The notes under the pieces are model-generated. The model was not told the DNA's origin and made no database searches. It saw only the letters and a program-made list of their open reading frames with translations. Positions 1 through 64,000 of a DNA stretch of 64,000 nucleotides are shown piece after piece; the first letter of the stretch is position 1, and each line of letters starts with the position of its first letter. This stretch comes from Maribacter algarum (ex Lu et al. 2025) (nom. illeg.) (GTDB taxonomy: Bacteria; Bacteroidota; Bacteroidia; Flavobacteriales; Flavobacteriaceae): NCBI GenBank assembly GCA_947495915.1, contig CANMAW010000001.1:496001-560000 (forward strand), in the 5' to 3' direction. The position numbers and the translations under genes were made by a program.

Positions 1-169
1 CTGGATATTCGGGAATCTGTTTTCGCCATTGTAAGGTGGCTTTAATAAAGGAGTCTTGAACGGCATCTTCTATCGTTTCAATATGTGCTAACCCAAAATA
101 TCGGGTTAAAATAGCGACCATCTTTCCGTAGTGATGTCTAAAAAGATGGTCAACAATTTTCTGTTCCAT
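1..169 (-). CDS. ECF-type RNA polymerase sigma factor, N-terminal part (cut by window edge)
   Basis: The 56 visible residues look like region 2 of an extracytoplasmic-function sigma factor: an N-terminal FRHHYGKMVAIL segment followed by the acidic IEDAVQDSFIKA helix that binds core polymerase in this family. The ATG shares its A with the TAA stop of the upstream YCII/DGPF gene (TAATG), so the two are translationally coupled. Pairing with a DGPF-domain protein is the hallmark of the ECF42 group. The rest of the protein, including the C-terminal extension typical of that group, lies outside the window, so group membership is inferred from the neighbour. Confidence 0.8.
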   Translation of the reverse strand, partial: MEQKIVDHLFRHHYGKMVAILTRYFGLAHIETIEDAVQDSFIKATLQWRKQIPEYP

Positions 170-516
170 TAGTTATCAAAAACCATTATTTCACGAATTT
201 CAACAGTTCCACCCAGATCATAATCGGGGTAGTCTTGTGCGATTTCAACCACTGCTTCAGCACTTTCCGCAGAAACCGTATAATATCCCCCAATAATCTC
301 CTTACTATCGGCAAATGGCCCATCGCTAACAGCGCGATCTTGCCCAATTACCCGTTTAATATTTGGAGTTAATGCCTCACCCCCTTTAAGAATTCCTTGT
401 GTCTCCATTTTCTGGCCCCAAGCGAACCATTTACCCATGCGGTTTTGTAATTCTTCAGGTGATAGCCCTAATTCTTGATAATCAGCTCCGATAAAAATCA
501 TCATAAAATCTTTCAT
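169..516 (-). CDS. YCII-related (DGPF domain) protein
   Basis: A 115-residue single-domain protein of the YCII-related family. It carries the signature SDGPFADSKEIIGGYY around residues 64-79, with a short beta-alpha-beta ferredoxin-like fold expected around it. Family members have no firmly assigned reaction; they are usually found next to ECF sigma factors of the ECF42 group and are thought to act with them in stress or antibiotic responses. Here the gene precedes the sigma gene and overlaps it by one base. No TAnnTTTG box is obvious within about 60 bases upstream, so the operon may use the sigma factor's own promoter (inference). Confidence 0.85.
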   Translation of the reverse strand: MKDFMMIFIGADYQELGLSPEELQNRMGKWFAWGQKMETQGILKGGEALTPNIKRVIGQDRAVSDGPFADSKEIIGGYYTVSAESAEAVVEIAQDYPDYDLGGTVEIREIMVFDN

Positions 517-677
517 TTCTTCTTCTTATTTAAATGTTATACTGTTTTAACGAAGTAGGTGTCAGAAAACCGGACAGGATCTTCGATTTTCTTTAAAAAT
601 ATTCGATTCAACTGGTTTTGATGGTAAAGAAGGAATTAATTTTTCACAATCCGATTTTATATAGCAAATGCAATGCT

Positions 678-685
678 TAATTTTG
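678..685 (+). promoter_or_regulatory. Bacteroidota -7 promoter box (TAATTTTG)
   Basis: TAATTTTG matches the Bacteroidota -7 consensus TAnnTTTG exactly. It lies 24 bases before the ATG at 710 and downstream of an in-frame ATG at 668. That argues that translation starts at 710, because transcription would begin after position 685. No clear TTG is seen at the -33 spacing. Confidence 0.55.
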
Positions 686-709
686 CAGCCTAAATTAATG
701 AGAAAGAAA

Positions 710-1759
710 ATGTCTGATTTTTATACCCTTAAGGTAAAACATATTAAGAAACTTACTCCGAGTTCGGTAGCTATTACTTTTGATATCCCAAAAGACTATA
801 TTCAAAACTTTCAATTTGAATCGGGTCAATACATCACTATAAAGAAAGAAATTAAAGGAAAAGAGCTTCGTCGCGCTTATTCTATTAGTTCATGCCCTAA
901 AAAAGATGCTATTACTATTGGGGTAAAAAAAGTTGATCGAGGTGGTTTTTCTGATTTCGCAAACTCTAAACTACAAGAAGGAGATACCTTAGAAGTAATG
1001 CCTCCAGAAGGTCGATTTACTTTTGTGACTACAGAGGCTCAAAAAAATATTGCCGCTTTTGCCGCTGGTAGTGGTATCACTCCTATTATGAGTATCGCAA
1101 AAACGGTACTAGATGCCAACCCAAAAAACAAATTTGTTTTGGTGTATGGCAATAAGTCAGAAGAAGAGACTATGTTTTACACAGACTTGGTGAAACTTCA
1201 GTTAGAGTATTCCGATCGGTTTTTTATATACTTTACCAATAGTGAAACCAAGTCAGAAAGTTCACTTTTTGGTCGTATTGACACCTCAACGGTGAACTAT
1301 GCGCTTAAAAACAAACATAAAGATGTGCATTTTGACGCCTTTTATTTATGCGGACCAGAACCCATGATTCATTTGGTTACAGATACCTTAAAGGAGAACG
1401 ACATTTCAAAAGATAAAATTCATTTTGAGCTTTTCACTGCTACTGAAATCAAAGATGAAATGCCTGTGGCAGCTAATGGTGAAACTCAAGTAGAGGTTGT
1501 GGTTGACGATGAAACATTTTCATTTACCATGGATAAAAAAATGATCGTACTTGATGCTGTTTTAAAGGAGAATATTGATGCGCCATATTCATGTCAAGGC
1601 GGAGTTTGTAGTAGCTGTATTGCTAAAGTAACAGAAGGAAATGCGGAAATGGTTCAAAATCAAATTCTTACTGATGGCGAAATTGAAGATGGTTTCATTT
1701 TGACCTGTCAAGCTAGAGCATTAACGCCTACTCTAAAAATTGATTACGACGACGTTTAA
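710..1759 (+). CDS. Ferredoxin-NAD(P)H oxidoreductase, PaaE-like (FAD + 2Fe-2S)
   Basis: A 349-residue three-domain reductase. An FAD-binding barrel carries R55-A-Y-S, an NAD(P)-binding domain has GSGITPIMS and later CGPEPMI, and a C-terminal plant-type ferredoxin domain has Cys295, Cys300, Cys303 and Cys333 (CX4CX2CX29C). This order is that of PaaE and related ring-oxygenase reductases, which pass electrons from NAD(P)H through FAD and 2Fe-2S to an oxygenase. No oxygenase or paa genes are adjacent, so the electron acceptor is unknown and this may be a general flavobacterial reductase. I chose the start at 710 over 668 because of the promoter box at 678-685. Confidence 0.88.
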   Translation: MSDFYTLKVKHIKKLTPSSVAITFDIPKDYIQNFQFESGQYITIKKEIKGKELRRAYSISSCPKKDAITIGVKKVDRGGFSDFANSKLQEGDTLEVMPPEGRFTFVTTEAQKNIAAFAAGSGITPIMSIAKTVLDANPKNKFVLVYGNKSEEETMFYTDLVKLQLEYSDRFFIYFTNSETKSESSLFGRIDTSTVNYALKNKHKDVHFDAFYLCGPEPMIHLVTDTLKENDISKDKIHFELFTATEIKDEMPVAANGETQVEVVVDDETFSFTMDKKMIVLDAVLKENIDAPYSCQGGVCSSCIAKVTEGNAEMVQNQILTDGEIEDGFILTCQARALTPTLKIDYDDV

Positions 1760-1766
1760 TCTAAGA

Positions 1767-2546
1767 TTAAGTAGCTTTAAATACTGCTTCTAATTTTCTA
1801 GAAGCATATTCATAGCCAATAACATACGCCTTCTCAATTCCCTTTTTATCAAGAACACCAATAGTTTCTAATTCTAAAGGTTCAAATACCAAATCACATG
1901 ATTTGATTTTTTGACGATTAATCGCATAAATCATTAGGGCTGTTGTTCGGTTAGCTAATTGTAAAGAAGAACTTATACTCCGTTTTTCAACTTCTTTAAC
2001 TACTGACACGTTGCTACCTATAATATAGTCAACTTTACCTAAAAGTGGCTCAATGGGAAAATTATTCATAATGCCTCCGTCTGCATATAAACATTGGTTT
2101 ATTTCAACAGGACTAAAAACAGGTGGTAAGGCCGCTGAAGCCAACAACGGAAGAATTAACTCTCCTTCATTAAAAAATTCTTCAGTTCCTTTTTGAAGGT
2201 TAGTTGCCGCCACATGCAATTGTTGGTTTAAATCAGCAAAAGTGTCTTTTGGAAAATATGCTTTAAATAGATCAAAATAGCGCTCTGTATCAACCAAACC
2301 GGGTTTTAATATCGTTATAAAGTTGTATTTGAAAAGTGGTGTTTCTTTAAAAAAGCGTAGCATATCTTGCACCGAAACGCTATTGGCATGTAAGGCACCA
2401 ACTAAGGCACCAACGCTACTTCCTGAAACCACCTGGGTTTGAATTTGATGCTCTTGTAATGCTTTAATTACACCTAAATGGGCCATGCCCCGAACACCAC
2501 CCCCTGACAATACTAGTCCTATTTTTCTATTTTTTAAGTTCTTCAT
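1767..2546 (-). CDS. Patatin-like phospholipase (RssA type)
   Basis: A 259-residue patatin-family serine lipid acyl hydrolase. The oxyanion-hole motif GGGVRG is at residues 15-20, the nucleophile elbow GSSVG at 42-46 (Ser44) and the dyad aspartate in ADGG at Asp156. All catalytic residues are present and the length is that of bacterial RssA-like proteins. There is no signal peptide, so it is probably cytoplasmic or membrane-associated. It is convergent with the reductase gene, 7 bases from its stop, and divergent from the next gene. The natural substrate is unknown. Confidence 0.88.
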   Translation of the reverse strand: MKNLKNRKIGLVLSGGGVRGMAHLGVIKALQEHQIQTQVVSGSSVGALVGALHANSVSVQDMLRFFKETPLFKYNFITILKPGLVDTERYFDLFKAYFPKDTFADLNQQLHVAATNLQKGTEEFFNEGELILPLLASAALPPVFSPVEINQCLYADGGIMNNFPIEPLLGKVDYIIGSNVSVVKEVEKRSISSSLQLANRTTALMIYAINRQKIKSCDLVFEPLELETIGVLDKKGIEKAYVIGYEYASRKLEAVFKAT

Positions 2547-2708
2547 AACATTCCATTTATTAAAGCACTGAACCAGCCATATTGCCGCTTCAAAATTAAC
2601 ATTACCTCAAAATTTAACAATGAAAAACCTGATTTAATGTAATTCTTTTAAAATCTTACGACCAAAAAACCAATAGATTTATTTGTAGCTTCGCAATTGC
2701 AAGTTTTT

Positions 2709-3404
2709 ATGAAGCATAATTTGAAAAATAATACAGCTATTTTAGTCTTTGCCAATTCATCACATATTGATGAAAGGCAAAAGGCTTTTCCTAAAAGCAA
2801 GCAATTATTTCAGGCACTAACTGCCAAAACGATTTCCACCGTTCATAAAACACATCTGCCCTATTTTCATTTTTCTGAAAGTGAACAAATAGGTCATTCT
2901 TTCGGCGAGCGTTTTTTAAATGCTATTGCACGCGTATTTGAAAAAGGATATTCACAGGTAATTACTATTGGTAATGATACTCCACAACTTTCAGTTGAAC
3001 ATCTTTTAGAAACCGAAAAGCAATTAAATGCCAACAAATTTGTTTTAGGGCCAAGTACAGATGGCGGGTTTTATTTAATGGGACTTAATAAGTCTCAATT
3101 TGAGTCTTCCAATTTTTCGAAACTAGCTTGGCAAACGTCAACAGTTTTCAATCAATTACAAAAGCAACTAGAACAAACGGAAATTACGGTTCAGTGCTTA
3201 GCGTATTTGAGTGATGTTGATAATGCAATAGACGCCAGTTGTTTGTTGAATAGTAGTACCTATTTATCGCCAGATATTCGACATCTTTTGATACAAATTT
3301 GTTCTATAGCAAAATATCAAATAGAAGATCGTTCAACTTCTTTCTATTCATTTTATTTTACCAATAACCTTCATAATAAAGGTTCACCTGCTTTACTTCA
3401 TTAA
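2709..3404 (+). CDS. DUF2064 glycosyltransferase-like protein, arsenosugar type
   Basis: A 231-residue protein with a GT-A nucleotidyl/glycosyltransferase-like fold (DUF2064; the 'rSAM/selenodomain-associated transferase 1' type). Visible signatures are ITIGNDTPQLS in the DXD-like position and LGPSTDGGFYLMGL after it. Proteins of this type occur with ArsS and ArsM and are proposed to glycosylate arsenic-containing ribosides. It heads the cluster that contains arsS and arsM about 8 kb downstream. An in-frame TTG at 2697 gives four extra residues; ATG 2709 is preferred. The C-terminal 25 residues or so (Phe/Tyr/Ser-rich) are not obviously part of the domain. Confidence 0.75.
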   Translation: MKHNLKNNTAILVFANSSHIDERQKAFPKSKQLFQALTAKTISTVHKTHLPYFHFSESEQIGHSFGERFLNAIARVFEKGYSQVITIGNDTPQLSVEHLLETEKQLNANKFVLGPSTDGGFYLMGLNKSQFESSNFSKLAWQTSTVFNQLQKQLEQTEITVQCLAYLSDVDNAIDASCLLNSSTYLSPDIRHLLIQICSIAKYQIEDRSTSFYSFYFTNNLHNKGSPALLH

Positions 3405-3473
3405 TAGCGCATAAATGAATCTTTTCTCAATGTATCTGCTTTTAAATCAGGCATAGAAAAGAAATGAAGTAAA
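3392..3473. other. Nested inverted repeats upstream of susC-like gene
   Basis: Two exact inverted repeats are nested. TTTACTTCATT (3392-3402) pairs with AATGAAGTAAA (3463-3473), and inside it TCTTTTCT (3420-3427) pairs with AGAAAAGA (3455-3462). On the right side the two arms are contiguous; on the left they are separated by 17 bases. The structure starts inside the end of the preceding gene and ends 17 bases before the SusC ATG. It could be a leader hairpin controlling susC translation or a weak attenuator. There is no T-run on the plus strand, so it is not a classical terminator. Confidence 0.45.
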
Positions 3474-3490
3474 TCTATACGAAACTTTTA

Positions 3491-6400
3491 ATGAAACACA
3501 TTTTCATAGTAATAACCCTGTTCTTTGCAGCTCAGAGCTATTCGCAAACCTCTATATCAGGGGTAGTTACTGATACCAATAATAACCCACTGCCCTTTGT
3601 AAACATTGTTCAAATCGGCACTCAAAATGGCACCACTACCGACGAAAACGGAGCCTATACTATCGAATCAACACTAGAGTTAGGGGCTCTTGAATTTTCT
3701 ATTTTAGGCTTTGAAACGCAATCACAAAGCTTCAATGGCTCTCAATTAATGAACATCATATTAATTGAAACGTCACAAGAACTTGATGAAGTTGTACTTA
3801 CAGCCCTAGGTGTAAAAAGAACTACCAAAGAATTGGGGTATGTCGTTCAAAGCCTCGACGCCGAAGGAGTAACGGAAGTGAAATCTGTTAACTTTTTAGA
3901 TAACCTTGCAGGAAAACTAGCTGGTGTGACCATTAACCAAGGAGCAACAGGTGTAGGTTCTTCGTCAAAAATCACAATAAGAGGGGAGGCTTCTTTTTCA
4001 AATAATAATCCGCTATTTGTCGTAGACGGCGTACCAATTAACAACAACTCCGTTTTCAATTTTACCAATGAGGCAGCCGCTGGATTTCAAGAAATAGATT
4101 TTGGTAACGGAGCAATGGAGGTGAACCCTGATGATATTACTGAAGTTTCAGTTCTAAAAGGGCCGAGTGCTGCCGCATTATATGGTACTAGAGCTTCTAA
4201 TGGTGTAATCGTAATTGAAACCAAAAGTGGTTCAAATTCAAAAGGTTTAGGTATAAGTTTTAATACCAGCTTTTTTATAGATAGTGCTTTTAAACTTCCT
4301 GATTTTCAAAATCAATATGGACAAGGGCAAGCAGGTGTTTTTGAATTTGTAGATGGCTTAGGTGGTGGTACCAGCGATAATATCACCTACAGTTGGGGTC
4401 CGCGCCTTAATGCAGGAAATCTTATTCCTCAATTTGATAGCCCTGTTACCCTAGCAGATGGCTCTACAGTTCGAGGTGGTGATACGGCATTGTATACTGG
4501 TTTGCCAATAACCGCTACCCCATTTAATTCCAATCCGAACAACTTAAAAGACTTTTATCAAACAGGTACTACTTTTATCAATAACATTGCCATTTCAAAT
4601 GGTTTTGATACCGGAAATTACCGGCTCTCATTTACCGATTTAAGAAGTGAGTCTATCATACCTGGTGTTAATTTAGACCGTCAAACTTTAAGCACTCGTC
4701 TCGGTTTTAATCCTACAGATAAACTAAAATTTAACGCCTCATTAAGTTATGTAAATTCACAAAGTGATAACCGACCTAGTAACGGCTATGGCTCTGAAAA
4801 TGCAAATTATTCATTGGTTGCATGGGGGCCAAGATCACTTAATATAGATAATCTTCGTAATTACTGGCAACCTGGTTTAGAGGGCGTACAGCAATATTCA
4901 TATAACTACACGTTTTTTGATAATCCGTTTTTCATTCTGAATGAAAATAGAAACTCATTTAATAGAGATCGCGTTTTTGGAAACATTGCTGCGACATATG
5001 CTATTTCTCCACAATTAACTGCAACAATTCGATCAGGAATGGACTATTCAAGTGAATTACGGCAATTGCGACGTGCTTTTAGTTCAAACCGATTTAGAAA
5101 TGGGGGTTATGCCGAGCATGATGTGTTTTTTAGAGAAATTAACACCGACTTTATACTTAACTATAAAAAAACATTTTCTGATTTTAAACTAGATGTTTCG
5201 GTTGGCGGAAACCGTTTAGATCAAACCGCAGCAACAAGTCAGTCACAAACCACCAGTTTAGCGCAGCCCGGTATTTTTAGATTATCGAATGCGGCATCAC
5301 CTATTGAAGCGTTTCAATTTGAATCGAATAAACGCATCAACAGCTTTTACGGAATTGCAAAAATCGGTTATAAAGACTTTCTGTTTATAGATGTTACTGG
5401 TAGAAATGATTGGTCAAGTGCGTTGGCCACCCCATTCTCCGTAGACAACACCTCTTTTTTCTACCCTTCAGTTTCTAGTAGTTTTGTAGTATCCAACATA
5501 ATTGACTTACCACGAAGCATTTCATTCGCAAAACTTAGAGCTAGTTGGGCGCAGGTTGGTAATGATACCAATCCTTATCAAACCACGGGTGCTTTTGTGG
5601 CTCAAACACCATTTAATGGCCAGCCAACGTTTAGCAATCAAAATACCATAGCAAATCCGAATTTGAAACCAGAACAAACCACTTCTTTTGAGGTCGGTGC
5701 AGATATTAGATTGTTTGGTGATCAATTAACTTTTGATATTTCGTATTATAACGCTTTAACGAAAGATCAAATTATTTCGCTACCAATACCTATCTCTTCT
5801 GGCTTCACGCAACAAGTAGTTAACGGGGGTCAGGTACGATCGAAAGGAATTGAAATTATTGCCGGTTTTAGCCCGATCATTTCTGATAATTTTCAATGGC
5901 ATAGTACGCTAAATTTTAGTCGAAATAGAGCTACGGTTGAAGACTTACCGCAAGACGAGGGTCGATTAACATTAGCTTACTCAAGAATTTACGACAGTCA
6001 AAACCAAACGGTATTTTTTCAAGTAGAAGAAGGTGGTCGAATTGGTGATTTGTACGGTACTGGATATTTGAAAAACGAGAATGGTGATTTTATTTTAACT
6101 GAAGAAGGACGCTATATTCCTGATAACGAACTACAGAAATTAGGAAATTACAATCCTGATTTTATGCTCGGTTTTAACAACCAATTAAATTATAAAAACT
6201 GGAATCTTGGATTTCTGCTCGATTGGAGGCAAGGTGGAATCATCGTTTCTCGTACACGTGCTTTAGGAAATGTTGGTGGCCAATTGGCAGAAACGGCATT
6301 TCGACCTGAAGAGGGTATTGTACCTCAGGGTGTTGTAAATACTGGTACCGCTGCTCAACCATTATATACAACCAATACCACCTCTGTTTCTGCTGAAAGT

Positions 6401-6694
6401 TACTACCGACAGTTCTATGACCGAAATCATGAAGAAAACAATATTTATGACGCTTCTTTTCTAAAACTAAGGCAAATGTCTATTGGTTATACTTTTGATC
6501 AACTAAACCTATTTAATACCAATGCTTCATTAAATCTTTCATTGATTGGTAGAAACCTTTTTGCAATTACTGAAAATCCGCATTTCGATCCTGAGCAATT
6601 AGCCGTTCAAGGTCAGGGATTTGTGAGTGGCGTTGAAGATATGTCGTATGCGACCACAAGAAGTATTGGTTTTAAAGCAGGGTTTAACTTTTAA
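3491..6694 (+). CDS. SusC/RagA-family TonB-dependent outer membrane transporter
   Basis: A 1067-residue outer-membrane importer. The order is a Sec signal peptide (about residues 1-19), a carboxypeptidase-regulatory-like domain (about 20-105), a plug domain with KITIRGEASFSNNNPLFVVDGVPI (quoted in part: FVVDGVPI) and VSVLKGPSAAALYGTRASNG, and then a long beta-barrel ending in an aromatic residue (GFNF). These are SusC signatures; such proteins import substrates captured by a SusD lipoprotein using TonB energy. The SusD partner starts 12 bases downstream. The substrate cannot be told from sequence. The position between an arsenosugar-type transferase and arsS/arsM suggests a link with arsenic metabolism, but this is only context. 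Confidence 0.93.
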   Translation: MKHIFIVITLFFAAQSYSQTSISGVVTDTNNNPLPFVNIVQIGTQNGTTTDENGAYTIESTLELGALEFSILGFETQSQSFNGSQLMNIILIETSQELDEVVLTALGVKRTTKELGYVVQSLDAEGVTEVKSVNFLDNLAGKLAGVTINQGATGVGSSSKITIRGEASFSNNNPLFVVDGVPINNNSVFNFTNEAAAGFQEIDFGNGAMEVNPDDITEVSVLKGPSAAALYGTRASNGVIVIETKSGSNSKGLGISFNTSFFIDSAFKLPDFQNQYGQGQAGVFEFVDGLGGGTSDNITYSWGPRLNAGNLIPQFDSPVTLADGSTVRGGDTALYTGLPITATPFNSNPNNLKDFYQTGTTFINNIAISNGFDTGNYRLSFTDLRSESIIPGVNLDRQTLSTRLGFNPTDKLKFNASLSYVNSQSDNRPSNGYGSENANYSLVAWGPRSLNIDNLRNYWQPGLEGVQQYSYNYTFFDNPFFILNENRNSFNRDRVFGNIAATYAISPQLTATIRSGMDYSSELRQLRRAFSSNRFRNGGYAEHDVFFREINTDFILNYKKTFSDFKLDVSVGGNRLDQTAATSQSQTTSLAQPGIFRLSNAASPIEAFQFESNKRINSFYGIAKIGYKDFLFIDVTGRNDWSSALATPFSVDNTSFFYPSVSSSFVVSNIIDLPRSISFAKLRASWAQVGNDTNPYQTTGAFVAQTPFNGQPTFSNQNTIANPNLKPEQTTSFEVGADIRLFGDQLTFDISYYNALTKDQIISLPIPISSGFTQQVVNGGQVRSKGIEIIAGFSPIISDNFQWHSTLNFSRNRATVEDLPQDEGRLTLAYSRIYDSQNQTVFFQVEEGGRIGDLYGTGYLKNENGDFILTEEGRYIPDNELQKLGNYNPDFMLGFNNQLNYKNWNLGFLLDWRQGGIIVSRTRALGNVGGQLAETAFRPEEGIVPQGVVNTGTAAQPLYTTNTTSVSAESYYRQFYDRNHEENNIYDASFLKLRQMSIGYTFDQLNLFNTNASLNLSLIGRNLFAITENPHFDPEQLAVQGQGFVSGVEDMSYATTRSIGFKAGFNF

Positions 6695-6705
6695 TTCAAT
6701 TGAAT

Positions 6706-8271
6706 ATGAAATATATTTACGATAACAATAAACGGTTAGGAGTTTACCTAGCAAAATATACTTTCCTCAATCCCCCCTTCATTGGAGGAAAGTCAATGTT
6801 CCCCTCCTCATGGAGGGGTTCAAGGGGAGGGATTGCATTTCAATTACTTTTTATATTCCTGTTTACCCTAAATTCTTGCACCCAAGATTTCGAAGAAATT
6901 AATACCAATACCAATACTCCTGTACTGGTACAACCAAGTCTTTTATTACGTCAGGTTATTTACGATTATGGTGAACAAATGTCATACGAAGGTTTTACAG
7001 CCGGCAATTTATTAGGTCAATATACTACCGCTTTAGATTTTAATTTGTTCGATAGACACAATTTGAAATCACCACAGCTAGGCGGTAATCCGTGGCCTAT
7101 ATTTTATCAAAATTTAAGAGACAATGAAATTATTTTAAAGCTATCGTTGACAAATGAAACCTTTGCGGTTTACGAAGGTCCCTCACGAATTTTGAAAGCT
7201 TATATGGCTGGCGCTTTAACTGATTTATTTGGAGATGTACCTTATTCAGAGGCATTTCGAGGACAAGAAACTACAGTTACTGCTAAATACGATGCTCAAG
7301 AAGATATATATCTTTCAAACGATGGAATCTTAGATAACCTCAATCAGGGTATTGCTGCTATTGAAGCCTACTCTGGTAATATAGCCTTAGAAGGTGATAT
7401 ACTTTATAATGGTGATTTAGAAGGGTGGGTACGTTTTGCCAACTCTTTGAAAATAAAATATTTAATGCGTATCGCTACAAAAATAGAGGTTGCCGATCAA
7501 TTACAGGCCATTGTTTCTGAAGGTAGATTTATCAATGCCAATAATCAAAATGCAATATTCAATTTTACAGATGGTGAACCTAACAATTTTAGATTAGCAC
7601 GATTACGTATTGGCGATTTCAATAATTTTGTGCAATCTGAAACTATCGAAGATATTCTGAAAGAACTCAATGATCCTAGAATAGCAACTTTATTCAGGCC
7701 CTTTAGTAATAGTGATACTGGTACTGAATTCAACGGACTACTAAATGGTATTGATGCGACACAAAACGCGGCGACTCTCGCAGACTATTCTTTAGCAGGA
7801 TCAATTTTTCGCGAAAATACAGGGGCTTTAGATGCAAATTTCATGACCAGTATGGAAACACATTTACTTCTGGCTGAAGCTGCTGAAAAAAACCTAATTT
7901 CTGATGACGCTCAAACCTTATACGAAACTGGAGTACGACATGCTTTTGAATATTGGCAGGTTGAACTTCCAGCAGATTATTTAACTACTACCGCGGCTTA
8001 TGCCAGTGCAGGGGCCAATCCTATTGAACAAATCATTACACAAAAATGGATTGCAAATATGATTAATGGTTATGAAGGTTGGATTGAATACCGTCGAACG
8101 GGTTTTCCACAATTACGTACAATTTCAGCAAGCTTGAACAATGATCTCATTCCGGTACGAATGCCCTATCCAGCAGAAGAAGAGGCATTAAATAGCACGA
8201 ATTATACTGCTGCCGCCGAAAATACAGATGGTAATAGCATAAACAAAAGGGTTTGGTGGGACGAACAATAG
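6706..8271 (+). CDS. SusD/RagB-family substrate-binding lipoprotein with disturbed N-terminus
   Basis: The mature part is a clear SusD-like protein: a lipobox-like FTLNSC, then TQDFEEIN, alpha-helical TPR-type repeats and the C-terminal motif NGYEGWIEYRRTGFPQL. It partners the SusC gene just upstream. The N-terminus is odd: before the hydrophobic signal segment (FQLLFIFLFTLNSC) there is a long non-typical stretch that includes translation of a palindromic repeat (6761-6834). ATG 6706 gives a very long n-region; ATG 6796, inside the repeat, would give a more normal signal peptide (MFPSSWRGSRGG...). The lipoprotein cysteine survives in frame, so the gene is probably still expressed. Confidence 0.88.
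   Translation: MKYIYDNNKRLGVYLAKYTFLNPPFIGGKSMFPSSWRGSRGGIAFQLLFIFLFTLNSCTQDFEEINTNTNTPVLVQPSLLLRQVIYDYGEQMSYEGFTAGNLLGQYTTALDFNLFDRHNLKSPQLGGNPWPIFYQNLRDNEIILKLSLTNETFAVYEGPSRILKAYMAGALTDLFGDVPYSEAFRGQETTVTAKYDAQEDIYLSNDGILDNLNQGIAAIEAYSGNIALEGDILYNGDLEGWVRFANSLKIKYLMRIATKIEVADQLQAIVSEGRFINANNQNAIFNFTDGEPNNFRLARLRIGDFNNFVQSETIEDILKELNDPRIATLFRPFSNSDTGTEFNGLLNGIDATQNAATLADYSLAGSIFRENTGALDANFMTSMETHLLLAEAAEKNLISDDAQTLYETGVRHAFEYWQVELPADYLTTTAAYASAGANPIEQIITQKWIANMINGYEGWIEYRRTGFPQLRTISASLNNDLIPVRMPYPAEEEALNSTNYTAAAENTDGNSINKRVWWDEQ
6761..6834. repeat. Palindromic (REP-like) element inside the SusD signal-peptide region
   Basis: Two adjacent exact hairpins of C/G-rich sequence stand out from the AT-rich surroundings. 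CTTTCCTC (6761-6768) pairs with GAGGAAAG (6785-6792), and CCCCTCC (6801-6807) pairs with GGAGGGG (6812-6818). An outer imperfect pairing joins AATCCCCCC (6769-6777) with GGGGAGGGATT (6824-6834). The layout is that of the short CCCCTCC/GGAGGGG palindromes scattered between genes in many Bacteroidota genomes. Here it lies within a reading frame, in front of the hydrophobic segment. Confidence 0.7.
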
Positions 8272-8277
8272 CAAATC

Positions 8278-8320
8278 ATACCATTTGCAACAGTTTTTTA
8301 ACCTACAAATGGTATTTTTT
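8278..8320 (+). terminator. Probable rho-independent terminator after susD
   Basis: ATACCATTTG (8278-8287) pairs perfectly with CAAATGGTAT (8306-8315) around an 18-base loop and runs into a T-rich tract up to 8320. It begins 6 bases after the susD stop codon and would separate the SusCD pair from the downstream transporter, at least in part. Confidence 0.6.
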
Positions 8321-8337
8321 ATACAAGTAAACACAAT

Positions 8338-9678
8338 ATGACTGATATACAAATTTGGCAATGGTGTTTAGTAATTGGGTCTAGTTTGGCCTTCTTGCTA
8401 TTCGCACCCATGGCCAAAAATACCAATCAGTTTTTTAAAGCTATTCAAAAGAAAAAGACACCCAATACTTTCATGTTAATGGGTAGTCTGGTCATTTCAT
8501 GGATTTTCGCGAAAAGCATCACCAATGCTGCTAATTTAGGCCTTGAATTCGGTATTGTAGGGGGTGTAGCTTATGCAGGGTATTATTTGTCATTTTTAGT
8601 AGCTGGTATTGTCATTTACAACATAAGAACCCAAAGTAACTATACTAGCATTCATCATTTTCTTAGTTCAAAGTTTGGTAAAAGTGCCGTGGCCGTATTT
8701 TCAATTTTAATTGCTATTCGCTTATTTAATGAGGTTTGGAGCAACACCATGGTTATTGGCTCATATTTTGGCGACATGGGCTCTTCAATATACTACTGGG
8801 CTATTGTAGTTTTCACCGTACTTACATTGGCTTATGTTATAAAAGGTGGCATGAGCAGCTCCATATTTACAGACGTTATTCAAATGTGCTTATTCGCTAT
8901 TTTGTTATGCATTATTCTCTTTCAAATTTTTGGCGCGAACGAAGATTTTACCACAGGCACTGTGTTAACTTCGGGAGTATGGTCTTTTGAAATGGGCTTA
9001 AATCTATTGTTTGCTGCTTTATTGCAATCCTTTAGTTACCCATTTCATGATCCCGTGTTAACAGATAGGGGTTTTCTCTCTAGTCCGATAGTGACCTTAA
9101 AAAGTTTTCTTTGGGCAGGTGCGGTTGGTGCCATTTGCATCATCTTATTTAGCACCATAGGAGTATATGCGCAAACTCAAGGCATGGTAGGTCAAGCAGC
9201 AGTTGAAGTCGGTAAGGCGTTTGGGTTAGTATTGCTACTTATTCTAAACTTTATAATGATTACCTCTGCAGCCTCTACTCTAGATTCTACCTTCTCTTCT
9301 TTTTCTAAGTTATTAGCAATTGATTTAAACTTAGGGAACAGTTTAAAATTTGGCCGTTGGTCAATGGTTCTCATTGCTATTCTTGGTACTATTCCTGTTT
9401 TTTTAAATGCTGAAATATTATCTGCGACTACTATTAGTGGCACCATGGTCATCGGGTTAACTCCTATTTTTCTATTTTGGAAATCTAAGGCAACTATCAT
9501 AAGTTTTCATTTGAGTGTGTTCTGTGGCCTGCTATTCGGATTTCTTTTGTTATTCAATCTTTTTCCAGAAAATCTCGTATTTACAACAGGAAAATATGCG
9601 AAATTATTATGGATTAATTTCTGGGGAATACTTTGTTGTTTCATCTTATACTTTACACCCACGTGGATAAAAAAATAA
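8338..9678 (+). CDS. Sodium:solute symporter (SSS) family transporter
   Basis: A 446-residue inner-membrane protein with about 12-13 hydrophobic segments. Features of the SSS/SLC5 fold are visible: a GGVAYAGYYLSF segment in the early helices, YVIKGGMSSSIFTDVIQ (the family's GG(M/L)xAvxxTD motif) near residue 180, and a helix with MITSAASTLDSTFSSF near residue 310, which corresponds to the serine/threonine-rich sodium site. It is a little shorter than typical members (480-550). It overlaps the start of the next gene, so the two are likely co-translated. It probably imports or exports a small organic solute for the arsenosugar cluster; the substrate is unknown. Confidence 0.8.
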   Translation: MTDIQIWQWCLVIGSSLAFLLFAPMAKNTNQFFKAIQKKKTPNTFMLMGSLVISWIFAKSITNAANLGLEFGIVGGVAYAGYYLSFLVAGIVIYNIRTQSNYTSIHHFLSSKFGKSAVAVFSILIAIRLFNEVWSNTMVIGSYFGDMGSSIYYWAIVVFTVLTLAYVIKGGMSSSIFTDVIQMCLFAILLCIILFQIFGANEDFTTGTVLTSGVWSFEMGLNLLFAALLQSFSYPFHDPVLTDRGFLSSPIVTLKSFLWAGAVGAICIILFSTIGVYAQTQGMVGQAAVEVGKAFGLVLLLILNFIMITSAASTLDSTFSSFSKLLAIDLNLGNSLKFGRWSMVLIAILGTIPVFLNAEILSATTISGTMVIGLTPIFLFWKSKATIISFHLSVFCGLLFGFLLLFNLFPENLVFTTGKYAKLLWINFWGILCCFILYFTPTWIKK

Positions 9679-10868
9679 AACATATCGGCACAAAAAGCGG
9701 AAAACTATTACTCTTTGGAGGTGTTTATAGCAATTTACAAGCCCTTGAAAAGTTAATCGCTATCGCCAAAAGTGAAGGTGTCGCTGCAGAAAATTGTATT
9801 TCTACGGGTGATATTATCGGATATTGCGCACAACCGGAAGAAACCGTGCAACTTTTTCGTAAATGGGGTGCGCGGAGCATAGCAGGTAATGTAGAATTAC
9901 AACTAGCAAATGATAGTGAAGACTGTGGCTGTGATTTTAAATCAGGCAGTCGTTGTGATAATTTTTCTAAAACTTGGTTTCCCTATACCAAAGGTTATTT
10001 ATCTGAAGGTTCTTTAGCTTGGATTTCAGAAATACCAGAAAATATAAGTTTTCAATATGCAGGTAAAACCGTTACCGTTGTACATGGAAATTACGGAAAC
10101 ATATCAGAATTTGTTTTTAAATCAAATGCTAATTCGAGCAAAGAAAATTGCTTTATAGCAACCAATAGCGATGTAATTATTGCTGGTCATTGCGGACTAC
10201 CATTTCATCAAACTTTTAAAGGTAAATTATGGTTAAACCCAGGTGTTATAGGAATGCCAGCAAATGATGGCACCACCCGGGTTTGGTATATGACACTTGA
10301 AATTGAAAACAATGAGATAAAATATACTCATCGGTCTTTCGAATATGATTACAAAAAAGCACAACGGTTAATGTATGCTAACCACCTGCCTGAAGCCTAT
10401 GCAGATACATTGTCTTCTGGTATTTGGGATAATATGGAAATACTTCCTGAAATTGAAAAAATGGGACAAGGTATTCCCATAAACTTAGATAATTTAAACA
10501 CAAACATTGTTCCACCTAAAAAACAAAAAAAGATGGCAGATTCATATTATGATCCAAAAGATCTTAGAAAATTCAGTAAAATAACAGAATGGAGTGAAGA
10601 GCTTGGTACAAAATTTTTCGATTATTATGGTAAGGTTTTCGAAGAAGGCGCACTAAGTGCTAGAGAGAAGTCATTAATCGCGTTAGCTGTTTCTCACGTG
10701 GTGAAATGCCCCTATTGTATTGATGCTTATACCAAAGACGGATTACAAAAAGGAATTACGAAAGAAGAAATGATGGAAGCAGTTCATGTAGGCGCTGCTA
10801 TTGAGAGTGGCGCTACCTTGGTACATGGGGTACAAATGATGAACAAGTACGACAAATTATCAATGTAA
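9663..10868 (+). CDS. Metallophosphoesterase-like / CMD (peroxidase-like) fusion, arsenosugar cluster
   Basis: Two domains lie in one 401-residue frame. Residues 1-280 resemble the calcineurin-like phosphoesterases of arsenosugar clusters: GGVYSNLQAL, STGDIIGYCAQPEE, AGNVELQL, VVHGNY and AGHCGLPFH. Several canonical metal ligands are altered: GGVYSN stands where D-x-H is usual, and GNVE where GNHD/E is usual. From Met291 (position 10533) the sequence is a carboxymuconolactone-decarboxylase/AhpD-like domain with Cys349-P-Y-Cys352, matching the 'arsenosugar-associated peroxidase-like' protein, which would be 111 residues alone. No stop lies between them, and an A-rich stretch precedes codon 291, so an internal start is possible. 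The GTG at 9663 overlaps the symporter gene by 16 bases; TTG 9633 is less likely. Confidence 0.8.
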   Translation: MDKKIKHIGTKSGKLLLFGGVYSNLQALEKLIAIAKSEGVAAENCISTGDIIGYCAQPEETVQLFRKWGARSIAGNVELQLANDSEDCGCDFKSGSRCDNFSKTWFPYTKGYLSEGSLAWISEIPENISFQYAGKTVTVVHGNYGNISEFVFKSNANSSKENCFIATNSDVIIAGHCGLPFHQTFKGKLWLNPGVIGMPANDGTTRVWYMTLEIENNEIKYTHRSFEYDYKKAQRLMYANHLPEAYADTLSSGIWDNMEILPEIEKMGQGIPINLDNLNTNIVPPKKQKKMADSYYDPKDLRKFSKITEWSEELGTKFFDYYGKVFEEGALSAREKSLIALAVSHVVKCPYCIDAYTKDGLQKGITKEEMMEAVHVGAAIESGATLVHGVQMMNKYDKLSM

Positions 10869-10873
10869 TTTCA

Positions 10874-10919
10874 TGTTCTAAGTCAATAGAATGCAATTTC
10901 AATAGCACCTTAGAACATA
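10874..10919. other. Inverted repeat between the fusion gene and arsS
   Basis: ATGTTCTAAG (10874-10883) pairs exactly with CTTAGAACAT (10910-10919) across a 26-base spacer. It lies just past the stop codon of the fusion gene, and about 120 bases before arsS. There is no T-tract, so a terminator is unlikely; it may be an mRNA-stabilising hairpin, a processing site or a protein-binding site. Confidence 0.4.
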
Positions 10920-11040
10920 CCTAAAACGAAGTCAAACTGCTATCCAGTAAAAAAAGAAAATTAATTCAGTTCACCTTTGTTAAAGTTTGATTTATAATTG
11001 AAAAACAACAGACAATGGTCAACGAACAACGAAAAAAAGA

Positions 11041-12096
11041 ATGGCAACAAAATCATTAAAAGCAAAGGGTAACGAACTTGCAGAGAGTAATCGACAGCTT
11101 GATATTTTAAATGGAGGCATTTTCGCCGATGGCGAATTACCATTTTTTAAAGATAAAATAGGTGAAATTGGGCATTTTCCTTTACGACCGAAAAAGCTAG
11201 AAATTCTGCAGATTAATGTAGGGTATATGTGCAATCAAGTTTGCGAACACTGCCATGTTGATGCTGGGCCTGACCGTAAAGAAATAATGACACGTGAAAC
11301 CATGCAACAGTGCCTTGAAGTCATCAAAAATACTGGGGCTCATACCCTCGATTTAACTGGTGGTGCACCAGAGATGAACCCTGATTTTCGTTGGTTTGTT
11401 GAAGAGGCCGCAAAAGCAGGCATCAAAGATTTTATTGTTCGATCAAACCTTACAATTATTCGTGCAAATAAAAAGTATTACGATTTGCCCGATTTCTTTA
11501 AAAAACACAATGTTCACGTAATTTCTTCAATGCCTCATTATACACGAGGCAAAACAGACAAACAACGTGGTGATGGAGTTTTTGATAAATCAATTAAGGC
11601 CTTACAAGAATTAAACGAAAGAGGTTATGGCATGCCTGGTAGCTCGTTGCGTTTAGATTTGGTATATAATCCTTCCGGTGCTTATTTGCCAGGAGATCAA
11701 ATGGCCATGGAAAAAGACTTTAAAAAAGCTCTCGATGAAGATTTCGGAATTCAATTTCACAATTTGTTCGCCATCACCAATTTACCAATTGCTCGTTTTT
11801 TAGACTATTTGATAGCGTCAGAGAATTATGAAGATTATATGTACGCTTTGGTAGAAGCTTATAATCCGTCTGCAGTAGAAAATGTAATGTGTACCAATAC
11901 TATTTCTATTAGTTGGGATGGCTGGTTATATGATTGCGATTTTAACCAAATGCTTGATTTAAAAGTAGCGAGTAAGGTGAAGCACATCAAAGATTACAAT
12001 GAAGATCTTTTGAATGATAGAAATATTATCATTTCGCAACATTGTTACGGCTGTACTGCTGGTGCTGGTAGTAGCTGTCAGGGTACAGTGGCTTAA
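11041..12096 (+). CDS. arsS: Arsenosugar biosynthesis radical SAM protein ArsS
   Basis: A 351-residue radical SAM enzyme. The 4Fe-4S site is Cys64-X3-Cys68-X2-Cys71 in VGYMCNQVCEHCHVDAGP, followed by LDLTGGAPEMNP, the GGxP-type SAM motif. The C-terminal domain is the Cys-rich module of this family, ending CYGCTAGAGSSCQG with Cys335, Cys338 and Cys346. Some family members have selenocysteine here; this one has only cysteine codons and no in-frame UGA. ArsS is known to join dimethylated arsenic to a 5'-deoxyadenosyl group, producing the precursor of arsenosugars. It lies directly upstream of arsM with a 47-base gap, so the pair is co-transcribed. Confidence 0.93.
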   Translation: MATKSLKAKGNELAESNRQLDILNGGIFADGELPFFKDKIGEIGHFPLRPKKLEILQINVGYMCNQVCEHCHVDAGPDRKEIMTRETMQQCLEVIKNTGAHTLDLTGGAPEMNPDFRWFVEEAAKAGIKDFIVRSNLTIIRANKKYYDLPDFFKKHNVHVISSMPHYTRGKTDKQRGDGVFDKSIKALQELNERGYGMPGSSLRLDLVYNPSGAYLPGDQMAMEKDFKKALDEDFGIQFHNLFAITNLPIARFLDYLIASENYEDYMYALVEAYNPSAVENVMCTNTISISWDGWLYDCDFNQMLDLKVASKVKHIKDYNEDLLNDRNIIISQHCYGCTAGAGSSCQGTVA

Positions 12097-12143
12097 GAAA
12101 AAGAAAGCAATTAAAGTCAATCCACGAATTAAAACAATTTTAC

Positions 12144-13112
12144 ATGAGCTATTTAAAAGCCACAAACGATTTGTATAAGGAAGCCGCATTAACCCCTGAT
12201 GTTGGCTTGTGTTGCACCACCAACCCCATTTGGGAGTTACCGGGATTAAAGATTCCGAAAATAATGCAGGAGATGAATTACGGTTGCGGAAGCACCGTGC
12301 ATGCTCGAGATTTATCAAACAACCCTAAAATGCTATATGTTGGTGTAGGTGGAGGAATGGAATTGCTGCAGTTCTCGTATTTCAACCGCCAAAAAGGAGG
12401 TGTTGTTGGTGTTGATATAGTTGAAGAAATGTTAGAAGCAAGCAGAAAGAATTTCAAAATCGCTGAAGAAGAAAATGACTGGTTTCAATCAGATTTTGTA
12501 GATCTTAAAAAAGGAGATGCCTTAAATCTTCCTTTAGATGACAATAGCGTTGACGTAGCTGCTCAAAACTGTTTGTTCAATATATTCAAAGAAGAAGATT
12601 TAAAACGCGCTATTGAAGAAATGTATCGGGTATTAAAACCACATGGCAAACTCGTAATGAGTGATCCTACTTGTGAACAACAAATGAACGACACCTTACG
12701 AAATGATGATCGTTTACGTGCCTTATGTTTGAGCGGAAGCTTACCGATTAATGCGTATGTGAAAGCATTAACTGATGTAGGCTTCGGTACGATTGAAATT
12801 AGAGCTAGAAAACCGTACCGCATCTTAGACCCTAAGAACTACCCAACCGATGAATTGATTTATATTGAATCGATTGAAGTTGCTGCAATAAAAGATCCGA
12901 TGCCCGAAGACGGACCCTGTGTGTTTACAGGAAAAGCTGCGATTTACTTCGGCAGCGAAGATTATTTTGACGATAACAAAGGCCACGTTTTATTAAAAAA
13001 TCAACCCCTTGCCGTATGTGATAAAACAGCTGGCGCACTTGCTGAAATTGGTCGTGATGATATCTTTATTAGCGAGTCAACATTTCATTACGACGGCGGT
13101 GGTTGCTGCTAA
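12144..13112 (+). CDS. arsM: Arsenite methyltransferase ArsM, arsenosugar type
   Basis: A 322-residue SAM-dependent methyltransferase. The SAM motif YVGVGGGMELLQF is around residues 65-77, with GVDIVEEMLE following. Arsenic-binding thiols are abundant: Cys23-Cys24 (GLCCTT), Cys48 (NYGCGST) and a C-terminal GGGCC. This pattern and its position after arsS identify the arsenosugar-cluster ArsM, which converts As(III) to mono- and dimethylated arsenic for ArsS. It differs from short detoxification ArsM by its long C-terminal region (EDYFDDNKGHVLLKNQPLAV). The operon ends at the hairpin at 13129-13177. Confidence 0.93.
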   Translation: MSYLKATNDLYKEAALTPDVGLCCTTNPIWELPGLKIPKIMQEMNYGCGSTVHARDLSNNPKMLYVGVGGGMELLQFSYFNRQKGGVVGVDIVEEMLEASRKNFKIAEEENDWFQSDFVDLKKGDALNLPLDDNSVDVAAQNCLFNIFKEEDLKRAIEEMYRVLKPHGKLVMSDPTCEQQMNDTLRNDDRLRALCLSGSLPINAYVKALTDVGFGTIEIRARKPYRILDPKNYPTDELIYIESIEVAAIKDPMPEDGPCVFTGKAAIYFGSEDYFDDNKGHVLLKNQPLAVCDKTAGALAEIGRDDIFISESTFHYDGGGCC

Positions 13113-13128
13113 AAAAGATTGAAGTGTA

Positions 13129-13177
13129 ACCATCAAAGCCAGTTGACTTTTTAACGGCTGATTTTGATGGTTTTTTT
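13129..13177 (+). terminator. Terminator of the arsS-arsM operon
   Basis: CCATCAAA (13130-13137) pairs with TTTGATGG (13163-13170), with further inner pairing between GCC/AGTT and AAC/GGC, followed by seven T residues (13171-13177). It starts 17 bases after the arsM stop codon. Confidence 0.8.
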
Positions 13178-13366
13178 ATGCCCTTCTCTAAAATTTAGCC
13201 TCCTTTGCTTCTTTCCTCTCTTTCACGAATACGATAAAAACCAACTTGGTAGTTTGTAACGATCGAGATTTTCTGTTTTTCTATTAAATTCTTGTATTTC
13301 AACGAATATTGTAGGCGAATCAGCCGTTTGCATATAACAAATCAAGTATTTAGGAGTTATAACATT

Positions 13367-13382
13367 CCGACCCAGTGGTCGG
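13367..13382. promoter_or_regulatory. TetR operator palindrome
   Basis: CCGACC-CAGT-GGTCGG is a perfect 6+4+6 inverted repeat, 22 bases before the ATG of the TetR-family gene. GACC-N4-GGTC half sites are typical of TetR-family operators. Its location suggests autorepression; it may also mark other targets of the same regulator elsewhere in the genome. Confidence 0.75.
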
Positions 13383-13404
13383 TTAACTCAAAATCTCAAA
13401 TCTT

Positions 13405-14022
13405 ATGGAAAAATCAATCAAACGTAGAACTACCATGAACCGAATGCAGGTTACCGGACTCGAATTGTTCTACAAAAACGGATATTATAATACGAGTGTT
13501 GATGATATTTTAAAAGAACTTTCACTTTCGAAAGGCGCATTCTATTATCACTTTGATTCTAAAGAAGATTTCTTTATTCAAATCATTGAGCAGCTCGTAG
13601 TTCGCAAGGTTTATAGTATGTTAATTGAACCTATTGAAGGGCATGAAAACACCTTAGACCTGATTACCAACTGTTTCGAAAACGCATTAGAAACTGCTGT
13701 ACACAACGAATTAGATTACGGATTCGTTTTAAGTAATTTTATCCATGAGTTTAACGGTAGAAATCAAGAAATAATGAAACACCTCAATGAAATTTTACGC
13801 ATTTGGGAGGTTACATTAGTTTCTGCAATACAACGCGGCAAATTTAATGGCCATATTGATCGTCACGTTGATGCTGAAGGGGTAGCCGTATACCTTATGA
13901 GTTCTTTTATTGGCATACGAACCCTCATGGTTGAAACAGCACCTAGTGCCCGCAAATATCGTTTTATGTCTCAATTACGCCAGTACTTTAAATCGATTGA
14001 AGTTCGCCAACAGTCGTACTAA
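13405..14022 (+). CDS. TetR/AcrR family transcriptional regulator
   Basis: A 205-residue regulator with an N-terminal helix-turn-helix domain (about residues 10-55; GLELFYKNGYYNTSVDDILKELSLSKGAFYYHF includes the usual recognition helix SKGAFYYHF) and an all-helical ligand domain with no recognisable specificity. It follows the arsenosugar operon but has its own start region, with a perfect operator palindrome at 13367-13382. That suggests autoregulation. Whether it also controls arsM/arsS is not shown, since no copy of the palindrome was seen upstream of those genes. It overlaps the convergent GT9 gene by 4 bases. Confidence 0.88.
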   Translation: MEKSIKRRTTMNRMQVTGLELFYKNGYYNTSVDDILKELSLSKGAFYYHFDSKEDFFIQIIEQLVVRKVYSMLIEPIEGHENTLDLITNCFENALETAVHNELDYGFVLSNFIHEFNGRNQEIMKHLNEILRIWEVTLVSAIQRGKFNGHIDRHVDAEGVAVYLMSSFIGIRTLMVETAPSARKYRFMSQLRQYFKSIEVRQQSY

Positions 14023-15071
14023 GACGTTTCTTTGTTTGAACTGATGGCAATTATCTTTTTGAATATTTCTTCAGGAGATATGGTACGCATAGCAGTTTCA
14101 TAACCTACAGGAAGTTTATTGCCATAAATGGAGGTTGGTATTAATGGATATTTTTCTCGATCTGCCATCAGTGCATTTTCTAAATCTTGCTGAAACGGAT
14201 AAAAACCGGCAAAGGGATGTGTTACCCCCCATAAAGTTACCGTAGCTACTCCAAAAAGTGCTGCCAAATGTGCATTTCCACTATCCATGGCTAGCATAAC
14301 ATCTAAATTTGAAATAATTGCCAGTTCGTCACTAAAGGAGTACTTGCCGACCATACTCGTTACATTATCATAGGCCGCTTCCCATGAGTCTAGCATTTCT
14401 TTTTCATGGCTACCTCCTCCAAATAACAGTACCTGATAACTATCTTTAGCATTAAGAAGAACCACCACTTCTTCCATAAGGTCTAAAGGGTACATTTTAC
14501 CTTGAAAAGCGGCGTAAGGGGCAATTCCGATATACGTTGAATTTTTCAAATTAAACACCTCTTCAATAGAAGAGGCTTCTTTAACTTTTGATAACACATC
14601 AACACTAGAAAGAGACACAGAATAACCTAAATTACGGAACACATCAGCATATCGTTCATGTGTAGTTTTAAGTTGCTTAAAGGCTTTGTTAGACACTGAT
14701 GTCAATGCCTTTTTTTCTGATCTTCCTTTATCAATTTGAGCAAAACGATATCCTCCCAATTTAAAAAAGACTTTTAAAATATTACTTCGTAATACATCAT
14801 GAAGGTCAGCAACGGCATCTATATCGGTCTTTTTAAGCGATTTATACAGTTTGTATAAACCGAATATTCCGCGATGCCTGCCTTTAACTTCAGCTTCAAA
14901 AACAGTTACCCTAGGTATTTGCTTAAACAAAGGTTTTAAAAATGCCTTGGTCAAGACGGTAACACGCACATTAGGTTGTTGACGTATTAAAGCATTAATT
15001 ACTGGAAGCGTCATAGCAACATCTCCCATGGCCGATAAACGAATAACCAAGAGATGTTTTTCTTTTTTCAT
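14019..15071 (-). CDS. Glycosyltransferase family 9 (heptosyltransferase-like)
   Basis: A 350-residue GT-B fold transferase of the ADP-heptose:LPS heptosyltransferase family. Visible are the N-terminal LLVIRLSAMGDVAMTLPV motif, the IGIAPYAAFQGKMYP segment of the second domain, and MLAMDSGNAHLAALFGVATVTLWG, which binds the nucleotide sugar. It should transfer a sugar (heptose or other) to the lipopolysaccharide core on the cytoplasmic side of the inner membrane. It is followed upstream by a DUF4254 gene (19-base gap), a pairing common in flavobacteria, suggesting a shared LPS-core role. Confidence 0.87.
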   Translation of the reverse strand: MKKEKHLLVIRLSAMGDVAMTLPVINALIRQQPNVRVTVLTKAFLKPLFKQIPRVTVFEAEVKGRHRGIFGLYKLYKSLKKTDIDAVADLHDVLRSNILKVFFKLGGYRFAQIDKGRSEKKALTSVSNKAFKQLKTTHERYADVFRNLGYSVSLSSVDVLSKVKEASSIEEVFNLKNSTYIGIAPYAAFQGKMYPLDLMEEVVVLLNAKDSYQVLLFGGGSHEKEMLDSWEAAYDNVTSMVGKYSFSDELAIISNLDVMLAMDSGNAHLAALFGVATVTLWGVTHPFAGFYPFQQDLENALMADREKYPLIPTSIYGNKLPVGYETAMRTISPEEIFKKIIAISSNKETS

Positions 15072-15090
15072 GGAATAGGAGAATATGAAA

Positions 15091-15693
15091 CTACTTTTGC
15101 CCTCTTAACACTGGGTTCATCTCATCATCATTATACATTTTCATCTGTTTATAGACCTTCATGTATTTGTTTCCTTCTTCAATATCATACAACAGTTGAT
15201 CTATAGCCTCAGACAAATCTTTCTTTTGTTCTAAGAGTACATTCAATTTTTGCTGACAAGTTGCTATATGTGAAGATTCGGCATCTGTTCGGGTTGCTTC
15301 CTCTCGCATATGGTAAATTTTTAATGCTAGAATAGAAAGGCGATCTATAGCCCATGCCGGACTTTCCGTATTAATGGTTGCCGTATTTTTGGTTTGTGCC
15401 GATTGGTATTTATTTAAAAAATAGCTGTCAATATACTCTACCAAGTCTGTTCGGTCTTGGTTACTAGCATCAATCTTACGTTTTAAGGTAAGTGCTGCAA
15501 CTGGGTCAATTTGCGGATCACGAATGATATCTTCATAATGCCATTGTACGGTATCAATCCAGTTTTTTCGATATAATAAATGAGCAATTTCATCTGCAGG
15601 AAAAGGGTTCTCAAAACTTTGATTGACGTCATCTTTGATATGGTAGGTGTCAATACTTTGTTCAAATATTTTAAAGGCAAACTCACTAAACAT
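15091..15693 (-). CDS. DUF4254 family protein
   Basis: A 200-residue, largely helical soluble protein recognisable as the DUF4254 family by NPFPADEIAHLLYRKNWIDT and the WAIDRLSILALKIYHMREE core. There is no signal peptide or membrane segment. Its biochemical role is unknown. It sits directly upstream of the GT9 gene and is transcribed with it, so a function in LPS core assembly is a reasonable guess. A TAACTTTG -7 box lies 16 bases before the start. Confidence 0.8.
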   Translation of the reverse strand: MFSEFAFKIFEQSIDTYHIKDDVNQSFENPFPADEIAHLLYRKNWIDTVQWHYEDIIRDPQIDPVAALTLKRKIDASNQDRTDLVEYIDSYFLNKYQSAQTKNTATINTESPAWAIDRLSILALKIYHMREEATRTDAESSHIATCQQKLNVLLEQKKDLSEAIDQLLYDIEEGNKYMKVYKQMKMYNDDEMNPVLRGQK

Positions 15694-15709
15694 AAGACTA
15701 TATTTTTGA

Positions 15710-15717
15710 CAAAGTTA
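15710..15717 (-). promoter_or_regulatory. -7 promoter box for DUF4254/GT9 operon (TAACTTTG)
   Basis: TAACTTTG on the minus strand fits TAnnTTTG and lies 16 bases upstream of the DUF4254 ATG, just downstream of the DUF6427 stop. No TTG at the expected -33 spacing was found, so this is a partial match. Confidence 0.4.
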
Positions 15718-15720
15718 CTA

Positions 15721-16659
15721 TTATTTCAAGGTTGCTTCGGTAATGAATACCAAAAATGGAATCACAACGGAAATCATAAGTATAATTTCTTTAATGTTAG
15801 CCTTCTTTACAGCTTCAATATAATTAGTAAAAAAGACCACTGCTGGAAAAAACGAAATGATAATCGGATAAGAACCTTCTGTTCCATTTAACACTTTAAC
15901 CACCAAACCAATAATAAACGCAAACGCTAATAAACGCATTGTAACTATTTGGCCCAAACCTGCTTTTCCAAGTTTTAAAAAAGCAAAAACACCAACAATT
16001 ACAACGCTTAGCACGTAAATAATGAATTTGGTACTATTCCCCCAGTTTGCAAAATACACTTGATTAAACTCGAAATTAAACTGATAATGATTTATAAAAT
16101 AGTCGGTATTTTCAGTGATCACCATCATAGCATAACTAACCATAAAAACAGAGAAAACACCAGCAAAAGGAACCAACCAATTGCGAATGTTTTTAGGTTC
16201 ATAAATATAAATCGCTGTAAACACTAAAATTAGATAAAGAATCACCCATTCATAAAATAAACTGGCTACTAAAATCCATAGTGTGGCGTCAAAAATTTTA
16301 GGTTTAATGTTTTTTAAAGACCGTATGCTTATCAGTCGCCGCAATGCCAACAATAAAAAAAAACTACATAAAAGTGCATTATTGTCAGAAAGCGTTTCAG
16401 AGAATACCATCGTCAAAAGTGCATAAAATAGAATTCCAAATGAGTTTGGAGAGGTGACCTTGTTCCGTTGTAAAATAAAATCGACTACAAACAGACTAAA
16501 AAGAAAGACAGAAAGTACTAAAAGCTGAAAAATTAATTCCTCAGGGGCGTAGCTTTTATTAAAGATAACCAAATTTACAATCCAATATAGAACGAACAAA
16601 AATGCGCTAACAATTATGAAATTTATTGGTTTGGTTTTACCAAAAATGTTTGAAATCAT
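15721..16659 (-). CDS. DUF6427-like polytopic membrane protein
   Basis: A 312-residue protein with about eight to ten hydrophobic helices and short loops, beginning MISNIFGKTKPINF. It resembles the flavobacterial DUF6427 family, whose role is unknown. It lies 27 bases upstream of DUF4254 on the same strand and may share its transcript. It is divergent from the small DUF6341-like gene, and the 59-base region between them contains a good plus-strand promoter. No catalytic motif is visible; the family assignment is from memory of the pattern and should be treated as probable. Confidence 0.65.
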   Translation of the reverse strand: MISNIFGKTKPINFIIVSAFLFVLYWIVNLVIFNKSYAPEELIFQLLVLSVFLFSLFVVDFILQRNKVTSPNSFGILFYALLTMVFSETLSDNNALLCSFFLLLALRRLISIRSLKNIKPKIFDATLWILVASLFYEWVILYLILVFTAIYIYEPKNIRNWLVPFAGVFSVFMVSYAMMVITENTDYFINHYQFNFEFNQVYFANWGNSTKFIIYVLSVVIVGVFAFLKLGKAGLGQIVTMRLLAFAFIIGLVVKVLNGTEGSYPIIISFFPAVVFFTNYIEAVKKANIKEIILMISVVIPFLVFITEATLK

Positions 16660-16669
16660 CTAGAAATTT

Positions 16670-16698
16670 TTGTGAAAGCAGCTAAATGTATATTTTTG
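16670..16698 (+). promoter_or_regulatory. Bacteroidota promoter, TTG-N18-TATTTTTG
   Basis: TTG (16670-16672), an 18-base spacer and TATTTTTG (16691-16698) form a near-ideal -33/-7 promoter, 20 bases upstream of the ATG at 16719. Confidence 0.7.
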
Positions 16699-16718
16699 CA
16701 ACGTAAATATACTATTTC

Positions 16719-16940
16719 ATGAAAGCATTTTTTGAAGGCATTGAGGATTTATTTGTAAATGTACTCTTTGCGCCGTACGATATGTTTCGATTTATGGATA
16801 GCTGGTGGGCAGCGAATACTGTGAATTGGATTTTAGCAATCATTGGCTGTGTTGCCTTTGTTTATTGGATGTTGGAGCTGAAAAAATACAGCGACAATGA
16901 CGAAGAAGACAAGAGCATCAGTTCGCACTCGTACTTATAA
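16719..16940 (+). CDS. Small membrane protein, DUF6341-like
   Basis: A 73-residue protein with an amphipathic N-terminus, one or two hydrophobic segments (about residues 10-25 and 36-52, VNWILAIIGCVAFVYWML) and an acidic tail ending SSHSYL. The pattern matches a small flavobacterial family often found near purD. It has its own strong promoter and ends one base from the convergent purD stop. The role is unknown. Confidence 0.75.
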   Translation: MKAFFEGIEDLFVNVLFAPYDMFRFMDSWWAANTVNWILAIIGCVAFVYWMLELKKYSDNDEEDKSISSHSYL

Positions 16941-16941
16941 G

Positions 16942-18213
16942 CTACAGATCAAAACCAATATCGGTTCTATAATTCATCTTATCAAAACTAATTTTTTCTA
17001 TGTTTTGGTAAGATTTTTTTAGTGCCTGTTTGAAATCATCTCCAAAAGATGTCACTGCCATTACTCGGCCCCCATTAGTTACGACTTGACCTTCATTCAT
17101 TGTTGTGCCAGCATGAAATACTAAGGAATCTTCAATGGTATCATGACCCTGAATTACTTTTCCTTTTTCATATGCTTCGGGGTAGCCTCCAGAAACCAAC
17201 ATAACCGTTGTTGCGGTTCTTTCATCAATTTGAAGGTCGATTTGATTTAGCTGTTGATTGGCCACTGCCTCAAATACCTCTACTAAGTCATTTTTTATTC
17301 GCGGAACTACTGCCTCTGTTTCAGGGTCACCTAATCGTACATTATATTCAATTACAAAAGGATCATTATTAACCTTAATCAGTCCTATAAAAATAAAACC
17401 CTTGTATGGCAAATTATCCTTTTTAAGGCCCTCTACGGTCGGTACGACCACTTGCTGATGTATCTTACTCATAAATTCTTGATCTGCAAAAGGAACAGGG
17501 GAAATAGCGCCCATACCACCCGTATTCAATCCAACATCTCCCTCTCCAATACGTTTGTAATCTTTAGCAGTTGGTAATACTTTGTAGCCAGAACCATCTG
17601 AAAGTACAAAAACACTTAATTCAATGCCTGCTAAAAACTCTTCAATAACCACCGTTGCGCTAGCATTACCAAATTTTGCATCAATCAACATCGATTGCAA
17701 TTCTTTTTTAGCTTTTTGAAGATCTTCTAGGATAACCACGCCCTTGCCTGCGGCTAAACCATCAGCTTTAAGTACATAGGGCGGTTTCAAGCTTTCAAGA
17801 AATTTAAAACCATCTTCAATAGTTTCGTTAGTGAAGCTTTGATACGCAGCAGTAGGAATTTGATGCCTACACATAAATTCTTTTGCAAATTCTTTACTAC
17901 CCTCTAAGGCTGCAGCTGCTTTTTGCGGGCCGATAACCGGAATGTGTTGTAATTCTTTGTCGTCAAGAAAATAATCGTGAATTCCATTAACCAAAGGATC
18001 TTCAGGGCCTACAACTACCATGTTCACTTCGTGTTGCAATACCGCATTCTTAATTCCTTTAAAATCATTAACTCCTACGGCTAGGTTGTGTGCTATGGCA
18101 TTGGTGCCAGCATTACCTGGGGCAACAAAAAGTTTTTCGAGTTTCTTACTTTGGTGTAGTTTCCAAGCTAGGGTATGTTCTCTTCCTCCAGAACCTAATA
18201 TCAAGATATTCAT
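16942..18213 (-). CDS. purD: Phosphoribosylamine-glycine ligase
   Basis: A 423-residue ATP-grasp ligase that catalyses the second step of purine synthesis: 5-phosphoribosylamine + glycine + ATP gives GAR. The N-terminus MNILILGSGGREHTLAWKL, the KADGLAAGKGV ATP-binding loop, GLNTGGMGAISP and IEYNVRLGDPETEAV are all diagnostic. The length is normal. It is transcribed alone from a well-formed promoter at 18231-18260 and converges on the DUF6341-like gene. Confidence 0.97.
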   Translation of the reverse strand: MNILILGSGGREHTLAWKLHQSKKLEKLFVAPGNAGTNAIAHNLAVGVNDFKGIKNAVLQHEVNMVVVGPEDPLVNGIHDYFLDDKELQHIPVIGPQKAAAALEGSKEFAKEFMCRHQIPTAAYQSFTNETIEDGFKFLESLKPPYVLKADGLAAGKGVVILEDLQKAKKELQSMLIDAKFGNASATVVIEEFLAGIELSVFVLSDGSGYKVLPTAKDYKRIGEGDVGLNTGGMGAISPVPFADQEFMSKIHQQVVVPTVEGLKKDNLPYKGFIFIGLIKVNNDPFVIEYNVRLGDPETEAVVPRIKNDLVEVFEAVANQQLNQIDLQIDERTATTVMLVSGGYPEAYEKGKVIQGHDTIEDSLVFHAGTTMNEGQVVTNGGRVMAVTSFGDDFKQALKKSYQNIEKISFDKMNYRTDIGFDL

Positions 18214-18230
18214 TGTTATACTATTTGCGG

Positions 18231-18260
18231 CAAAAATATAAATGTTCTGAGCAATAGCAA
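18231..18260 (-). promoter_or_regulatory. purD promoter, TTG-N19-TATTTTTG
   Basis: On the minus strand TTG (18260-18258), exactly 19 bases and TATTTTTG (18238-18231) match the Bacteroidota consensus. The -7 box ends 17 bases before the purD ATG. Confidence 0.75.
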
Positions 18261-18629
18261 CTAGAGATGAATTTAAAAAACATAAATGAGCGAAAAGGTG
18301 CGTTTTTTATTTCTATTTTGGGTATTATCTTGGCAGAATTCAAAAAAAACCACAATCTTCATATTTTGAAGTGCCACGGGGTATTTAATCGATGAAATAC
18401 ACCCTTCAAACCGTTGTTAAATCGATTGTTTATTGACTTATTAAAAAATCGTATACGATTTTCTAAGTTTTAACATTTGGCATTTACACCCCTTTTAAGG
18501 CCGAAATATGGCTCGAAATACGCTGTAAGAGGGTTTTCATTTACAGCTCAAAATATTTATAAAAAAACCATTAAAAATCAACTGAAATTTATACAATTAA
18601 TCCAAAAATCTGCACAAAAACGACAACAA
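18261..18629. other. Intergenic region without a recognisable gene
   Basis: About 370 AT-rich bases between the purD promoter and the terminator of the polysaccharide locus. I see no credible reading frame, tRNA or large repeat. One short imperfect hairpin, GTATTT (18381-18386) with AAATAC (18395-18400), is flanked by GGG and CCC but has no T-tract. Confidence 0.5.
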
Positions 18630-18657
18630 AAAACCCAACTGTAACCAGTTGGGTTTT
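18630..18657 (-). terminator. Terminator of the polysaccharide locus
   Basis: AAAACCCAACTG (18630-18641) and CAGTTGGGTTTT (18646-18657) form a perfect 12-bp stem with a 4-base loop. It lies 24 bases past the stop of the last minus-strand gene and has the A/T flanks of a bidirectional intrinsic terminator. Confidence 0.85.
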
Positions 18658-18681
18658 CTATAGAAATTATTAATAATCCTC

Positions 18682-19668
18682 TTATTTTCTATTTCGCTCA
18701 GAGAAATCTCTATGCTCTGTTTTTTCTAATTCGTCAGAAGATAGCGTTTTAAAATATTCAAAAGTCTTCTTCATGCCTTCTTCTCTTCCTACTTTAGGTT
18801 CCCAACCCAAAATCTCTTTTGCCTTCGTAATATCTGGCTGTCGCTGCATGGGATCATCTTTGGGTAAATCCTTATAAATTACTTTTTGAGTCGTACCGGT
18901 CAACTTAATAATTTCTTCAGCAAAATCACGAATGGTAATTTCATGTGGGTTACCAATATTCACAGGAAGATCATAGTCACTCATTAAAAGTCTATAAATA
19001 CCTTCAATTTCGTCATCAACGTAACAAAATGATCTCGTTTGCGAACCATCACCGAATACCGTTAAGTCTTCACCTCGTAACGCTTGTCCCATAAACGCCG
19101 GAATAACCCGACCGTCATTCAGTCGCATTCTTGGGCCATAGGTATTAAATATTCGAACAATACGGGTTTCTAAGCCGTGAAAGCGGTTATAAGCCATCGT
19201 AATAGACTCCTGAAAACGTTTTGCCTCATCATATACACCTCGCGGACCAATGGTATTTACATTACCGTAGTACTCTTCCGTTTGGGGGTGCACTAATGGG
19301 TCACCATAAATTTCAGAAGTAGAAGCAATCATGATTCGAGCACTCTTAACCTTGGCCAAACCAAGCAAATTATGAGTTCCTAAAGCTCCAACTTTCAATG
19401 TCTGAATTGGAATTTTCAAATAATCAATCGGACTTGCAGGTGAAGCAAAGTGCATGATATAATCAAGCTTACCCGGAACGGATACAAATTTTGTTACATC
19501 ATGATGATAAAATTCAAAATTCTCTAGTTTAAAAAGATGCTCAATGTTTTTGAGGTCTCCAGTTATTAAGTTATCCATACCGATAACATAAAAACCTTCC
19601 CTAATAAAACGATCACAAAGGTGTGAACCTAAGAAACCCGCTGCTCCAGTAATTAAAATACGTTTCAT
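18682..19668 (-). CDS. UDP-glucuronic acid decarboxylase (UDP-xylose synthase), SDR family
   Basis: A 328-residue extended SDR enzyme. The NAD-binding [10 protein letters not shown] is at residues 8-17, followed by the catalytic [14 protein letters not shown] and Tyr146-X3-Lys150. The motif around [14 protein letters not shown] and the tail with [19 protein letters not shown] (in part [12 protein letters not shown]) match UDP-glucuronate decarboxylases rather than 4-epimerases. The product would be UDP-xylose for the polysaccharide. An upstream in-frame start at 19764 adds 32 non-homologous residues and was rejected. It is the last gene of the locus and is followed by a strong terminator. Confidence 0.85.
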
Positions 19669-19789
19669 TGTACTACTATTGTTTTGAAGGTTAACGCAAT
19701 AAAATGCTAAAAATTGAAAGCGAGGGATAAAAAAAATTGAAAAGCAGGAAATGATGTCAATCACCCTACTTTATGTGCAAATTAACGAC

Positions 19790-21157
19790 TTAAATACCTC
19801 TTGAAAATAAAACGGTAGTAATCGTTTTAAATATAATTCTAAGATCTAAAGTGATCGATTTGTTTTTGATATAATAGAAGTCGTATTCTAATTTTTTGAT
19901 AGAATCTTCCAAATTCTCTCCATACTTATATTTCACCTGTGCCCAACCCGTAATTCCTGGTGGTATTAGATGTCTTACATTATAAAATGGGGTGATTTTA
20001 TTTAATTCATCAACAAAAACCTTTCTTTCAGGTCTCGGACCAATGAACTGCATATCGCCTCTAACCACTGAAATAATCTGTGGTAACTCATCAATTCGAA
20101 ATAATCTTAACACGCGACCAAAAGGTGTTATTCTAGCATCATTCTTTGTTGCCATTTTTGCGCCTTGTTGTTCAGCATCAACTACCATTGATCTAAACTT
20201 ATAAATTTTAAATTCTTTACCATGAACACCTACTCTTAATTGCGTGTAAAACAATGGTCCTTTATTTAGAAAGAAATTTAACACCCAAACAAATGGGATG
20301 CAAATCAAAAAAACAACACCAACAATCAAGGAAAGTAAAAAGTTAACTAGAAAACTAAAAATTAGCCGTAAATACCTAATTCTTCTGTTTCTTAACTGCA
20401 AAATTTCGTAGAAACTATCATTATGAGATTTTATTGGTAAGGCTTCATAAGTGTTTTCATAAAACGTTGTAAATGAAATGACCTCTTTACCGTTCAAAAT
20501 GGAGTTTAGAACCATTTTTTCAAGGCTTCTTGGTAAATCATTGTATGATTTAATATTTACTATAACTGCATCAATTTTATCTGCAGCCGACATGAAAAAC
20601 TGCTTATTAACGGCAGAATCTTTTTGTAAAGAGTAGGTTAGCTTGACTTTGTAAAAGGTCTTTATATCGTCACCGTTTATCACCGTAACATCATCTGCTA
20701 AACTTCCATACGTATTTTCATCATAGAGATATAGTACGTTCTTGGTATCAGGTATAATATCGAAGACATTGCGAAATAATAAACGCCAACCGGCTATTTG
20801 AACTGGTGTAAGTAACAAAAAACTTAATAGTGGAATTCTCCAAAAACTTACATCGTAAGCGATTACCGCAAAAATGAAAACCAAAAAAACATAAATCGCA
20901 GTAATATAAAGCGACTGAGATACAAGGTATCTGCGTTTAATTACTTTTTCTAAATTGTAAAATTCTAGAACATAGGCCAGAATTAGAAAAGTAACCACCC
21001 CAAAACTAAAAACTCCTAATTTTAATCGCAAGGAGATAAATTCAGCATCAATGGCAAAGTTTACGAGCACGTTCAAAGAAACGAGCACCATGATGATATC
21101 ACCAATGAGCAAAATGAACTTTCGTTCAACAGAATTTAAAATAGATCTTCTAGGCAT
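19790..21157 (-). CDS. Polyprenyl-phosphate sugar-1-phosphate transferase (initiating transferase)
   Basis: A 455-residue PHPT-family protein. Four N-terminal membrane helices (about residues 10-120) and a CoA-binding-like middle domain lead to a fifth helix near 265-290, then the catalytic bacterial sugar transferase domain: FKIYKFRSMVVDAE, RIDELPQIISVVRGDMQFIGPRPE and PGITGWAQV. It transfers a sugar-1-phosphate from a nucleotide sugar to undecaprenyl phosphate, starting each repeat unit in the inner membrane. It lies near the end of the locus, 121 bases upstream of the UDP-xylose synthase gene. Confidence 0.92.
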   Translation of the reverse strand: MPRRSILNSVERKFILLIGDIIMVLVSLNVLVNFAIDAEFISLRLKLGVFSFGVVTFLILAYVLEFYNLEKVIKRRYLVSQSLYITAIYVFLVFIFAVIAYDVSFWRIPLLSFLLLTPVQIAGWRLLFRNVFDIIPDTKNVLYLYDENTYGSLADDVTVINGDDIKTFYKVKLTYSLQKDSAVNKQFFMSAADKIDAVIVNIKSYNDLPRSLEKMVLNSILNGKEVISFTTFYENTYEALPIKSHNDSFYEILQLRNRRIRYLRLIFSFLVNFLLSLIVGVVFLICIPFVWVLNFFLNKGPLFYTQLRVGVHGKEFKIYKFRSMVVDAEQQGAKMATKNDARITPFGRVLRLFRIDELPQIISVVRGDMQFIGPRPERKVFVDELNKITPFYNVRHLIPPGITGWAQVKYKYGENLEDSIKKLEYDFYYIKNKSITLDLRIIFKTITTVLFSRGI

Positions 21158-21179
21158 GTTGTAAATCCCGCTTTACGTG

Positions 21180-21935
21180 TCAAAAATAGGTCTTCAATTT
21201 TAAAATTATTGCCGAAAACAAATAAAATGAGGATTTTACGAACGAAAGCCCCTCTACTTCACGATAAATTCGCCACTCATATTTTATTAAATCAAACTTA
21301 TTAGCTGAAATTGAATCATTACCCGTACGATAACTAGAAAGGCATTCATTCAAACCGTACCCATCAGTTTTTTTTAAAAGTTTCAACCAAAGTGCATAAT
21401 CTTGGCGTTTTCGAATAGATGGCATGTATTGTTTTCCGAAAAAATCCACGTTATACATCACCGTTAAACATCCTATCGGGTTTTTATACAAAGCTTTATT
21501 GTAGGTCAGCTCGGTTTTGGCAATCATTTCCTTACCTCCACGATTACCAAGCGCGTCAACCATATCATAATTTGTAAACGAAAAATGATATTGATTTTTA
21601 ATCATGAAATCAAGCTGGTTTTCCAATTTTTTCGGGTACCAAAGATCGTCACTATCTAAAAAGGCAATATACTTTCCTTCCGCCAATTCAATCGCCTTAT
21701 TTCTTGCTATACCCGCACCGCCATTTTTTGACAATAGCACATATTTAATACGTGAATCTTCTTTTTGAGCCTCTTTGATGATAGCAGCACTATTATCTGA
21801 AGAACAATCATCTACTAAAATATGCTCCCAATATGCATATGTTTGTGCTTGTACTGATGCTAAATGTGCCCGTAGAAATTTTTCAGAATTATAGACTGGT
21901 GTTACTATGGTTACCAACGTATTATTCTCCATCAT
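21180..21935 (-). CDS. Glycosyltransferase family 2
   Basis: A 251-residue GT-A transferase. The N-terminal VTIVTPVYNSEKFLRAHLASV, the DDCSSDNS aspartate pair and FLDSDDLWYP (the DXD metal site) are typical of GT2 enzymes that add one sugar in the cytoplasm. There are no membrane helices. It is placed between a GT-C membrane protein and the initiating transferase gene, so it likely builds the repeat unit. Donor and linkage cannot be predicted. Confidence 0.9.
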   Translation of the reverse strand: MMENNTLVTIVTPVYNSEKFLRAHLASVQAQTYAYWEHILVDDCSSDNSAAIIKEAQKEDSRIKYVLLSKNGGAGIARNKAIELAEGKYIAFLDSDDLWYPKKLENQLDFMIKNQYHFSFTNYDMVDALGNRGGKEMIAKTELTYNKALYKNPIGCLTVMYNVDFFGKQYMPSIRKRQDYALWLKLLKKTDGYGLNECLSSYRTGNDSISANKFDLIKYEWRIYREVEGLSFVKSSFYLFSAIILKLKTYF

Positions 21936-21977
21936 GTATCAGTTTCGTCATGTATTTCAAATTATTCCCCATTATGA

Positions 21978-24032
21978 TTATTTTGCAATGATCACATCTT
22001 GCACCTTTATTTCTTCACTCTTTGAGCAGCCTCTAAAAATTCCAAAAGTGAACTCTTTATATCGTTTTAGCGCCGGTTGAAACTCTTGCACAACGTACAT
22101 TGAATTACCGTAGCGTACCGTATTTTTTTCATTTATTGTAAAATCCCAACCCTCAAAACCATGTTTAATTCTTTCCTCAGGAAGTAAAGAAAGGTCTTCC
22201 TCATAGGGCACACCATGAAAATAAAAACGACAGCCATACCAATCTTTAGTGTTCGCTGATAAATAATCAAACTTGAAGTATAACTTTTTCCCCGATTCTA
22301 ATTTTATATCGCGCAGTACAAGATCGTGTCGAATAGCTAAGGAATCAGCAGTTAGGGTGGCTGTTTTAGGATTTGCAAACACCACTTCAATTTCTTTAAA
22401 ATCTGAATTCAACTCCGTATCATTATAAAAAACAAAATAAGGTCCGTACTGCTGGTTTGTATTGAATATTTTCGGTAATACATAATTGGTTAATTGCTTA
22501 TTATTGCCCATTTCGGTAACAATAACCACATCATCACTTTGAAAGTTTTCGATATTCGCTTTAAGAAAACTCTTGAAATTCTTGCCATTTGTCAGTATTG
22601 CAGACTCTAATTCCTTTACCGTTGCAAAAGCATTGAAATTATCCTCTACATCGTAATCAATCAGCATTAATCTACGTTGGTCTTTTGCACTAATAGCGTC
22701 AATTGCTCTTGAAATATTATGACCGCTATTAGGAAAAACCGTTTTAAAATAGTCTTTTGAAAGTCCGACAATAGGTAGTAATACTACCAACGCTAAAATC
22801 CCATAAAAATATAATGGCTTCATTTTCTTTCGCTTCGTATTGTCTTTGTAATACTGCTTAAAAATCTGATCAAGCATCAAACCAGTGATCAACACCAATG
22901 CGGTTAAAAATGGAAGAATATTACGATCCATATACACTTGCTGTTTTACGATCAAGCCAACAGAAACAAATACAGTAATTATTAAAGCAAGCCATTTTAT
23001 TGCTAGCTTTCTAGGGGTATATCTTAGTCCGTAAAATAGAATGATTGGAAGTACAAATACGAGTCCACCAAGGGAGTTAAATACTTCCCTTACCATTTTC
23101 TTCAAGTTTGATAATTTGTAATTCTCTACGACAATGGCATTGTTTCCTGTAGCATATTGCCAAAAGTTAGAAAAGTAATCGTGCAGCGCAGCATTAAATA
23201 CTTCTTTTGAAGAAAAGATATTTAAATTGATCAGATAAAAGAAAAAGAAGGAGCATAGAACTAAAAAAATACCACTTGTTATTCTTTTTTCTAAAGATGG
23301 TGCTTTAGAGACTATTAGGCCCGCAATCAAAACAATCATGAATAGTGAGGAGAACTTTAGTGAAATGGTTAGAGCAAAAAGAAAGGCGGGGAAGACAATC
23401 CAAAACCAGCCGACTTCTTTTTTGTTCATCACCACGAGATATAGCCATATCAAAATGTTCATCATCGATACCATCAAAGGCTCAATATAAAATACGCTTC
23501 GTTCTTCTAACAGAAGCAAATTGATACCCACTAAAGAAGCAACCATAAACATGGCTATAAAGTGTTGTCGTTTCCATAAGAGAAAAACCAATGGAATAAA
23601 CGATAGAAACATAAAAAAGATAGCTTGTAACTTGAGGTAATAATGAAAGTAGCGCAAATTCGGATCTTTCACATTATCTTTAATCGCCGAGCTTGAAGTT
23701 TTATAATGCTGTACAAAGTAATTGTGGCCCGGGTATTTCCAACCATCTTCATATAAATTTCCTCCCATGTGGTTGATCATTCCTACCAAGGCTCCGGGGT
23801 AAAACATATAAGTAAACATTCGTGGCCCGTTTAAGGCTCTGTGAGCGGTCTTATCAGGAGTAATACTTGGGTGAATAGTACTAATAGTAAAATACTCATC
23901 AACATGCGTATCGTGCATGTGATTTTGGTTGTAATTCACTTGAATAACCACCACGGTAACAAACAAAAGCACCAAGGCCATTAACAACAGTTTATACGTT
24001 TTGATCGACTGGTAAATGCTGGTGTTCTTCAT
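21978..24032 (-). CDS. Large membrane protein, GT-C glycosyltransferase-like
   Basis: A 684-residue protein with about 11-12 hydrophobic helices in the first 430 residues and a soluble C-terminal domain of about 230 residues. After the first helix comes an acidic motif THVDEYFT in the position where GT-C enzymes (ArnT/PMT type) carry their catalytic acid, so it may be a polyprenyl-phosphate-sugar-dependent transferase acting on the periplasmic side. The C-terminal part is probably beta-rich and could bind glycan. Its ATG overlaps the upstream gene's stop by one base (TAATG). The exact family is not recognised. Confidence 0.65.
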   Translation of the reverse strand: MKNTSIYQSIKTYKLLLMALVLLFVTVVVIQVNYNQNHMHDTHVDEYFTISTIHPSITPDKTAHRALNGPRMFTYMFYPGALVGMINHMGGNLYEDGWKYPGHNYFVQHYKTSSSAIKDNVKDPNLRYFHYYLKLQAIFFMFLSFIPLVFLLWKRQHFIAMFMVASLVGINLLLLEERSVFYIEPLMVSMMNILIWLYLVVMNKKEVGWFWIVFPAFLFALTISLKFSSLFMIVLIAGLIVSKAPSLEKRITSGIFLVLCSFFFFYLINLNIFSSKEVFNAALHDYFSNFWQYATGNNAIVVENYKLSNLKKMVREVFNSLGGLVFVLPIILFYGLRYTPRKLAIKWLALIITVFVSVGLIVKQQVYMDRNILPFLTALVLITGLMLDQIFKQYYKDNTKRKKMKPLYFYGILALVVLLPIVGLSKDYFKTVFPNSGHNISRAIDAISAKDQRRLMLIDYDVEDNFNAFATVKELESAILTNGKNFKSFLKANIENFQSDDVVIVTEMGNNKQLTNYVLPKIFNTNQQYGPYFVFYNDTELNSDFKEIEVVFANPKTATLTADSLAIRHDLVLRDIKLESGKKLYFKFDYLSANTKDWYGCRFYFHGVPYEEDLSLLPEERIKHGFEGWDFTINEKNTVRYGNSMYVVQEFQPALKRYKEFTFGIFRGCSKSEEIKVQDVIIAK

Positions 24033-26134
24033 TATTTCAAACTGTTTTTAGCCTTATAAACGATACAATAAATCAAAAATAGCTGTAAAAATCCATTAAG
24101 GTCTTTTTCAAAAAGTGCATCTTCAATAAACTCATCATAATCACCCACTAACTGATTGGTGCGGTCTTTAATCTCTTCGGCAGTAATAGTACCTGTAACT
24201 TCAAGAATTTGATCGCTTACGCCGTATTCATGAACTATTTGCAGTGTTTCATGTTTGAGCAATGCATCTAAAAAGCTGTTAATATCAATATTCGTTTCTA
24301 ATTCAATACGCAACCCCAATTCTATTGTATCTCCGTTGCCAATTTCAGTAATCTCATTCAAGGCGTAATAAGCGACACGAACATCTGAAAATGCCGCCTG
24401 AGAATCAATATATTTGGTGCTGTCTTCTTTTCTGAGTTGCAATTGGTGCAGCACTTTTTCTTTGGTATAATTTCTTTTAACGATATCACGACTAATCTTC
24501 CAATGCAAGCGCAAGTTTTCTTCAGGAGCTACAAATACTTTTAAATCAAAGAGATCACGCTTTGCTGTAATATAGAAAGGGTGTAGTCCCTCAAAAACGG
24601 TTATTTTATTGGGGTATACTTTTGTAGGCGCAGTAAACTTACCAGTGCTATGATCATAAATTCGACGCAATACGCTCTTTCCATTTTTCAATACTTTCAA
24701 GTGGCGTATGTCTTCATGCAAATGATTTGCTTTTGGTGATAGGTGGGTCACCTCATCCCATTTGTCATGGCCTCTTTCCCATCGGTGCATATCATCGCCT
24801 CTAATGATGGTCATATTTTGTTGACCAAAAAGACGAACAAGAAGCTCGGTAAGCGTTGATTTTCCTACGCCTGAATCACCTCCAATGCCAATTAAGAAGG
24901 GTTTATTTTTTATCTTCTTCTGTAAATTCTTTTTAATTCCCCATTTATAAATCCAGTAAACATTGAGCACCAAACAGGTTTGCAAAAAGGTCAAAGCTAA
25001 GCTTGCTAATACATCAGGAGAAACCCATCGGTTCTCTTTGAGAAACCCATATATCGTAAAACTACTATCACCAAAAAGGTACACCGTAAAAAAATCGGAA
25101 TGTTCAACCAAAGCAAAAAACAGGAAGAATGCCAACTGCAAGATTAAAATAGGCGAAAATGAAAATTTCTGTTCACGAATGGCGAAATACACAAAAAATG
25201 GAAGTATCCAAAAGTACCAACCGGGTTGTGGGGCTATAAATATGAGTAACACCGAAAACGAAAAGCCCAGAAAAATTAAGAAAAGGTCTTTACTAATTCT
25301 TTTGAATCGGGTAGCGGCCGCTAACAAGATGATGTACGCTGCTGGAACTATAAAAAACTTGAACTGGGGAGCCATGGTAAAGCTAGCATTCCAGATTTTA
25401 GGCTGCTCTCTATTGCTATATACCATTTGTAAAAAAGATTCATTATTTAAATAGGGAATATTCAGTGCTAAAAAAACCAATAGCGTAACCAAAGCGGGAC
25501 CAATTAGCCGTGTTAATTTATGCTCGTTATTGTTTTTCCATACAAATAAAATGTAAAATGGAATGACCAGTATCAAATTGGTTTTAGTGGCAATACCCAA
25601 ACCTAATATCACTGCCGACCATAGGTTTTTCTTTTTAAAGAGAAGATATGCAGACGCCAAAAGGAACGCGATAGGCACCACATCTAATTGGCCATGTATA
25701 TAGGTGATATAAATCAATACTGGTGATAGCCAATAATACTTTAATAACTTATTGATTTTACCTTTTAAAAACCTACTGAATACCAATAAAATAGCTATGT
25801 CTGCCAATATCAGCGGTATGCGAATAAAAAAGGGAGAAAGGTTCGCGGCAAAACCTCCTAAAAAACCTAGTACATACAGCATAAACGGCGGATATGGAAA
25901 AGCCTCTGCGGCAGACGCCCCATAAAAATAGGCATAAGGATCACTAAAACCAGAAGAGAAAAAATAGGTAACAAACGGAATAAAGGCTTCTTTCAAAAAG
26001 GTACCCGCAAAAAGAAACGACAATACCACTTTCAATACAAGACCCACCCAAAAGATCTTATCTCGAAGAATTTCAAACTTGAAAACCCCTTTCTTATCGT
26101 TTAATGATAGTCCGAATGCACTTTTTATTGCCAT
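24032..26134 (-). CDS. GT-C-type membrane protein fused to a uridine kinase-like domain
   Basis: Residues 1-400 hold about ten membrane helices with the look of a GT-C/GT87-type polyprenol-dependent transferase (PYPPFMLYVLGF and a HGQLDVVPIAFLLAS segment typical of that group). After a basic linker, residues 410-700 form a P-loop kinase of the uridine kinase/phosphoribulokinase type: IGIGGDSGVGKSTLTELL (Walker A), IRGDDMHRWERGHD and TVFEGLHPFY. The length of 700 and the continuous frame show a real fusion. The kinase would face the cytoplasm and may phosphorylate a nucleoside or sugar/polyol used by the locus. It overlaps genes on both sides (1 and 10 bases). Confidence 0.75.
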   Translation of the reverse strand: MAIKSAFGLSLNDKKGVFKFEILRDKIFWVGLVLKVVLSFLFAGTFLKEAFIPFVTYFFSSGFSDPYAYFYGASAAEAFPYPPFMLYVLGFLGGFAANLSPFFIRIPLILADIAILLVFSRFLKGKINKLLKYYWLSPVLIYITYIHGQLDVVPIAFLLASAYLLFKKKNLWSAVILGLGIATKTNLILVIPFYILFVWKNNNEHKLTRLIGPALVTLLVFLALNIPYLNNESFLQMVYSNREQPKIWNASFTMAPQFKFFIVPAAYIILLAAATRFKRISKDLFLIFLGFSFSVLLIFIAPQPGWYFWILPFFVYFAIREQKFSFSPILILQLAFFLFFALVEHSDFFTVYLFGDSSFTIYGFLKENRWVSPDVLASLALTFLQTCLVLNVYWIYKWGIKKNLQKKIKNKPFLIGIGGDSGVGKSTLTELLVRLFGQQNMTIIRGDDMHRWERGHDKWDEVTHLSPKANHLHEDIRHLKVLKNGKSVLRRIYDHSTGKFTAPTKVYPNKITVFEGLHPFYITAKRDLFDLKVFVAPEENLRLHWKISRDIVKRNYTKEKVLHQLQLRKEDSTKYIDSQAAFSDVRVAYYALNEITEIGNGDTIELGLRIELETNIDINSFLDALLKHETLQIVHEYGVSDQILEVTGTITAEEIKDRTNQLVGDYDEFIEDALFEKDLNGFLQLFLIYCIVYKAKNSLK

Positions 26135-26715
26135 CTCGAAATATTATAGGTTTTAGTACAAATGGCATCGAAGACCACACCTTGCGCTTCTAAATAGGTT
26201 TTATAGGCTTCAATATCAGTATCACGCCCTTGTAACTCTGGAGATACCAAACAAAGCTTATACTTCATTTTCTTCAATATTTGGTACACATCGTTATCAA
26301 TAGGTAGTTTAGTAAAACAATCGACCCATACCCACTGCACCAAACCTTGCATCTTTTTTATAGTATCTAAACCTTCGTACTCTGAAAAACGTAAAGCAAC
26401 ATTCTTTTCTCCTGTTTTGGCCAAAGTATTGATCATTGGGAAAGAGGAATCTAAAAAGAAATAGTTGTTGATCTTATACTTTTTAATAAGTTCAAGCACT
26501 TTGAATTCTATGCGCTCGCTTTTAATATTCAAAATCATGGTACCGTGCCGGTAGTGCTGCAAATAAGTTTCGAAATTCTCTCCGGTTACGAAGGGGTCAT
26601 GTGCAATATAGATTTCGCCCTCAAGATTATCTCTTAAATCAATTTCAACACCGTAAATCATAGGTGTTTCTGCTAACTCAGCAACTGTATTAATGCGATG
26701 TGCGATATATTCCAT
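26125..26715 (-). CDS. Glycerophosphodiester phosphodiesterase-like protein (short)
   Basis: A 196-residue TIM-barrel-like protein with the GDPD catalytic set: His6-Arg7 (AHRIN), Glu24-X-Asp26 (VEIDLRD) and His39 (IAHDPF). GDPD enzymes hydrolyse glycerophosphodiesters; most bacterial members are 230-260 residues, so this one is compact. No signal peptide is present, which suggests a cytoplasmic site. The gene overlaps the kinase-GT fusion by 10 bases and follows a GT2 gene by 1 base. Within a polysaccharide locus it may process a phosphodiester-containing precursor; that is inference. Confidence 0.7.
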   Translation of the reverse strand: MEYIAHRINTVAELAETPMIYGVEIDLRDNLEGEIYIAHDPFVTGENFETYLQHYRHGTMILNIKSERIEFKVLELIKKYKINNYFFLDSSFPMINTLAKTGEKNVALRFSEYEGLDTIKKMQGLVQWVWVDCFTKLPIDNDVYQILKKMKYKLCLVSPELQGRDTDIEAYKTYLEAQGVVFDAICTKTYNISRWQ

Positions 26716-26716
26716 G

Positions 26717-27430
26717 CTATTTTAAGCGCTTTTTTAGTTTTGAACTAAAATCTAAGGTTCGTTTTATAAACTTCTTTTTGGCTGCAAAACCAGTATTCCA
26801 ACTTGAGCTGCCATGAATTCGTTCTGGAAATAAGACATCGAATCGCACCACTGAAATTTTCTGCTTTTTTGCCATATAAAGTACATACAAGTCTAATGAA
26901 AAATCATGCGGCGGGTCGTCCCAACTTTCGAAAAAGCTTCGGTGAAAAATATTGGGTTGTGCGTTGATATCATGTAAACGTTCACCCATATAAATGGTTT
27001 CAAACAGACTCATACCTGAGGTAAATATTTGATCAAAAAATGGTCTTCCTTTTCGGTCTCCTTTCACATAAATATTTTCTGTTTCTGAAGACTTTTCAAT
27101 TATTTCGAGTGCTTTGATCACATCGCTAGGGTCGGTTTGCATGTCGGCATGTGTCCAACCAATATAAGTTCCTGTAGCTTGTTTTAATCCGTATAAGATA
27201 CCATAGCCATAGCCCTGATTTTCTTCCACATTCGCTAAGCGTGCAAAGGAATATTTTGGTAATAGATTTTCAAGTATTTCTTTTGAATTATCTGTAGATC
27301 CATTATTGACCAATACCACCTCAACATCATCACGTTGAATAACTTGATCAAAACCCGAAAGAATAAGAGGAATATTTTTCGATTCGTTGTAACACGGAAC
27401 AACAATTGACAATTTCATTTTCGTATTCAT
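26717..27430 (-). CDS. Glycosyltransferase family 2 (DPM1/GtrB-like)
   Basis: A 237-residue GT-A enzyme: KLSIVVPCYNESKNIPLIL, LVNNGSTDNSKEIL, and THADMQTDPSDV, which is the DXD-type metal site of dolichyl-phosphate-sugar-synthase-like GT2 proteins. There are no C-terminal membrane helices. It could load a sugar onto polyprenyl phosphate for the two GT-C membrane proteins just downstream, which need such a donor. Met5 (27418) is an alternative start. It is tightly packed with its neighbours. Confidence 0.85.
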   Translation of the reverse strand: MNTKMKLSIVVPCYNESKNIPLILSGFDQVIQRDDVEVVLVNNGSTDNSKEILENLLPKYSFARLANVEENQGYGYGILYGLKQATGTYIGWTHADMQTDPSDVIKALEIIEKSSETENIYVKGDRKGRPFFDQIFTSGMSLFETIYMGERLHDINAQPNIFHRSFFESWDDPPHDFSLDLYVLYMAKKQKISVVRFDVLFPERIHGSSSWNTGFAAKKKFIKRTLDFSSKLKKRLK

Positions 27431-27449
27431 TTATACTTTAAAAACCTGA

Positions 27450-28163
27450 TTACTTGTGCAGTACTACGACAATACCGCCCATTCCGTAATCTAATATTTT
27501 TCTATACTTAAATCCTGTTTCGCTTAAAAACTCATTAAATGCTAAGGTAACTCCCTTTTCAGGACTCCCATTATAACTATAAAAATCATCTAAAATAATA
27601 TGAGTGCCACTTTGAACATTATTCTTAATAAAATTAAAAGCACAGGTTGATGAAGAATACGTATCAGAGTCAATAAATGCAATTCTAATATTTTCAATTC
27701 CGAATTTAGCGGGACCTTCTTTCAGGCTATCTTCAAAATATCCTTTGACCAATTGACAGCCTGCACCCCATTTTTTCAATGTTTTTTCGGCTCTTTTTTT
27801 AACCTTCTCGTAGCTGGTTGCAAAGTTTTGATCTACATAAAATGGATGTTCGTCATCTTCATCTAACTCTCCAAAACCCTCAAAAGAATCAAAACCTATA
27901 AATCTCGTTTCTTGTTGAAACGGATTGAACTTTTCCAATTTCTTAAAGCACTTAATCGCATGGCAAAATGAAGAACCGGTATACACACCAAACTCTACAT
28001 AATCGCCTTTTTGATGCTCTAAAGAATTCAAATACACGGTTTTTTTAATGGCCACATATTTTTCAATATTATGAATTACTGCAGGGTTTACACCACTTAT
28101 AAAAGTAGACGCCCAATTTTGCAGAAATTCCATTTTACCTAGTAGTCCAAATTTTGAAGCCAT
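27450..28163 (-). CDS. TylF/MycF-type SAM-dependent methyltransferase
   Basis: A 237-residue class I methyltransferase of the macrocin O-methyltransferase (TylF) type: GDYVEFGVYTGSSFCHAI for SAM binding, GFDSFEGFGELDEDDEH in the middle and IAFIDSDTYSSSTCAFNFI with HIILDDF, the aspartates that bind metal in this family. It probably O-methylates a sugar of the surface polymer. It lies in the middle of the locus with short gaps on both sides. Confidence 0.85.
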   Translation of the reverse strand: MASKFGLLGKMEFLQNWASTFISGVNPAVIHNIEKYVAIKKTVYLNSLEHQKGDYVEFGVYTGSSFCHAIKCFKKLEKFNPFQQETRFIGFDSFEGFGELDEDDEHPFYVDQNFATSYEKVKKRAEKTLKKWGAGCQLVKGYFEDSLKEGPAKFGIENIRIAFIDSDTYSSSTCAFNFIKNNVQSGTHIILDDFYSYNGSPEKGVTLAFNEFLSETGFKYRKILDYGMGGIVVVLHK

Positions 28164-28233
28164 ATATTAATTATAAAAGTTAATTGTTTGCAGTTATCGT
28201 GTTGCCTTCATGTGCTTTTTCAGGTTAAAAAAT

Positions 28234-29883
28234 CTATCTGTATTCTTGTTGAAATGAATCATATTCTTTTTCAAGAGCTTCATTAGCACTGGCTTGCACT
28301 GTGCTATCTTTTTCTAAACGATATGGGTGCCAACTTACCTTATGAAAAAAGCTTTGCCAATATTTAAAAGTACGATAGTCATTTGGCGTGCCCCAACCGA
28401 TGTAATGATCAATTTCAAAGACCTTTACTTTCAAATTCATCGCCACTAGCTCGTTAATGCAACTGTCAACATAAAACTCATTATTCACCCGTACATTCTT
28501 TTCATACATTCGAGAAAGGGCTTCTAAAAAATAACCTGTTTTCTTAAAATAAAAGGTGCCTACGATTGCATGATCTTTTCGCGGGGTATCACTAATTGCT
28601 TTTTTTACACTTACACCGGTTACGGTATCATTCTCATCGGTTTTAATCCACCCGTACATTTCAGGGTTACGTTCACTACTGGGGTGATTTCTAAACGACC
28701 ATACCACAGCATCGACTTCTGGGTCATTTATCAGCCCTTCATATTTTTCTTCATCGTATAGCATGCCGTTATCACACGCCGCAATTAATAATGGGTGTTC
28801 TTTGTCTTCATCTTGTAAGCCTATTTCACAGGTACATGCTTGCCCTTCTGTTGTTTCATTGATGGTGACAATTTTACAATTGGGGTATTCTGTATGAATG
28901 GCATTTTCAAGCGGATAATTCTTCATATGCTCTTCCAAACAAATGAATATATTTTGAGCTGCTTTGGGTAAATAATTCGCCGCCTGAACAATCATGGGCT
29001 TGCCAGAAACTGAAATCAAAGGTTTCGGATCTACATAGCCTTCCTTTGTAAAACGACTGCCTAAGCCGGCTAAGGGAATCAGGTTCGTACTATTGGCCTC
29101 AATGGGTTGCTTGCTTTGTTGCGTTTTACAAATGGCCTCGAAATAATCGGAAAAACCGTTGTACTCCTCAACATCTTGCGGTGTGCCCCACTGCAGCATG
29201 TGCTGCACATCATAAATAGAAACGGTAAGTCCGTCTTTGACTAAAAGGTTATAAATTAAACTCACATAAAATTCGCCATTCAGATTAATATCTTCATCCA
29301 TTAAGGTTTTGAAGTACTTTTTTACAGCAGCACCCTTTTTGAAATAATAAGTACCCATTGAGGCGTATTCTTCCATTCGGTTATCGGTGAAAGGCTCTTT
29401 TTCTTTTATTTCTAACATCCACTGTTTATCGTCACGCATGAAGGCATAATTTGTTGTGCCTAACATGTGTGGATGAAAGCCTTTATAGGCAGGTACCGCA
29501 CCATCAGCATTTCGAGAACGGGTGTGTTTCAAAAAGTCGGCATAATTCCAATAGCACGAAAAATCACAGTAGTTTACGATAACTTCTTCCTCATCATTGA
29601 GCAAATGTTCGATATAGTGAACCGCATACACCGGACCTTTTTTATGCGGAGGAATTTCTACAATTTGCCCTTGTGGTGCTAGCTGCTCTAAGATGGCTCT
29701 CATATTCGTTTCTGCTAAGTGCTTACTATTGCAGATGAAAATAAAATCTGTTTCCCCCGGAAACATCTTAACCACATGTTCAATAATGGGCATTCCATTC
29801 ATTTCAATTAAAGGCTTCGGGGTACTATAACCGGCTTGCACAAAGCGATTGCCCATACCGGACATTGGTATTACTATCTTCAT
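28234..29883 (-). CDS. Tandem (duplicated) nucleotidyltransferase
   Basis: A 549-residue protein made of two copies of a nucleotidyltransferase domain. Copy 1 begins KIVIPMSGMGNRFVQAGY (residues 2-19) and copy 2 NLIPLAGLGSRFTKEGY (near 265-280). Each has the glycine-rich NTP loop, PKPLIE/PKPLIS lysine, a central aspartate site and a closing GEFYVSLIYN or NEFYVDSCIN plus WGTP segment. Such enzymes couple NTP and a sugar or polyol phosphate into an NDP-linked donor. Whether both copies are active, with one or two substrates, cannot be said. The aldolase and HAD genes nearby may supply the substrate. Confidence 0.82.
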   Translation of the reverse strand: MKIVIPMSGMGNRFVQAGYSTPKPLIEMNGMPIIEHVVKMFPGETDFIFICNSKHLAETNMRAILEQLAPQGQIVEIPPHKKGPVYAVHYIEHLLNDEEEVIVNYCDFSCYWNYADFLKHTRSRNADGAVPAYKGFHPHMLGTTNYAFMRDDKQWMLEIKEKEPFTDNRMEEYASMGTYYFKKGAAVKKYFKTLMDEDINLNGEFYVSLIYNLLVKDGLTVSIYDVQHMLQWGTPQDVEEYNGFSDYFEAICKTQQSKQPIEANSTNLIPLAGLGSRFTKEGYVDPKPLISVSGKPMIVQAANYLPKAAQNIFICLEEHMKNYPLENAIHTEYPNCKIVTINETTEGQACTCEIGLQDEDKEHPLLIAACDNGMLYDEEKYEGLINDPEVDAVVWSFRNHPSSERNPEMYGWIKTDENDTVTGVSVKKAISDTPRKDHAIVGTFYFKKTGYFLEALSRMYEKNVRVNNEFYVDSCINELVAMNLKVKVFEIDHYIGWGTPNDYRTFKYWQSFFHKVSWHPYRLEKDSTVQASANEALEKEYDSFQQEYR

Positions 29884-31458
29884 TTATTTAAAATCTTTAA
29901 CGCTATAAATACGATGTCTATGGTTTTTCCAAACAGGATGATAGGCTTCAAATGCTGAGCTAAATTGCTGTTCTATCACAATATAATCCAATTGGTATTT
30001 TTTTGAAATCTTTTTAAAATCCTCCGGCAGCAATGATCTGTAAAAGCTACGCCCAAAGCGTTCTTCTTGTCTTGAGCCAAACATTAAGTTAAATCGCTCT
30101 CCGTATTCCGCAATATAATCTTCCGTAAACGGAAATTCATCGCTAATGAAAACACCTCGTCTTCCTATCATTCGCATATCGGTATTCAATGGTGCTGAAT
30201 ACGCTTGAAAAATCGCATTTTTATCAGTGCTCTGTACAAAATTATAATACGCCTTTCGGTTATTATAATAGGTTTTAAAAGGATGATCTATAAATAAAAT
30301 TCCTACAAAAATGAGATTTAGTATAATGATAGCGAAATTTTTGAAACTAATACTAGTAATTTCAATAGCATCTTGGTTTCTTAAAAGCTGTGATATAAAA
30401 ACCGCCCAAATGATAATCAACATCCAGTAACCGAAAGTCGTGAACCTCGATACCCCTAAATAAGCGATGAGTTTTACCGGAATAACATCAATAAATACAT
30501 ATTGTAATACGATGGCCCCATCATATGCCAACAACATAGCAAGACTTAAAATCAATAACCTAGTATTCTTTTTAGTCACACTATAGATAAGCGGAATACT
30601 AAACAAGACGTTCATGCCAACAAAAAAGATTTCCCAATCTCCTTTAATATTTTTAAAATCGACAAAACTGTAATGCCAAGAATGCCGTTCTTTTACATAA
30701 ATGGAAATAAATTCTTCGGTACTCAAAGCAGTACTCGAAGCAAATAGCAGTTTCACTAAAACTACTGCTAGCAAACCCGATAGCAACACCGGAAAAAATG
30801 CTTTAACCTCTTTTTTAAAATAGGGTAGAAGGCAAAGCGCATAAAACGCTATTACAAATAGACCTACTGCTGGATGCATAAAACAAGAAATAACAAAAAA
30901 CGGCAGATATAGCAGCATAGACCTACCTCGTTCTCGAAGTATTATTCCTATAAAGCCTAAATAAATTGCCACATTATACGCGTGAAATGCAGGCGTATAC
31001 CCTTGCCAAGAAGCCACTGAAAAGTAATATCGATATTCTTTTAAAAACACCATGGCTATTAAAGCAACAAGTACAAAAGGTGCCACTTTTCGCACAGCTG
31101 TTTCATCGCAATATTTACCAATCAAAACCACTAGTACTTTAAAGTAAACGATGGGTGCCGTAGTTAAGAGCAATAGCTTTAAAATATACAACACCTTGTA
31201 CCAGGGTAAGGTTGAAATATAGGACAGCCCAATGACAAAATAGCCGAAAATCCACCTAGGGTTTTTAACCACAGTGGTATTGGTAAAGAAATCAGCGCTT
31301 AGAAAATTGGCATCAAATACGCGTTCAAAAAAGGGCATCATATCTTGTTCACCCCAAGTATACGCAGAGGGAAGCATCATAAAGCTCAAAAATCCAAATA
31401 AGGCCGCTATAGCCAAATAAGCATAATTACGTGATACGGTTAACCCAGATGTCATCAT
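29884..31458 (-). CDS. Polytopic membrane protein, possible GT-C (DUF6798-like)
   Basis: A 524-residue protein with about 11 hydrophobic helices and a soluble C-terminal tail of roughly 100 residues with FGSRQEERFGRSFYRSLLPEDF. An early loop carries an acidic WGEQDMMPFFERV and TTVVKNPRWIFGY, similar to DUF6798-type proteins and to GT-C enzymes. A donor or acceptor cannot be assigned. It abuts the tandem nucleotidyltransferase without a gap and follows the class II aldolase gene by 48 bases, so it is co-transcribed. The family name is a guess from general pattern. Confidence 0.6.
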   Translation of the reverse strand: MMTSGLTVSRNYAYLAIAALFGFLSFMMLPSAYTWGEQDMMPFFERVFDANFLSADFFTNTTVVKNPRWIFGYFVIGLSYISTLPWYKVLYILKLLLLTTAPIVYFKVLVVLIGKYCDETAVRKVAPFVLVALIAMVFLKEYRYYFSVASWQGYTPAFHAYNVAIYLGFIGIILRERGRSMLLYLPFFVISCFMHPAVGLFVIAFYALCLLPYFKKEVKAFFPVLLSGLLAVVLVKLLFASSTALSTEEFISIYVKERHSWHYSFVDFKNIKGDWEIFFVGMNVLFSIPLIYSVTKKNTRLLILSLAMLLAYDGAIVLQYVFIDVIPVKLIAYLGVSRFTTFGYWMLIIIWAVFISQLLRNQDAIEITSISFKNFAIIILNLIFVGILFIDHPFKTYYNNRKAYYNFVQSTDKNAIFQAYSAPLNTDMRMIGRRGVFISDEFPFTEDYIAEYGERFNLMFGSRQEERFGRSFYRSLLPEDFKKISKKYQLDYIVIEQQFSSAFEAYHPVWKNHRHRIYSVKDFK

Positions 31459-31506
31459 TCAACGAAGTGTTCATTAAAGCTTCAAAAAAAGCGTAAGCAA
31501 CTCATG

Positions 31507-32583
31507 CTATAATTTTTGTCGGTATTTCTCGGCTTCCCAATTTCCCAAATAGGTAATCTCATCATCTTCAAGAAACGCTAAAGAATCTCCTAAACTATGC
31601 GCAATCAACAAATTATTTTTAAACACATCTTCGATCATTTTCGCCTTTTTAAGGTCAGCGCCCATGATATAGATATTCCCTTTAAAATTTAATATTTTAG
31701 GTACACTTTTATAGCGTTTGCTATATTCAAGAAAAACGGATTCGTTGATTTCATCAATATTCAGAATGGTGTACCCGCAAAACACATATCCGTCAGGAGA
31801 AAACGGTTTTTTCAACTGTTCGCTAGCAGTTTTATGTAATAGTTGGGAAATGGTCTTGTCTTCAGAATAATAGGCAATTTCATCAAGTTTAAAAGCCTTA
31901 TTATAGCTTTTAGCTATTTGGGTTGTATTTCTATACTGGGAGAAATCGATACCGGCTTTTTCTTCCGCAGCAAGCACGACCTTTTCATTCAATACCTCAA
32001 TTTCTTCGTAAGCATCTGAACTAATGATGAGTCCGTGATTTTGTAGAAAAATCACTTTTGGCCGTTGCCCATGTGTTGTGACATAAGCTTCCATCTGCTT
32101 TTTTAACTCCAGCGCCAATTCAATACCAGGCGTTTCATACTGAACGCAAAGTGCCTTATCATCAAGTTCGTAGAGTTTTTCTTTCCAATTTTTTTGTGAG
32201 GTAAATATATTGACGGCGATCGCATGCACGTGTAGTGTATAGGTGTATAAAACCGCATGCAAATAGGTTTCTATAGACGGCCTTGGGCCGTCGGTTACTT
32301 TAGTACGTTGTAGTTTTTTTGAGGCCGCCGCGTCTTTTTCCTTTTTGTCGGTTACCTGTAATACTGATGCATCATCTAAAATAGCAACCACTGCATTGGT
32401 TTTTACAATGGTATGACCGGTAGTTTCTGAAAGCTCTGACAACAGATACCCAGATGCCTTAATATACATGTGGTCTCCAAATTTTACCGACGTATTTCCG
32501 CCACCCGCTTGCACCAAATCAAATCGCTGCCCTGCGTATTTCGACATTTTTATCAATCGGTCTAAGGCCTCTCTATTTTCCAT
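31507..32583 (-). CDS. Class II aldolase/adducin family protein
   Basis: A 358-residue protein with the class II (zinc) aldolase/adducin fold: GGGNTSVKFGDHMYIKASGYLLSEL for phosphate binding, HAVLYTYTLHVHAIAV with the metal histidine pair, and FLQNHGLIIS with the third histidine. Its relatives split or form phosphorylated sugars such as rhamnulose-1-phosphate or fuculose-1-phosphate. The C-terminal 130 residues (about 230-358) extend beyond the classical domain. The ATG at 32583 overlaps the HAD gene by 11 bases; an upstream TTG at 32607 is not preferred. A role in making a special sugar or polyol phosphate for the polymer is inferred from the neighbours. Confidence 0.83.
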   Translation of the reverse strand: MENREALDRLIKMSKYAGQRFDLVQAGGGNTSVKFGDHMYIKASGYLLSELSETTGHTIVKTNAVVAILDDASVLQVTDKKEKDAAASKKLQRTKVTDGPRPSIETYLHAVLYTYTLHVHAIAVNIFTSQKNWKEKLYELDDKALCVQYETPGIELALELKKQMEAYVTTHGQRPKVIFLQNHGLIISSDAYEEIEVLNEKVVLAAEEKAGIDFSQYRNTTQIAKSYNKAFKLDEIAYYSEDKTISQLLHKTASEQLKKPFSPDGYVFCGYTILNIDEINESVFLEYSKRYKSVPKILNFKGNIYIMGADLKKAKMIEDVFKNNLLIAHSLGDSLAFLEDDEITYLGNWEAEKYRQKL

Positions 32584-33256
32584 GAGCAAGTATTTCTTCA
32601 AATTCAAAAACTGTTGTAACTCCGGCTAATTTCGTTTTATTTTCTTTTTTGTGATTGATCCAAATACCTGCTATACCTAGGGCGTTCGCTCCAACAATAT
32701 CTTTCGCATAACTATCGCCAATCATAAGTGCCTCAGTAGGGGCACAGGCCAATTTCGCTAGTGCATTGTTAAACATTGAAGGGTGTGGTTTTTCAACACC
32801 AACTTCTTCACTGGTCACCAAAAAATCAATGTAAGGCGTTAAACCTAATTTTTGAATTTTACGATATTGAATATGTGCCGTAAGATCGGTAAGAATACAC
32901 ACCTTACTCCCCAAGGCTCGTTGTTTTTCGAGGTAAGCTATTACTGTGGGAAAGAGTTTCATTTGCTCTAGAAAAGTGCCCCAATACAACTCATAGAAAT
33001 CAAGAGCATGCTGCATGGTATTGATGCCATTGTATTCTAGCATTTTCTGAACGTACAAGAGCCTGTTGTGTGATGCTGCTCTTGCCGGTAATTGCAAGTG
33101 GGTGTTTTTTCGCGCACGATCAAAACTTAATTGGGTTTGCTCTTTCGAAATATCGAAGGTATTCGAAAAAGTTTCTAAGAGTAGTTTCAGTGATACCTGG
33201 TGTGGTTCATCATAACCATACAAAGTATTATCAAGGTCAAGAATAAGGTTTTTCAC
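32573..33256 (-). CDS. HAD-family hydrolase (phosphatase)
   Basis: A 227-residue haloacid-dehalogenase-type phosphatase. Motif I is LILDLDNTLYG (nucleophile Asp7, acid Asp9), motif II is ILTDLTAH and the motif III/IV region is EKPHPSMF with MIGDSYAKDIVGA. The helical cap between motifs I and II fits subclass I. It overlaps the aldolase gene, so an aldolase/phosphatase partnership is likely; the substrate may be a sugar or polyol phosphate. Confidence 0.87.
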   Translation of the reverse strand: MKNLILDLDNTLYGYDEPHQVSLKLLLETFSNTFDISKEQTQLSFDRARKNTHLQLPARAASHNRLLYVQKMLEYNGINTMQHALDFYELYWGTFLEQMKLFPTVIAYLEKQRALGSKVCILTDLTAHIQYRKIQKLGLTPYIDFLVTSEEVGVEKPHPSMFNNALAKLACAPTEALMIGDSYAKDIVGANALGIAGIWINHKKENKTKLAGVTTVFEFEEILAHGK

Positions 33257-33361
33257 GGGTTGGCTTTCGAGTGTTCGTTACCAAAGATAAAACCTTAGCG
33301 GGTTCGAACAATCGAAAGCAGGGGAAAAACTGAAATAAGTACCAAAAAATTCGAAGGCTCT

Positions 33362-34447
33362 CTAGAATTTCACCAAAGCCTCAACAATATCTTTACCCGT
33401 ACTACCAGAGCCATAAAGATTCATGCTAAAATCAATTGCAGTCGCTTTAATGTGGTTATAGGTAGCTACTATTTTTTGTTGATCAGAGCCTGTTAAAAAG
33501 TTAACCTTGTTATGAATAAGCTCAACCCATTCGGTTTCTTCACGAACTGTGATACATGGTTTTTTGAAAAAGAACGCCTCTTTTTGCAACCCGCCACTAT
33601 CGGTAATAACAGCACTACAATTAGACAGCATCCAAATCATTTCAAAATAGCCTACTGGTTCTAAAATCTGAATATTGCTATCGGGCTTGATATCAAAACC
33701 AGCTAATTTTTTTATCGTTCTAGGGTGTAAAGGCAATACCACCTTTTCATGTTGTGCAATTTCTTTTAGCGCTTCAAAAATAGCTGTCAGCTTCTCTTTA
33801 TCATCTGTATTTTCTTGCCTATGTATGGTAGATAACACAAATTTTTCATCAGCAGCTACCGCTTCTGGCTTACTAGAACGATCGGTATAAAATAATGCAG
33901 CGTCGTACATGACATCGCCGCACTGCACTTGTTTAATATCAATAGCATCATAACCCTCATTCTTCAGGTTGTCTGTTGCCGTTTGTGTTGGGCAAAACAA
34001 AATATCACTGATTCTATCGGTAAGAATACGATTTACTTCTTCGGGCATGCGCATATTAAACGATCGCAAACCTGCCTCAACGTGTGCTACTTTGATATGC
34101 AATTTTTTGGCCGCCAGTGCCCCTGCAATGGTAGAATTTGTATCACCATATACCAAAACCCAGTCTGGTTTTTCATCTAACAATACCGCCTCAATTTTAG
34201 CCAGCATCTTACCGGTCATTGCTCCGTGAGAAAGGCTGTTGATTTCTAAATTGTAATGTGGCTTGGGAATGTTCATTTGCTCAAAAAACACATCACTCAT
34301 GTTGGCATCAAAATGTTGCCCTGTATGTACAATGAGTTCTTCAACTTTAGAAGTTTCGTTGGCTGCATTATAATCTTCAATTGCTCTACTCACTACGGCA
34401 GCTTTTACAAATTGTGGTCGCGCGCCAACAATGGTAATTATTTTCAT
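33362..34447 (-). CDS. UDP-GlcNAc 2-epimerase family (WecB or WbpI type)
   Basis: A 361-residue non-hydrolysing epimerase: IVGARPQFVKAAVV at the N-terminus, HTGQHFDANMSDVFF, VHGDTNS-like VYGDTNSTIAGALAAK, HVEAGLRSF and LTDSGG-like VITDSGGLQKEAFF with the catalytic acidic residues. WecB interconverts UDP-GlcNAc and UDP-ManNAc; WbpI acts on UDP-diacetamido-glucuronate. Since WbpB- and WbpD-like genes are in the same locus, a WbpI role is possible. It is the first minus-strand gene downstream of the plus-strand lipoprotein gene. Confidence 0.9.
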   Translation of the reverse strand: MKIITIVGARPQFVKAAVVSRAIEDYNAANETSKVEELIVHTGQHFDANMSDVFFEQMNIPKPHYNLEINSLSHGAMTGKMLAKIEAVLLDEKPDWVLVYGDTNSTIAGALAAKKLHIKVAHVEAGLRSFNMRMPEEVNRILTDRISDILFCPTQTATDNLKNEGYDAIDIKQVQCGDVMYDAALFYTDRSSKPEAVAADEKFVLSTIHRQENTDDKEKLTAIFEALKEIAQHEKVVLPLHPRTIKKLAGFDIKPDSNIQILEPVGYFEMIWMLSNCSAVITDSGGLQKEAFFFKKPCITVREETEWVELIHNKVNFLTGSDQQKIVATYNHIKATAIDFSMNLYGSGSTGKDIVEALVKF

Positions 34448-34685
34448 TTTGGTCAGGTTTTAATCTTCTATTCAAAACTAAAGATAAAATATGACTAATT
34501 GTTTTTCATCAAAGTTTAAAATGATATCATTTTAATAATTGCATCCCTCAAATCTTCTTTTGCTTTTTATCACGAATCAAAAACTTATTTTTTCTAATAA
34601 ACTTTTCTGAATTTTCTTACAATAATCAATTTCATATAGAGTTATCAGGTTGTAGTTTTCCATTTAAATATTTCACCTACTCTCC

Positions 34686-36103
34686 ATGAAAAAAATCTTT
34701 CTTCTAATATCTGTTTTGTCTTTTTTTATTGCTTGTAATAAAGATATTGCAATTGTTAATACTGAGATTATAATTAATCCATTTGAGCCTGCGCCATTAA
34801 ATACCATATATACTAAACTGGTTGGAGAGGCCTCTATTGATGGGGTAAATGTGGATATCGATTCATACGAATGGAAAGTACTTGATGGAAATAATCAAGA
34901 ATTAAGCATTATATCGGCAGATAACGAAGAAATGTTTTGGAGTCCGAAGGATGAAGGAAATTATTTAATTGAAGTACTATAAAGGCCGACAATAAAACAC
35001 TAACTGAAACCAAACAAGTTAAAGTAGCTCACAGTACCAATTCTTTACAGCAATATTTAGCTGGAGAATGGATCGGTATTGGTTCAGCAGCATTTATTAG
35101 CACAAATTGGCAGGCTGAGTTTAATATTGAAAATGATGGTCATTATAGTGCAAGTATTACTAATTCAGTTGACAATGCTATCAGAAATGTTTTTAATAAT
35201 GGAGATGACACCTTAGATCACATCGATAAACGTTTTACAATTTCTAATATCGATGGCAATGGTTTTGCTTCAGGTACAGTTAAATTTGTTCATTCGCCAG
35301 GTACCATTTTAGAATATGAAATTAAAAACTTAAAGTTTTCTGATAATTACCAAAAAGTCTCCTTTACCGTATTGTGGGGTGCAGAAATGACATATGAACT
35401 AGAGCGATCTAATGGAGGACCAATTGTCGAAGAACCTACCGAATCAATTCGAATTATACCAGGAGAACTAACAGATTTCTATTCTGAAAACGGTTTCGAA
35501 CAAGAGTTTTACTTCGAGTCTTCCAATTCAGGTTTATATTCTGTTGCTTGGTTTGATCATTGGTTTGATGATTTTAATGCGGCTATTCATGTTTCAGCAT
35601 ATAATAGCGACAAGTCTAATTATTACTTTCAGAACGAACAGCTTATTCAAAATAACGGTGCTCCATTTCCAATTTTTGTACCTAGTGCCGAACGTGTTAA
35701 TCTGAGTGTAATAGGCAAAGGAACCTATGGAGTTAAAATCACACCATTAGAAGAAGACGTATCCAACTTATTGACTTTAGATACCCCGAAGGATGTAATT
35801 ATGAATTTAGGTGATACTCAACTTTTATATTTTGAAGTACAAGAGAATAAAAACTATGAGATTACAGTAGGGAATTCTGTTGATGGAGGCGCATATGATG
35901 ATGGAGCAGAAACTATGATTTCTATACTTGAAGAAGGTACTGAAGGCTTCTCAGTTTATAAAGAATCAATTCCATCTCCTTGCTGCGGTGGCACAAAATC
36001 TTTTTCTGTTACCTCAGAAGAAGCTAAAAAGATTTATTTAGTAATCAATGCAGCTTATTGGTTTAAAGCAAATAAAGTTACTATTGAAATCAAGGAAATC
36101 TAA
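34686..36103 (+). pseudogene. Frameshifted lipoprotein gene inside the polysaccharide locus
   Basis: The first frame starts MKKIFLLISVLSFFIACNKD (lipobox FIAC, Cys17) and runs to a TAA at 34980-34982. A second frame is open from 34973 through the stop at 36101-36103 and continues the same protein: IKADNKTLTETKQVKV ends a PKD-like beta-sandwich begun by the first part. The frames can be joined only in a window of about 10 bases (34973-34982), consistent with a single lost base. The joined protein would have about 470 residues, with a lipid anchor and beta-rich domains. It is the only plus-strand gene in the 30-kb locus. No homopolymer lies at the break, so programmed slippage is unlikely; a sequencing error remains possible. 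Confidence 0.8.
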
Positions 36104-36138
36104 TTTTTGGAAATAAGATGAAATTGTTTGTGATTGAG

Positions 36139-37242
36139 CTATATCAGCTCACCATATAATTGCAACAGTTTCTTTTCTTCTGATTCCCAATTATAGGTGC
36201 TTAGTACCGCATTCCTTCCATTTTCACCCATTTCTTTAGCTTTATTTTTATCATTTAGTAATGTTTGAATTGCTTCAGAAATGGCCTTTGGATCTTTAGG
36301 ATTGATGCAAATTCCACAATCAACCTTTTCTATTATTGCCTTCCATAAATCAAAATTTGAGGCCACTAAAGGTATTCCCTGAGCCATATATTCAAAAAGC
36401 TTATTGGGTTGTGAATGTGTATGATTTCCAAAAGGTAAAAAAGTTACAATACCTACTTGTGATTCACGTAAAACTCGTTTTACCTCATCACGATTAATCT
36501 GGCCTAAAAAATTAGTTTTATCCCATCCTTTTCTACTTTCTAAGTTTTCTTTGAAAGATTGCGGCGAAAAGCTTCCCGCGAGATTCAATCTTATGTCATC
36601 AAGGTTTTCCATTGCGTCAATAACCTCTTCGAGACCTCTAATTTGGGTAATACTGCCAATATAACATACCTCATTTTTTTTGCTTTCCCAGTCGGTTGCT
36701 TCGGTATTCAATTCACTAAGTAAAGGGTAGTTATTTATATCTAAAGAAGACTTGTTTAGTTTTGAAAACCGCTGTTGAATATGCGGAGTCGCGGTAATAA
36801 TAAAACTAAATTTCTTAGCCGCATAATCTTCATACCACTCAATTAATATTGAAATAGGTTTACGAAGAAAATAATTAATGTAATGCTTACTCATTAATTG
36901 TCTTGGTAAATCTTCATGGGTATCATAAATAACTTTTTTACCCATCTTCATTAATTTAATACCCGAAGGCATTAGTTCTGCATCATGAAAATGATAGATA
37001 TCTGCATCTAATTCCAAGCCTTTTTTTAAGACCTCCTTAGTTGTTTTGAAAAATCTATTTAATCTTCTTTTTGATTTTCCGACATCATGAATTTCTATTC
37101 CTTTATAATTCTCATAGCCTTTGCCGTCTGCTACCACCAAGTGAACTTGATATCCATTTTTAAACAATGATGCACACTCTTTTAACAAGATTCGAGTATC
37201 ATACCGATGGTGAACAGAACTCAGATGACATACCTTTTTCAT
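36139..37242 (-). CDS. Glycosyltransferase family 4
   Basis: A 367-residue GT-B transferase: DIYHFHDAELMPSGIKL in the N-domain, CYIGSITQIRGLEEVIDAM at the start of the C-domain, VGIVTFLPFGNHTHSQPNKLFEYMAQGIPLVASNF as the nucleotide-sugar site (E-x7-E type), and a closing NGRNAVLSTYNWESEEKKLL. It retains the donor sugar's configuration. ATG 37242 is used; the codon before it is TTG. It lies between the second polytopic membrane protein and the plus-strand lipoprotein gene. Confidence 0.9.
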   Translation of the reverse strand: MKKVCHLSSVHHRYDTRILLKECASLFKNGYQVHLVVADGKGYENYKGIEIHDVGKSKRRLNRFFKTTKEVLKKGLELDADIYHFHDAELMPSGIKLMKMGKKVIYDTHEDLPRQLMSKHYINYFLRKPISILIEWYEDYAAKKFSFIITATPHIQQRFSKLNKSSLDINNYPLLSELNTEATDWESKKNEVCYIGSITQIRGLEEVIDAMENLDDIRLNLAGSFSPQSFKENLESRKGWDKTNFLGQINRDEVKRVLRESQVGIVTFLPFGNHTHSQPNKLFEYMAQGIPLVASNFDLWKAIIEKVDCGICINPKDPKAISEAIQTLLNDKNKAKEMGENGRNAVLSTYNWESEEKKLLQLYGELI

Positions 37243-37290
37243 CAATTATATTTACTTATTAAGAAATTACAAACTAAATACTTCTAGCCG

Positions 37291-38553
37291 TTATTGTGCT
37301 TGTTTGGACTTATCATTCAGCACAAAAATAGAAACTATAATCAATGCCAGACCTCCATGGGTTAATAAAACCGTAAAAACCGAGGAGCTTAAAAAAGAAA
37401 ATAGGGTTAGCACAAAAAGACCAAAATACTTCGCGGGAATTTTAAGGCTGTTTAATACCATAAAATAAATACCAATTATGACGGTGTTAATGACCACGCC
37501 CCAACCACCAAAATTCATATACCCTTCTGAAATAAGTCCGTTATTCGCTGACATATCGGGGCGGTTGAAATAGACCTCTCCTATTAAATTGGTTGCTCTT
37601 ATATCATAGGGGTATTCGACAAAGCCTTTCAATACCGATTGTGACCAATACAAGTAATTATCTTCAAAAAAATCAAGATAACAGATGTCTAATAAGGTGG
37701 GTATAAAATGGACTCTCCTGAAGGATAAAATCCAAGGGTAATCGTAGCCAAACAAGGCAAAAATTGTAAATAGAATTACCAAAACACTAGAATACTTTAC
37801 GATAAATTTTACCGATTGCGCAAAGCTAAAACGATAAAACACTAGAACAACGATCAAGCCTACATAAACAGTTTTATGAGCTCCGAATAAATAAAACAAA
37901 ATAAGGTACAAAACGCCCACCAGCACCCATATTTTCTTTTTGAGTTCAAGACTAAAAACAATAATGAGTGGAATTATTATTTTGGTAAAAATGGAATACG
38001 TATAACCGAAATAAGGGTTGGATAGTTTTCCCATAATTGATCGTGTTTGATACACATCAATCAGCGCTAAATTTTTCAAATTAATATGAGGGCCATATAC
38101 CAAAAGATAAGGTATTACTCCAATTGTGGTTATCGCCAATAACAGGTATAGCGATTGCGTTTTATTGATTACCGGTATATTGCTAAAATCTACACGTATT
38201 TTGGTCAACAAGAATACTGCATAGAAAAAGCCTTGGTGATACCCTAATAATTTTATCGGATACATGGCGGCAGAAGTAAAGGCAATCAACGATGGAATGG
38301 TGAGCAGTGCAAAAAAGATAGCGAGCACAATAAACACTAGTTTTGTCTTTTTTAAGGTATTTAGAAAAAACAAATTGATGCCAAATAACACCATGGCAAA
38401 TACAAAGCGTAGCACCGAAAAATCAAACTCACCGTCGGTTAACTCCGCAATATATTCCCAATAAAAGTAGTGTTTGATCTTGTAATGGTATAAACCCATA
38501 AGCAAGAAGAAATACAGGGTAAAATAATGCGATATGGTGAGTTTTAATTTCAT
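37291..38553 (-). CDS. Polytopic membrane protein, possible polysaccharide polymerase
   Basis: A 420-residue protein with about 12 membrane helices and one larger loop near residues 270-345 (PWILSFRRVHFIPTLL, YWSQSVLKGFVEYPYDIRATNLIGE). The topology and the loop with several Arg/Tyr residues fit Wzy-type polymerases, which have little sequence conservation. It overlaps the O-antigen ligase-like gene by 4 bases (ATGA). Two polymerase/ligase-type proteins side by side suggest that one polymerises repeat units and the other ligates or has another role. Confidence 0.6.
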   Translation of the reverse strand: MKLKLTISHYFTLYFFLLMGLYHYKIKHYFYWEYIAELTDGEFDFSVLRFVFAMVLFGINLFFLNTLKKTKLVFIVLAIFFALLTIPSLIAFTSAAMYPIKLLGYHQGFFYAVFLLTKIRVDFSNIPVINKTQSLYLLLAITTIGVIPYLLVYGPHINLKNLALIDVYQTRSIMGKLSNPYFGYTYSIFTKIIIPLIIVFSLELKKKIWVLVGVLYLILFYLFGAHKTVYVGLIVVLVFYRFSFAQSVKFIVKYSSVLVILFTIFALFGYDYPWILSFRRVHFIPTLLDICYLDFFEDNYLYWSQSVLKGFVEYPYDIRATNLIGEVYFNRPDMSANNGLISEGYMNFGGWGVVINTVIIGIYFMVLNSLKIPAKYFGLFVLTLFSFLSSSVFTVLLTHGGLALIIVSIFVLNDKSKQAQ

Positions 38554-39791
38554 GCCTTCGCCTTATCTTCTTGTGGAATAGTAAAAATCAAACATACAAT
38601 AAATGAAAAAATAGTAATGCCAGAAAAGCGATGAAACATACTTTCAAACATCGAATTGATGAGCAGTAAAACAACCAAACTTAGGTATAAGTTGCGATTT
38701 TCTTTGACTACAGACGCCGCTTTGAAAGCAAGCACAAAAATAGCACAAAGCAACAATAGGCCGAACATACCATTCTCTAACCATGTTTGCAACCACAAAT
38801 TATGGGCGTTATATTGCTCTTGTAATGGAAATTTATAGGCTTTCTGTTGATAAACAGCATTCAATTGTTCTTGTGTTTCCCCTGGGCCATATCCCACTAT
38901 TGGTTTGTTTTGTATTAAAGTAACAGCAGCATCCCAACTTAAAATTCGTGTGGCAAAACCGAAACGTGCATCTTTGTTAATTGCTAAGGCCCCTTCTGTA
39001 ATCTTATTTAAACTTTCATGCGATCTGGGGTTCATCCATATAAAAAAAGCAAAGACCAGCCCCATACCTACAACACCAAAAACCTTTTTATTCAACGCGA
39101 CCTTGGCAAAGAGCACATACAGCACAAATAGCACTGCTAAGGCAATGAAATTCGCTTTGTTTGAAATCAAAAATATGGTCATCACAAAAAGCAGAAGCAA
39201 CAAAATTCTCATTTTCGTTTGGAACATTTTAGGTTGAAAAAGCAGTATGGCGACCCCTATACATAAATACAACGAAAAATATACCGTTTGGTGTAAAATA
39301 GAAAAATAACGGCCAAAGAAGTAGTTGCCTCCATAAAGTATCGATTCAAAAAAACCACGATCAGGCAATACATTTGCCTGAAATATCAGGCTACCATTAA
39401 CCATATTCAAAGAGCGATAAAGAGCAGCTATTACACAAATCGCAATTGCTACTATTAAACCAAATACCAACATTTTAAACATACGTTGGCGTTCTTGTTT
39501 AGTATAGGCATGGATAAAAAAAAGTGCCGGAAAAATTAAAAAAGAAAGTTTTGTTTCTATAAACCGAACATAGGGTACTTCGGATATGAAAAAATTTAAA
39601 AAATACGTGCTGTAAAGTATAGGAAGTAAAAGCAGTACTCCTTTTTTAGTATGCTGTAACTTCTTAAGGTTTAAAAGAGACAGTAAAAGCCAAAAACCCA
39701 GTGCAATGGTCGCCCACTTTTGGGGCAACGGAACTAAGAAGCAATAGAGTAACGCTCCATACAAATACCCATGTTGCTTTAACTGTTTCAC
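38550..39791 (-). CDS. O-antigen ligase/polymerase family membrane protein
   Basis: A 413-residue inner-membrane protein with about 11-12 helices. The Wzy_C/WaaL signature is clear in the large periplasmic loop: RILSWDAAVTLIQNKPIVGYGPGETQEQL followed by YNAHNLWLQTWLENGMFGLL, where the H in NAHN is essential in ligases. It either polymerises repeat units or ligates finished chains to lipid A-core. The start is a GTG at 39791; no ATG is available nearby. Confidence 0.82.
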   Translation of the reverse strand: MKQLKQHGYLYGALLYCFLVPLPQKWATIALGFWLLLSLLNLKKLQHTKKGVLLLLPILYSTYFLNFFISEVPYVRFIETKLSFLIFPALFFIHAYTKQERQRMFKMLVFGLIVAIAICVIAALYRSLNMVNGSLIFQANVLPDRGFFESILYGGNYFFGRYFSILHQTVYFSLYLCIGVAILLFQPKMFQTKMRILLLLLFVMTIFLISNKANFIALAVLFVLYVLFAKVALNKKVFGVVGMGLVFAFFIWMNPRSHESLNKITEGALAINKDARFGFATRILSWDAAVTLIQNKPIVGYGPGETQEQLNAVYQQKAYKFPLQEQYNAHNLWLQTWLENGMFGLLLLCAIFVLAFKAASVVKENRNLYLSLVVLLLINSMFESMFHRFSGITIFSFIVCLIFTIPQEDKAKA

Positions 39792-39805
39792 CTAGAAATA
39801 ACCGT

Positions 39806-41017
39806 TTAAATAATACCTTCAGATTTTGAAAACGTCTTGATCGTTTTAAATTGGAGTGCGAAGTAAATGCCGTAAAGAACTGTTTCATGAAGTACATAAA
39901 TCATCAACAGGTCAATGACAGACACTTTTGCAATCGCAGCCGCATAGCCTAAGGTTACAAAGGTGCTAATAAAATATAAGACCTGCCATTTTGATGCGAT
40001 ACGTAGTTTATTCGCAGCATTGAATATCGATGACAGCGGGCTCACTACTAGTTTCACAACAAAACTAAAGGCGAGAATAGCGGCAAACTCACCCGAACGC
40101 ACCCATTTATCACCAAAAACAAACCCAAACAAAGTTTCCCCAAAAAAGAAAAGTAAGAGACCAATGGGAATACCCATTAACAATAGGGCCAAGGCTGATT
40201 TTTTAAAAAATTGAAGGGCTTCGGTATTTCGCTCTGTATTGATTAAAGAAGCTATTTTCTGATAAAAGACATCTTTATAAGAAGTACCTATAAGCGCTAA
40301 GGGAGCACTCAAGACCATAAATGTGAGTCCGAAATAACCAAGGTCATCTGTGGTGTAATACCTCGTTAAAATCAATACTAAAGCCTGTAATGAAATGGTG
40401 TTAAGAAAAGCAGGCCAGATGCCATACTTCGGATAATCGATATAGGTTTTTGCAACCCCTTTTAACTCTTGCAATGGCAAGCGTTTAAATTGTTGTGGCG
40501 CCTTAGAAAAGAGAAATAAGCTTGATGCCAAAATACCTGCAATTTTACCTATGACTAGTCCGAATGCTAATACCTTGGTAAAACCCAAACCTATGGCAGT
40601 GACAATATAAGCTACCGATTGCAGCACTTTCGCTATGGCATTAGTAGTAAACGTTTTGTCACGTATAGAAGCGTTGATAAAGGCATTCCATATTCCAAAA
40701 CACAAAACAAAAGGTGCAACATACATCAGAACCGGTTGTAAATTACTCGGAAAAAAACCTTGAAATAAGGGTAATATTGCGGCTATTGCAACAGTATATG
40801 CAAGGGTGATATATACACTAAGGGTAAATATTCTTTCGGCATCTTTGTTTTCTTTGGGTAACACCATCGCCAGATGATATTTACCTCCAACAGCAACGGC
40901 AAAAATAGTTGCTACTGCAAAAAAGGAAGTGTAAAGCGCAAAGTCTTCTTCAGAAAATACTCGCGTTAAAATTGGTGTCGCTAAAAACGGTAAGGCCTGC
41001 GCCAAACCTGTTCCCAC
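39806..41017 (-). CDS. Polysaccharide flippase (Wzx-like), with no canonical start for the full N-terminus
   Basis: A MATE-like oligosaccharide flippase of 403 residues from GTG 41017 with about 12 membrane helices; the first helix region GTGLAQALPFLATPILTRVF is typical. It should flip lipid-linked repeat units across the inner membrane. The homologous-looking sequence continues upstream in frame for 28 codons (to 41101, ending FSNSEFSRNVSSQIV before GTGLAQ) up to a TAA, but contains no ATG, GTG or TTG. So either translation starts at GTG 41017 with a shortened N-terminus, or a non-canonical start is used, or the region is damaged. Confidence 0.82.
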   Translation of the reverse strand: MGTGLAQALPFLATPILTRVFSEEDFALYTSFFAVATIFAVAVGGKYHLAMVLPKENKDAERIFTLSVYITLAYTVAIAAILPLFQGFFPSNLQPVLMYVAPFVLCFGIWNAFINASIRDKTFTTNAIAKVLQSVAYIVTAIGLGFTKVLAFGLVIGKIAGILASSLFLFSKAPQQFKRLPLQELKGVAKTYIDYPKYGIWPAFLNTISLQALVLILTRYYTTDDLGYFGLTFMVLSAPLALIGTSYKDVFYQKIASLINTERNTEALQFFKKSALALLLMGIPIGLLLFFFGETLFGFVFGDKWVRSGEFAAILAFSFVVKLVVSPLSSIFNAANKLRIASKWQVLYFISTFVTLGYAAAIAKVSVIDLLMIYVLHETVLYGIYFALQFKTIKTFSKSEGII

Positions 41018-41120
41018 AATTTGGGAAGATACATTTCTCGAAAATTCAGAATTTGAGAAACTCGACCAGATTTTTGAAAAAAAATTGATATAAAATCTTC
41101 TTTAGTTATGTTGCCTAACG

Positions 41121-42669
<1,549 letters not shown>

Positions 42670-42687
42670 AGGTTTTAAGAACTTAAA

Positions 42688-43461
42688 TTATTGTAAAACA
42701 CTGTTTTTAGGTCTGGCAGCTAAAGTACGATAATTCTGAGCTTTTTCAAGGCGCACTTTATCTTGCAATTCATTTTCAAACAAGATCTTTTTTGCAAATC
42801 CGTACCAGGTCATGGCTTCCCCATCGGTAAAATGGTGAATACCGTAGGCTTCGCTTTTGGTTTGTATCAAATTCATCATGTAGGCCGCCAAATTATTAGC
42901 ATTGGTAGGGCAACCTGTTTGATCGGTGGTAATGGTTAAAACTTCTTCGGTTTCCGCTTTTTGCACAATGGTCTTATAAAAGTTTTTACCAAACTCAGAA
43001 TACAACCATGAGGTTCGAACAATAAAATACTTGTTTAAAGTTTTTTGAATGAACTGTTCTCCTACCAATTTTGATTTGCCATAAACATTAATAGGATTAG
43101 TCGCATCTGAAGTGCTGTAGGGATCATTTTTAGTGCCATCAAACACGTAATCTGTTGAAACGTGTATCAGAATGCAATTTTGTTCTGAACAAGCCTTAGA
43201 AAGCTTTTCTACAGCATCTGCATTAATTGCAAAGGCCAATTCTGGTGTTTGTTCTGCTTGTTCGACATTAGTGTATGCAGCGCAATTGATACAATAATCA
43301 AAATGCTTTGTGGCCATTACTTTCTGAATGTGATCATCATCGGTAATATCGAACTGCTTTGAATTATAGAAATCAAAAGCGATTTCAGGGTATTGGTTTT
43401 CTATTTTGCGAAGGCATTGCCCCAATTGTCCATCAGCCCCAGTTACCAATATTTGTATCAT
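42688..43461 (-). CDS. rmlD: dTDP-4-dehydrorhamnose reductase, shortened C-terminus
   Basis: An SDR enzyme for the last step to dTDP-L-rhamnose. Motifs: ILVTGADGQLGQCLRKI, the YVFDGTKNDPYSTSDATNPINVYGKSKLVGE segment with the catalytic Tyr-X3-Lys (YGKSK), and the end LAARPKNSVLQ. Family members usually continue for about 25-30 residues after the RPxNSVL motif (to about 285); here a TAA follows immediately. The substrate pocket is intact, so activity may remain. The start overlaps rmlC by 4 bases (ATGA). Confidence 0.88.
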   Translation of the reverse strand: MIQILVTGADGQLGQCLRKIENQYPEIAFDFYNSKQFDITDDDHIQKVMATKHFDYCINCAAYTNVEQAEQTPELAFAINADAVEKLSKACSEQNCILIHVSTDYVFDGTKNDPYSTSDATNPINVYGKSKLVGEQFIQKTLNKYFIVRTSWLYSEFGKNFYKTIVQKAETEEVLTITTDQTGCPTNANNLAAYMMNLIQTKSEAYGIHHFTDGEAMTWYGFAKKILFENELQDKVRLEKAQNYRTLAARPKNSVLQ

Positions 43462-44003
43462 GAATACACCGATTTAAATGTAGGTAAGGCACGGTCTTTC
43501 GGGGAAAGCAATAGCGATTTTTCAGGAAGTTGCCAGTCAATATTTAGGGTTTCATCCTTATATAAAATACCCGCTTCTGATGGTTGATGGTAATAGTTAT
43601 CGCATTTGTACGCAAATGTCGCTTCTTCAGATAGGGTTAGAAATCCGTGAGCCATACCTTTTGGTATAAAAATGGATTTAAAATTTTCACCAGAGAGAAC
43701 GAGTGTAAAGTGTTGCCCAAATGTTTCGCTATCTTTTCGTAAATCAACCACTACATCAAGTACTTTACCATTTATAACCCGAACCCATTTTGATTGAGCA
43801 TAGACTCCTGTTTGCAAATGCAGGCCTCGTAAAACGCCTTTTTTTGAAACGGATTGATTGTCTTGCACAAAATCAATGGATTGCCCTATGGCTTCCTCAA
43901 ACTTCGTTTTGTTGTAGGATTCTAAGAAAAACCCACGATCATCTTTAAAAACTTGAGGTTCTAAAATAAAACAGCCCTGAAATGGAGTAGCAGTAACTTT
44001 CAC
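43458..44003 (-). CDS. rmlC: dTDP-4-dehydrorhamnose 3,5-epimerase
   Basis: A 181-residue cupin epimerase. RGFFLESYNKTKFEE, FVQDNQSVSKKGVLRGLHLQ (catalytic His in the LRGLHLQ motif) and GMAHGFLTLSEEATFAYKCDNYY (second His and the Tyr) are all present at normal spacing. It converts dTDP-4-dehydro-6-deoxyglucose to the L-lyxo form. It sits between rmlA and rmlD in the rmlBACD order and is translationally coupled to rmlD. Confidence 0.96.
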   Translation of the reverse strand: MKVTATPFQGCFILEPQVFKDDRGFFLESYNKTKFEEAIGQSIDFVQDNQSVSKKGVLRGLHLQTGVYAQSKWVRVINGKVLDVVVDLRKDSETFGQHFTLVLSGENFKSIFIPKGMAHGFLTLSEEATFAYKCDNYYHQPSEAGILYKDETLNIDWQLPEKSLLLSPKDRALPTFKSVYS

Positions 44004-44012
44004 AATTTTCTT

Positions 44013-44870
44013 TTATTTGAGCTCTTTTAGGTAAGTACCATAACCACTTTTAAGTAAAGGTTCTGCCAGTTGTAGCAATTGTGCTTTACTGATGTACCCC
44101 ATTTCATAAGCGACCTCTTCAATAGCGCCCACTTTAAGTCCTTGACGCTCTTGAATGACTTCAACCAGCTGTGAAGCTTGCATTAAGGAGCTAAAAGTAC
44201 CCGTATCAAGCCAAGCCGTGCCACGATCAAGAATACTTACTTGCAGTGCTCCTTGCTCTAAATACGCCCGATTGACATCTGTTATTTCGAGTTCACCTCG
44301 AGGACTCGGTTGAATATTCTTTGCTATTTCAACCACTTTATTGTCATAAAAATAAATGCCTGGAACCGCATAATTTGATTTCGGCTTCAAGGGTTTTTCT
44401 TCTATAGATATTGCAATACCATTGTTGTCAAATTCAACCACTCCGTATCTTTCGGGATCATTAACGTGGTACCCATAGATAATGCCACCTTCAGGATTGT
44501 TATTCTGTTGCAACAATTTTGCTAATCCTGATCCGTAGAAAATATTATCTCCGAGAATAAGTGCGACTTTGTCGTTACCGATAAACTTTTCTCCAATGAT
44601 AAAAGCTTCCGCCAATCCGTTCGGATTTTCTTGAACCGCATATCGAAAATCACAGCCCAATTGTGATCCATCACCTAATAACTTTTCAAACAACGGGGCA
44701 TCTTGTGGTGTGGTAATGATCAGAATGCTTTGAATACCTGCAGACATCAACGTTGCCAAAGGATAATAGATCATTGGCTTGTCATAAATCGGCATCAATT
44801 GCTTACTCACTGCCAAAGTAATGGGGTGTAATCGTGTACCTGAACCGCCTGCTAGTATGATTCCTTTCAT
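44013..44870 (-). CDS. rmlA: Glucose-1-phosphate thymidylyltransferase
   Basis: A 285-residue nucleotidyltransferase: [18 protein letters not shown] with the NTP loop, [23 protein letters not shown] with the catalytic aspartate and [14 protein letters not shown]. The length and motifs are those of RmlA, which makes dTDP-glucose from dTTP and glucose-1-phosphate and is feedback inhibited by dTDP-rhamnose. Normal in every visible respect. Confidence 0.97.
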
Positions 44871-44871
44871 T

Positions 44872-45906
44872 TTATACTTTTTGGTATTTATTTAAGTACC
44901 ACTGCACCGTTTTTTCTATGCCTGAATCAAAATTTTCGTCGGCCTTCCAACCTAATTCACTTTCAATTTTCGTTGCATCAATAGCGTACCGATAGTCATG
45001 ACCCAACCGATCTTTTACAAAACTGATTTGCTCTGCGTAACTGCCGGTTGCTTTGGGTTGTAAATCATCTAAAAGGTCACAAATCTTTTGAGCGATATAT
45101 AGATTGTTATGCTCATTAGAACCCCCAATGGCGTAGGTTTCTCCAACCACTCCTTTTTCATAAACTAAGGCAATTCCCTTGCAATGATCAAGTACATATA
45201 GCCAATCGCGAATATTGGTGCCGTCACCATAAATAGGAATCGGTTCTTCGGATAAGGCTTTTCTTAGTATGGTAGGAATTAGTTTTTCATTATGCTGTTT
45301 GGGTCCGTAATTATTTGAACAATTGCTTGTCACTACTTTCAACCCATAGGTGTGAAAATAACTGCGCACCAAAAAATCGGATGCCGCTTTTGAAGCACTA
45401 TACGGACTATTAGGCGCATAAGCCGATGTTTCAGAGAATAAGCCTTCTTTACCCAAACTACCATAAACCTCATCGGTAGACACATGATGGAATCGGGCCT
45501 TTTCAAACTCAGGCATCACCTCATTTGGTGCTTTCATCCACTTTCTTTTGGCCGCTTCTAATAACACAAAAGTGCCTTCAATATTGGTTTTGATAAAACT
45601 ATCAGGACTATGTATAGAATTGTCAACATGTGATTCTGCCGCAAAATGAATGACAGAACCGATATTGTACTTTTCAAAAATATCAGCGACAAGTTCAACA
45701 TCACAAATATCACCTTCAACAAAAGTATAGCGATCACTATTTTCTACTTCACTGAGGTTTTGAAGATTACCGGCATAGGTGAGTTTGTCAAGATTTACAA
45801 CTTGAACCGCTGGGTTTTTTTGCAAAAAATAAGGGATGAAGTTGCTGCCAATAAAACCAGCACCCCCAGTAATTAAAACACTTTGCTCAGAATTCTGCAC
45901 ACCCAT
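44872..45906 (-). CDS. rmlB: dTDP-glucose 4,6-dehydratase
   Basis: A 344-residue extended [19 protein letters not shown] for [15 protein letters not shown] with the catalytic Thr-Asp-Glu, [12 protein letters not shown] (Tyr-X3-Lys) and [16 protein letters not shown]. It dehydrates dTDP-glucose to the 4-keto-6-deoxy sugar. It begins 2 bases after the stop of the Wzz-like gene and opens the compact rmlBACD set. Confidence 0.96.
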
Positions 45907-45908
45907 TG

Positions 45909-46916
45909 TTACTCGATTTCTTTTGCTTTACGATTTAAGTATTTTAAAAAGGATATCATTAGAAAACCGATCACCAAAAGTGTAGGAATTAAAAAGTACG
46001 TTTGATTAAAAAATGATTTTTTAACCTGCTGCGTCTTCCCAAAGTTTAGAATGCTTAGCACTCCATTTTGTTGGGTTATTTCTAACTTTTTGACTTTAAC
46101 CTCTTTTAAAAGATCGTTTTTCATATTCAATAATGAAGGAACATTTAAAGTATTTTCCTTTTCCATGTACACCACCTCAGAACCCGACTTTTGTTTTTCG
46201 CTTAGCAAGGATTTAGAATAGTTTGCAACTAACTCATCTACCTGTTTTACCAATTGCAAGTTCTCTTCTATTCTAGCTTGTGCATTCTCATTGTAGACGG
46301 CCTTCAAATCATTAAAATACTCATTAGTATTAATGTAAGTCATCAACTTCTCAACAATAGCAGGCCCTGTTTGAAGATCTTTATAGGTAAAGGTAATTTT
46401 ATAATCAATCACACTTTTTTCAGATAGTTCTGAGCGTAAAATGTCGATCACAAAACTTTCGTCTTTGAAGTTCTCTAAAACCTCTAAATACTTCATTTCA
46501 TTGAGTTCAGAATCATCTGTTTTAACCTCATCTGTTTCAATGGCTTCCACAGCGATGGTAAACCCTTTGAGGTCTTCAATAGCTATATTCATGGCATCGA
46601 AATAGCCTTCATTTTTGGCTTTTATATTCGCAGCAACCTCATCTACGACATCAAACAAATAGTTTTTGCTTTCAAAATTTGGCCTGACAATTACATCAGT
46701 TTTTAGCTTTTTAGAAATAATTTGTGTTAAACCAAAACTTATGGCAACCCCTAAAATTACGAGTCCGATCAACTTAATACTGTTGCGGCGTAAGTATATA
46801 AATACTCTAAGAAAAAAATTGCCTATACTTTTAAAACCACTTTTAATAAGTTTCAATAGTTGGCCCAAATCTATCTCATCAGATGCTTGGTTGTTGGGTT
46901 CGAACTGGTCTGCCAT
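45909..46916 (-). CDS. Wzz-like chain-length determinant protein
   Basis: A 335-residue protein with two membrane helices (about residues 48-68 and 305-325) flanking a periplasmic, partly coiled-coil region of roughly 230 residues, as in PCP/Wzz regulators of O-antigen or capsule length. No tyrosine-kinase domain follows, so it is a kinase-less form. The N-terminal cytoplasmic part contains a conserved-looking LLKLIKSGFKSIGNFFLRV. It lies directly upstream of rmlB with a 2-base gap and 3 bases after the DUF6909-like gene. Confidence 0.8.
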   Translation of the reverse strand: MADQFEPNNQASDEIDLGQLLKLIKSGFKSIGNFFLRVFIYLRRNSIKLIGLVILGVAISFGLTQIISKKLKTDVIVRPNFESKNYLFDVVDEVAANIKAKNEGYFDAMNIAIEDLKGFTIAVEAIETDEVKTDDSELNEMKYLEVLENFKDESFVIDILRSELSEKSVIDYKITFTYKDLQTGPAIVEKLMTYINTNEYFNDLKAVYNENAQARIEENLQLVKQVDELVANYSKSLLSEKQKSGSEVVYMEKENTLNVPSLLNMKNDLLKEVKVKKLEITQQNGVLSILNFGKTQQVKKSFFNQTYFLIPTLLVIGFLMISFLKYLNRKAKEIE

Positions 46917-46919
46917 TGG

Positions 46920-48605
46920 TTATGAGTTGAAAATTTGTTTCAATATTTTATCTGTAATCAAATACGTTGGTTTCACCCCTGTTGTACCTAATCCGCCAGA
47001 GGCAAGGGTACTACCTGTTTCTAAAGGGTTATCAGAAGCATAATAAGCATAGCGTACTTTTACGTTATCACCAATACTTTTTCGAATTTTGGAGGCCGAC
47101 TGAATCGCTTTTTGATAATGAACACCTTCCATTTCTAGGCCTATCACATTCCATGTAGACTGGTGGAAGAATTTCAGAATGTCTTTGTTTTGCAGTGAGG
47201 TACCCAAAACGGTAACCATAGTACCTTCAAAAACTTGCAGTCCGTAACCCTCAAAATCTGCCGCACACAGCTCATTTTCAAAAGGATAATTATCTGCGGT
47301 GCCTTCAAAAATATGTGCAGAAGGAATCATTAGATCTCCTTTGCCACCTTCTAAAATACCTGCTTTACCCATTATAGAAATGGATGCTATATTTAGGTAA
47401 TTGGCTTTTTTATTGCCATCTACAAAAGGTTTCAGAAACTCATCAATTGTCTCATAAGCCTGTTCTCCGAAGGCATAGTCCATCACAAAGATAACAGGTT
47501 TCTCATTTTCTGAAATTCCTTCTTTCAATTCATAGCAACAGGCATCTTTTCCAATTTTCGCCATATCAAAAATTTGTACATCGATATTGGTGCCTGAAAC
47601 ATCATCTATAGCGATCATGCCATTCTTTTTTGCTAATGCTTCTACCTTATCGCGCAAAGACTTATTGCCCGAGGAGCTAAGCGCCTCATAAATTTCTAAA
47701 CTTGCGGTGTCTTTAAACTCTTTTTTGAGTGCCGTACGTGCAAATAAAGAATTCATTACACTGTGCATGTTAGCACTGATTATGTGAATTGGGCGACCCA
47801 ACAAATTTTCTTTCTTAAGCGCTAATTTTATGGTATCTGCCCAGCGCTCACCGTGAATGTGGTGCCCCAAACGTTCGCGTAATTGTGCGCTAAAGGTAAT
47901 TACTCTTTTCTCACCCGTTACCTCTTCTTCGATAGCTAATTTTCCGAGCCACCAAACTATTTTAAGAAACCGTTCAGGGTTATCTTTCGTTGCGAATTTT
48001 TCGTAAATCCATAGGACTTCTTCGAAACTTCTTCCTAAAATATTAGCCGTATGAATTAAGGCTACTTCACGTTCTGCTTGACTTAATTCGTCTTTAGTTG
48101 CTGCAGCTTCAAGCTTTGACCAATCACGAATGGTTTTGTCAGTATCTTCGATTAAAACGCGCTTGCATATTTTTTCAGATTCAATAAATAAAAACGTCAA
48201 GTGCGTCAAAATATCATAAATATCAGATCGCCCTCGAGTGATTTCAATATTCATTTGTTCATCGTCAATACGATAACAATTTCTTCTTCTCTTAGGAGGT
48301 ACAATGGGTGTGAAGTGTGATTTTCCATACCCTTCATCAGAGGTTAGATTAATATAGCGACATTGTTCAATACCTTCAGGCAAACGTTCTAAAACATATA
48401 TTAATCCGTTAAATTCTGCTTTCTCTTCGGCTACGGTACCATAAATTTCTGGTCGTAATTGTAGTAGAGCATTTTTTAAAGATTCGCCAGAAACACCTGT
48501 TGGTTTATAAAATCCGCGATTAAATAAGTGACGCATCGTAATGTATAATCGCTCAATGGCGTTCGTTGATTCTTGCGCGCGTGTGGTATTCATTGTTTTG
48601 CCCAT
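46920..48605 (-). CDS. DUF6909-like protein of unknown function
   Basis: A 561-residue soluble protein with no signal peptide or membrane helix. I believe it is the flavobacterial DUF6909 family, but no reaction is known. The first 250 residues are alpha-helical; the last 300 include Rossmann-like strands with IISANMHSVMNSLFART and VFVMDYAFGEQAYETI, and a GLEMEGVHYQKAI segment near residue 500 that resembles the MEG motif of nucleoside phosphorylases. That similarity is suggestive only. Met5 (48593) is an alternative start. It is the first gene of the locus and has its own -7 box. Confidence 0.65.
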   Translation of the reverse strand: MGKTMNTTRAQESTNAIERLYITMRHLFNRGFYKPTGVSGESLKNALLQLRPEIYGTVAEEKAEFNGLIYVLERLPEGIEQCRYINLTSDEGYGKSHFTPIVPPKRRRNCYRIDDEQMNIEITRGRSDIYDILTHLTFLFIESEKICKRVLIEDTDKTIRDWSKLEAAATKDELSQAEREVALIHTANILGRSFEEVLWIYEKFATKDNPERFLKIVWWLGKLAIEEEVTGEKRVITFSAQLRERLGHHIHGERWADTIKLALKKENLLGRPIHIISANMHSVMNSLFARTALKKEFKDTASLEIYEALSSSGNKSLRDKVEALAKKNGMIAIDDVSGTNIDVQIFDMAKIGKDACCYELKEGISENEKPVIFVMDYAFGEQAYETIDEFLKPFVDGNKKANYLNIASISIMGKAGILEGGKGDLMIPSAHIFEGTADNYPFENELCAADFEGYGLQVFEGTMVTVLGTSLQNKDILKFFHQSTWNVIGLEMEGVHYQKAIQSASKIRKSIGDNVKVRYAYYASDNPLETGSTLASGGLGTTGVKPTYLITDKILKQIFNS

Positions 48606-48619
48606 GAAAGAATTTCAAG

Positions 48620-48627
48620 CAAAATTA
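48620..48627 (-). promoter_or_regulatory. -7 promoter box for the polysaccharide locus (TAATTTTG)
   Basis: On the minus strand TAATTTTG matches TAnnTTTG and ends 14 bases before the ATG at 48605. No TTG occurs at the -33 spacing. It is the best candidate promoter for the 30-kb minus-strand locus because the genes after it are tightly packed as far as the Wzx region. Confidence 0.45.
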
Positions 48628-48656
48628 CAAATAAAAATCAGGTTTTGCTTACCTAT

Positions 48657-50159
48657 TTAGGCTTCCACCTTTTGAAGAGATAGAACCTCTGCTACCTTTC
48701 GATCATTACTTAAGCGCTGCACTTTATTTTGCCCCCCTAATTTACCAATCGCTTTCATATATGCCTGAAAGCCTCCTTTTTTGATTGCAGTAATTTTTAG
48801 GGTCTGCAGTATTTTACCATCAATCAAATCAAAATAATAACTATTCTGTTTTTGTAGGGAGGAATCAAGGGTTTGAATAAATGCAGCAGTATCGGTGGGC
48901 GATTTCTCAAATTCAATAAACCACTCGTGATACGGCAGTTGATCACCATCTGGAGTAATTTGTGGTGCTACTGTAAACTCATTTACTAAGGCATCTGAAG
49001 AGGCAATTGCCTCTTGCATTGCTTGTTCAACTTCTTTTGCAATAACATGTTCTCCAAATGCCGATATAAAATGTTTAATCCGTCCGGAAACGATAACTTT
49101 ATAGGGCTTAACAGAAATAAACTGAATGGTATCTCCAAGATTATATGCCCATAATCCAGCATTGGTAGAGATAATCATTACATAATTTACATTTAACTCA
49201 ACGTCTTTCAATGTTAGCCTTTTCGGATGCTCCTCAAAAAATTCATCTGCCTTAATAAATTCATAGAAGATTCCGGAATTTAGAAGCAATAACATTCCTT
49301 TTTCCTTTTGGGAATTTTGGTAGGCAAAAAAGCCTTCACTGGCAGGAAAGAGCTCAATACTATCCACTTTTCTTCCGATCAGATTTTCAAACTTTGAGCG
49401 ATAAGGCTCGTAATTTACCCCGCCATAAATGAAAAGCTGAAAGTTCTTAAATAAGTCACCGATATTTTGATTGGTACGTTCTTGGAGTTTTTCAAAATAC
49501 ATTTGCACCCACGAAGGTATGCCCGCAATAACCGTCATATCTTCTTGCCTTGTTTCTTCAACAATAGCATTCACTTTGGTTTCCCAGTCTTCAATACAGT
49601 TCGTTTTCCAACTTGGTAGACGATTCTTCTGCAAATAATTTGGCACGTAGTGGGCTGAAATTCCTGAGAGACGACCAAATTGAATTCCGTTTTTCTCTTG
49701 CATTTCAGGGCTTCCCTGTAAAAAAATCATTTTACCATTAACGAAACTAGTATTACCCGTTTCATGAATATAATTCAAAATGGCATTTCGAGATGCTTCT
49801 ACCTGATGCTTGATTGATGCTTTGGTAATCGGTATGTATTTCGCACCTGAAGTAGTACCTGATGTTTTAGCAAAATATAGCGGTTTTCCAGGCCAGAGCA
49901 CATTTTCTTTTCCAGCTACCACTTGTTCAACATACCCCTTCAAGCCTTCGTAATCGCGAACGGGTACATGATTAACGAAATCAGCATGCGATTTAATGTC
50001 AGCGAACTTATGATCTTTACCGAATGCCGTGTTTTTAGCATTTTGAATCAATTCTGTAAATAATTTTTCTTGGGTTTCAATAGGGTTATTCACCCATTTC
50101 GAGGTCTCTTTTGCAATGCGCTTTGCGAAAATTTTAGCTCCAATTGATTTCAGTGACAT
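48657..50159 (-). CDS. GH3 auxin-responsive promoter family protein
   Basis: A 500-residue member of the GH3/JAR1 acyl-adenylating family: FAKTSGTTSGAKYIPIT is the ATP-phosphate loop, SEGFFAYQNS lies near the adenine site and NLGDTIQFISVKPYKVIVSGRIKHFISAFGEHV covers the hinge and C-terminal motif. Plant members conjugate amino acids to hormones; the bacterial substrate is unknown. It is a common neighbour of the M23 peptidase and tatA in flavobacteria, an arrangement seen here. Confidence 0.88.
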   Translation of the reverse strand: MSLKSIGAKIFAKRIAKETSKWVNNPIETQEKLFTELIQNAKNTAFGKDHKFADIKSHADFVNHVPVRDYEGLKGYVEQVVAGKENVLWPGKPLYFAKTSGTTSGAKYIPITKASIKHQVEASRNAILNYIHETGNTSFVNGKMIFLQGSPEMQEKNGIQFGRLSGISAHYVPNYLQKNRLPSWKTNCIEDWETKVNAIVEETRQEDMTVIAGIPSWVQMYFEKLQERTNQNIGDLFKNFQLFIYGGVNYEPYRSKFENLIGRKVDSIELFPASEGFFAYQNSQKEKGMLLLLNSGIFYEFIKADEFFEEHPKRLTLKDVELNVNYVMIISTNAGLWAYNLGDTIQFISVKPYKVIVSGRIKHFISAFGEHVIAKEVEQAMQEAIASSDALVNEFTVAPQITPDGDQLPYHEWFIEFEKSPTDTAAFIQTLDSSLQKQNSYYFDLIDGKILQTLKITAIKKGGFQAYMKAIGKLGGQNKVQRLSNDRKVAEVLSLQKVEA

Positions 50160-50165
50160 CTCTAA

Positions 50166-51035
50166 TTATTTAAAATCAATAAAATCAAGGGGGTTCAAGG
50201 GGGTGCCCTTATCCCACAGTTCAAAATGAAGATGCGGACCTGTTGTAAATTCTCCAGTGTTACCTACCGAAGCAATCACTTCTCCCGCACGAACCATATC
50301 ACCTTGACTCTTATTTAAAGAGCCGTTGTGTTTATATACACTTAATAGTCCGTCTTTGTGCTCTAAAATGATCACATGACCTGTATCGGCGGTCCACTCT
50401 GCAAAAATTACCATACCATTAGCGGCTGCCTTTACAGGTGTTTCACGTGGTGCTACAACATCAACGGCATAGTGCTTCTTGCGCGCATCATAATTCTGAC
50501 TTACGGTTCCACTAATGGGAGGAAACAAAACCACATCAGATTTTACCGAATTTTGCTCAAACAAATTGTATTTATCTTCAAGCGCAACTTGCGCGCGTAG
50601 TAAAGAATCTTGTTTTATAGGTGTTAGATCTACTGTTGAAGGGTCAAGTTTGAATTGTTCGCGTAACGAATCTCTATTGATTTCATTGTTTTCAATATCG
50701 CCGGTCAACACCTTGCGAATATTATTTAAATACCGATTGTTATTATTTAAGACTCGAACCAAAGAATCTGTTTCAAAGGTTAAATCAGCTGCTTGCTTTT
50801 TTAGTTTGTTTGATGAGTAGCCCGGTATATACTCTCGTAACGGAGTAAAAGCAATAAGCAAGGTGGTTAAACCAATAAGCCCTATAATACATAGAGAGCC
50901 TGTAACAAATACATTTAACCTACTTAACTTAAAAGAAATCTTTTCTTCAAAAGTACTCTCGTTTAAAATAACTAAACGGTACTTATGCAGTAACTTTTTC
51001 TTTATTTCTTTTCTTTTTTTAACCTTTTTGGCCAT
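50166..51035 (-). CDS. M23 family metallopeptidase (peptidoglycan endopeptidase-like)
   Basis: A 289-residue protein: a basic cytoplasmic N-terminus (MAKKVKKRKEIKKK), one membrane helix (about 38-62), a coiled-coil stretch and a C-terminal LytM/M23 domain. Zinc ligands HYAVDVVAP (His-X3-Asp) and the HLHFELW motif are present, so it should be an active cell-wall DD-endopeptidase-type enzyme anchored in the inner membrane. The ATG at 51035 is preferred over TTG 51041. It is only 3 bases from a TATATTTG promoter box, which implies a leaderless or nearly leaderless transcript. Confidence 0.88.
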   Translation of the reverse strand: MAKKVKKRKEIKKKLLHKYRLVILNESTFEEKISFKLSRLNVFVTGSLCIIGLIGLTTLLIAFTPLREYIPGYSSNKLKKQAADLTFETDSLVRVLNNNNRYLNNIRKVLTGDIENNEINRDSLREQFKLDPSTVDLTPIKQDSLLRAQVALEDKYNLFEQNSVKSDVVLFPPISGTVSQNYDARKKHYAVDVVAPRETPVKAAANGMVIFAEWTADTGHVIILEHKDGLLSVYKHNGSLNKSQGDMVRAGEVIASVGNTGEFTTGPHLHFELWDKGTPLNPLDFIDFK

Positions 51036-51038
51036 GCA

Positions 51039-51046
51039 CAAATATA
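51039..51046 (-). promoter_or_regulatory. -7 promoter box (TATATTTG) touching the M23 start codon
   Basis: Minus-strand TATATTTG is an exact TAnnTTTG match; its last base is followed by three bases and then the ATG at 51035. Transcription would begin at or within a few bases of the start codon. Confidence 0.5.
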
Positions 51047-51219
51047 ACGTTAGAATTTAATTTGAAATGCCTTGCTTCAAATTTTATGACTTCATCAAGA
51101 GACATTGAAGCTAATAATTTCTTGCAAGTAGTTCTTATATTCAAATTAAAGCAATTAAATTATTCTGTCTACGTTAGGTATTTACAATCAAAATGCTAAA
51201 CTTCTGTTTAGTTTTTTGT

Positions 51220-51227
51220 TATCTTTG
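51220..51227 (+). promoter_or_regulatory. -7 promoter box for tatA (TATCTTTG)
   Basis: TATCTTTG fits TAnnTTTG and ends 24 bases before the tatA ATG. There is no clear TTG at the -33 position. Confidence 0.5.
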
Positions 51228-51251
51228 AATTTCACATAAACAATAAAATCT

Positions 51252-51434
51252 ATGTTAGCTCAACAAATTTTTTTAGCCATTGGCGCCCCTCAAATCATAT
51301 TGGTGGTTGTGGTTGTACTTCTTTTGTTTGGAGGAAAAAAGATTCCTGAATTAATGCGTGGATTGGGCAGTGGTATCAAAGAATTTAAAGATGCTTCAAA
51401 AGACGATGAAAAATTAGAAGAAAATAAAGATTAG
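51252..51434 (+). CDS. tatA: Sec-independent protein translocase TatA/E
   Basis: A 60-residue protein with one membrane helix (about residues 10-27, [16 protein letters not shown]), the [21 protein letters not shown] amphipathic helix and an acidic tail. The FG motif after the helix and the following Lys/Pro are TatA hallmarks. It forms the pore of the twin-arginine pathway; tatC is not in this window. A strong terminator follows. Confidence 0.93.
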
Positions 51435-51453
51435 TACACTTTAAACCTTATAC

Positions 51454-51485
51454 AAACCCCTTGATGTAGCTACATCAAGGGGTTT
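51454..51485 (+). terminator. tatA terminator
   Basis: AAACCCCTTGATGTAG (51454-51469) and its exact reverse complement CTACATCAAGGGGTTT (51470-51485) form a perfect palindrome, followed by more T residues. It begins 20 bases after the tatA stop. Confidence 0.9.
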
Positions 51486-51878
51486 TTTATTTTCAGAGCT
51501 TTACCTACCAAAAATACGCGAAGTGCGCTTCATATATTCAAGTTTATCTATTAACAAAAAGCCTCATTCACAATCGTTGATTCAAAGAAATTTTTTCTAA
51601 AGACTAAGCCGATTACTTCTTAGGTCTGTGATTTCACCTATGCCAGGCGATTTTTAAGTATACGAAACGATGAAATTAAACGTTAACTACAAATGGAACT
51701 ATGCTATCTATTTGTTAAGGCTTTCACGCTTACACCAGAAATAAAAAGCTTTTCGAATCTATTGTAAATAAACACCTACAACATCTAAAACCAAAAAAAG
51801 AATATACAAAAGGCTTCAAATAGTAAAAACTGTTTAATAAGGGCTTTTAAAATTCCCCAGATTCATAACAACCAAATC
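51486..51878. other. Intergenic region without a recognisable gene
   Basis: About 390 AT-rich bases between the tatA terminator and the OmpA-family gene. No reading frame longer than a few dozen codons, no RNA gene and no strong hairpin were seen. Its length suggests that it holds the OmpA promoter and a long leader, but no exact TAnnTTTG box stands out. Confidence 0.45.
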
Positions 51879-54407
51879 ATGAAAAGACTAATAACCACCT
51901 ACTTTTATCTAGCATCTTTAGCTTTGGCGGCGCAAACTGCGGGCAATTTAGATCTCGATTTTAATGACGGTTCACTTACTTCCGATTTTTCATCAGCACA
52001 AATCACCACTGAAGAAGACATTTCAATAAATGACACTTTTGAAGAAGCTGCTAAGAAAAACAACATTCCTTATCGCTCTTTTGATGGTTTAACAGATGTT
52101 GAAGATGGTTACTATGTAATTGCCGGAGTTTACAATGAAGGTAGAAATCTTAAAAAGGCTATTAAAAAATTAGTTAAAAAAGGTTTTAATGCTGGGTCTA
52201 TTGAAAATCCTGATACTAATTTAAACTACGTTTATTTAGAAAAATACCCTTTTGGTTTAGAAGCTGTTGATGCCTGTGTGAGCAATTTTGATGGATTATA
52301 TGATGAAGATGTTTGGATTTTAAATGTTGAAAACGGTATCTCACCAGATGCTTATGACCCTTATGCGAATCAACAAGTAGAAGCCAACGATGCATCTGCA
52401 AAAAAAGAAATGGCAAAAACGGTATCTGTAGAAGAGGTCAACTATGATCTACTAAATGAACCGGGTAATATAGACCAAATTGAAGGTGAGAAACCAAATA
52501 GAACAAAGCTAATTCAAAGAGCCGATCATTATTTTGATAAAATGTGGTACGCTGAAGCTGCTGCTTTGTACGAAGAAGCTTTACAAAAAGGAGACAAGAA
52601 CTATTCTTATGAAATAATTCAAAAGGCTGCTGATTCGTATTACTTTAATACTAATATGGAAAAAGCCTATGAGTGGTATAATTTATTATACACACAGTAT
52701 GGTAAAGATATGTCGGCAGATAATGTTTTTAAATATGCACATTCGCTAAAAGGCACTGGCAAATACGGACGATCTAAAAAACTTATGCGTTTGTACCAGA
52801 AGAAACTAGATAACGGTGATATAAGTCAATATGATAGCCAGAAGTCACTGCCAAATGAAATGGTTTTAGATAATATCTTAAACTCTAGTCGTGAAGATTA
52901 TGAAATTAAAAACTTAGCGATTAACACAGAATATTCCGATTTTTCACCGATGTTCTTAGATTCTACGCAAATCGTTTACGCGACTGCAAAAGATTCTTCT
53001 TTTTTAAATACCAGACGGTATAAATGGAATAATCAACCATACCTTGATTTATACGTTGCTAAAATCAATAAAGAAACACAAGACTTAAAAGATGCGATCA
53101 AATTCTCTAAAAAAATAAATACTAAGTATCATGAAGCTTCGGTAAGTTTTTCTCCAGATAATCAAACCATGTATTTTACTAGAAACAATTATGGTAAAAA
53201 ACTTAGAAGAGATAAAAATGGTGTAAACAACTTGAAAATATACATGTCTAAAAAAGTAGGTGACGAATGGACAGAAGCTGTTGAAGTACCTTTTAATAGT
53301 GATGATTATTCTACGGGTCATCCGGCATTGAGCCCGGATGGGAAACAGATGTACTTCGTTTCTGATATGCCTGGAAGCATTGGACAAACCGATATTTTTG
53401 TTGTTGACATTCTTGGTGAAAATCGTTTTTCAGAACCTAGAAATTTAGGACCTGAAATAAATACAGAACGTAAAGAAATGTTTCCATTCATTAATGATCA
53501 AAAATTATACTTCTCCTCTGATGGGCACACAGGGCTAGGTGGTTTAGACGTTTATGAGGTAGCCTATACTGAAGAAGGTTTCGCTAAAGAAGTTAAAAAC
53601 TTAGGACAACCCATTAATAGTAATAAAGATGATTTTTCATATATCGTTAATGAAGAAAACCAAAAAGGTTTCTTTGCCTCAAACCGAGCCGACGGAAAAG
53701 GAGATGATGATATTTATTCATTTAAGAGATTGATTGTAGAAGAAGTTCCTGAAATGAACAATGCAATTGCAGGCGTTGTAACTGAGCTAATTACTGGTGA
53801 TATTATGCCCCAGGCTCTAGTAGAATTACTTGATGAAAATGGAATAAAATTAAAAGAAGTAGTTACCGAAGATGATGGTAGTTTTGTTTTTGAGGATCTT
53901 GAAGCTGATACGAAATACACGATTAAAGCAACAAAAGACACCTATTTTGAAAACACACAAGAGGTAACCAGTATTGAAAATGATACGGTTAATGTTGCCG
54001 TAGAAATGAAGCGATTGAAAGAAATGATTGCTATTGAAGATGGTATTAAGAAGTTGAAAACCGAAATGATTTACTTCGATTTTGATAAATCTTATATTCG
54101 AAATGATGCCTCTAAAGAATTAGATAAACTAGTTGAAGTTATGACTGAATACCCAGAAATGGTGATTAAAATTGAATCACATACCGATTCAAGAGGTAAG
54201 CGGGCATACAACAAGTACTTATCTGACAAGCGTGCAAAATCTACCAGAGCATATATTATCTCAAAAGGTATAGCACCAGAACGAATAGAAAGCGCAATCG
54301 GATACGGAGAGGAACAATTACTAAATGGTTGTGATGGAAGCGTAGCATGTACAGAACAAGAACATTATAGAAACAGACGTTCAGAATTTATTATAGTAAA
54401 CATGTAA
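51879..54407 (+). CDS. OmpA-family envelope protein with TPR, PD40 and regulatory domains
   Basis: An 842-residue exported protein. Order: signal peptide (about 1-18), a SPOR-like segment (about 65-125, DGYYVIAGVYNEGRNLKKAIKKL in part), TPR helices (about 205-310), a PD40/WD40-like propeller (about 350-610; repeats such as HEASVSFSPDNQTMYFTRNN), a carboxypeptidase-regulatory-like domain (about 630-705) and an OmpA C-terminal domain (about 730-842; YFDFDKSYIRNDASKELDKL). It binds peptidoglycan in the outer membrane. The layout resembles PorE and the OmpA proteins paired with PorP/SprF, but no porP-like gene adjoins it. Confidence 0.9.
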   Translation: MKRLITTYFYLASLALAAQTAGNLDLDFNDGSLTSDFSSAQITTEEDISINDTFEEAAKKNNIPYRSFDGLTDVEDGYYVIAGVYNEGRNLKKAIKKLVKKGFNAGSIENPDTNLNYVYLEKYPFGLEAVDACVSNFDGLYDEDVWILNVENGISPDAYDPYANQQVEANDASAKKEMAKTVSVEEVNYDLLNEPGNIDQIEGEKPNRTKLIQRADHYFDKMWYAEAAALYEEALQKGDKNYSYEIIQKAADSYYFNTNMEKAYEWYNLLYTQYGKDMSADNVFKYAHSLKGTGKYGRSKKLMRLYQKKLDNGDISQYDSQKSLPNEMVLDNILNSSREDYEIKNLAINTEYSDFSPMFLDSTQIVYATAKDSSFLNTRRYKWNNQPYLDLYVAKINKETQDLKDAIKFSKKINTKYHEASVSFSPDNQTMYFTRNNYGKKLRRDKNGVNNLKIYMSKKVGDEWTEAVEVPFNSDDYSTGHPALSPDGKQMYFVSDMPGSIGQTDIFVVDILGENRFSEPRNLGPEINTERKEMFPFINDQKLYFSSDGHTGLGGLDVYEVAYTEEGFAKEVKNLGQPINSNKDDFSYIVNEENQKGFFASNRADGKGDDDIYSFKRLIVEEVPEMNNAIAGVVTELITGDIMPQALVELLDENGIKLKEVVTEDDGSFVFEDLEADTKYTIKATKDTYFENTQEVTSIENDTVNVAVEMKRLKEMIAIEDGIKKLKTEMIYFDFDKSYIRNDASKELDKLVEVMTEYPEMVIKIESHTDSRGKRAYNKYLSDKRAKSTRAYIISKGIAPERIESAIGYGEEQLLNGCDGSVACTEQEHYRNRRSEFIIVNM

Positions 54408-54435
54408 TAAATAGAAATCTTATCATAGATCTAGA

Positions 54436-54468
54436 GGCCGCAACTACTTAAGTTGCGGCCTTTTTTTT
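54436..54468 (+). terminator. Terminator of the OmpA-family gene
   Basis: GGCCGCAACT (54436-54445) pairs with AGTTGCGGCC (54451-54460) around a 5-base loop and is followed by eight T residues. Confidence 0.92.
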
Positions 54469-54652
54469 GTTTAAATGTTATCTTTTAATACCGCTTTAAA
54501 CTAGTGTATTATCACAACTATCAGCTCTTTTCAACTTTCACAACACCTTGGTATAAATTCACAACAAATAGCTACAAAAAGATACCTAAAGCATCAATTT
54601 CGAGTTATATATAAACCTATAACTGAATGTATTATCCCAAACTCCAAATCTT

Positions 54653-54823
54653 ATGAAGAATGTCCTACTTATTAAAGAAATTTACCTAGAAGCTTTTAAA
54701 AACCTAGGCACAAAATTTGTGAAATCATATTTTAAAGCCTTTTCATGGTTTTGTTTTGTTAGCTTCTTAATTGTGCTCTATGCCTTTATTTTTAGAGTTG
54801 TTACAGGCTTTGCTTTCGATTAA
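54653..54823 (+). CDS. Tiny membrane protein, first of two tandem paralogues
   Basis: A 56-residue protein: a basic/amphipathic N-terminus (MKNVLLIKEIYLEAFKNLG), then SYFKAFSWFCF leading into one hydrophobic helix (about residues 31-48) and the end FRVVTGFAFD. It is clearly related to the protein encoded at 55084-55251: both share IY-EAF, YFKAFS-FCF, F-FR-TGF-F. I think this is the DUF6747-type flavobacterial family; no function is known. The gene has its own terminator at 54857. Confidence 0.75.
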   Translation: MKNVLLIKEIYLEAFKNLGTKFVKSYFKAFSWFCFVSFLIVLYAFIFRVVTGFAFD

Positions 54824-54856
54824 CCCATTATAACTTAACCAACCTAACCACAAAAG

Positions 54857-54883
54857 AACTCCCATTAAATCGGGAGTTTTTTT
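54857..54883 (+). terminator. Terminator between the two tiny paralogues
   Basis: AACTCCC (54857-54863) pairs with GGGAGTT (54872-54878) over an 8-base loop, followed by T residues to 54883. Confidence 0.75.
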
Positions 54884-55083
54884 ATGTCTTCTATGCAACA
54901 ACTAACTTCGAATTTTAAGAAACTAAAACACCTTTCTTTCGTCTAAGAAAAACACCCGTTGACGAGTAAATACTTTTTTGATAAAATTCATCAATTTAAA
55001 GTGACCATACATCTAATAGATTCTTTATGAGCTAGTTAAAAATCACATCTTTGGTTTATCAAGAATTTCAACCCAAAGAAATC

Positions 55084-55251
55084 ATGAAAAAACTTTTAGT
55101 TTTAAGAGATATTTACAAGGAAGCATTTCAAGATTGGACTCAAAAGCACTATGAGCGGTATTTTAAAGCGTTTTCAGCCTTTTGTTTCATCATGCTGATT
55201 ATAGGGGTAAATGCGTTTGTATTTCGCCTAGCAACAGGTTTTAACTTTTAA
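55084..55251 (+). CDS. Tiny membrane protein, second tandem paralogue
   Basis: A 55-residue protein with the same plan as its upstream neighbour: MKKLLVLRDIYKEAFQDW, YFKAFSAFCF, one hydrophobic helix (about 31-47) and the end FRLATGFNF. A TTG at 55051 adds eleven residues without homology to the first copy, so ATG 55084 is used. Separate terminators after each copy suggest independent transcription. The role is unknown. Confidence 0.75.
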   Translation: MKKLLVLRDIYKEAFQDWTQKHYERYFKAFSAFCFIMLIIGVNAFVFRLATGFNF

Positions 55252-55275
55252 AGGACATTCTTATATAACCAACCC

Positions 55276-55303
55276 AAAAAACGCTCTTAATCGGGCGTTT
55301 TTT
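55276..55303. terminator. Bidirectional terminator between convergent genes
   Basis: AAAAAACGC (55276-55284) pairs with GCGTTTTTT (55295-55303), giving T-tracts on both strands. It ends the small-protein gene on the plus strand and overlaps the stop codon of the DUF4837 gene on the minus strand. Confidence 0.8.
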
Positions 55304-56303
55304 ACTTTTCAATATTCTTCTTTTGAAAACGAAGCGTTTTTAAAATAGCTTCAAGGCGAAACATATCGTCTCTTTTGTTCGTTGCAGGGGCAAAAGTAAA
55401 GCCCTCTACCACCATATATCTATCATTTGCCTTATCATTTAAGATATATGTTAAGAACGGACCTGCCATAGGGTAATTCTTAATATCCCAAACGCCGCGT
55501 ACTTCGATTCCCTTTATTCCTCCTATTTCTATTGGAAAAACAGAAGGTGAAAATGCCGGCTCAGTACGCATATATGTTGTTTTATTAGGAACATCAGGCC
55601 CAGGTACATGCAACTTTCCAATAGAATCACGCATTTTAATAATATCATGAACCAAAGTTGAATCGGTGGCGAAACTAGATGAAGGCATAGTGTAGGCAAT
55701 AATATTCATATGGCCTTTTTGAATCTCACGATCCATCCAAACAAAATTATCTTCTTGAACTCCCACTTTATAAATTGAAGGAACACTCATCGAAATATTA
55801 AATTTTTCTTCTAAAACGCCTTCTGTATTCAGTGATTTAAGCAATCTTTTTTGAGTTTCAACCAACTCGGTATTCTTAAAAACTGCAATGGCTTTTTCTG
55901 CTTTTGAATCAATATGAGCAATTAACGCTTCATTCGTTGGAGCTTTAATAATTACTACATTTTGAGGTGTTGCGTATTTATCGTTGTTTAATCCAGATTC
56001 ATTCACAGAATCTTTTTCTACATAAATAATGGCTCTAGAATTTCGAATTGCACCAGTAAAGACTTTAGGTGGTACATGATTTAAAGTGAAAATTGATTCA
56101 TTCCAAGTTAGTCCGATAGCCGGAGCCGCAAAATGTTCTCTTACTTTGTCACCAACTTCACCTTTCCACAATTCGTTGTCCATAACCACGGTGATTTGGT
56201 TTATGGCGCCAATAGAACCAGGTAAATAGGATTGTTTTTTACCGTTGTTACAAGAAAGAAAAGCGAATAAAGTAACAATAGAAAGCAGTCTAAAAATAGT
56301 CAT
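55302..56303 (-). CDS. DUF4837 family lipoprotein
   Basis: A 333-residue lipoprotein with signal MTIFRLLSIVTLFAFLSCNNG (lipobox FLSC, Cys18 of the precursor). The body matches the Bacteroidota DUF4837 family: GAINQITVVMDNELWKGEVGD (in part), LTWNESIFTLNHVPPKVFTG and the end with TFAPATNKRDDMFRLEAI. The function is unknown; it is anchored in the envelope. It lies 21 bases after the lytic transglycosylase gene and may be co-transcribed with it. Confidence 0.88.
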   Translation of the reverse strand: MTIFRLLSIVTLFAFLSCNNGKKQSYLPGSIGAINQITVVMDNELWKGEVGDKVREHFAAPAIGLTWNESIFTLNHVPPKVFTGAIRNSRAIIYVEKDSVNESGLNNDKYATPQNVVIIKAPTNEALIAHIDSKAEKAIAVFKNTELVETQKRLLKSLNTEGVLEEKFNISMSVPSIYKVGVQEDNFVWMDREIQKGHMNIIAYTMPSSSFATDSTLVHDIIKMRDSIGKLHVPGPDVPNKTTYMRTEPAFSPSVFPIEIGGIKGIEVRGVWDIKNYPMAGPFLTYILNDKANDRYMVVEGFTFAPATNKRDDMFRLEAILKTLRFQKKNIEK

Positions 56304-56324
56304 AATAGTGTCTTTTAGTTGGAA

Positions 56325-57953
56325 TTAACAAGCGCACAATTTTAGTTTTGTGCCAAGTTTTAAATTGTTACCACTAATACCGTTCCATTTTCGCAAAAGT
56401 GCTATGGTTACTCCAGAATATTTTTGAGAAATGGTCCAAAGCGAGTCACCGCTTTTAACCACATGAATTTTATCTGCAGGAACATTAGACAAATTCACCG
56501 GTTTTTTTGCAGGTGTTTTCTGCTGAGAAGCAACGGCTACTCCTCTTCCTCCTCTTGGGTAAATTGTAAGTCGTTGACCTATTCTTAGATTATTACTTCG
56601 TAGCCCATTCCATCGTTTAATTTGACTAACACCAACACCATACCTTTCGGCAATTTTTCCTAAAAAATCACCACTCTTTACTTTATATCGAATTCTATTT
56701 TGCTCAGCAGCTTTAACTAAAGCAGGCAATGGGCTTTCTTTGCTCTTCAGCTCTTTTGCTACATGTGCGTAAATAGCTTCTTCATTAGAAACAAACTTTC
56801 CCATGACATCTCTCGGTAAACGAAGCGCATATTTCTTTCCTTTAACATAAGGAATTACACGAAGCTTATACGAAGGATTTAACACCTCTAATTCTTCTTT
56901 CGATATACCCACTAATTCAGAAATTTGATCGAATGTAATCAAGCTCTTTACATGAATGGTATCTGTTTCAAAATATGGTCGTTCTACTTTTTTACCTTTC
57001 AAGCCATGTTCTTCAGCGTACTCAAAAATGTACATTGTAGCCAAAAATGCGGGAACGTAACCCGCTGTTTCACGGGGCAGATTTCGTCTTAAATTCCAAT
57101 AATTTTTATATCCACCTGATCGCCGAATAGCCTTATTTACATTACCAGGACCTGAATTATACGCTGCCAAGGCCAAATCCCAATCATTAAATATTCGATA
57201 CACTCTATTTAAATATTCACAAGCGGCCCTTGTTGATTTAATAGGGTCACTTCTATCATCAACATAACTATTAACCTCAAGGCCATGTTCTTTACCAGTA
57301 CCATACATAAATTGCCATAGCCCAGTTGCCCCAACTCTAGATCTTGCTTTAGGATTTAACGCAGATTCAACAATCGCCAAATACTTCATTTCAATAGGAA
57401 TATTGTGATTGTCAAACTCTTGCTCGAACAATGGAAAATAGAACTGGCTCACGGTAAGCATTCTTTCCATCAGATCTCGTTTTCTTGTTAGAAAAGATTT
57501 TATAACATTTTCTAAGGAAGGATTGTAAACGACATTGAATGGGGTTTTTTCATTCAATAGTGCCAAGCGCTTTTTTAAGGTGTCAGTATTTATTTCGGCT
57601 GGATACTGCGTTTCGGTATCAAGAGTGGAAACTTCAGCATACATATCATCAAACAAAGCCGCACTTTCATACAGTTCCTTCATCCAAATACTGTCATATT
57701 TTGCAGCCAAAGGATTGTCTTGAAGGTTGTAAGCCCCTTCATCTCCATCTTTAAGTAAAACAAGAGGATTGTCTTGAAGACTTTTTTCACTAGCCATTTG
57801 CTCCATCTGCTGTACGCCTTTCAAGTCTACTACAGCAGTGTCTATTACGCTCTTACTCTTAGAAATTAAGGTGCTATCTTGCTCTTGAGCAATACTCACA
57901 AACATTCCGAATAGAAAGAATATTTTAAGAATTGAGGTGTCTTTAAGGGTCAT
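56325..57953 (-). CDS. Lytic transglycosylase with LysM repeats (MltD-like)
   Basis: A 542-residue exported cell-wall enzyme. An N-terminal signal segment (ILKIFFLFGMFVSIAQ) precedes an SLT domain (about 185-320): VESALNPKARSRVGATGLWQFM contains the catalytic Glu, and AYNSGPGNVNKAI closes it. Two LysM repeats follow (about 420-470 and 490-540; YKVKSGDFLGKIAERYGV and HVVKSGDSLWTISQKYSG) and bind peptidoglycan. It cuts glycan strands to give 1,6-anhydro-muropeptides. The last residues are KLKLCAC. Confidence 0.92.
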   Translation of the reverse strand: MTLKDTSILKIFFLFGMFVSIAQEQDSTLISKSKSVIDTAVVDLKGVQQMEQMASEKSLQDNPLVLLKDGDEGAYNLQDNPLAAKYDSIWMKELYESAALFDDMYAEVSTLDTETQYPAEINTDTLKKRLALLNEKTPFNVVYNPSLENVIKSFLTRKRDLMERMLTVSQFYFPLFEQEFDNHNIPIEMKYLAIVESALNPKARSRVGATGLWQFMYGTGKEHGLEVNSYVDDRSDPIKSTRAACEYLNRVYRIFNDWDLALAAYNSGPGNVNKAIRRSGGYKNYWNLRRNLPRETAGYVPAFLATMYIFEYAEEHGLKGKKVERPYFETDTIHVKSLITFDQISELVGISKEELEVLNPSYKLRVIPYVKGKKYALRLPRDVMGKFVSNEEAIYAHVAKELKSKESPLPALVKAAEQNRIRYKVKSGDFLGKIAERYGVGVSQIKRWNGLRSNNLRIGQRLTIYPRGGRGVAVASQQKTPAKKPVNLSNVPADKIHVVKSGDSLWTISQKYSGVTIALLRKWNGISGNNLKLGTKLKLCAC

Positions 57954-58073
57954 AAACGGTTCTATAATTAATAGGGGGCTAACGAAAATCGTATTTTTTT
58001 CTGGAAGAATAAAATTTTAAATCGTTAAAAACCCCTAAATTACAGCAAAGGCTGTTTATCGATAACGCCTTTA

Positions 58074-59264
58074 TTAACCGATTATTGCAGCGATTCCGGG
58101 TAGTGTTTTACCTTCTAGACTTTCAAGCATGGCACCACCACCTGTAGAGACATAACTTACTTTATTTTCGAATCCAAATTGTTTTACTGCTGCCACTGAA
58201 TCGCCCCCACCAACAAGAGAAAAAGCTCCATTTTTGGTAGATTCATCAATAAAATTACCAATGGCAATAGTTCCTTTGTCAAAACTATCCATTTCAAATA
58301 CCCCAACTGGCCCATTCCATAGTATGGTTTTACTCTTTAGAATAACCTCTTTAAAGTTTTCAAGAGTTTTAGGTCCGGCATCTAGTCCTTGCCACCCATC
58401 AGGAATTTTATCGACATCAACAACTTGAGTATTCGCATTATTGCTAAAATCATCAGCAGCCAAAACATCAACAGGAATATGAATTTGCACTCCTTTTGCT
58501 TCTGCTTGCTTTAAAATCTCCATAGCTAATGGCATTTTATCATCTTCACAAATTGAATCTCCAACCTGCCCTCCTTGTGCTTTAATAAAGGTATATGTCA
58601 TACCGCCACCAATAATTAAATGATCTACTTTATCAAGTATATTCTCAATAATGGTAATTTTAGATGAGACTTTTGCACCCCCAAGTATTGCCAAAACAGG
58701 CTTCTCACCTGTTTGCATAACCTTTTCTATTGCTTCAATTTCTTTGGCTAATAAATATCCGAAACACTTATTGCCTTCAAAAAATTGAGCTACCACCGTA
58801 GTTGAAGCGTGAGCCCTATGAGCCGTGCCAAAAGCATCATTAATATAAACATCACCTAATTTCGAAAGCTGTTCTGCGAAGTTTTTATCTCCTTTAGTTT
58901 CTTCATTGTGAAAGCGTAAGTTTTCTAAAAGTAACACTTCACCCGGTTTCAAATCAGCGGCGACTTTTTCTGCTGCATCGCCAACACAAGTCTCGCTAAA
59001 TTTTACTTGAACACCGATTATTTCAGAAACAGTTTTACAAATATGACCCAATGAAAGGTCTTTATTTTTCTCTCCTTTTGGTCTTCCAAGATGACTCATT
59101 AAAATAGCACTTCCGCCATCTTCTAAAACTTTAATTATTGATGCTTTAGCAGCTTCGATTCTAGTGGTATCAGTTACGTTAAAATCAGCATCTAATGGTA
59201 CATTAAAATCTACTCGAATTAAAGCTTTCTTATTTTCAAAATTAAAGTCGTTAATAGTCTTCAT
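58074..59264 (-). CDS. pgk: Phosphoglycerate kinase
   Basis: A 396-residue two-domain glycolytic kinase: [48 protein letters not shown] and the nucleotide loop [14 protein letters not shown] with [16 protein letters not shown] at the end. It transfers phosphate between 1,3-bisphosphoglycerate and ADP. The length and all binding motifs are normal. A TACATTTG box lies 23 bases upstream of the ATG. Confidence 0.98.
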
Positions 59265-59287
59265 GTGGTCTGTTTTTAAGAGAAACG

Positions 59288-59295
59288 CAAATGTA
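59288..59295 (-). promoter_or_regulatory. -7 promoter box for pgk (TACATTTG)
   Basis: Minus-strand TACATTTG matches TAnnTTTG and ends 23 bases before the pgk start. No TTG at the consensus -33 distance. Confidence 0.5.
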
Positions 59296-59444
59296 AAGAT
59301 TTAAAACTTTCGTTTGAAGAGACAGGTATTATATTTATGTTGCATTATTCATTTTTTTAGACTCATTAGTCGGTTTTTGACAATTTAGTTGTTAGCACAG
59401 CATTTAATTCTTGCACATGGTAAACATTCAAAAATCGAACAAAC

Positions 59445-59479
59445 TCATTAAAAATGGGTGCTGTCGCTGTTTTTAATGA
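59445..59479. other. Inverted repeat between pgk and the polymerase delta-prime gene
   Basis: TCATTAAAAA (59445-59454) and TTTTTAATGA (59470-59479) are exact inverted repeats with a 15-base spacer rich in G and T. It lies in the divergent 315-base region between pgk and the polymerase gene, where nothing else is recognisable except promoter boxes. It may be an operator or part of a transcript leader. Confidence 0.35.
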
Positions 59480-59567
59480 AAAACAAACCATCGGGTCGGT
59501 TGTAAATACATAACATTGGGCGAATTTAAGTGCGTTAAAATGTCACATTTACTTAAGTCTAAAATGT

Positions 59568-59575
59568 TATATTTG
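59568..59575 (+). promoter_or_regulatory. -7 promoter box (TATATTTG) next to the delta-prime start codon
   Basis: TATATTTG is an exact TAnnTTTG match, with only four bases between its end and the ATG at 59580. The family N-terminus (LFKDILGLTHIKNHL) fixes this start, so the transcript would be leaderless or nearly so. Confidence 0.5.
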
Positions 59576-59579
59576 ACGG

Positions 59580-60734
59580 ATGCTGTTTAAAGATATTTTA
59601 GGCCTTACACATATAAAAAATCACCTCACTTCAAGTGCTGATGCAGGCCGTATACCACACGCTCAAATGTTTGTTGGACCAGAAGGATGTGGAACACTTT
59701 CTATGGCATTGGCTTACATGCAATATATCGTTTGTGGTAATCAAAATGGTGAAAATTCAGGAGGCAATTCTGCATGTAATTTGAAGTTTAATTCCCTAAC
59801 ACATCCTGATTTACATTTTGCTTTTCCGGTTGCAAATTCAAGCAAAGTAAAAAGTCATGCGGTTGCAAATCATTACATGGAAGAATGGCGGCAATTTGTA
59901 CAAGAACAACCTTATGGAAATCTGTTTGATTGGTATCGATGTATCGGTATAGAAAAAAAACAAGGACAGATAGGAGTTGATGAAGCATCGGAAATTGTAA
60001 AAAAACTAACCTTAAAATCGTATGAAGGGGGCTATAAGGTCATGCTTATTTGGATGGCCGAAAAAATTAATAATGCTGCCGCAAACAAACTATTAAAACT
60101 TATTGAAGAACCTCCAGAGAAAACTGTTTTCATTTTAATAACAGAAGATGAAGAGCAAATCATTCAAACCATAAGATCTCGTTGTCAAATTTTACATTTT
60201 CCACCCTTAGCAGAAGAGGCAATTGCAAACGGATTGGTAACAGAAGGTTTGTCAAATGAAGAAGCGCAAAGATTAGCTCATGAAGCCAATGGTAACTATA
60301 ATAAAGCGCTTGATTTAATGAATAATGATTCTGAAGATCTCGTTTTTGAAAAATGGTTTGTTCAATGGGTACGAAGTGCTTTTAAAGCCAAAGGCAATAA
60401 GGGCGCTATTCATGAATTAATTTTATGGAGTGAAGAAGTTGCCAAAACAGGCAGAGAAACTCAAAAAAAGTTTTTACAGTACTGTATGACTGTAATGCGC
60501 CAAGCCATGCTGGTGAATTTCAATGTAAAGGAATTAGCTTTTATGAAGATACATGTTGACGGGTTCAACTTAGAAAAGTTCGCTCCCTTCATTCATGAAA
60601 ACAATATATTGAGTATTGTATCAGAATTAGAAAACGCGATGTATCATATTGAGCGTAACGGAAATTCAAAAATTATTTTGACTGATTTATCTATAAAATT
60701 AACACGGCTGTTGCATAAAAAAGCGACCGTTTAA
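59580..60734 (+). CDS. holB: DNA polymerase III delta-prime subunit
   Basis: A 384-residue clamp-loader AAA+ protein of the delta-prime/DnaX type: LGLTHIKNHLTSSADAGRIPHAQMFVGPEGCGTLS at the N-terminus, where the P-loop lysine is replaced (GPEGCGTLS), as in non-hydrolysing delta-prime subunits. LLKLIEEPPEKTVFILITEDEEQIIQTIRSRCQIL (in part IRSRCQILHF) contains the SRC sensor motif. It helps load the sliding clamp. It is followed by a DoxX-like gene 39 bases downstream. Confidence 0.88.
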   Translation: MLFKDILGLTHIKNHLTSSADAGRIPHAQMFVGPEGCGTLSMALAYMQYIVCGNQNGENSGGNSACNLKFNSLTHPDLHFAFPVANSSKVKSHAVANHYMEEWRQFVQEQPYGNLFDWYRCIGIEKKQGQIGVDEASEIVKKLTLKSYEGGYKVMLIWMAEKINNAAANKLLKLIEEPPEKTVFILITEDEEQIIQTIRSRCQILHFPPLAEEAIANGLVTEGLSNEEAQRLAHEANGNYNKALDLMNNDSEDLVFEKWFVQWVRSAFKAKGNKGAIHELILWSEEVAKTGRETQKKFLQYCMTVMRQAMLVNFNVKELAFMKIHVDGFNLEKFAPFIHENNILSIVSELENAMYHIERNGNSKIILTDLSIKLTRLLHKKATV

Positions 60735-60773
60735 GCCAAAAATAACAACTGCTTTTATTTAAATACTCTAATT

Positions 60774-61172
60774 ATGGAAACCATATTACAATACGCTGCA
60801 GAACTATTAATTCTACTATTTTTAATCATCACATTTTTGCAAAGTGGCCTTGATAAGATTTTAGATTGGAACGGAAATTTATCTTGGCTTAAAGAGCATT
60901 TTAAAGAAACCCCTATGAGAAACAGCGTGCCTTTAATGCTCGGCATGGTACTTGTAGCAGAGCTTGTTGCAAGTGTGCTCTGCATTATCGGAGTTTATCA
61001 GCTTGCCACTAACGGAGGTAAAACAATGGCTTTATACGGTGCCATACTTTCCAGTATTACTTTACTTATGCTTTTATTCGGACAACGTGTTGCAAAAGAC
61101 TACGCGGGCGCAATGACTATTGCGGTATACTTTATACCAGCTATATTTTTGGTTTTTTTATTACAAGCATAA
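60774..61172 (+). CDS. DoxX-family membrane protein
   Basis: A 132-residue protein with four hydrophobic helices (about 5-22, 48-68, 75-95 and 108-130). FLQSGLDKILDWNGNLSWLKEHF after the first helix is the DoxX-like motif. The family includes subunits or relatives of thiosulfate:quinone oxidoreductases, but most members are of unknown function. It follows the holB gene, probably in one operon, and a strong terminator lies right after its stop. Confidence 0.82.
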   Translation: METILQYAAELLILLFLIITFLQSGLDKILDWNGNLSWLKEHFKETPMRNSVPLMLGMVLVAELVASVLCIIGVYQLATNGGKTMALYGAILSSITLLMLLFGQRVAKDYAGAMTIAVYFIPAIFLVFLLQA

Positions 61173-61174
61173 AA

Positions 61175-61203
61175 AAATCCGCAGTAGTTGCTACTGCGGA
61201 TTT
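61175..61203. terminator. Terminator between DoxX and Skp genes
   Basis: AAATCCGCAGTAG (61175-61187) pairs perfectly with CTACTGCGGATTT (61191-61203) around a 3-base loop, with A/T flanks on both sides; it serves both convergent genes. Confidence 0.88.
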
Positions 61204-61224
61204 AATATTGTGATTTTAACTTTT

Positions 61225-61737
61225 TTACTCTTTACCGTAATTCGCATTTAAAATACTAACAACCTCCTCAGTAAGATCGTTTACCTCTTCACCATAAAGA
61301 ACGCTGCCACCTTCACCTCCGCCTAAAATATAAGCATAACCATTCGCTTTTCCGTAAGCCTTAATTTCACGCTTTACAGTACTTACAATACTATCTAATT
61401 CTACTTGACCTTGGGCACGCATCGCTTGTTCTTCTTGTTGTAAAAGTTGACCCATTTGTTGCGCTCTTTGTTGAATGGCATTATATTCTTCTTGTGCTTT
61501 TGATTGCGCCATTTTTTGAGCTTTTATTTGAAAAGCTTGCGCTTCAAATTGATAGGCCTGAGAAATACTATCTCTCTTTTTCACCATGGCTGCATCTTTA
61601 ATTTTGAACCTTCCGTCAAAATCAATTTTTTCTTTATACTCCTCCATTAACTTTACGTTATCAACGTATCCAATCTTCTGCTGTTGTTGGCAAGAGGCAA
61701 TAGTTAAAGCTGCTACTACTAGTATTAATTTTTTCAT
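61225..61737 (-). CDS. Skp/OmpH family periplasmic chaperone, lipoprotein form
   Basis: A 170-residue protein with the signal MKKLILVVAALTIASCQ (lipobox IASC). The mature part has the OmpH layout: KIGYVDNVKLMEEYKE, then a long coiled coil rich in Gln, Lys and Glu (about residues 55-115), and a C-terminal KAYGKANGYAYILGGGEGGSVLYGEEVNDLT strand region. Skp-type proteins hold unfolded outer-membrane proteins in the periplasm; the lipid anchor is common in Bacteroidota. Transcribed alone from a likely TATTTTTG promoter. Confidence 0.88.
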   Translation of the reverse strand: MKKLILVVAALTIASCQQQQKIGYVDNVKLMEEYKEKIDFDGRFKIKDAAMVKKRDSISQAYQFEAQAFQIKAQKMAQSKAQEEYNAIQQRAQQMGQLLQQEEQAMRAQGQVELDSIVSTVKREIKAYGKANGYAYILGGGEGGSVLYGEEVNDLTEEVVSILNANYGKE

Positions 61738-61788
61738 CTTCTTTGCTGTTATTTTAGTAATCCTTTAAAAAATTATTTCAAAGTCGGG

Positions 61789-61796
61789 CAAAAATA
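61789..61796 (-). promoter_or_regulatory. -7 promoter box for the Skp-like gene (TATTTTTG)
   Basis: Minus-strand TATTTTTG matches TAnnTTTG, 51 bases upstream of the ATG at 61737. No TTG at the -33 distance. The remaining intergenic sequence up to 62018 has no recognisable gene. Confidence 0.45.
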
Positions 61797-62018
61797 GGAA
61801 AAGCTTTTTTAATTCTTAAAAAAACGGTTGCCAATCGCAAAACACGTTTTTAGGCAAAAAATCAACTATAGAACAAATCTATTGATTTTTTACAGAGTTA
61901 TTATTGATATCTATAATAAATCACCCGAAAAGACCTTTCATTTTTTACGATAATCATAATTTCAACCCATACTAAGCCCCAAACCATAGAATGCTCTTAA
62001 AACGGCTTAAAACGCTTT

Positions 62019-62846
62019 TTAGCCTTTTTTAAGGATATAAATGTGAGAAGAATATTCTTTAGAGCGTAAACCTTTTAAATTCGATCTTAACCCAACCACT
62101 AAAGCCTTAAGTAAGTTTGATTTTCCCGTTTTATATTTTTCAGAAAGCATGGCAACATAAAATGCATCAAATACCATTGGTTTAATATTTACCAATTTCA
62201 TATTATGTTTTGCAAACAAACCTTCGATAGAAGATTTTGAAAAATGCCATAAATGTCTTGGCACATCATAAGCAGCCCAAAACTCTTTATAATAATTGGC
62301 GTCATATGAGTTAAAATTTGGTACGGCAATTACAAGTGTACCATTTACCTCTAAATGATTGGTTAGTTTTAAAATTTGATTTTCTAAATCAGGCAAATGT
62401 TCTAAAACATGCCACAAGGTAATTACTTCATATTTTTTGTTGGTGATACTTTCTAAATTATTGAATAGCGATAATCCTTTATCTTTTGCTTTTTTACAGG
62501 CCTCTGCATTTGGCTCTACCCCATCAACCTGCCAACTTCTGTTTTTAGCACACCGTACAAAATCTCCTGTACCGGCACCAACATCAAGAAGCGTCTTTTG
62601 CTTTCCTAAAAATTTTGAAATCAGCTCAATCTTTTTCCGAAGGCTATATTTTTTGACGATTTGATATAAACGGTCTACAAAAGATTGGTTGGCATCGGTA
62701 TGAGAAATGTACTCTTTACTTTCATAATAAGTTTCAAGATTTTCTGGCTGCGGATATGTTTCTAACATATCTAAAGCTTCATGATGAAGTAATTGAAATT
62801 CTTCATTTGAAACTGAATAATCTTTAATTTTTAAATATGGTTTCAT
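62019..62846 (-). CDS. Class I SAM-dependent methyltransferase
   Basis: A 275-residue Rossmann methyltransferase: KTLLDVGAGTGDFVRCAKN for SAM, then VDGVEPNAEACKKAKD and ITLWHVLEHLPDLENQI, as in UbiG/COG2227-type proteins, plus a C-terminal FNSYDANYYKEFWAAYDVPRHLWHFS motif (in part) seen in methyltransferases acting on lipids or glycans. The substrate is unknown. Its start overlaps the upstream lipoprotein gene by 23 bases, so the two are co-translated. Confidence 0.85.
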   Translation of the reverse strand: MKPYLKIKDYSVSNEEFQLLHHEALDMLETYPQPENLETYYESKEYISHTDANQSFVDRLYQIVKKYSLRKKIELISKFLGKQKTLLDVGAGTGDFVRCAKNRSWQVDGVEPNAEACKKAKDKGLSLFNNLESITNKKYEVITLWHVLEHLPDLENQILKLTNHLEVNGTLVIAVPNFNSYDANYYKEFWAAYDVPRHLWHFSKSSIEGLFAKHNMKLVNIKPMVFDAFYVAMLSEKYKTGKSNLLKALVVGLRSNLKGLRSKEYSSHIYILKKG

Positions 62847-63366
62847 TGTAATTGTGGGTAACCAAATATTCTTCTTTCAAAGCGCGAAGATACTTTAAAA
62901 CCTTTTCCTTTGAAAGCGAATTTTCTACCAGACAATCAGATTCAAAATCATTATAAACTTCTATTGCCACATACCAATTTCCTTTTCGACTACTATAGGC
63001 ATCTTCTAGAACCGGATCCATATCAGAAGCGGTTAAAGCAGCGTCAATAAAAATAGGAAGCAGGTTAATTGATTTATTTGGTATTTCAACTTCGTACCAA
63101 GAAAAGAAAAATTGTTCATCTTCAAAAATAAATGGAACATCATCATACACGTTCTCATCATTCAATTGATACTTAATGTTTATGAAATTGTAGAATTCTT
63201 CTGCGTCTTTAGCGTCACTGAAAATAAACATTTCTCTTTTGGGAAGACCTTTTTTAAACCGTTTACCTTTCGATAATTTATAGTCTTCAATTGTCGGGGC
63301 AATGCGTATTGGAATACAGGATTGAAGTATGAATAGGAAGCAAATTACTAGTACATATTTATTCAT
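62824..63366 (-). CDS. Lipoprotein of unknown function
   Basis: A 180-residue protein with the signal MNKYVLVICFLFILQSCIP (lipobox LQSC, Cys17). I do not recognise the family. It contains FEDEQFFFSWYEVEIPNKSI and a mixed charge pattern typical of a folded periplasmic domain. An upstream in-frame ATG at 63435 would add 23 residues, but this extension runs through the parS palindrome and into the 3' flank of mnmG, so ATG 63366 is preferred. It overlaps the methyltransferase gene downstream by 23 bases. Confidence 0.72.
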   Translation of the reverse strand: MNKYVLVICFLFILQSCIPIRIAPTIEDYKLSKGKRFKKGLPKREMFIFSDAKDAEEFYNFINIKYQLNDENVYDDVPFIFEDEQFFFSWYEVEIPNKSINLLPIFIDAALTASDMDPVLEDAYSSRKGNWYVAIEVYNDFESDCLVENSLSKEKVLKYLRALKEEYLVTHNYNETIFKN

Positions 63367-63418
63367 TCTGGCGCGATTAGTCATTCTGATTAACGCATCA
63401 ACAATCGCACCAAAATAA

Positions 63419-63434
63419 TGTTCCACGTGGAACA
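63419..63434. other. parS-like centromere site
   Basis: TGTTCCACGTGGAACA is a perfect 16-bp palindrome that matches the known bacterial parS consensus (TGTTtCACGTGaAACA; the CC/GG variant is used in several species). ParB binds such sites near the origin to organise chromosome segregation. It is 8 bases past the mnmG stop codon and in front of the lipoprotein gene. mnmG (gidA) is commonly close to the origin in bacteria, which fits. Confidence 0.85.
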
Positions 63435-63442
63435 CCTATGCC

Positions 63443-64000
63443 CTATCTACCCATAAACACCAACAAAACACTTATATCTGAAGGAGAAACGCCACTTATT
63501 CGTGATGCCTGTGCAATAGTAACCGGTTGAATATCTTTAAGTTTTTCACGAGCTTCATAACTCAATGACTTTAATTTTGAATAATCGAAATTAGCCGGAA
63601 TTTTAACATTTTCTAAACGATGTAGTTTATCCGCATTATTCTTTTCCTTCGCGATATAGCCAGAGTATTTCACTTGAACTTCAGTTTGTTCTAATACTTC
63701 TCTATCCAACTTGTGTTCTGCAACATATTCAGAAACTGCAGTCAATTGAAGCATGTGATTCATGGTTACTTTAGGACGGGAAAAAGACTTCACCATTTTA
63801 TCTGATTGTTTAACTAAAGCAGAATCTACACTTTGTAAAATAGGGTTAATTTCTTCAGGAAGTACACTTGTTTTCTTAAAAAATTTAATAAAAGCATCAG
63901 ATTTTTTTCGCTTTTCCTCCATTCTTTTAAGCCGTTCAACTTTAGCTAAACCTATTTCATAACCCTTAGGCGTTAACCTTAAATCGGCATTATCTTGACG
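63443..64000 (-). CDS. mnmG: tRNA uridine-5-carboxymethylaminomethyl modification enzyme, C-terminal part
   Basis: Partial: the frame is open across the right edge of the window, and about 185 residues are visible. RQDNADLRLTPKGYEIGLA and the ending QASRISGVSPSDISVLLVFMGR are the diagnostic C-terminal motifs of MnmG (GidA), which with MnmE modifies U34 of several tRNAs. The N-terminal FAD part is outside the window. An apparent start at 63922 is an internal methionine. A parS-like palindrome follows the stop codon. Confidence 0.95.
   Translation of the reverse strand, partial: RQDNADLRLTPKGYEIGLAKVERLKRMEEKRKKSDAFIKFFKKTSVLPEEINPILQSVDSALVKQSDKMVKSFSRPKVTMNHMLQLTAVSEYVAEHKLDREVLEQTEVQVKYSGYIAKEKNNADKLHRLENVKIPANFDYSKLKSLSYEAREKLKDIQPVTIAQASRISGVSPSDISVLLVFMGR

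Follow-up and report, generated by a model that had tools for sequence, protein, structure and literature searches.

A SusCD–symporter–phosphoesterase-fold cassette linked to arsS in flavobacterial arsenosugar clusters, a candidate for organoarsenical uptake

ArsS enzymes elsewhere use SAM as the donor of a 5'-deoxyadenosyl group, which they transfer to a methylated arsenical. In Synechocystis sp. PCC 6803, ArsM and ArsS jointly run the first arsenosugar steps, and these two proteins are the only ones treated in the passage cited here (PMC8552651, citing Xue et al. 2019). How do organic arsenicals enter a cell? A 2025 review, in a section set in the context of animal and human toxicokinetics, describes the uptake of arsenobetaine, arsenosugars and arsenolipids as largely unknown (PMC12608789). 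In the searchable literature we found no description of an arsenosugar cluster with the combination reported below: a SusC/SusD pair, an SSS-family symporter and a protein of metallophosphoesterase (MPE) fold, together termed the cassette. The cluster type is already known; the transport arrangement is new. Its other close counterparts are the SusCD importers of Bacteroidota, which are plentiful in flavobacteria and whose usual substrates are too large for porins; the calcineurin-like phosphoesterases of the Ap4A hydrolase/SapH type; and the PiT and Pst transporters that this analysis met next to arsM in ars clusters of other flavobacteria.

The window, that is, the whole 64,000-nucleotide stretch of DNA analysed, holds seven genes at 2709–13112, as determined by ORF and family profile searches. 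Both boundaries, an ATG start at 2709 and the end at 13112, were verified. The features, all on the + strand, are in order:

2709..3404, +, TIGR04282-like/DUF2064 protein (CofC-like transferase), the first gene of the cluster (PF09837, 78 bits; TIGR04282, 110 bits, cut-off 134)
3491..6694, +, SusC TonB-dependent outer-membrane importer (TIGR04056, 592 bits, cut-off 368)
6706..8271, +, SusD surface lipoprotein (PF12771, 297 bits, cut-off 27)
8278..8320, +, stem-loop and T-run between SusD and SSS, a possible terminator or attenuator (fold)
8338..9678, +, SSS-family (SLC5-like fold) predicted Na+/solute symporter, cassette subfamily (PF00474 (SSF), 26.1 bits, cut-off 22.8; structure model)
9663..10502, +, MPE-fold domain lacking the canonical metal ligands (alignment, fold)
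10539..10868, +, CMD/AhpD-like domain, arsenosugar biosynthesis-associated and peroxidase-like, fused to the MPE domain (TIGR04169, 197–200 bits, cut-off 120)
11041..12096, +, ArsS radical SAM enzyme (TIGR04167, 441 bits, cut-off 300)
12144..13112, +, ArsM, arsenosugar-type arsenite methyltransferase (NF038099, 575 bits, cut-off 400)
about 13129..13178, +, intrinsic terminator-like stem and T-run after arsM (fold)

The seven same-strand genes are those of the preliminary description, and ArsS, ArsM, CMD, SusC and SusD all score above curated cut-offs. Two family calls are weaker: the DUF2064 protein passes PF09837 and falls short of TIGR04282, for which a second copy in the cassette-bearing locus L192 (Psychroserpens burtonensis DSM 12212) reaches 222 bits, and the symporter passes PF00474 and scores only 33 bits against the TIGR00813 cut-off of 184. 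As in the Synechocystis pathway, the cluster has ArsM and an ArsS with the radical SAM motif CX3CX2C (C64/C68/C71, invariant in 121 sequences). It differs from what that passage treats in its SusCD, SSS and MPE genes, and many of its cassette-bearing relatives have no ArsM.

SusC and SusD resemble the Bacteroidota importers in family scores, in adjacency and in the lipobox of SusD, which was recognised by eye. They differ from them in their partners, the SSS and MPE-fold proteins of an arsenosugar cluster; among the window's cluster genes profile searches recognised no glycan-degrading enzyme of the kind that marks a polysaccharide utilisation locus. An alignment of 14 SusD proteins shows about 39 extra residues in the signal-peptide region of the window's copy, derived from an inverted-repeat insert, and an in-frame ATG at 6796 would restore a normal lipoprotein leader. 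The insert is not a genome-wide repeat, since searches of the genome (E <= 0.001) and of the window return only the insert itself. The model of the SSS protein matches SLC5-type symporters at moderate confidence (pLDDT 68.5), resembling SGLT, CHT1 and SiaT; the comparison gives the fold and indicates no substrate. From its family the protein is a predicted Na+-coupled importer.

What kind of protein is the MPE? Its profile score (PF12850, 35 bits, cut-off 27) places it in the fold, which is best likened to the Ap4A hydrolase/SapH type (3qfm, 3rqz; Foldseek E 1.7e-14, TM 0.78 to target). Where calcineurin-like phosphoesterases have the canonical metal-ligand motifs DxH, GNH(D/E) and GHxH, the window copy has GGVYSN, GNVE and GHCG, the third reading GH(C/S/A)G across the copies read. 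The Asp/His of motif I and the His of GNH are missing from all 26 aligned copies. With these ligands gone we rejected the reading as a canonical phosphatase; the cassette MPE is probably something other than an ordinary phosphatase. The phosphoesterase/CMD fusion described earlier thus stands as a fusion and as a fold, minus the canonical metal ligands. The protein departs from the Ap4A hydrolase/SapH type in three further respects: a conserved Cys motif, DCGC...RCD; a gene that overlaps the SSS gene by 16 nt, assuming a GTG start at 9663; and, in some copies, the fusion to CMD, seen in the window, in L188 (Flagellimonas aquimarina ECD12), in 7/30 cassette loci and in a locus of another family (L305). 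The loop with the Cys motif is modelled at low confidence (block pLDDT 58), and in the first structure model the CMD region cannot be relied on (pLDDT <50). We do not take the Cys motif to prove that the protein binds arsenic, because a relative encoded in an ars resistance operon has both an intact DxH and DCGC; the motif is therefore not bound to the loss of the metal site and by itself is no proof.

Do the transport genes belong with the arsenosugar genes? We counted both in 397 genomes of the window's family. arsS is very common there, being above cut-off in 288. The SSS gene occurs in 52, with one match each and, besides the window's own, 59–81% identity; 51 of these 52 have ArsS. It is thus present in 51/288 ArsS-positive and 1/109 ArsS-negative genomes (p = 5e-7), the latter class comprising 65 genomes with below-cut-off ArsS matches and 44 with no match; G292, which has a partial ArsS and an ArsM, is counted within it. 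The genome lists for the association tests were transcribed by hand, and their totals (288, 226 and 52) agree with the computed tallies. In 50/52 cases no more than about 7 kb separates the SSS gene from arsS. The usual order is SusC–SusD–SSS–phosphoesterase, and SusC and SusD stand alongside in 29/30 of the cassette loci read, at 68–83% and 63–78% identity, respectively. A TIGR04282-like homologue lies immediately upstream of SusC in the same proportion (29/30), the exception (L297) having no SusCD. Three genomes (G002, G121, G168) have SSS–MPE and no adjoining SusCD. The SSS gene was also found in four genomes from outside the family (54–59%); each of these has ArsS, which in two cases is no more than about 3 kb away. 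A Hymenobacter ArsS plasmid has no cassette annotated within 9 kb. On the linkage to arsS, and on the missing glycan-degrading genes in the window's cluster, we rejected SusCD as chance neighbours or a glycan utilisation locus.

The preliminary description had taken the terminator at 8278–8320 as a sign that SusCD may be separately transcribed. The stem-loop at 8278–8315 with its T-run is genuine (10-bp stem; the SusD–SSS gap folds at -10.3 kcal/mol). It is not conserved: in 17 of the 21 relatives folded, these being the loci out of 30 within the length limits of the script, the gap is only 12–71 nt, and no comparable stem and T-run is seen in those 17 short gaps. As proof of separate operons it was rejected, and as evidence for separate transcription it is weak; the terminator-like stem after arsM is the stronger of the two. 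A TetR-type palindrome at 13367–13382 was likewise discarded as an operator of the ars cluster, its sole exact copy in the window preceding a TetR gene. The data support SusCD and SSS as members of the arsenosugar cluster, and the earlier doubt is largely settled. Of the 'uptake or export' first named, uptake is favoured, since SusC, SusD and SSS are all families of importers.

If the cassette imports, what might it import? A first indication comes from ArsM. An ArsM by profile NF038099 is missing from 30/51 SSS-bearing ArsS-positive genomes, against 33/237 of those without SSS (p = 1.2e-10); with one genome per genus, a test covering G000–G235 with G050 excluded, p = 2.3e-4. Genomes with no ArsM-like match at all number 29/51 and 14/237, respectively, for among the 33 cassette-less genomes 19 have some other ArsM-like match, one of them merely a 63-residue piece. 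Completeness falls below 90% in a single genome (G140) of the 30 with SSS and in 6 of the 14 without. Within genera the contrasts, read by hand from the tables and put to a computed sign test, agree in 6/6 cases, or 7/7 with the window's genus added. An independent-pairs test on a quick ArsS tree of 121 genomes with ArsS to hand, a non-random sample, points in the same direction and is not significant: on supported branches there are 5 pairs (mean 3.2 same, 0.0 opposite, median p 0.25), with one opposite pair in a few pairings, and exchanging the two traits gives 7 pairs (2.9 same, 4.1 no difference, p 0.25). ArsM is kept in 21/51 cassette genomes, the window included. In 22 ArsM-less cassette genomes the ArsS retains all eight invariant Cys, and at the columns invariant in ArsM-bearing genomes it shows one departure, a T to S, in 22 x 112 cells. 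That the cassette is commoner where ArsM is missing suggests the import of ready-made organic arsenic.

We therefore put forward, at a little under an even chance, that SusC–SusD–SSS–MPE is a dedicated uptake cassette that imports an organoarsenical by Na+ coupling and thereby supplies ArsS. By analogy with their families, SusC and SusD would bind the organoarsenical and, energised by TonB, carry it through the outer membrane, and the SSS protein would move it over the inner membrane with Na+. The MPE-fold protein may then receive or gate the cargo and pass it to the CMD/ArsS machinery, where ArsS, acting as it does elsewhere, would put the deoxyadenosyl group on the methylated arsenical. With methylated arsenic supplied from outside, a cell's own ArsM could become dispensable; the association is observed, and the causal step is our proposal. 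The window's organism keeps its ArsM, and both supply routes may be open to it. Against organoarsenical import speak the cassette genomes that keep ArsM, the cassette-less genomes that lack it by profile, and size: dimethylarsinate is small, whereas SusCD usually serves bulkier substrates than porins admit.

Might the cargo instead contain no arsenic? The cassette could import a co-substrate or acceptor (a nucleoside, a sugar, a glycerol-type acceptor or a compatible solute) to be joined to the arsenic-ribose unit. SSS proteins often transport sugars or polar solutes, the model resembles SGLT, CHT1 and SiaT, and arsenosugar clusters of the same kind hold purine nucleoside phosphorylase (PNP) and TIGR04282/TIGR04283 transferases. 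PNP is, however, not tied to the cassette, being in reach in 116/150 distinct ArsS loci without SSS and in 18/35 with it, and an acceptor would leave the absence of ArsM specifically alongside the cassette unexplained. We regard this as rather unlikely.

Salvage, in which finished algal arsenosugars or arsenolipids are taken up and remodelled by the cluster, would also make ArsM dispensable. SusCD copes with large substrates, and the names of some cassette bearers point to an association with algae (Lacinutrix algicola, L212; Algibacter, L224). Yet the biosynthetic ArsS is conserved in ArsM-less genomes, which is unexpected if arsenosugars are merely eaten, and among the cassette proteins profile searches recognised no hydrolase whose known site is intact; salvage is unlikely. 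The abundance of SusCD pairs in flavobacteria would also suit an arsenic-unrelated nutrient-uptake unit in a permissive chromosomal slot, as would the sole close SSS homologue in an ArsS-less genome (G242, 59%), which sits in what reads by eye as a phenylacetate-type operon. Against this stand the 50/52 linkage across differing gene contexts, the CMD fusion and the linkage in other families, and we hold it to be improbable. That ArsS here has some substrate besides methylated arsenicals, which the cassette brings in, would fit the 29 cassette genomes with no ArsM-like match and is very improbable given the nearly unchanged ArsS of the 22 ArsM-less genomes.

Organoarsenical import by the cassette would not be the only transport arrangement in such clusters. 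Among 185 distinct ArsS loci (191 before those with identical ArsS were counted once), 16 hold PiT or Pst genes, likewise importers within an arsenosugar cluster. These phosphate-family transporters always accompany arsM (16/16) and never the cassette (0/16), an exclusion with p = 0.045 over non-randomly sampled loci and p = 0.36 among arsM-bearing loci only. One locus (L097) has a SusCD–BCCT importer. In a single case, a Roseomonas plasmid whose radical SAM proteins fall below the ArsS cut-off, PhnDEC occurs with the same ligand-less MPE. The choice of importer in the ArsS clusters of the window's family is modular.

Linkage, gene fusion and the complementary absence of ArsM all connect the cassette with ArsS. 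It is a concrete bacterial candidate for the entry of organoarsenicals and, if the proposal is true, a dedicated bacterial system for their uptake. It is possible, though we lean against it, that many flavobacteria are arsenic cross-feeders which have dropped their own arsenic methyltransferase, import algal or microbial methylated or organic arsenic through a TonB/Na+ system with a ligand-less MPE partner, and finish it to arsenosugars. Bacteria would then trade methylated arsenic, and the arsenosugar pathway would be divided among the members of a community.

Do SusC, SusD and the SSS symporter belong with the arsenosugar genes? The features of the window that bear on this are as follows.

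2709-13112, + strand: seven genes, in the order TIGR04282-like DUF2064 protein, SusC, SusD, SSS symporter, phosphoesterase-CMD fusion, ArsS, ArsM
6757-6845: in-frame inverted-repeat insert (CCCCTCC..GGAGGGG type) in the SusD signal-peptide region
8278-8320: stem-loop between SusD and SSS
8338-9678, + strand: SSS symporter gene
13367-13382: perfect palindrome CCGACC-N4-GGTCGG
13405-14022: TetR gene

ArsS (radical SAM enzyme, TIGR04167), ArsM (methyltransferase, NF038099), CMD (AhpD-like domain, TIGR04169), SusC and SusD of this genome (4.17 Mb, 35 contigs) pass their curated profile cut-offs. The DUF2064 protein scores under the TIGR04282 cut-off; the SSS protein lies over the Pfam cut-off and under that of TIGR00813. 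The SSS stop (9678) and the likely GTG start (9663) of the phosphoesterase-CMD gene overlap by 16 nt. Downstream of arsM there is a terminator-like stem, and the cluster lacks a purine nucleoside phosphorylase (PNP) gene. The preliminary description had taken the stem-loop upstream of SSS as a terminator that left the membership of SusCD unproven. The stem-loop is present in the window, but in most relatives the gap is short and holds none.

The SusD insert is absent from 13 other SusD proteins aligned, and no further copy was found elsewhere in the genome; it supplies an in-frame ATG (6796) immediately 5' of a normal lipoprotein leader. The palindrome lies 5' of the TetR gene, and nowhere else in the window is it repeated exactly. 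The TetR gene and the GT9 gene behind it neighbour arsS/arsM in many loci, whether the SusC-SusD-SSS-MPE cassette (MPE, metallophosphoesterase-fold protein) is present or absent.

Among 397 genomes of the window's family, 288 have ArsS over the cut-off. Searched at E <= 1e-40, 52 carry the SSS gene, with a single match each (all E < 5e-163) and 59-81% identity to the window's copy, itself excluded. The proposed association of SSS with arsS is borne out: ArsS occurs in 51/52 genomes with SSS versus 237/345 without (Fisher p = 5e-7) and, at one genome per genus, in 31/31 versus 145/204 (p = 9e-5). The two are also physically linked: 50 of the 52 SSS genes share a contig with arsS and are no more than about 7 kb away from it, counting the window's own, those in 29 of 31 additional regions that were read, and 13 + 7 located from match positions. 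One exception, genome G087, has both genes 181 kb apart; the other, G242, has an SSS gene (59% identical) and no ArsS. The G242 gene (L301), the one close relative of the cassette symporter in a genome without ArsS, sits in a putative phenylacetate-degradation operon, as read by eye. SusC (68-83%) and SusD (63-78%) accompany SSS in 29 of the 30 cassette loci read (the regions fetched, G242 left out), L297 alone lacking both. In locus L156 (G002) SSS-MPE is directly 3' of arsS; in the short locus L262 (G168) no SusD is visible. The SSS gene was found in eight of 345 genomes drawn from the window's phylum. Four of these belong to other families (54-59% identity) and all four have ArsS, within about 3 kb of SSS in G575 and G586 (on the opposite strand in G586) and on a different contig in G711 and G475. 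Ten of 80 named loci, chosen by arsM and some of them short contigs, hold the cassette (L165, L169, L187, L188, L191, L192, L194, L208, L212, L224).

If the cassette accompanies ArsS, how does it stand to ArsM? Arsenosugar-type ArsM is over the cut-off in 226/397 family genomes. Within the 288 ArsS-bearing genomes it is missing from 30/51 with SSS versus 33/237 without (p = 1.2e-10) and, at one genome per genus, from 14/31 versus 20/145 (p = 2.3e-4). A looser search (E <= 1e-9) recovered some ArsM-like match in 1/30 SSS-bearing and 19/33 SSS-free ArsM-less genomes, one match among the 19 being a fragment of 63 residues. Thus no ArsM-like match was found in 29/51 versus 14/237, and 1/29 and 6/14 of these are < 90% complete. 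Twelve genera have ArsS-bearing genomes that differ in SSS (g3, g46, g54, g73, g93, g97, g164, g168, g171, g172, g176, g195); ArsM varies in six (g46, g54, g93, g97, g172, g176), and the member with SSS is always the one without ArsM (sign test, p = 0.031). ArsS-bearing genomes of the window's genus have ArsM in 1/4 with SSS versus 7/7 without, one of the four (G402) being an 85% complete draft with arsS split at a contig end; with this genus added, 7/7 contrasts agree in direction (p = 0.016). Against this trend, when 121 ArsS proteins were placed on a quick tree, an independent-pairs test was not significant: of its five supported pairs, 3.2 on average pointed the same way and 0.0 the opposite way. 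Variation in ArsM without SSS is seen in other genera too, and the window strain retains ArsM. G405, of the window's genus, combines a full-length arsM with no ArsS match, and G400, of the same genus, has an arsM fragment of 53 codons and no ArsS; since these are draft genomes, the gaps may be technical.

The eight Cys invariant in the 121 ArsS sequences are all kept in 22 ArsM-less cassette genomes, with a single departure (T to S) across 22 x 112 cells, the 112 columns being those invariant in 92 ArsM-bearing genomes. Because ArsS is so conserved there, it seems, on sequence grounds, to retain its substrate though the cell's own source of that substrate is gone.

In the arsenosugar pathway, two papers state, a radical SAM enzyme adenosylates arsenic (PMC12159101, PMC8552651). 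PNP would then strip adenine, giving an arsenic-bearing ribose 1-phosphate. A PNP gene is in reach in 116/150 distinct ArsS loci without SSS versus 18/35 with it. Psychroserpens burtonensis L192, whose contig begins 3' of arsS, reads TIGR04282-like, SusC, SusD, SSS, MPE, rhodanese, TIGR04282, PNP, ArsM, fatty-acid-hydroxylase-like protein, DUF547 and TIGR04283 glycosyltransferase.

What role might be played by MPE? Canonical metallophosphoesterases bind metal through D-x-H and GNH motifs. MPE copies lack these ligands, since the invariant columns of 26 aligned copies read GGVYSN and GNVE instead, beside GD, CGC, RCD, H141 and GH. Five more copies (L302, L303, L304, L306, L307) agree, except for FGGPYSN in L306; that of L297 reads FGGIY. 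The predicted fold is that of a SapH-type Ap4A hydrolase (Foldseek E 1.7e-14), with pLDDT mostly > 85 and 58 in the block holding part of the Cys motif. MPE is fused to CMD in the window, L188, 7/30 read loci and L305, which ties it to the arsenosugar core by gene fusion. On a Roseomonas haemaphysalidis plasmid (L308, 1850-8810) a ligand-less homologue (37% identity) shares a 4-nt overlap with the final gene of a PhnD-PhnE-PhnC-type importer. Its neighbours are two radical SAM genes, whose products score below the ArsS cut-off, TIGR04282 and DUF547, with a TIGR04283-like gene further along; this is perhaps an organo-oxyanion pathway of a new kind. Relatives on a Mucilaginibacter plasmid keep DxH and stand behind ACR3 in an ars resistance operon. 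Given these ligand-less and DxH-intact relatives, MPE appears to be descended from a phosphoesterase of arsenic operons and to have become a transporter partner.

Other importers also occur at ArsS loci. In 185 distinct loci, a non-random sample with limited flanks fetched by ArsS, ArsM or SSS, a PiT or Pst gene (PHO4 and ABC domains) lies on the arsS strand within 8 kb of arsS in 16 (L081, L085, L093, L114, L118, L142, L147, L172, L178, L182, L195, L202, L203, L219, L221, L237). In 14 of these the PiT or Pst gene is no more than 144 nt from arsM. All 16 have arsM, and none of the 48 loci without arsM has PiT/Pst (p = 0.013). PiT/Pst occurs in 0/35 cassette loci versus 16/150 others (p = 0.045); restricted to arsM loci, the figures are 0/11 versus 16/126 (p = 0.36). 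A review names phosphate-type systems as carriers of arsenate in animal cells (PMC12608789). In L097 (G343) SusC-SusD-BCCT-GSHPx (glutathione peroxidase) stands directly upstream of CMD-ArsS on the same strand, with a different SusCD pair (36/31% identical). With its BCCT gene, a betaine/carnitine/choline-family transporter, this set is another importer at the same place. In L155, L200, L207, L210 and L297 a different, longer SSS gene (550 aa in L155) precedes arsS by 0.6-1.7 kb on its strand.

According to that review, little is known of how arsenobetaine, arsenosugars and arsenolipids are taken up (PMC12608789). Among the best-ranked literature matches none described SusCD or SSS together with arsS, subscription journals being mostly uncovered, and such absence falls short of proving novelty. 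Association, gene order, fusion, missing metal ligands and the complementary ArsM pattern are established directly; transport direction, substrate and the role of MPE we infer. Since PiT/Pst, SusCD-BCCT and SusCD-SSS-MPE are each found at ArsS loci, the importer is apparently a modular component of certain ArsS clusters, phosphate-type systems seemingly accompanying ArsM and the SusCD-SSS-MPE cassette often occurring without it. We tentatively suggest that the cassette takes up an organoarsenical that feeds ArsS.
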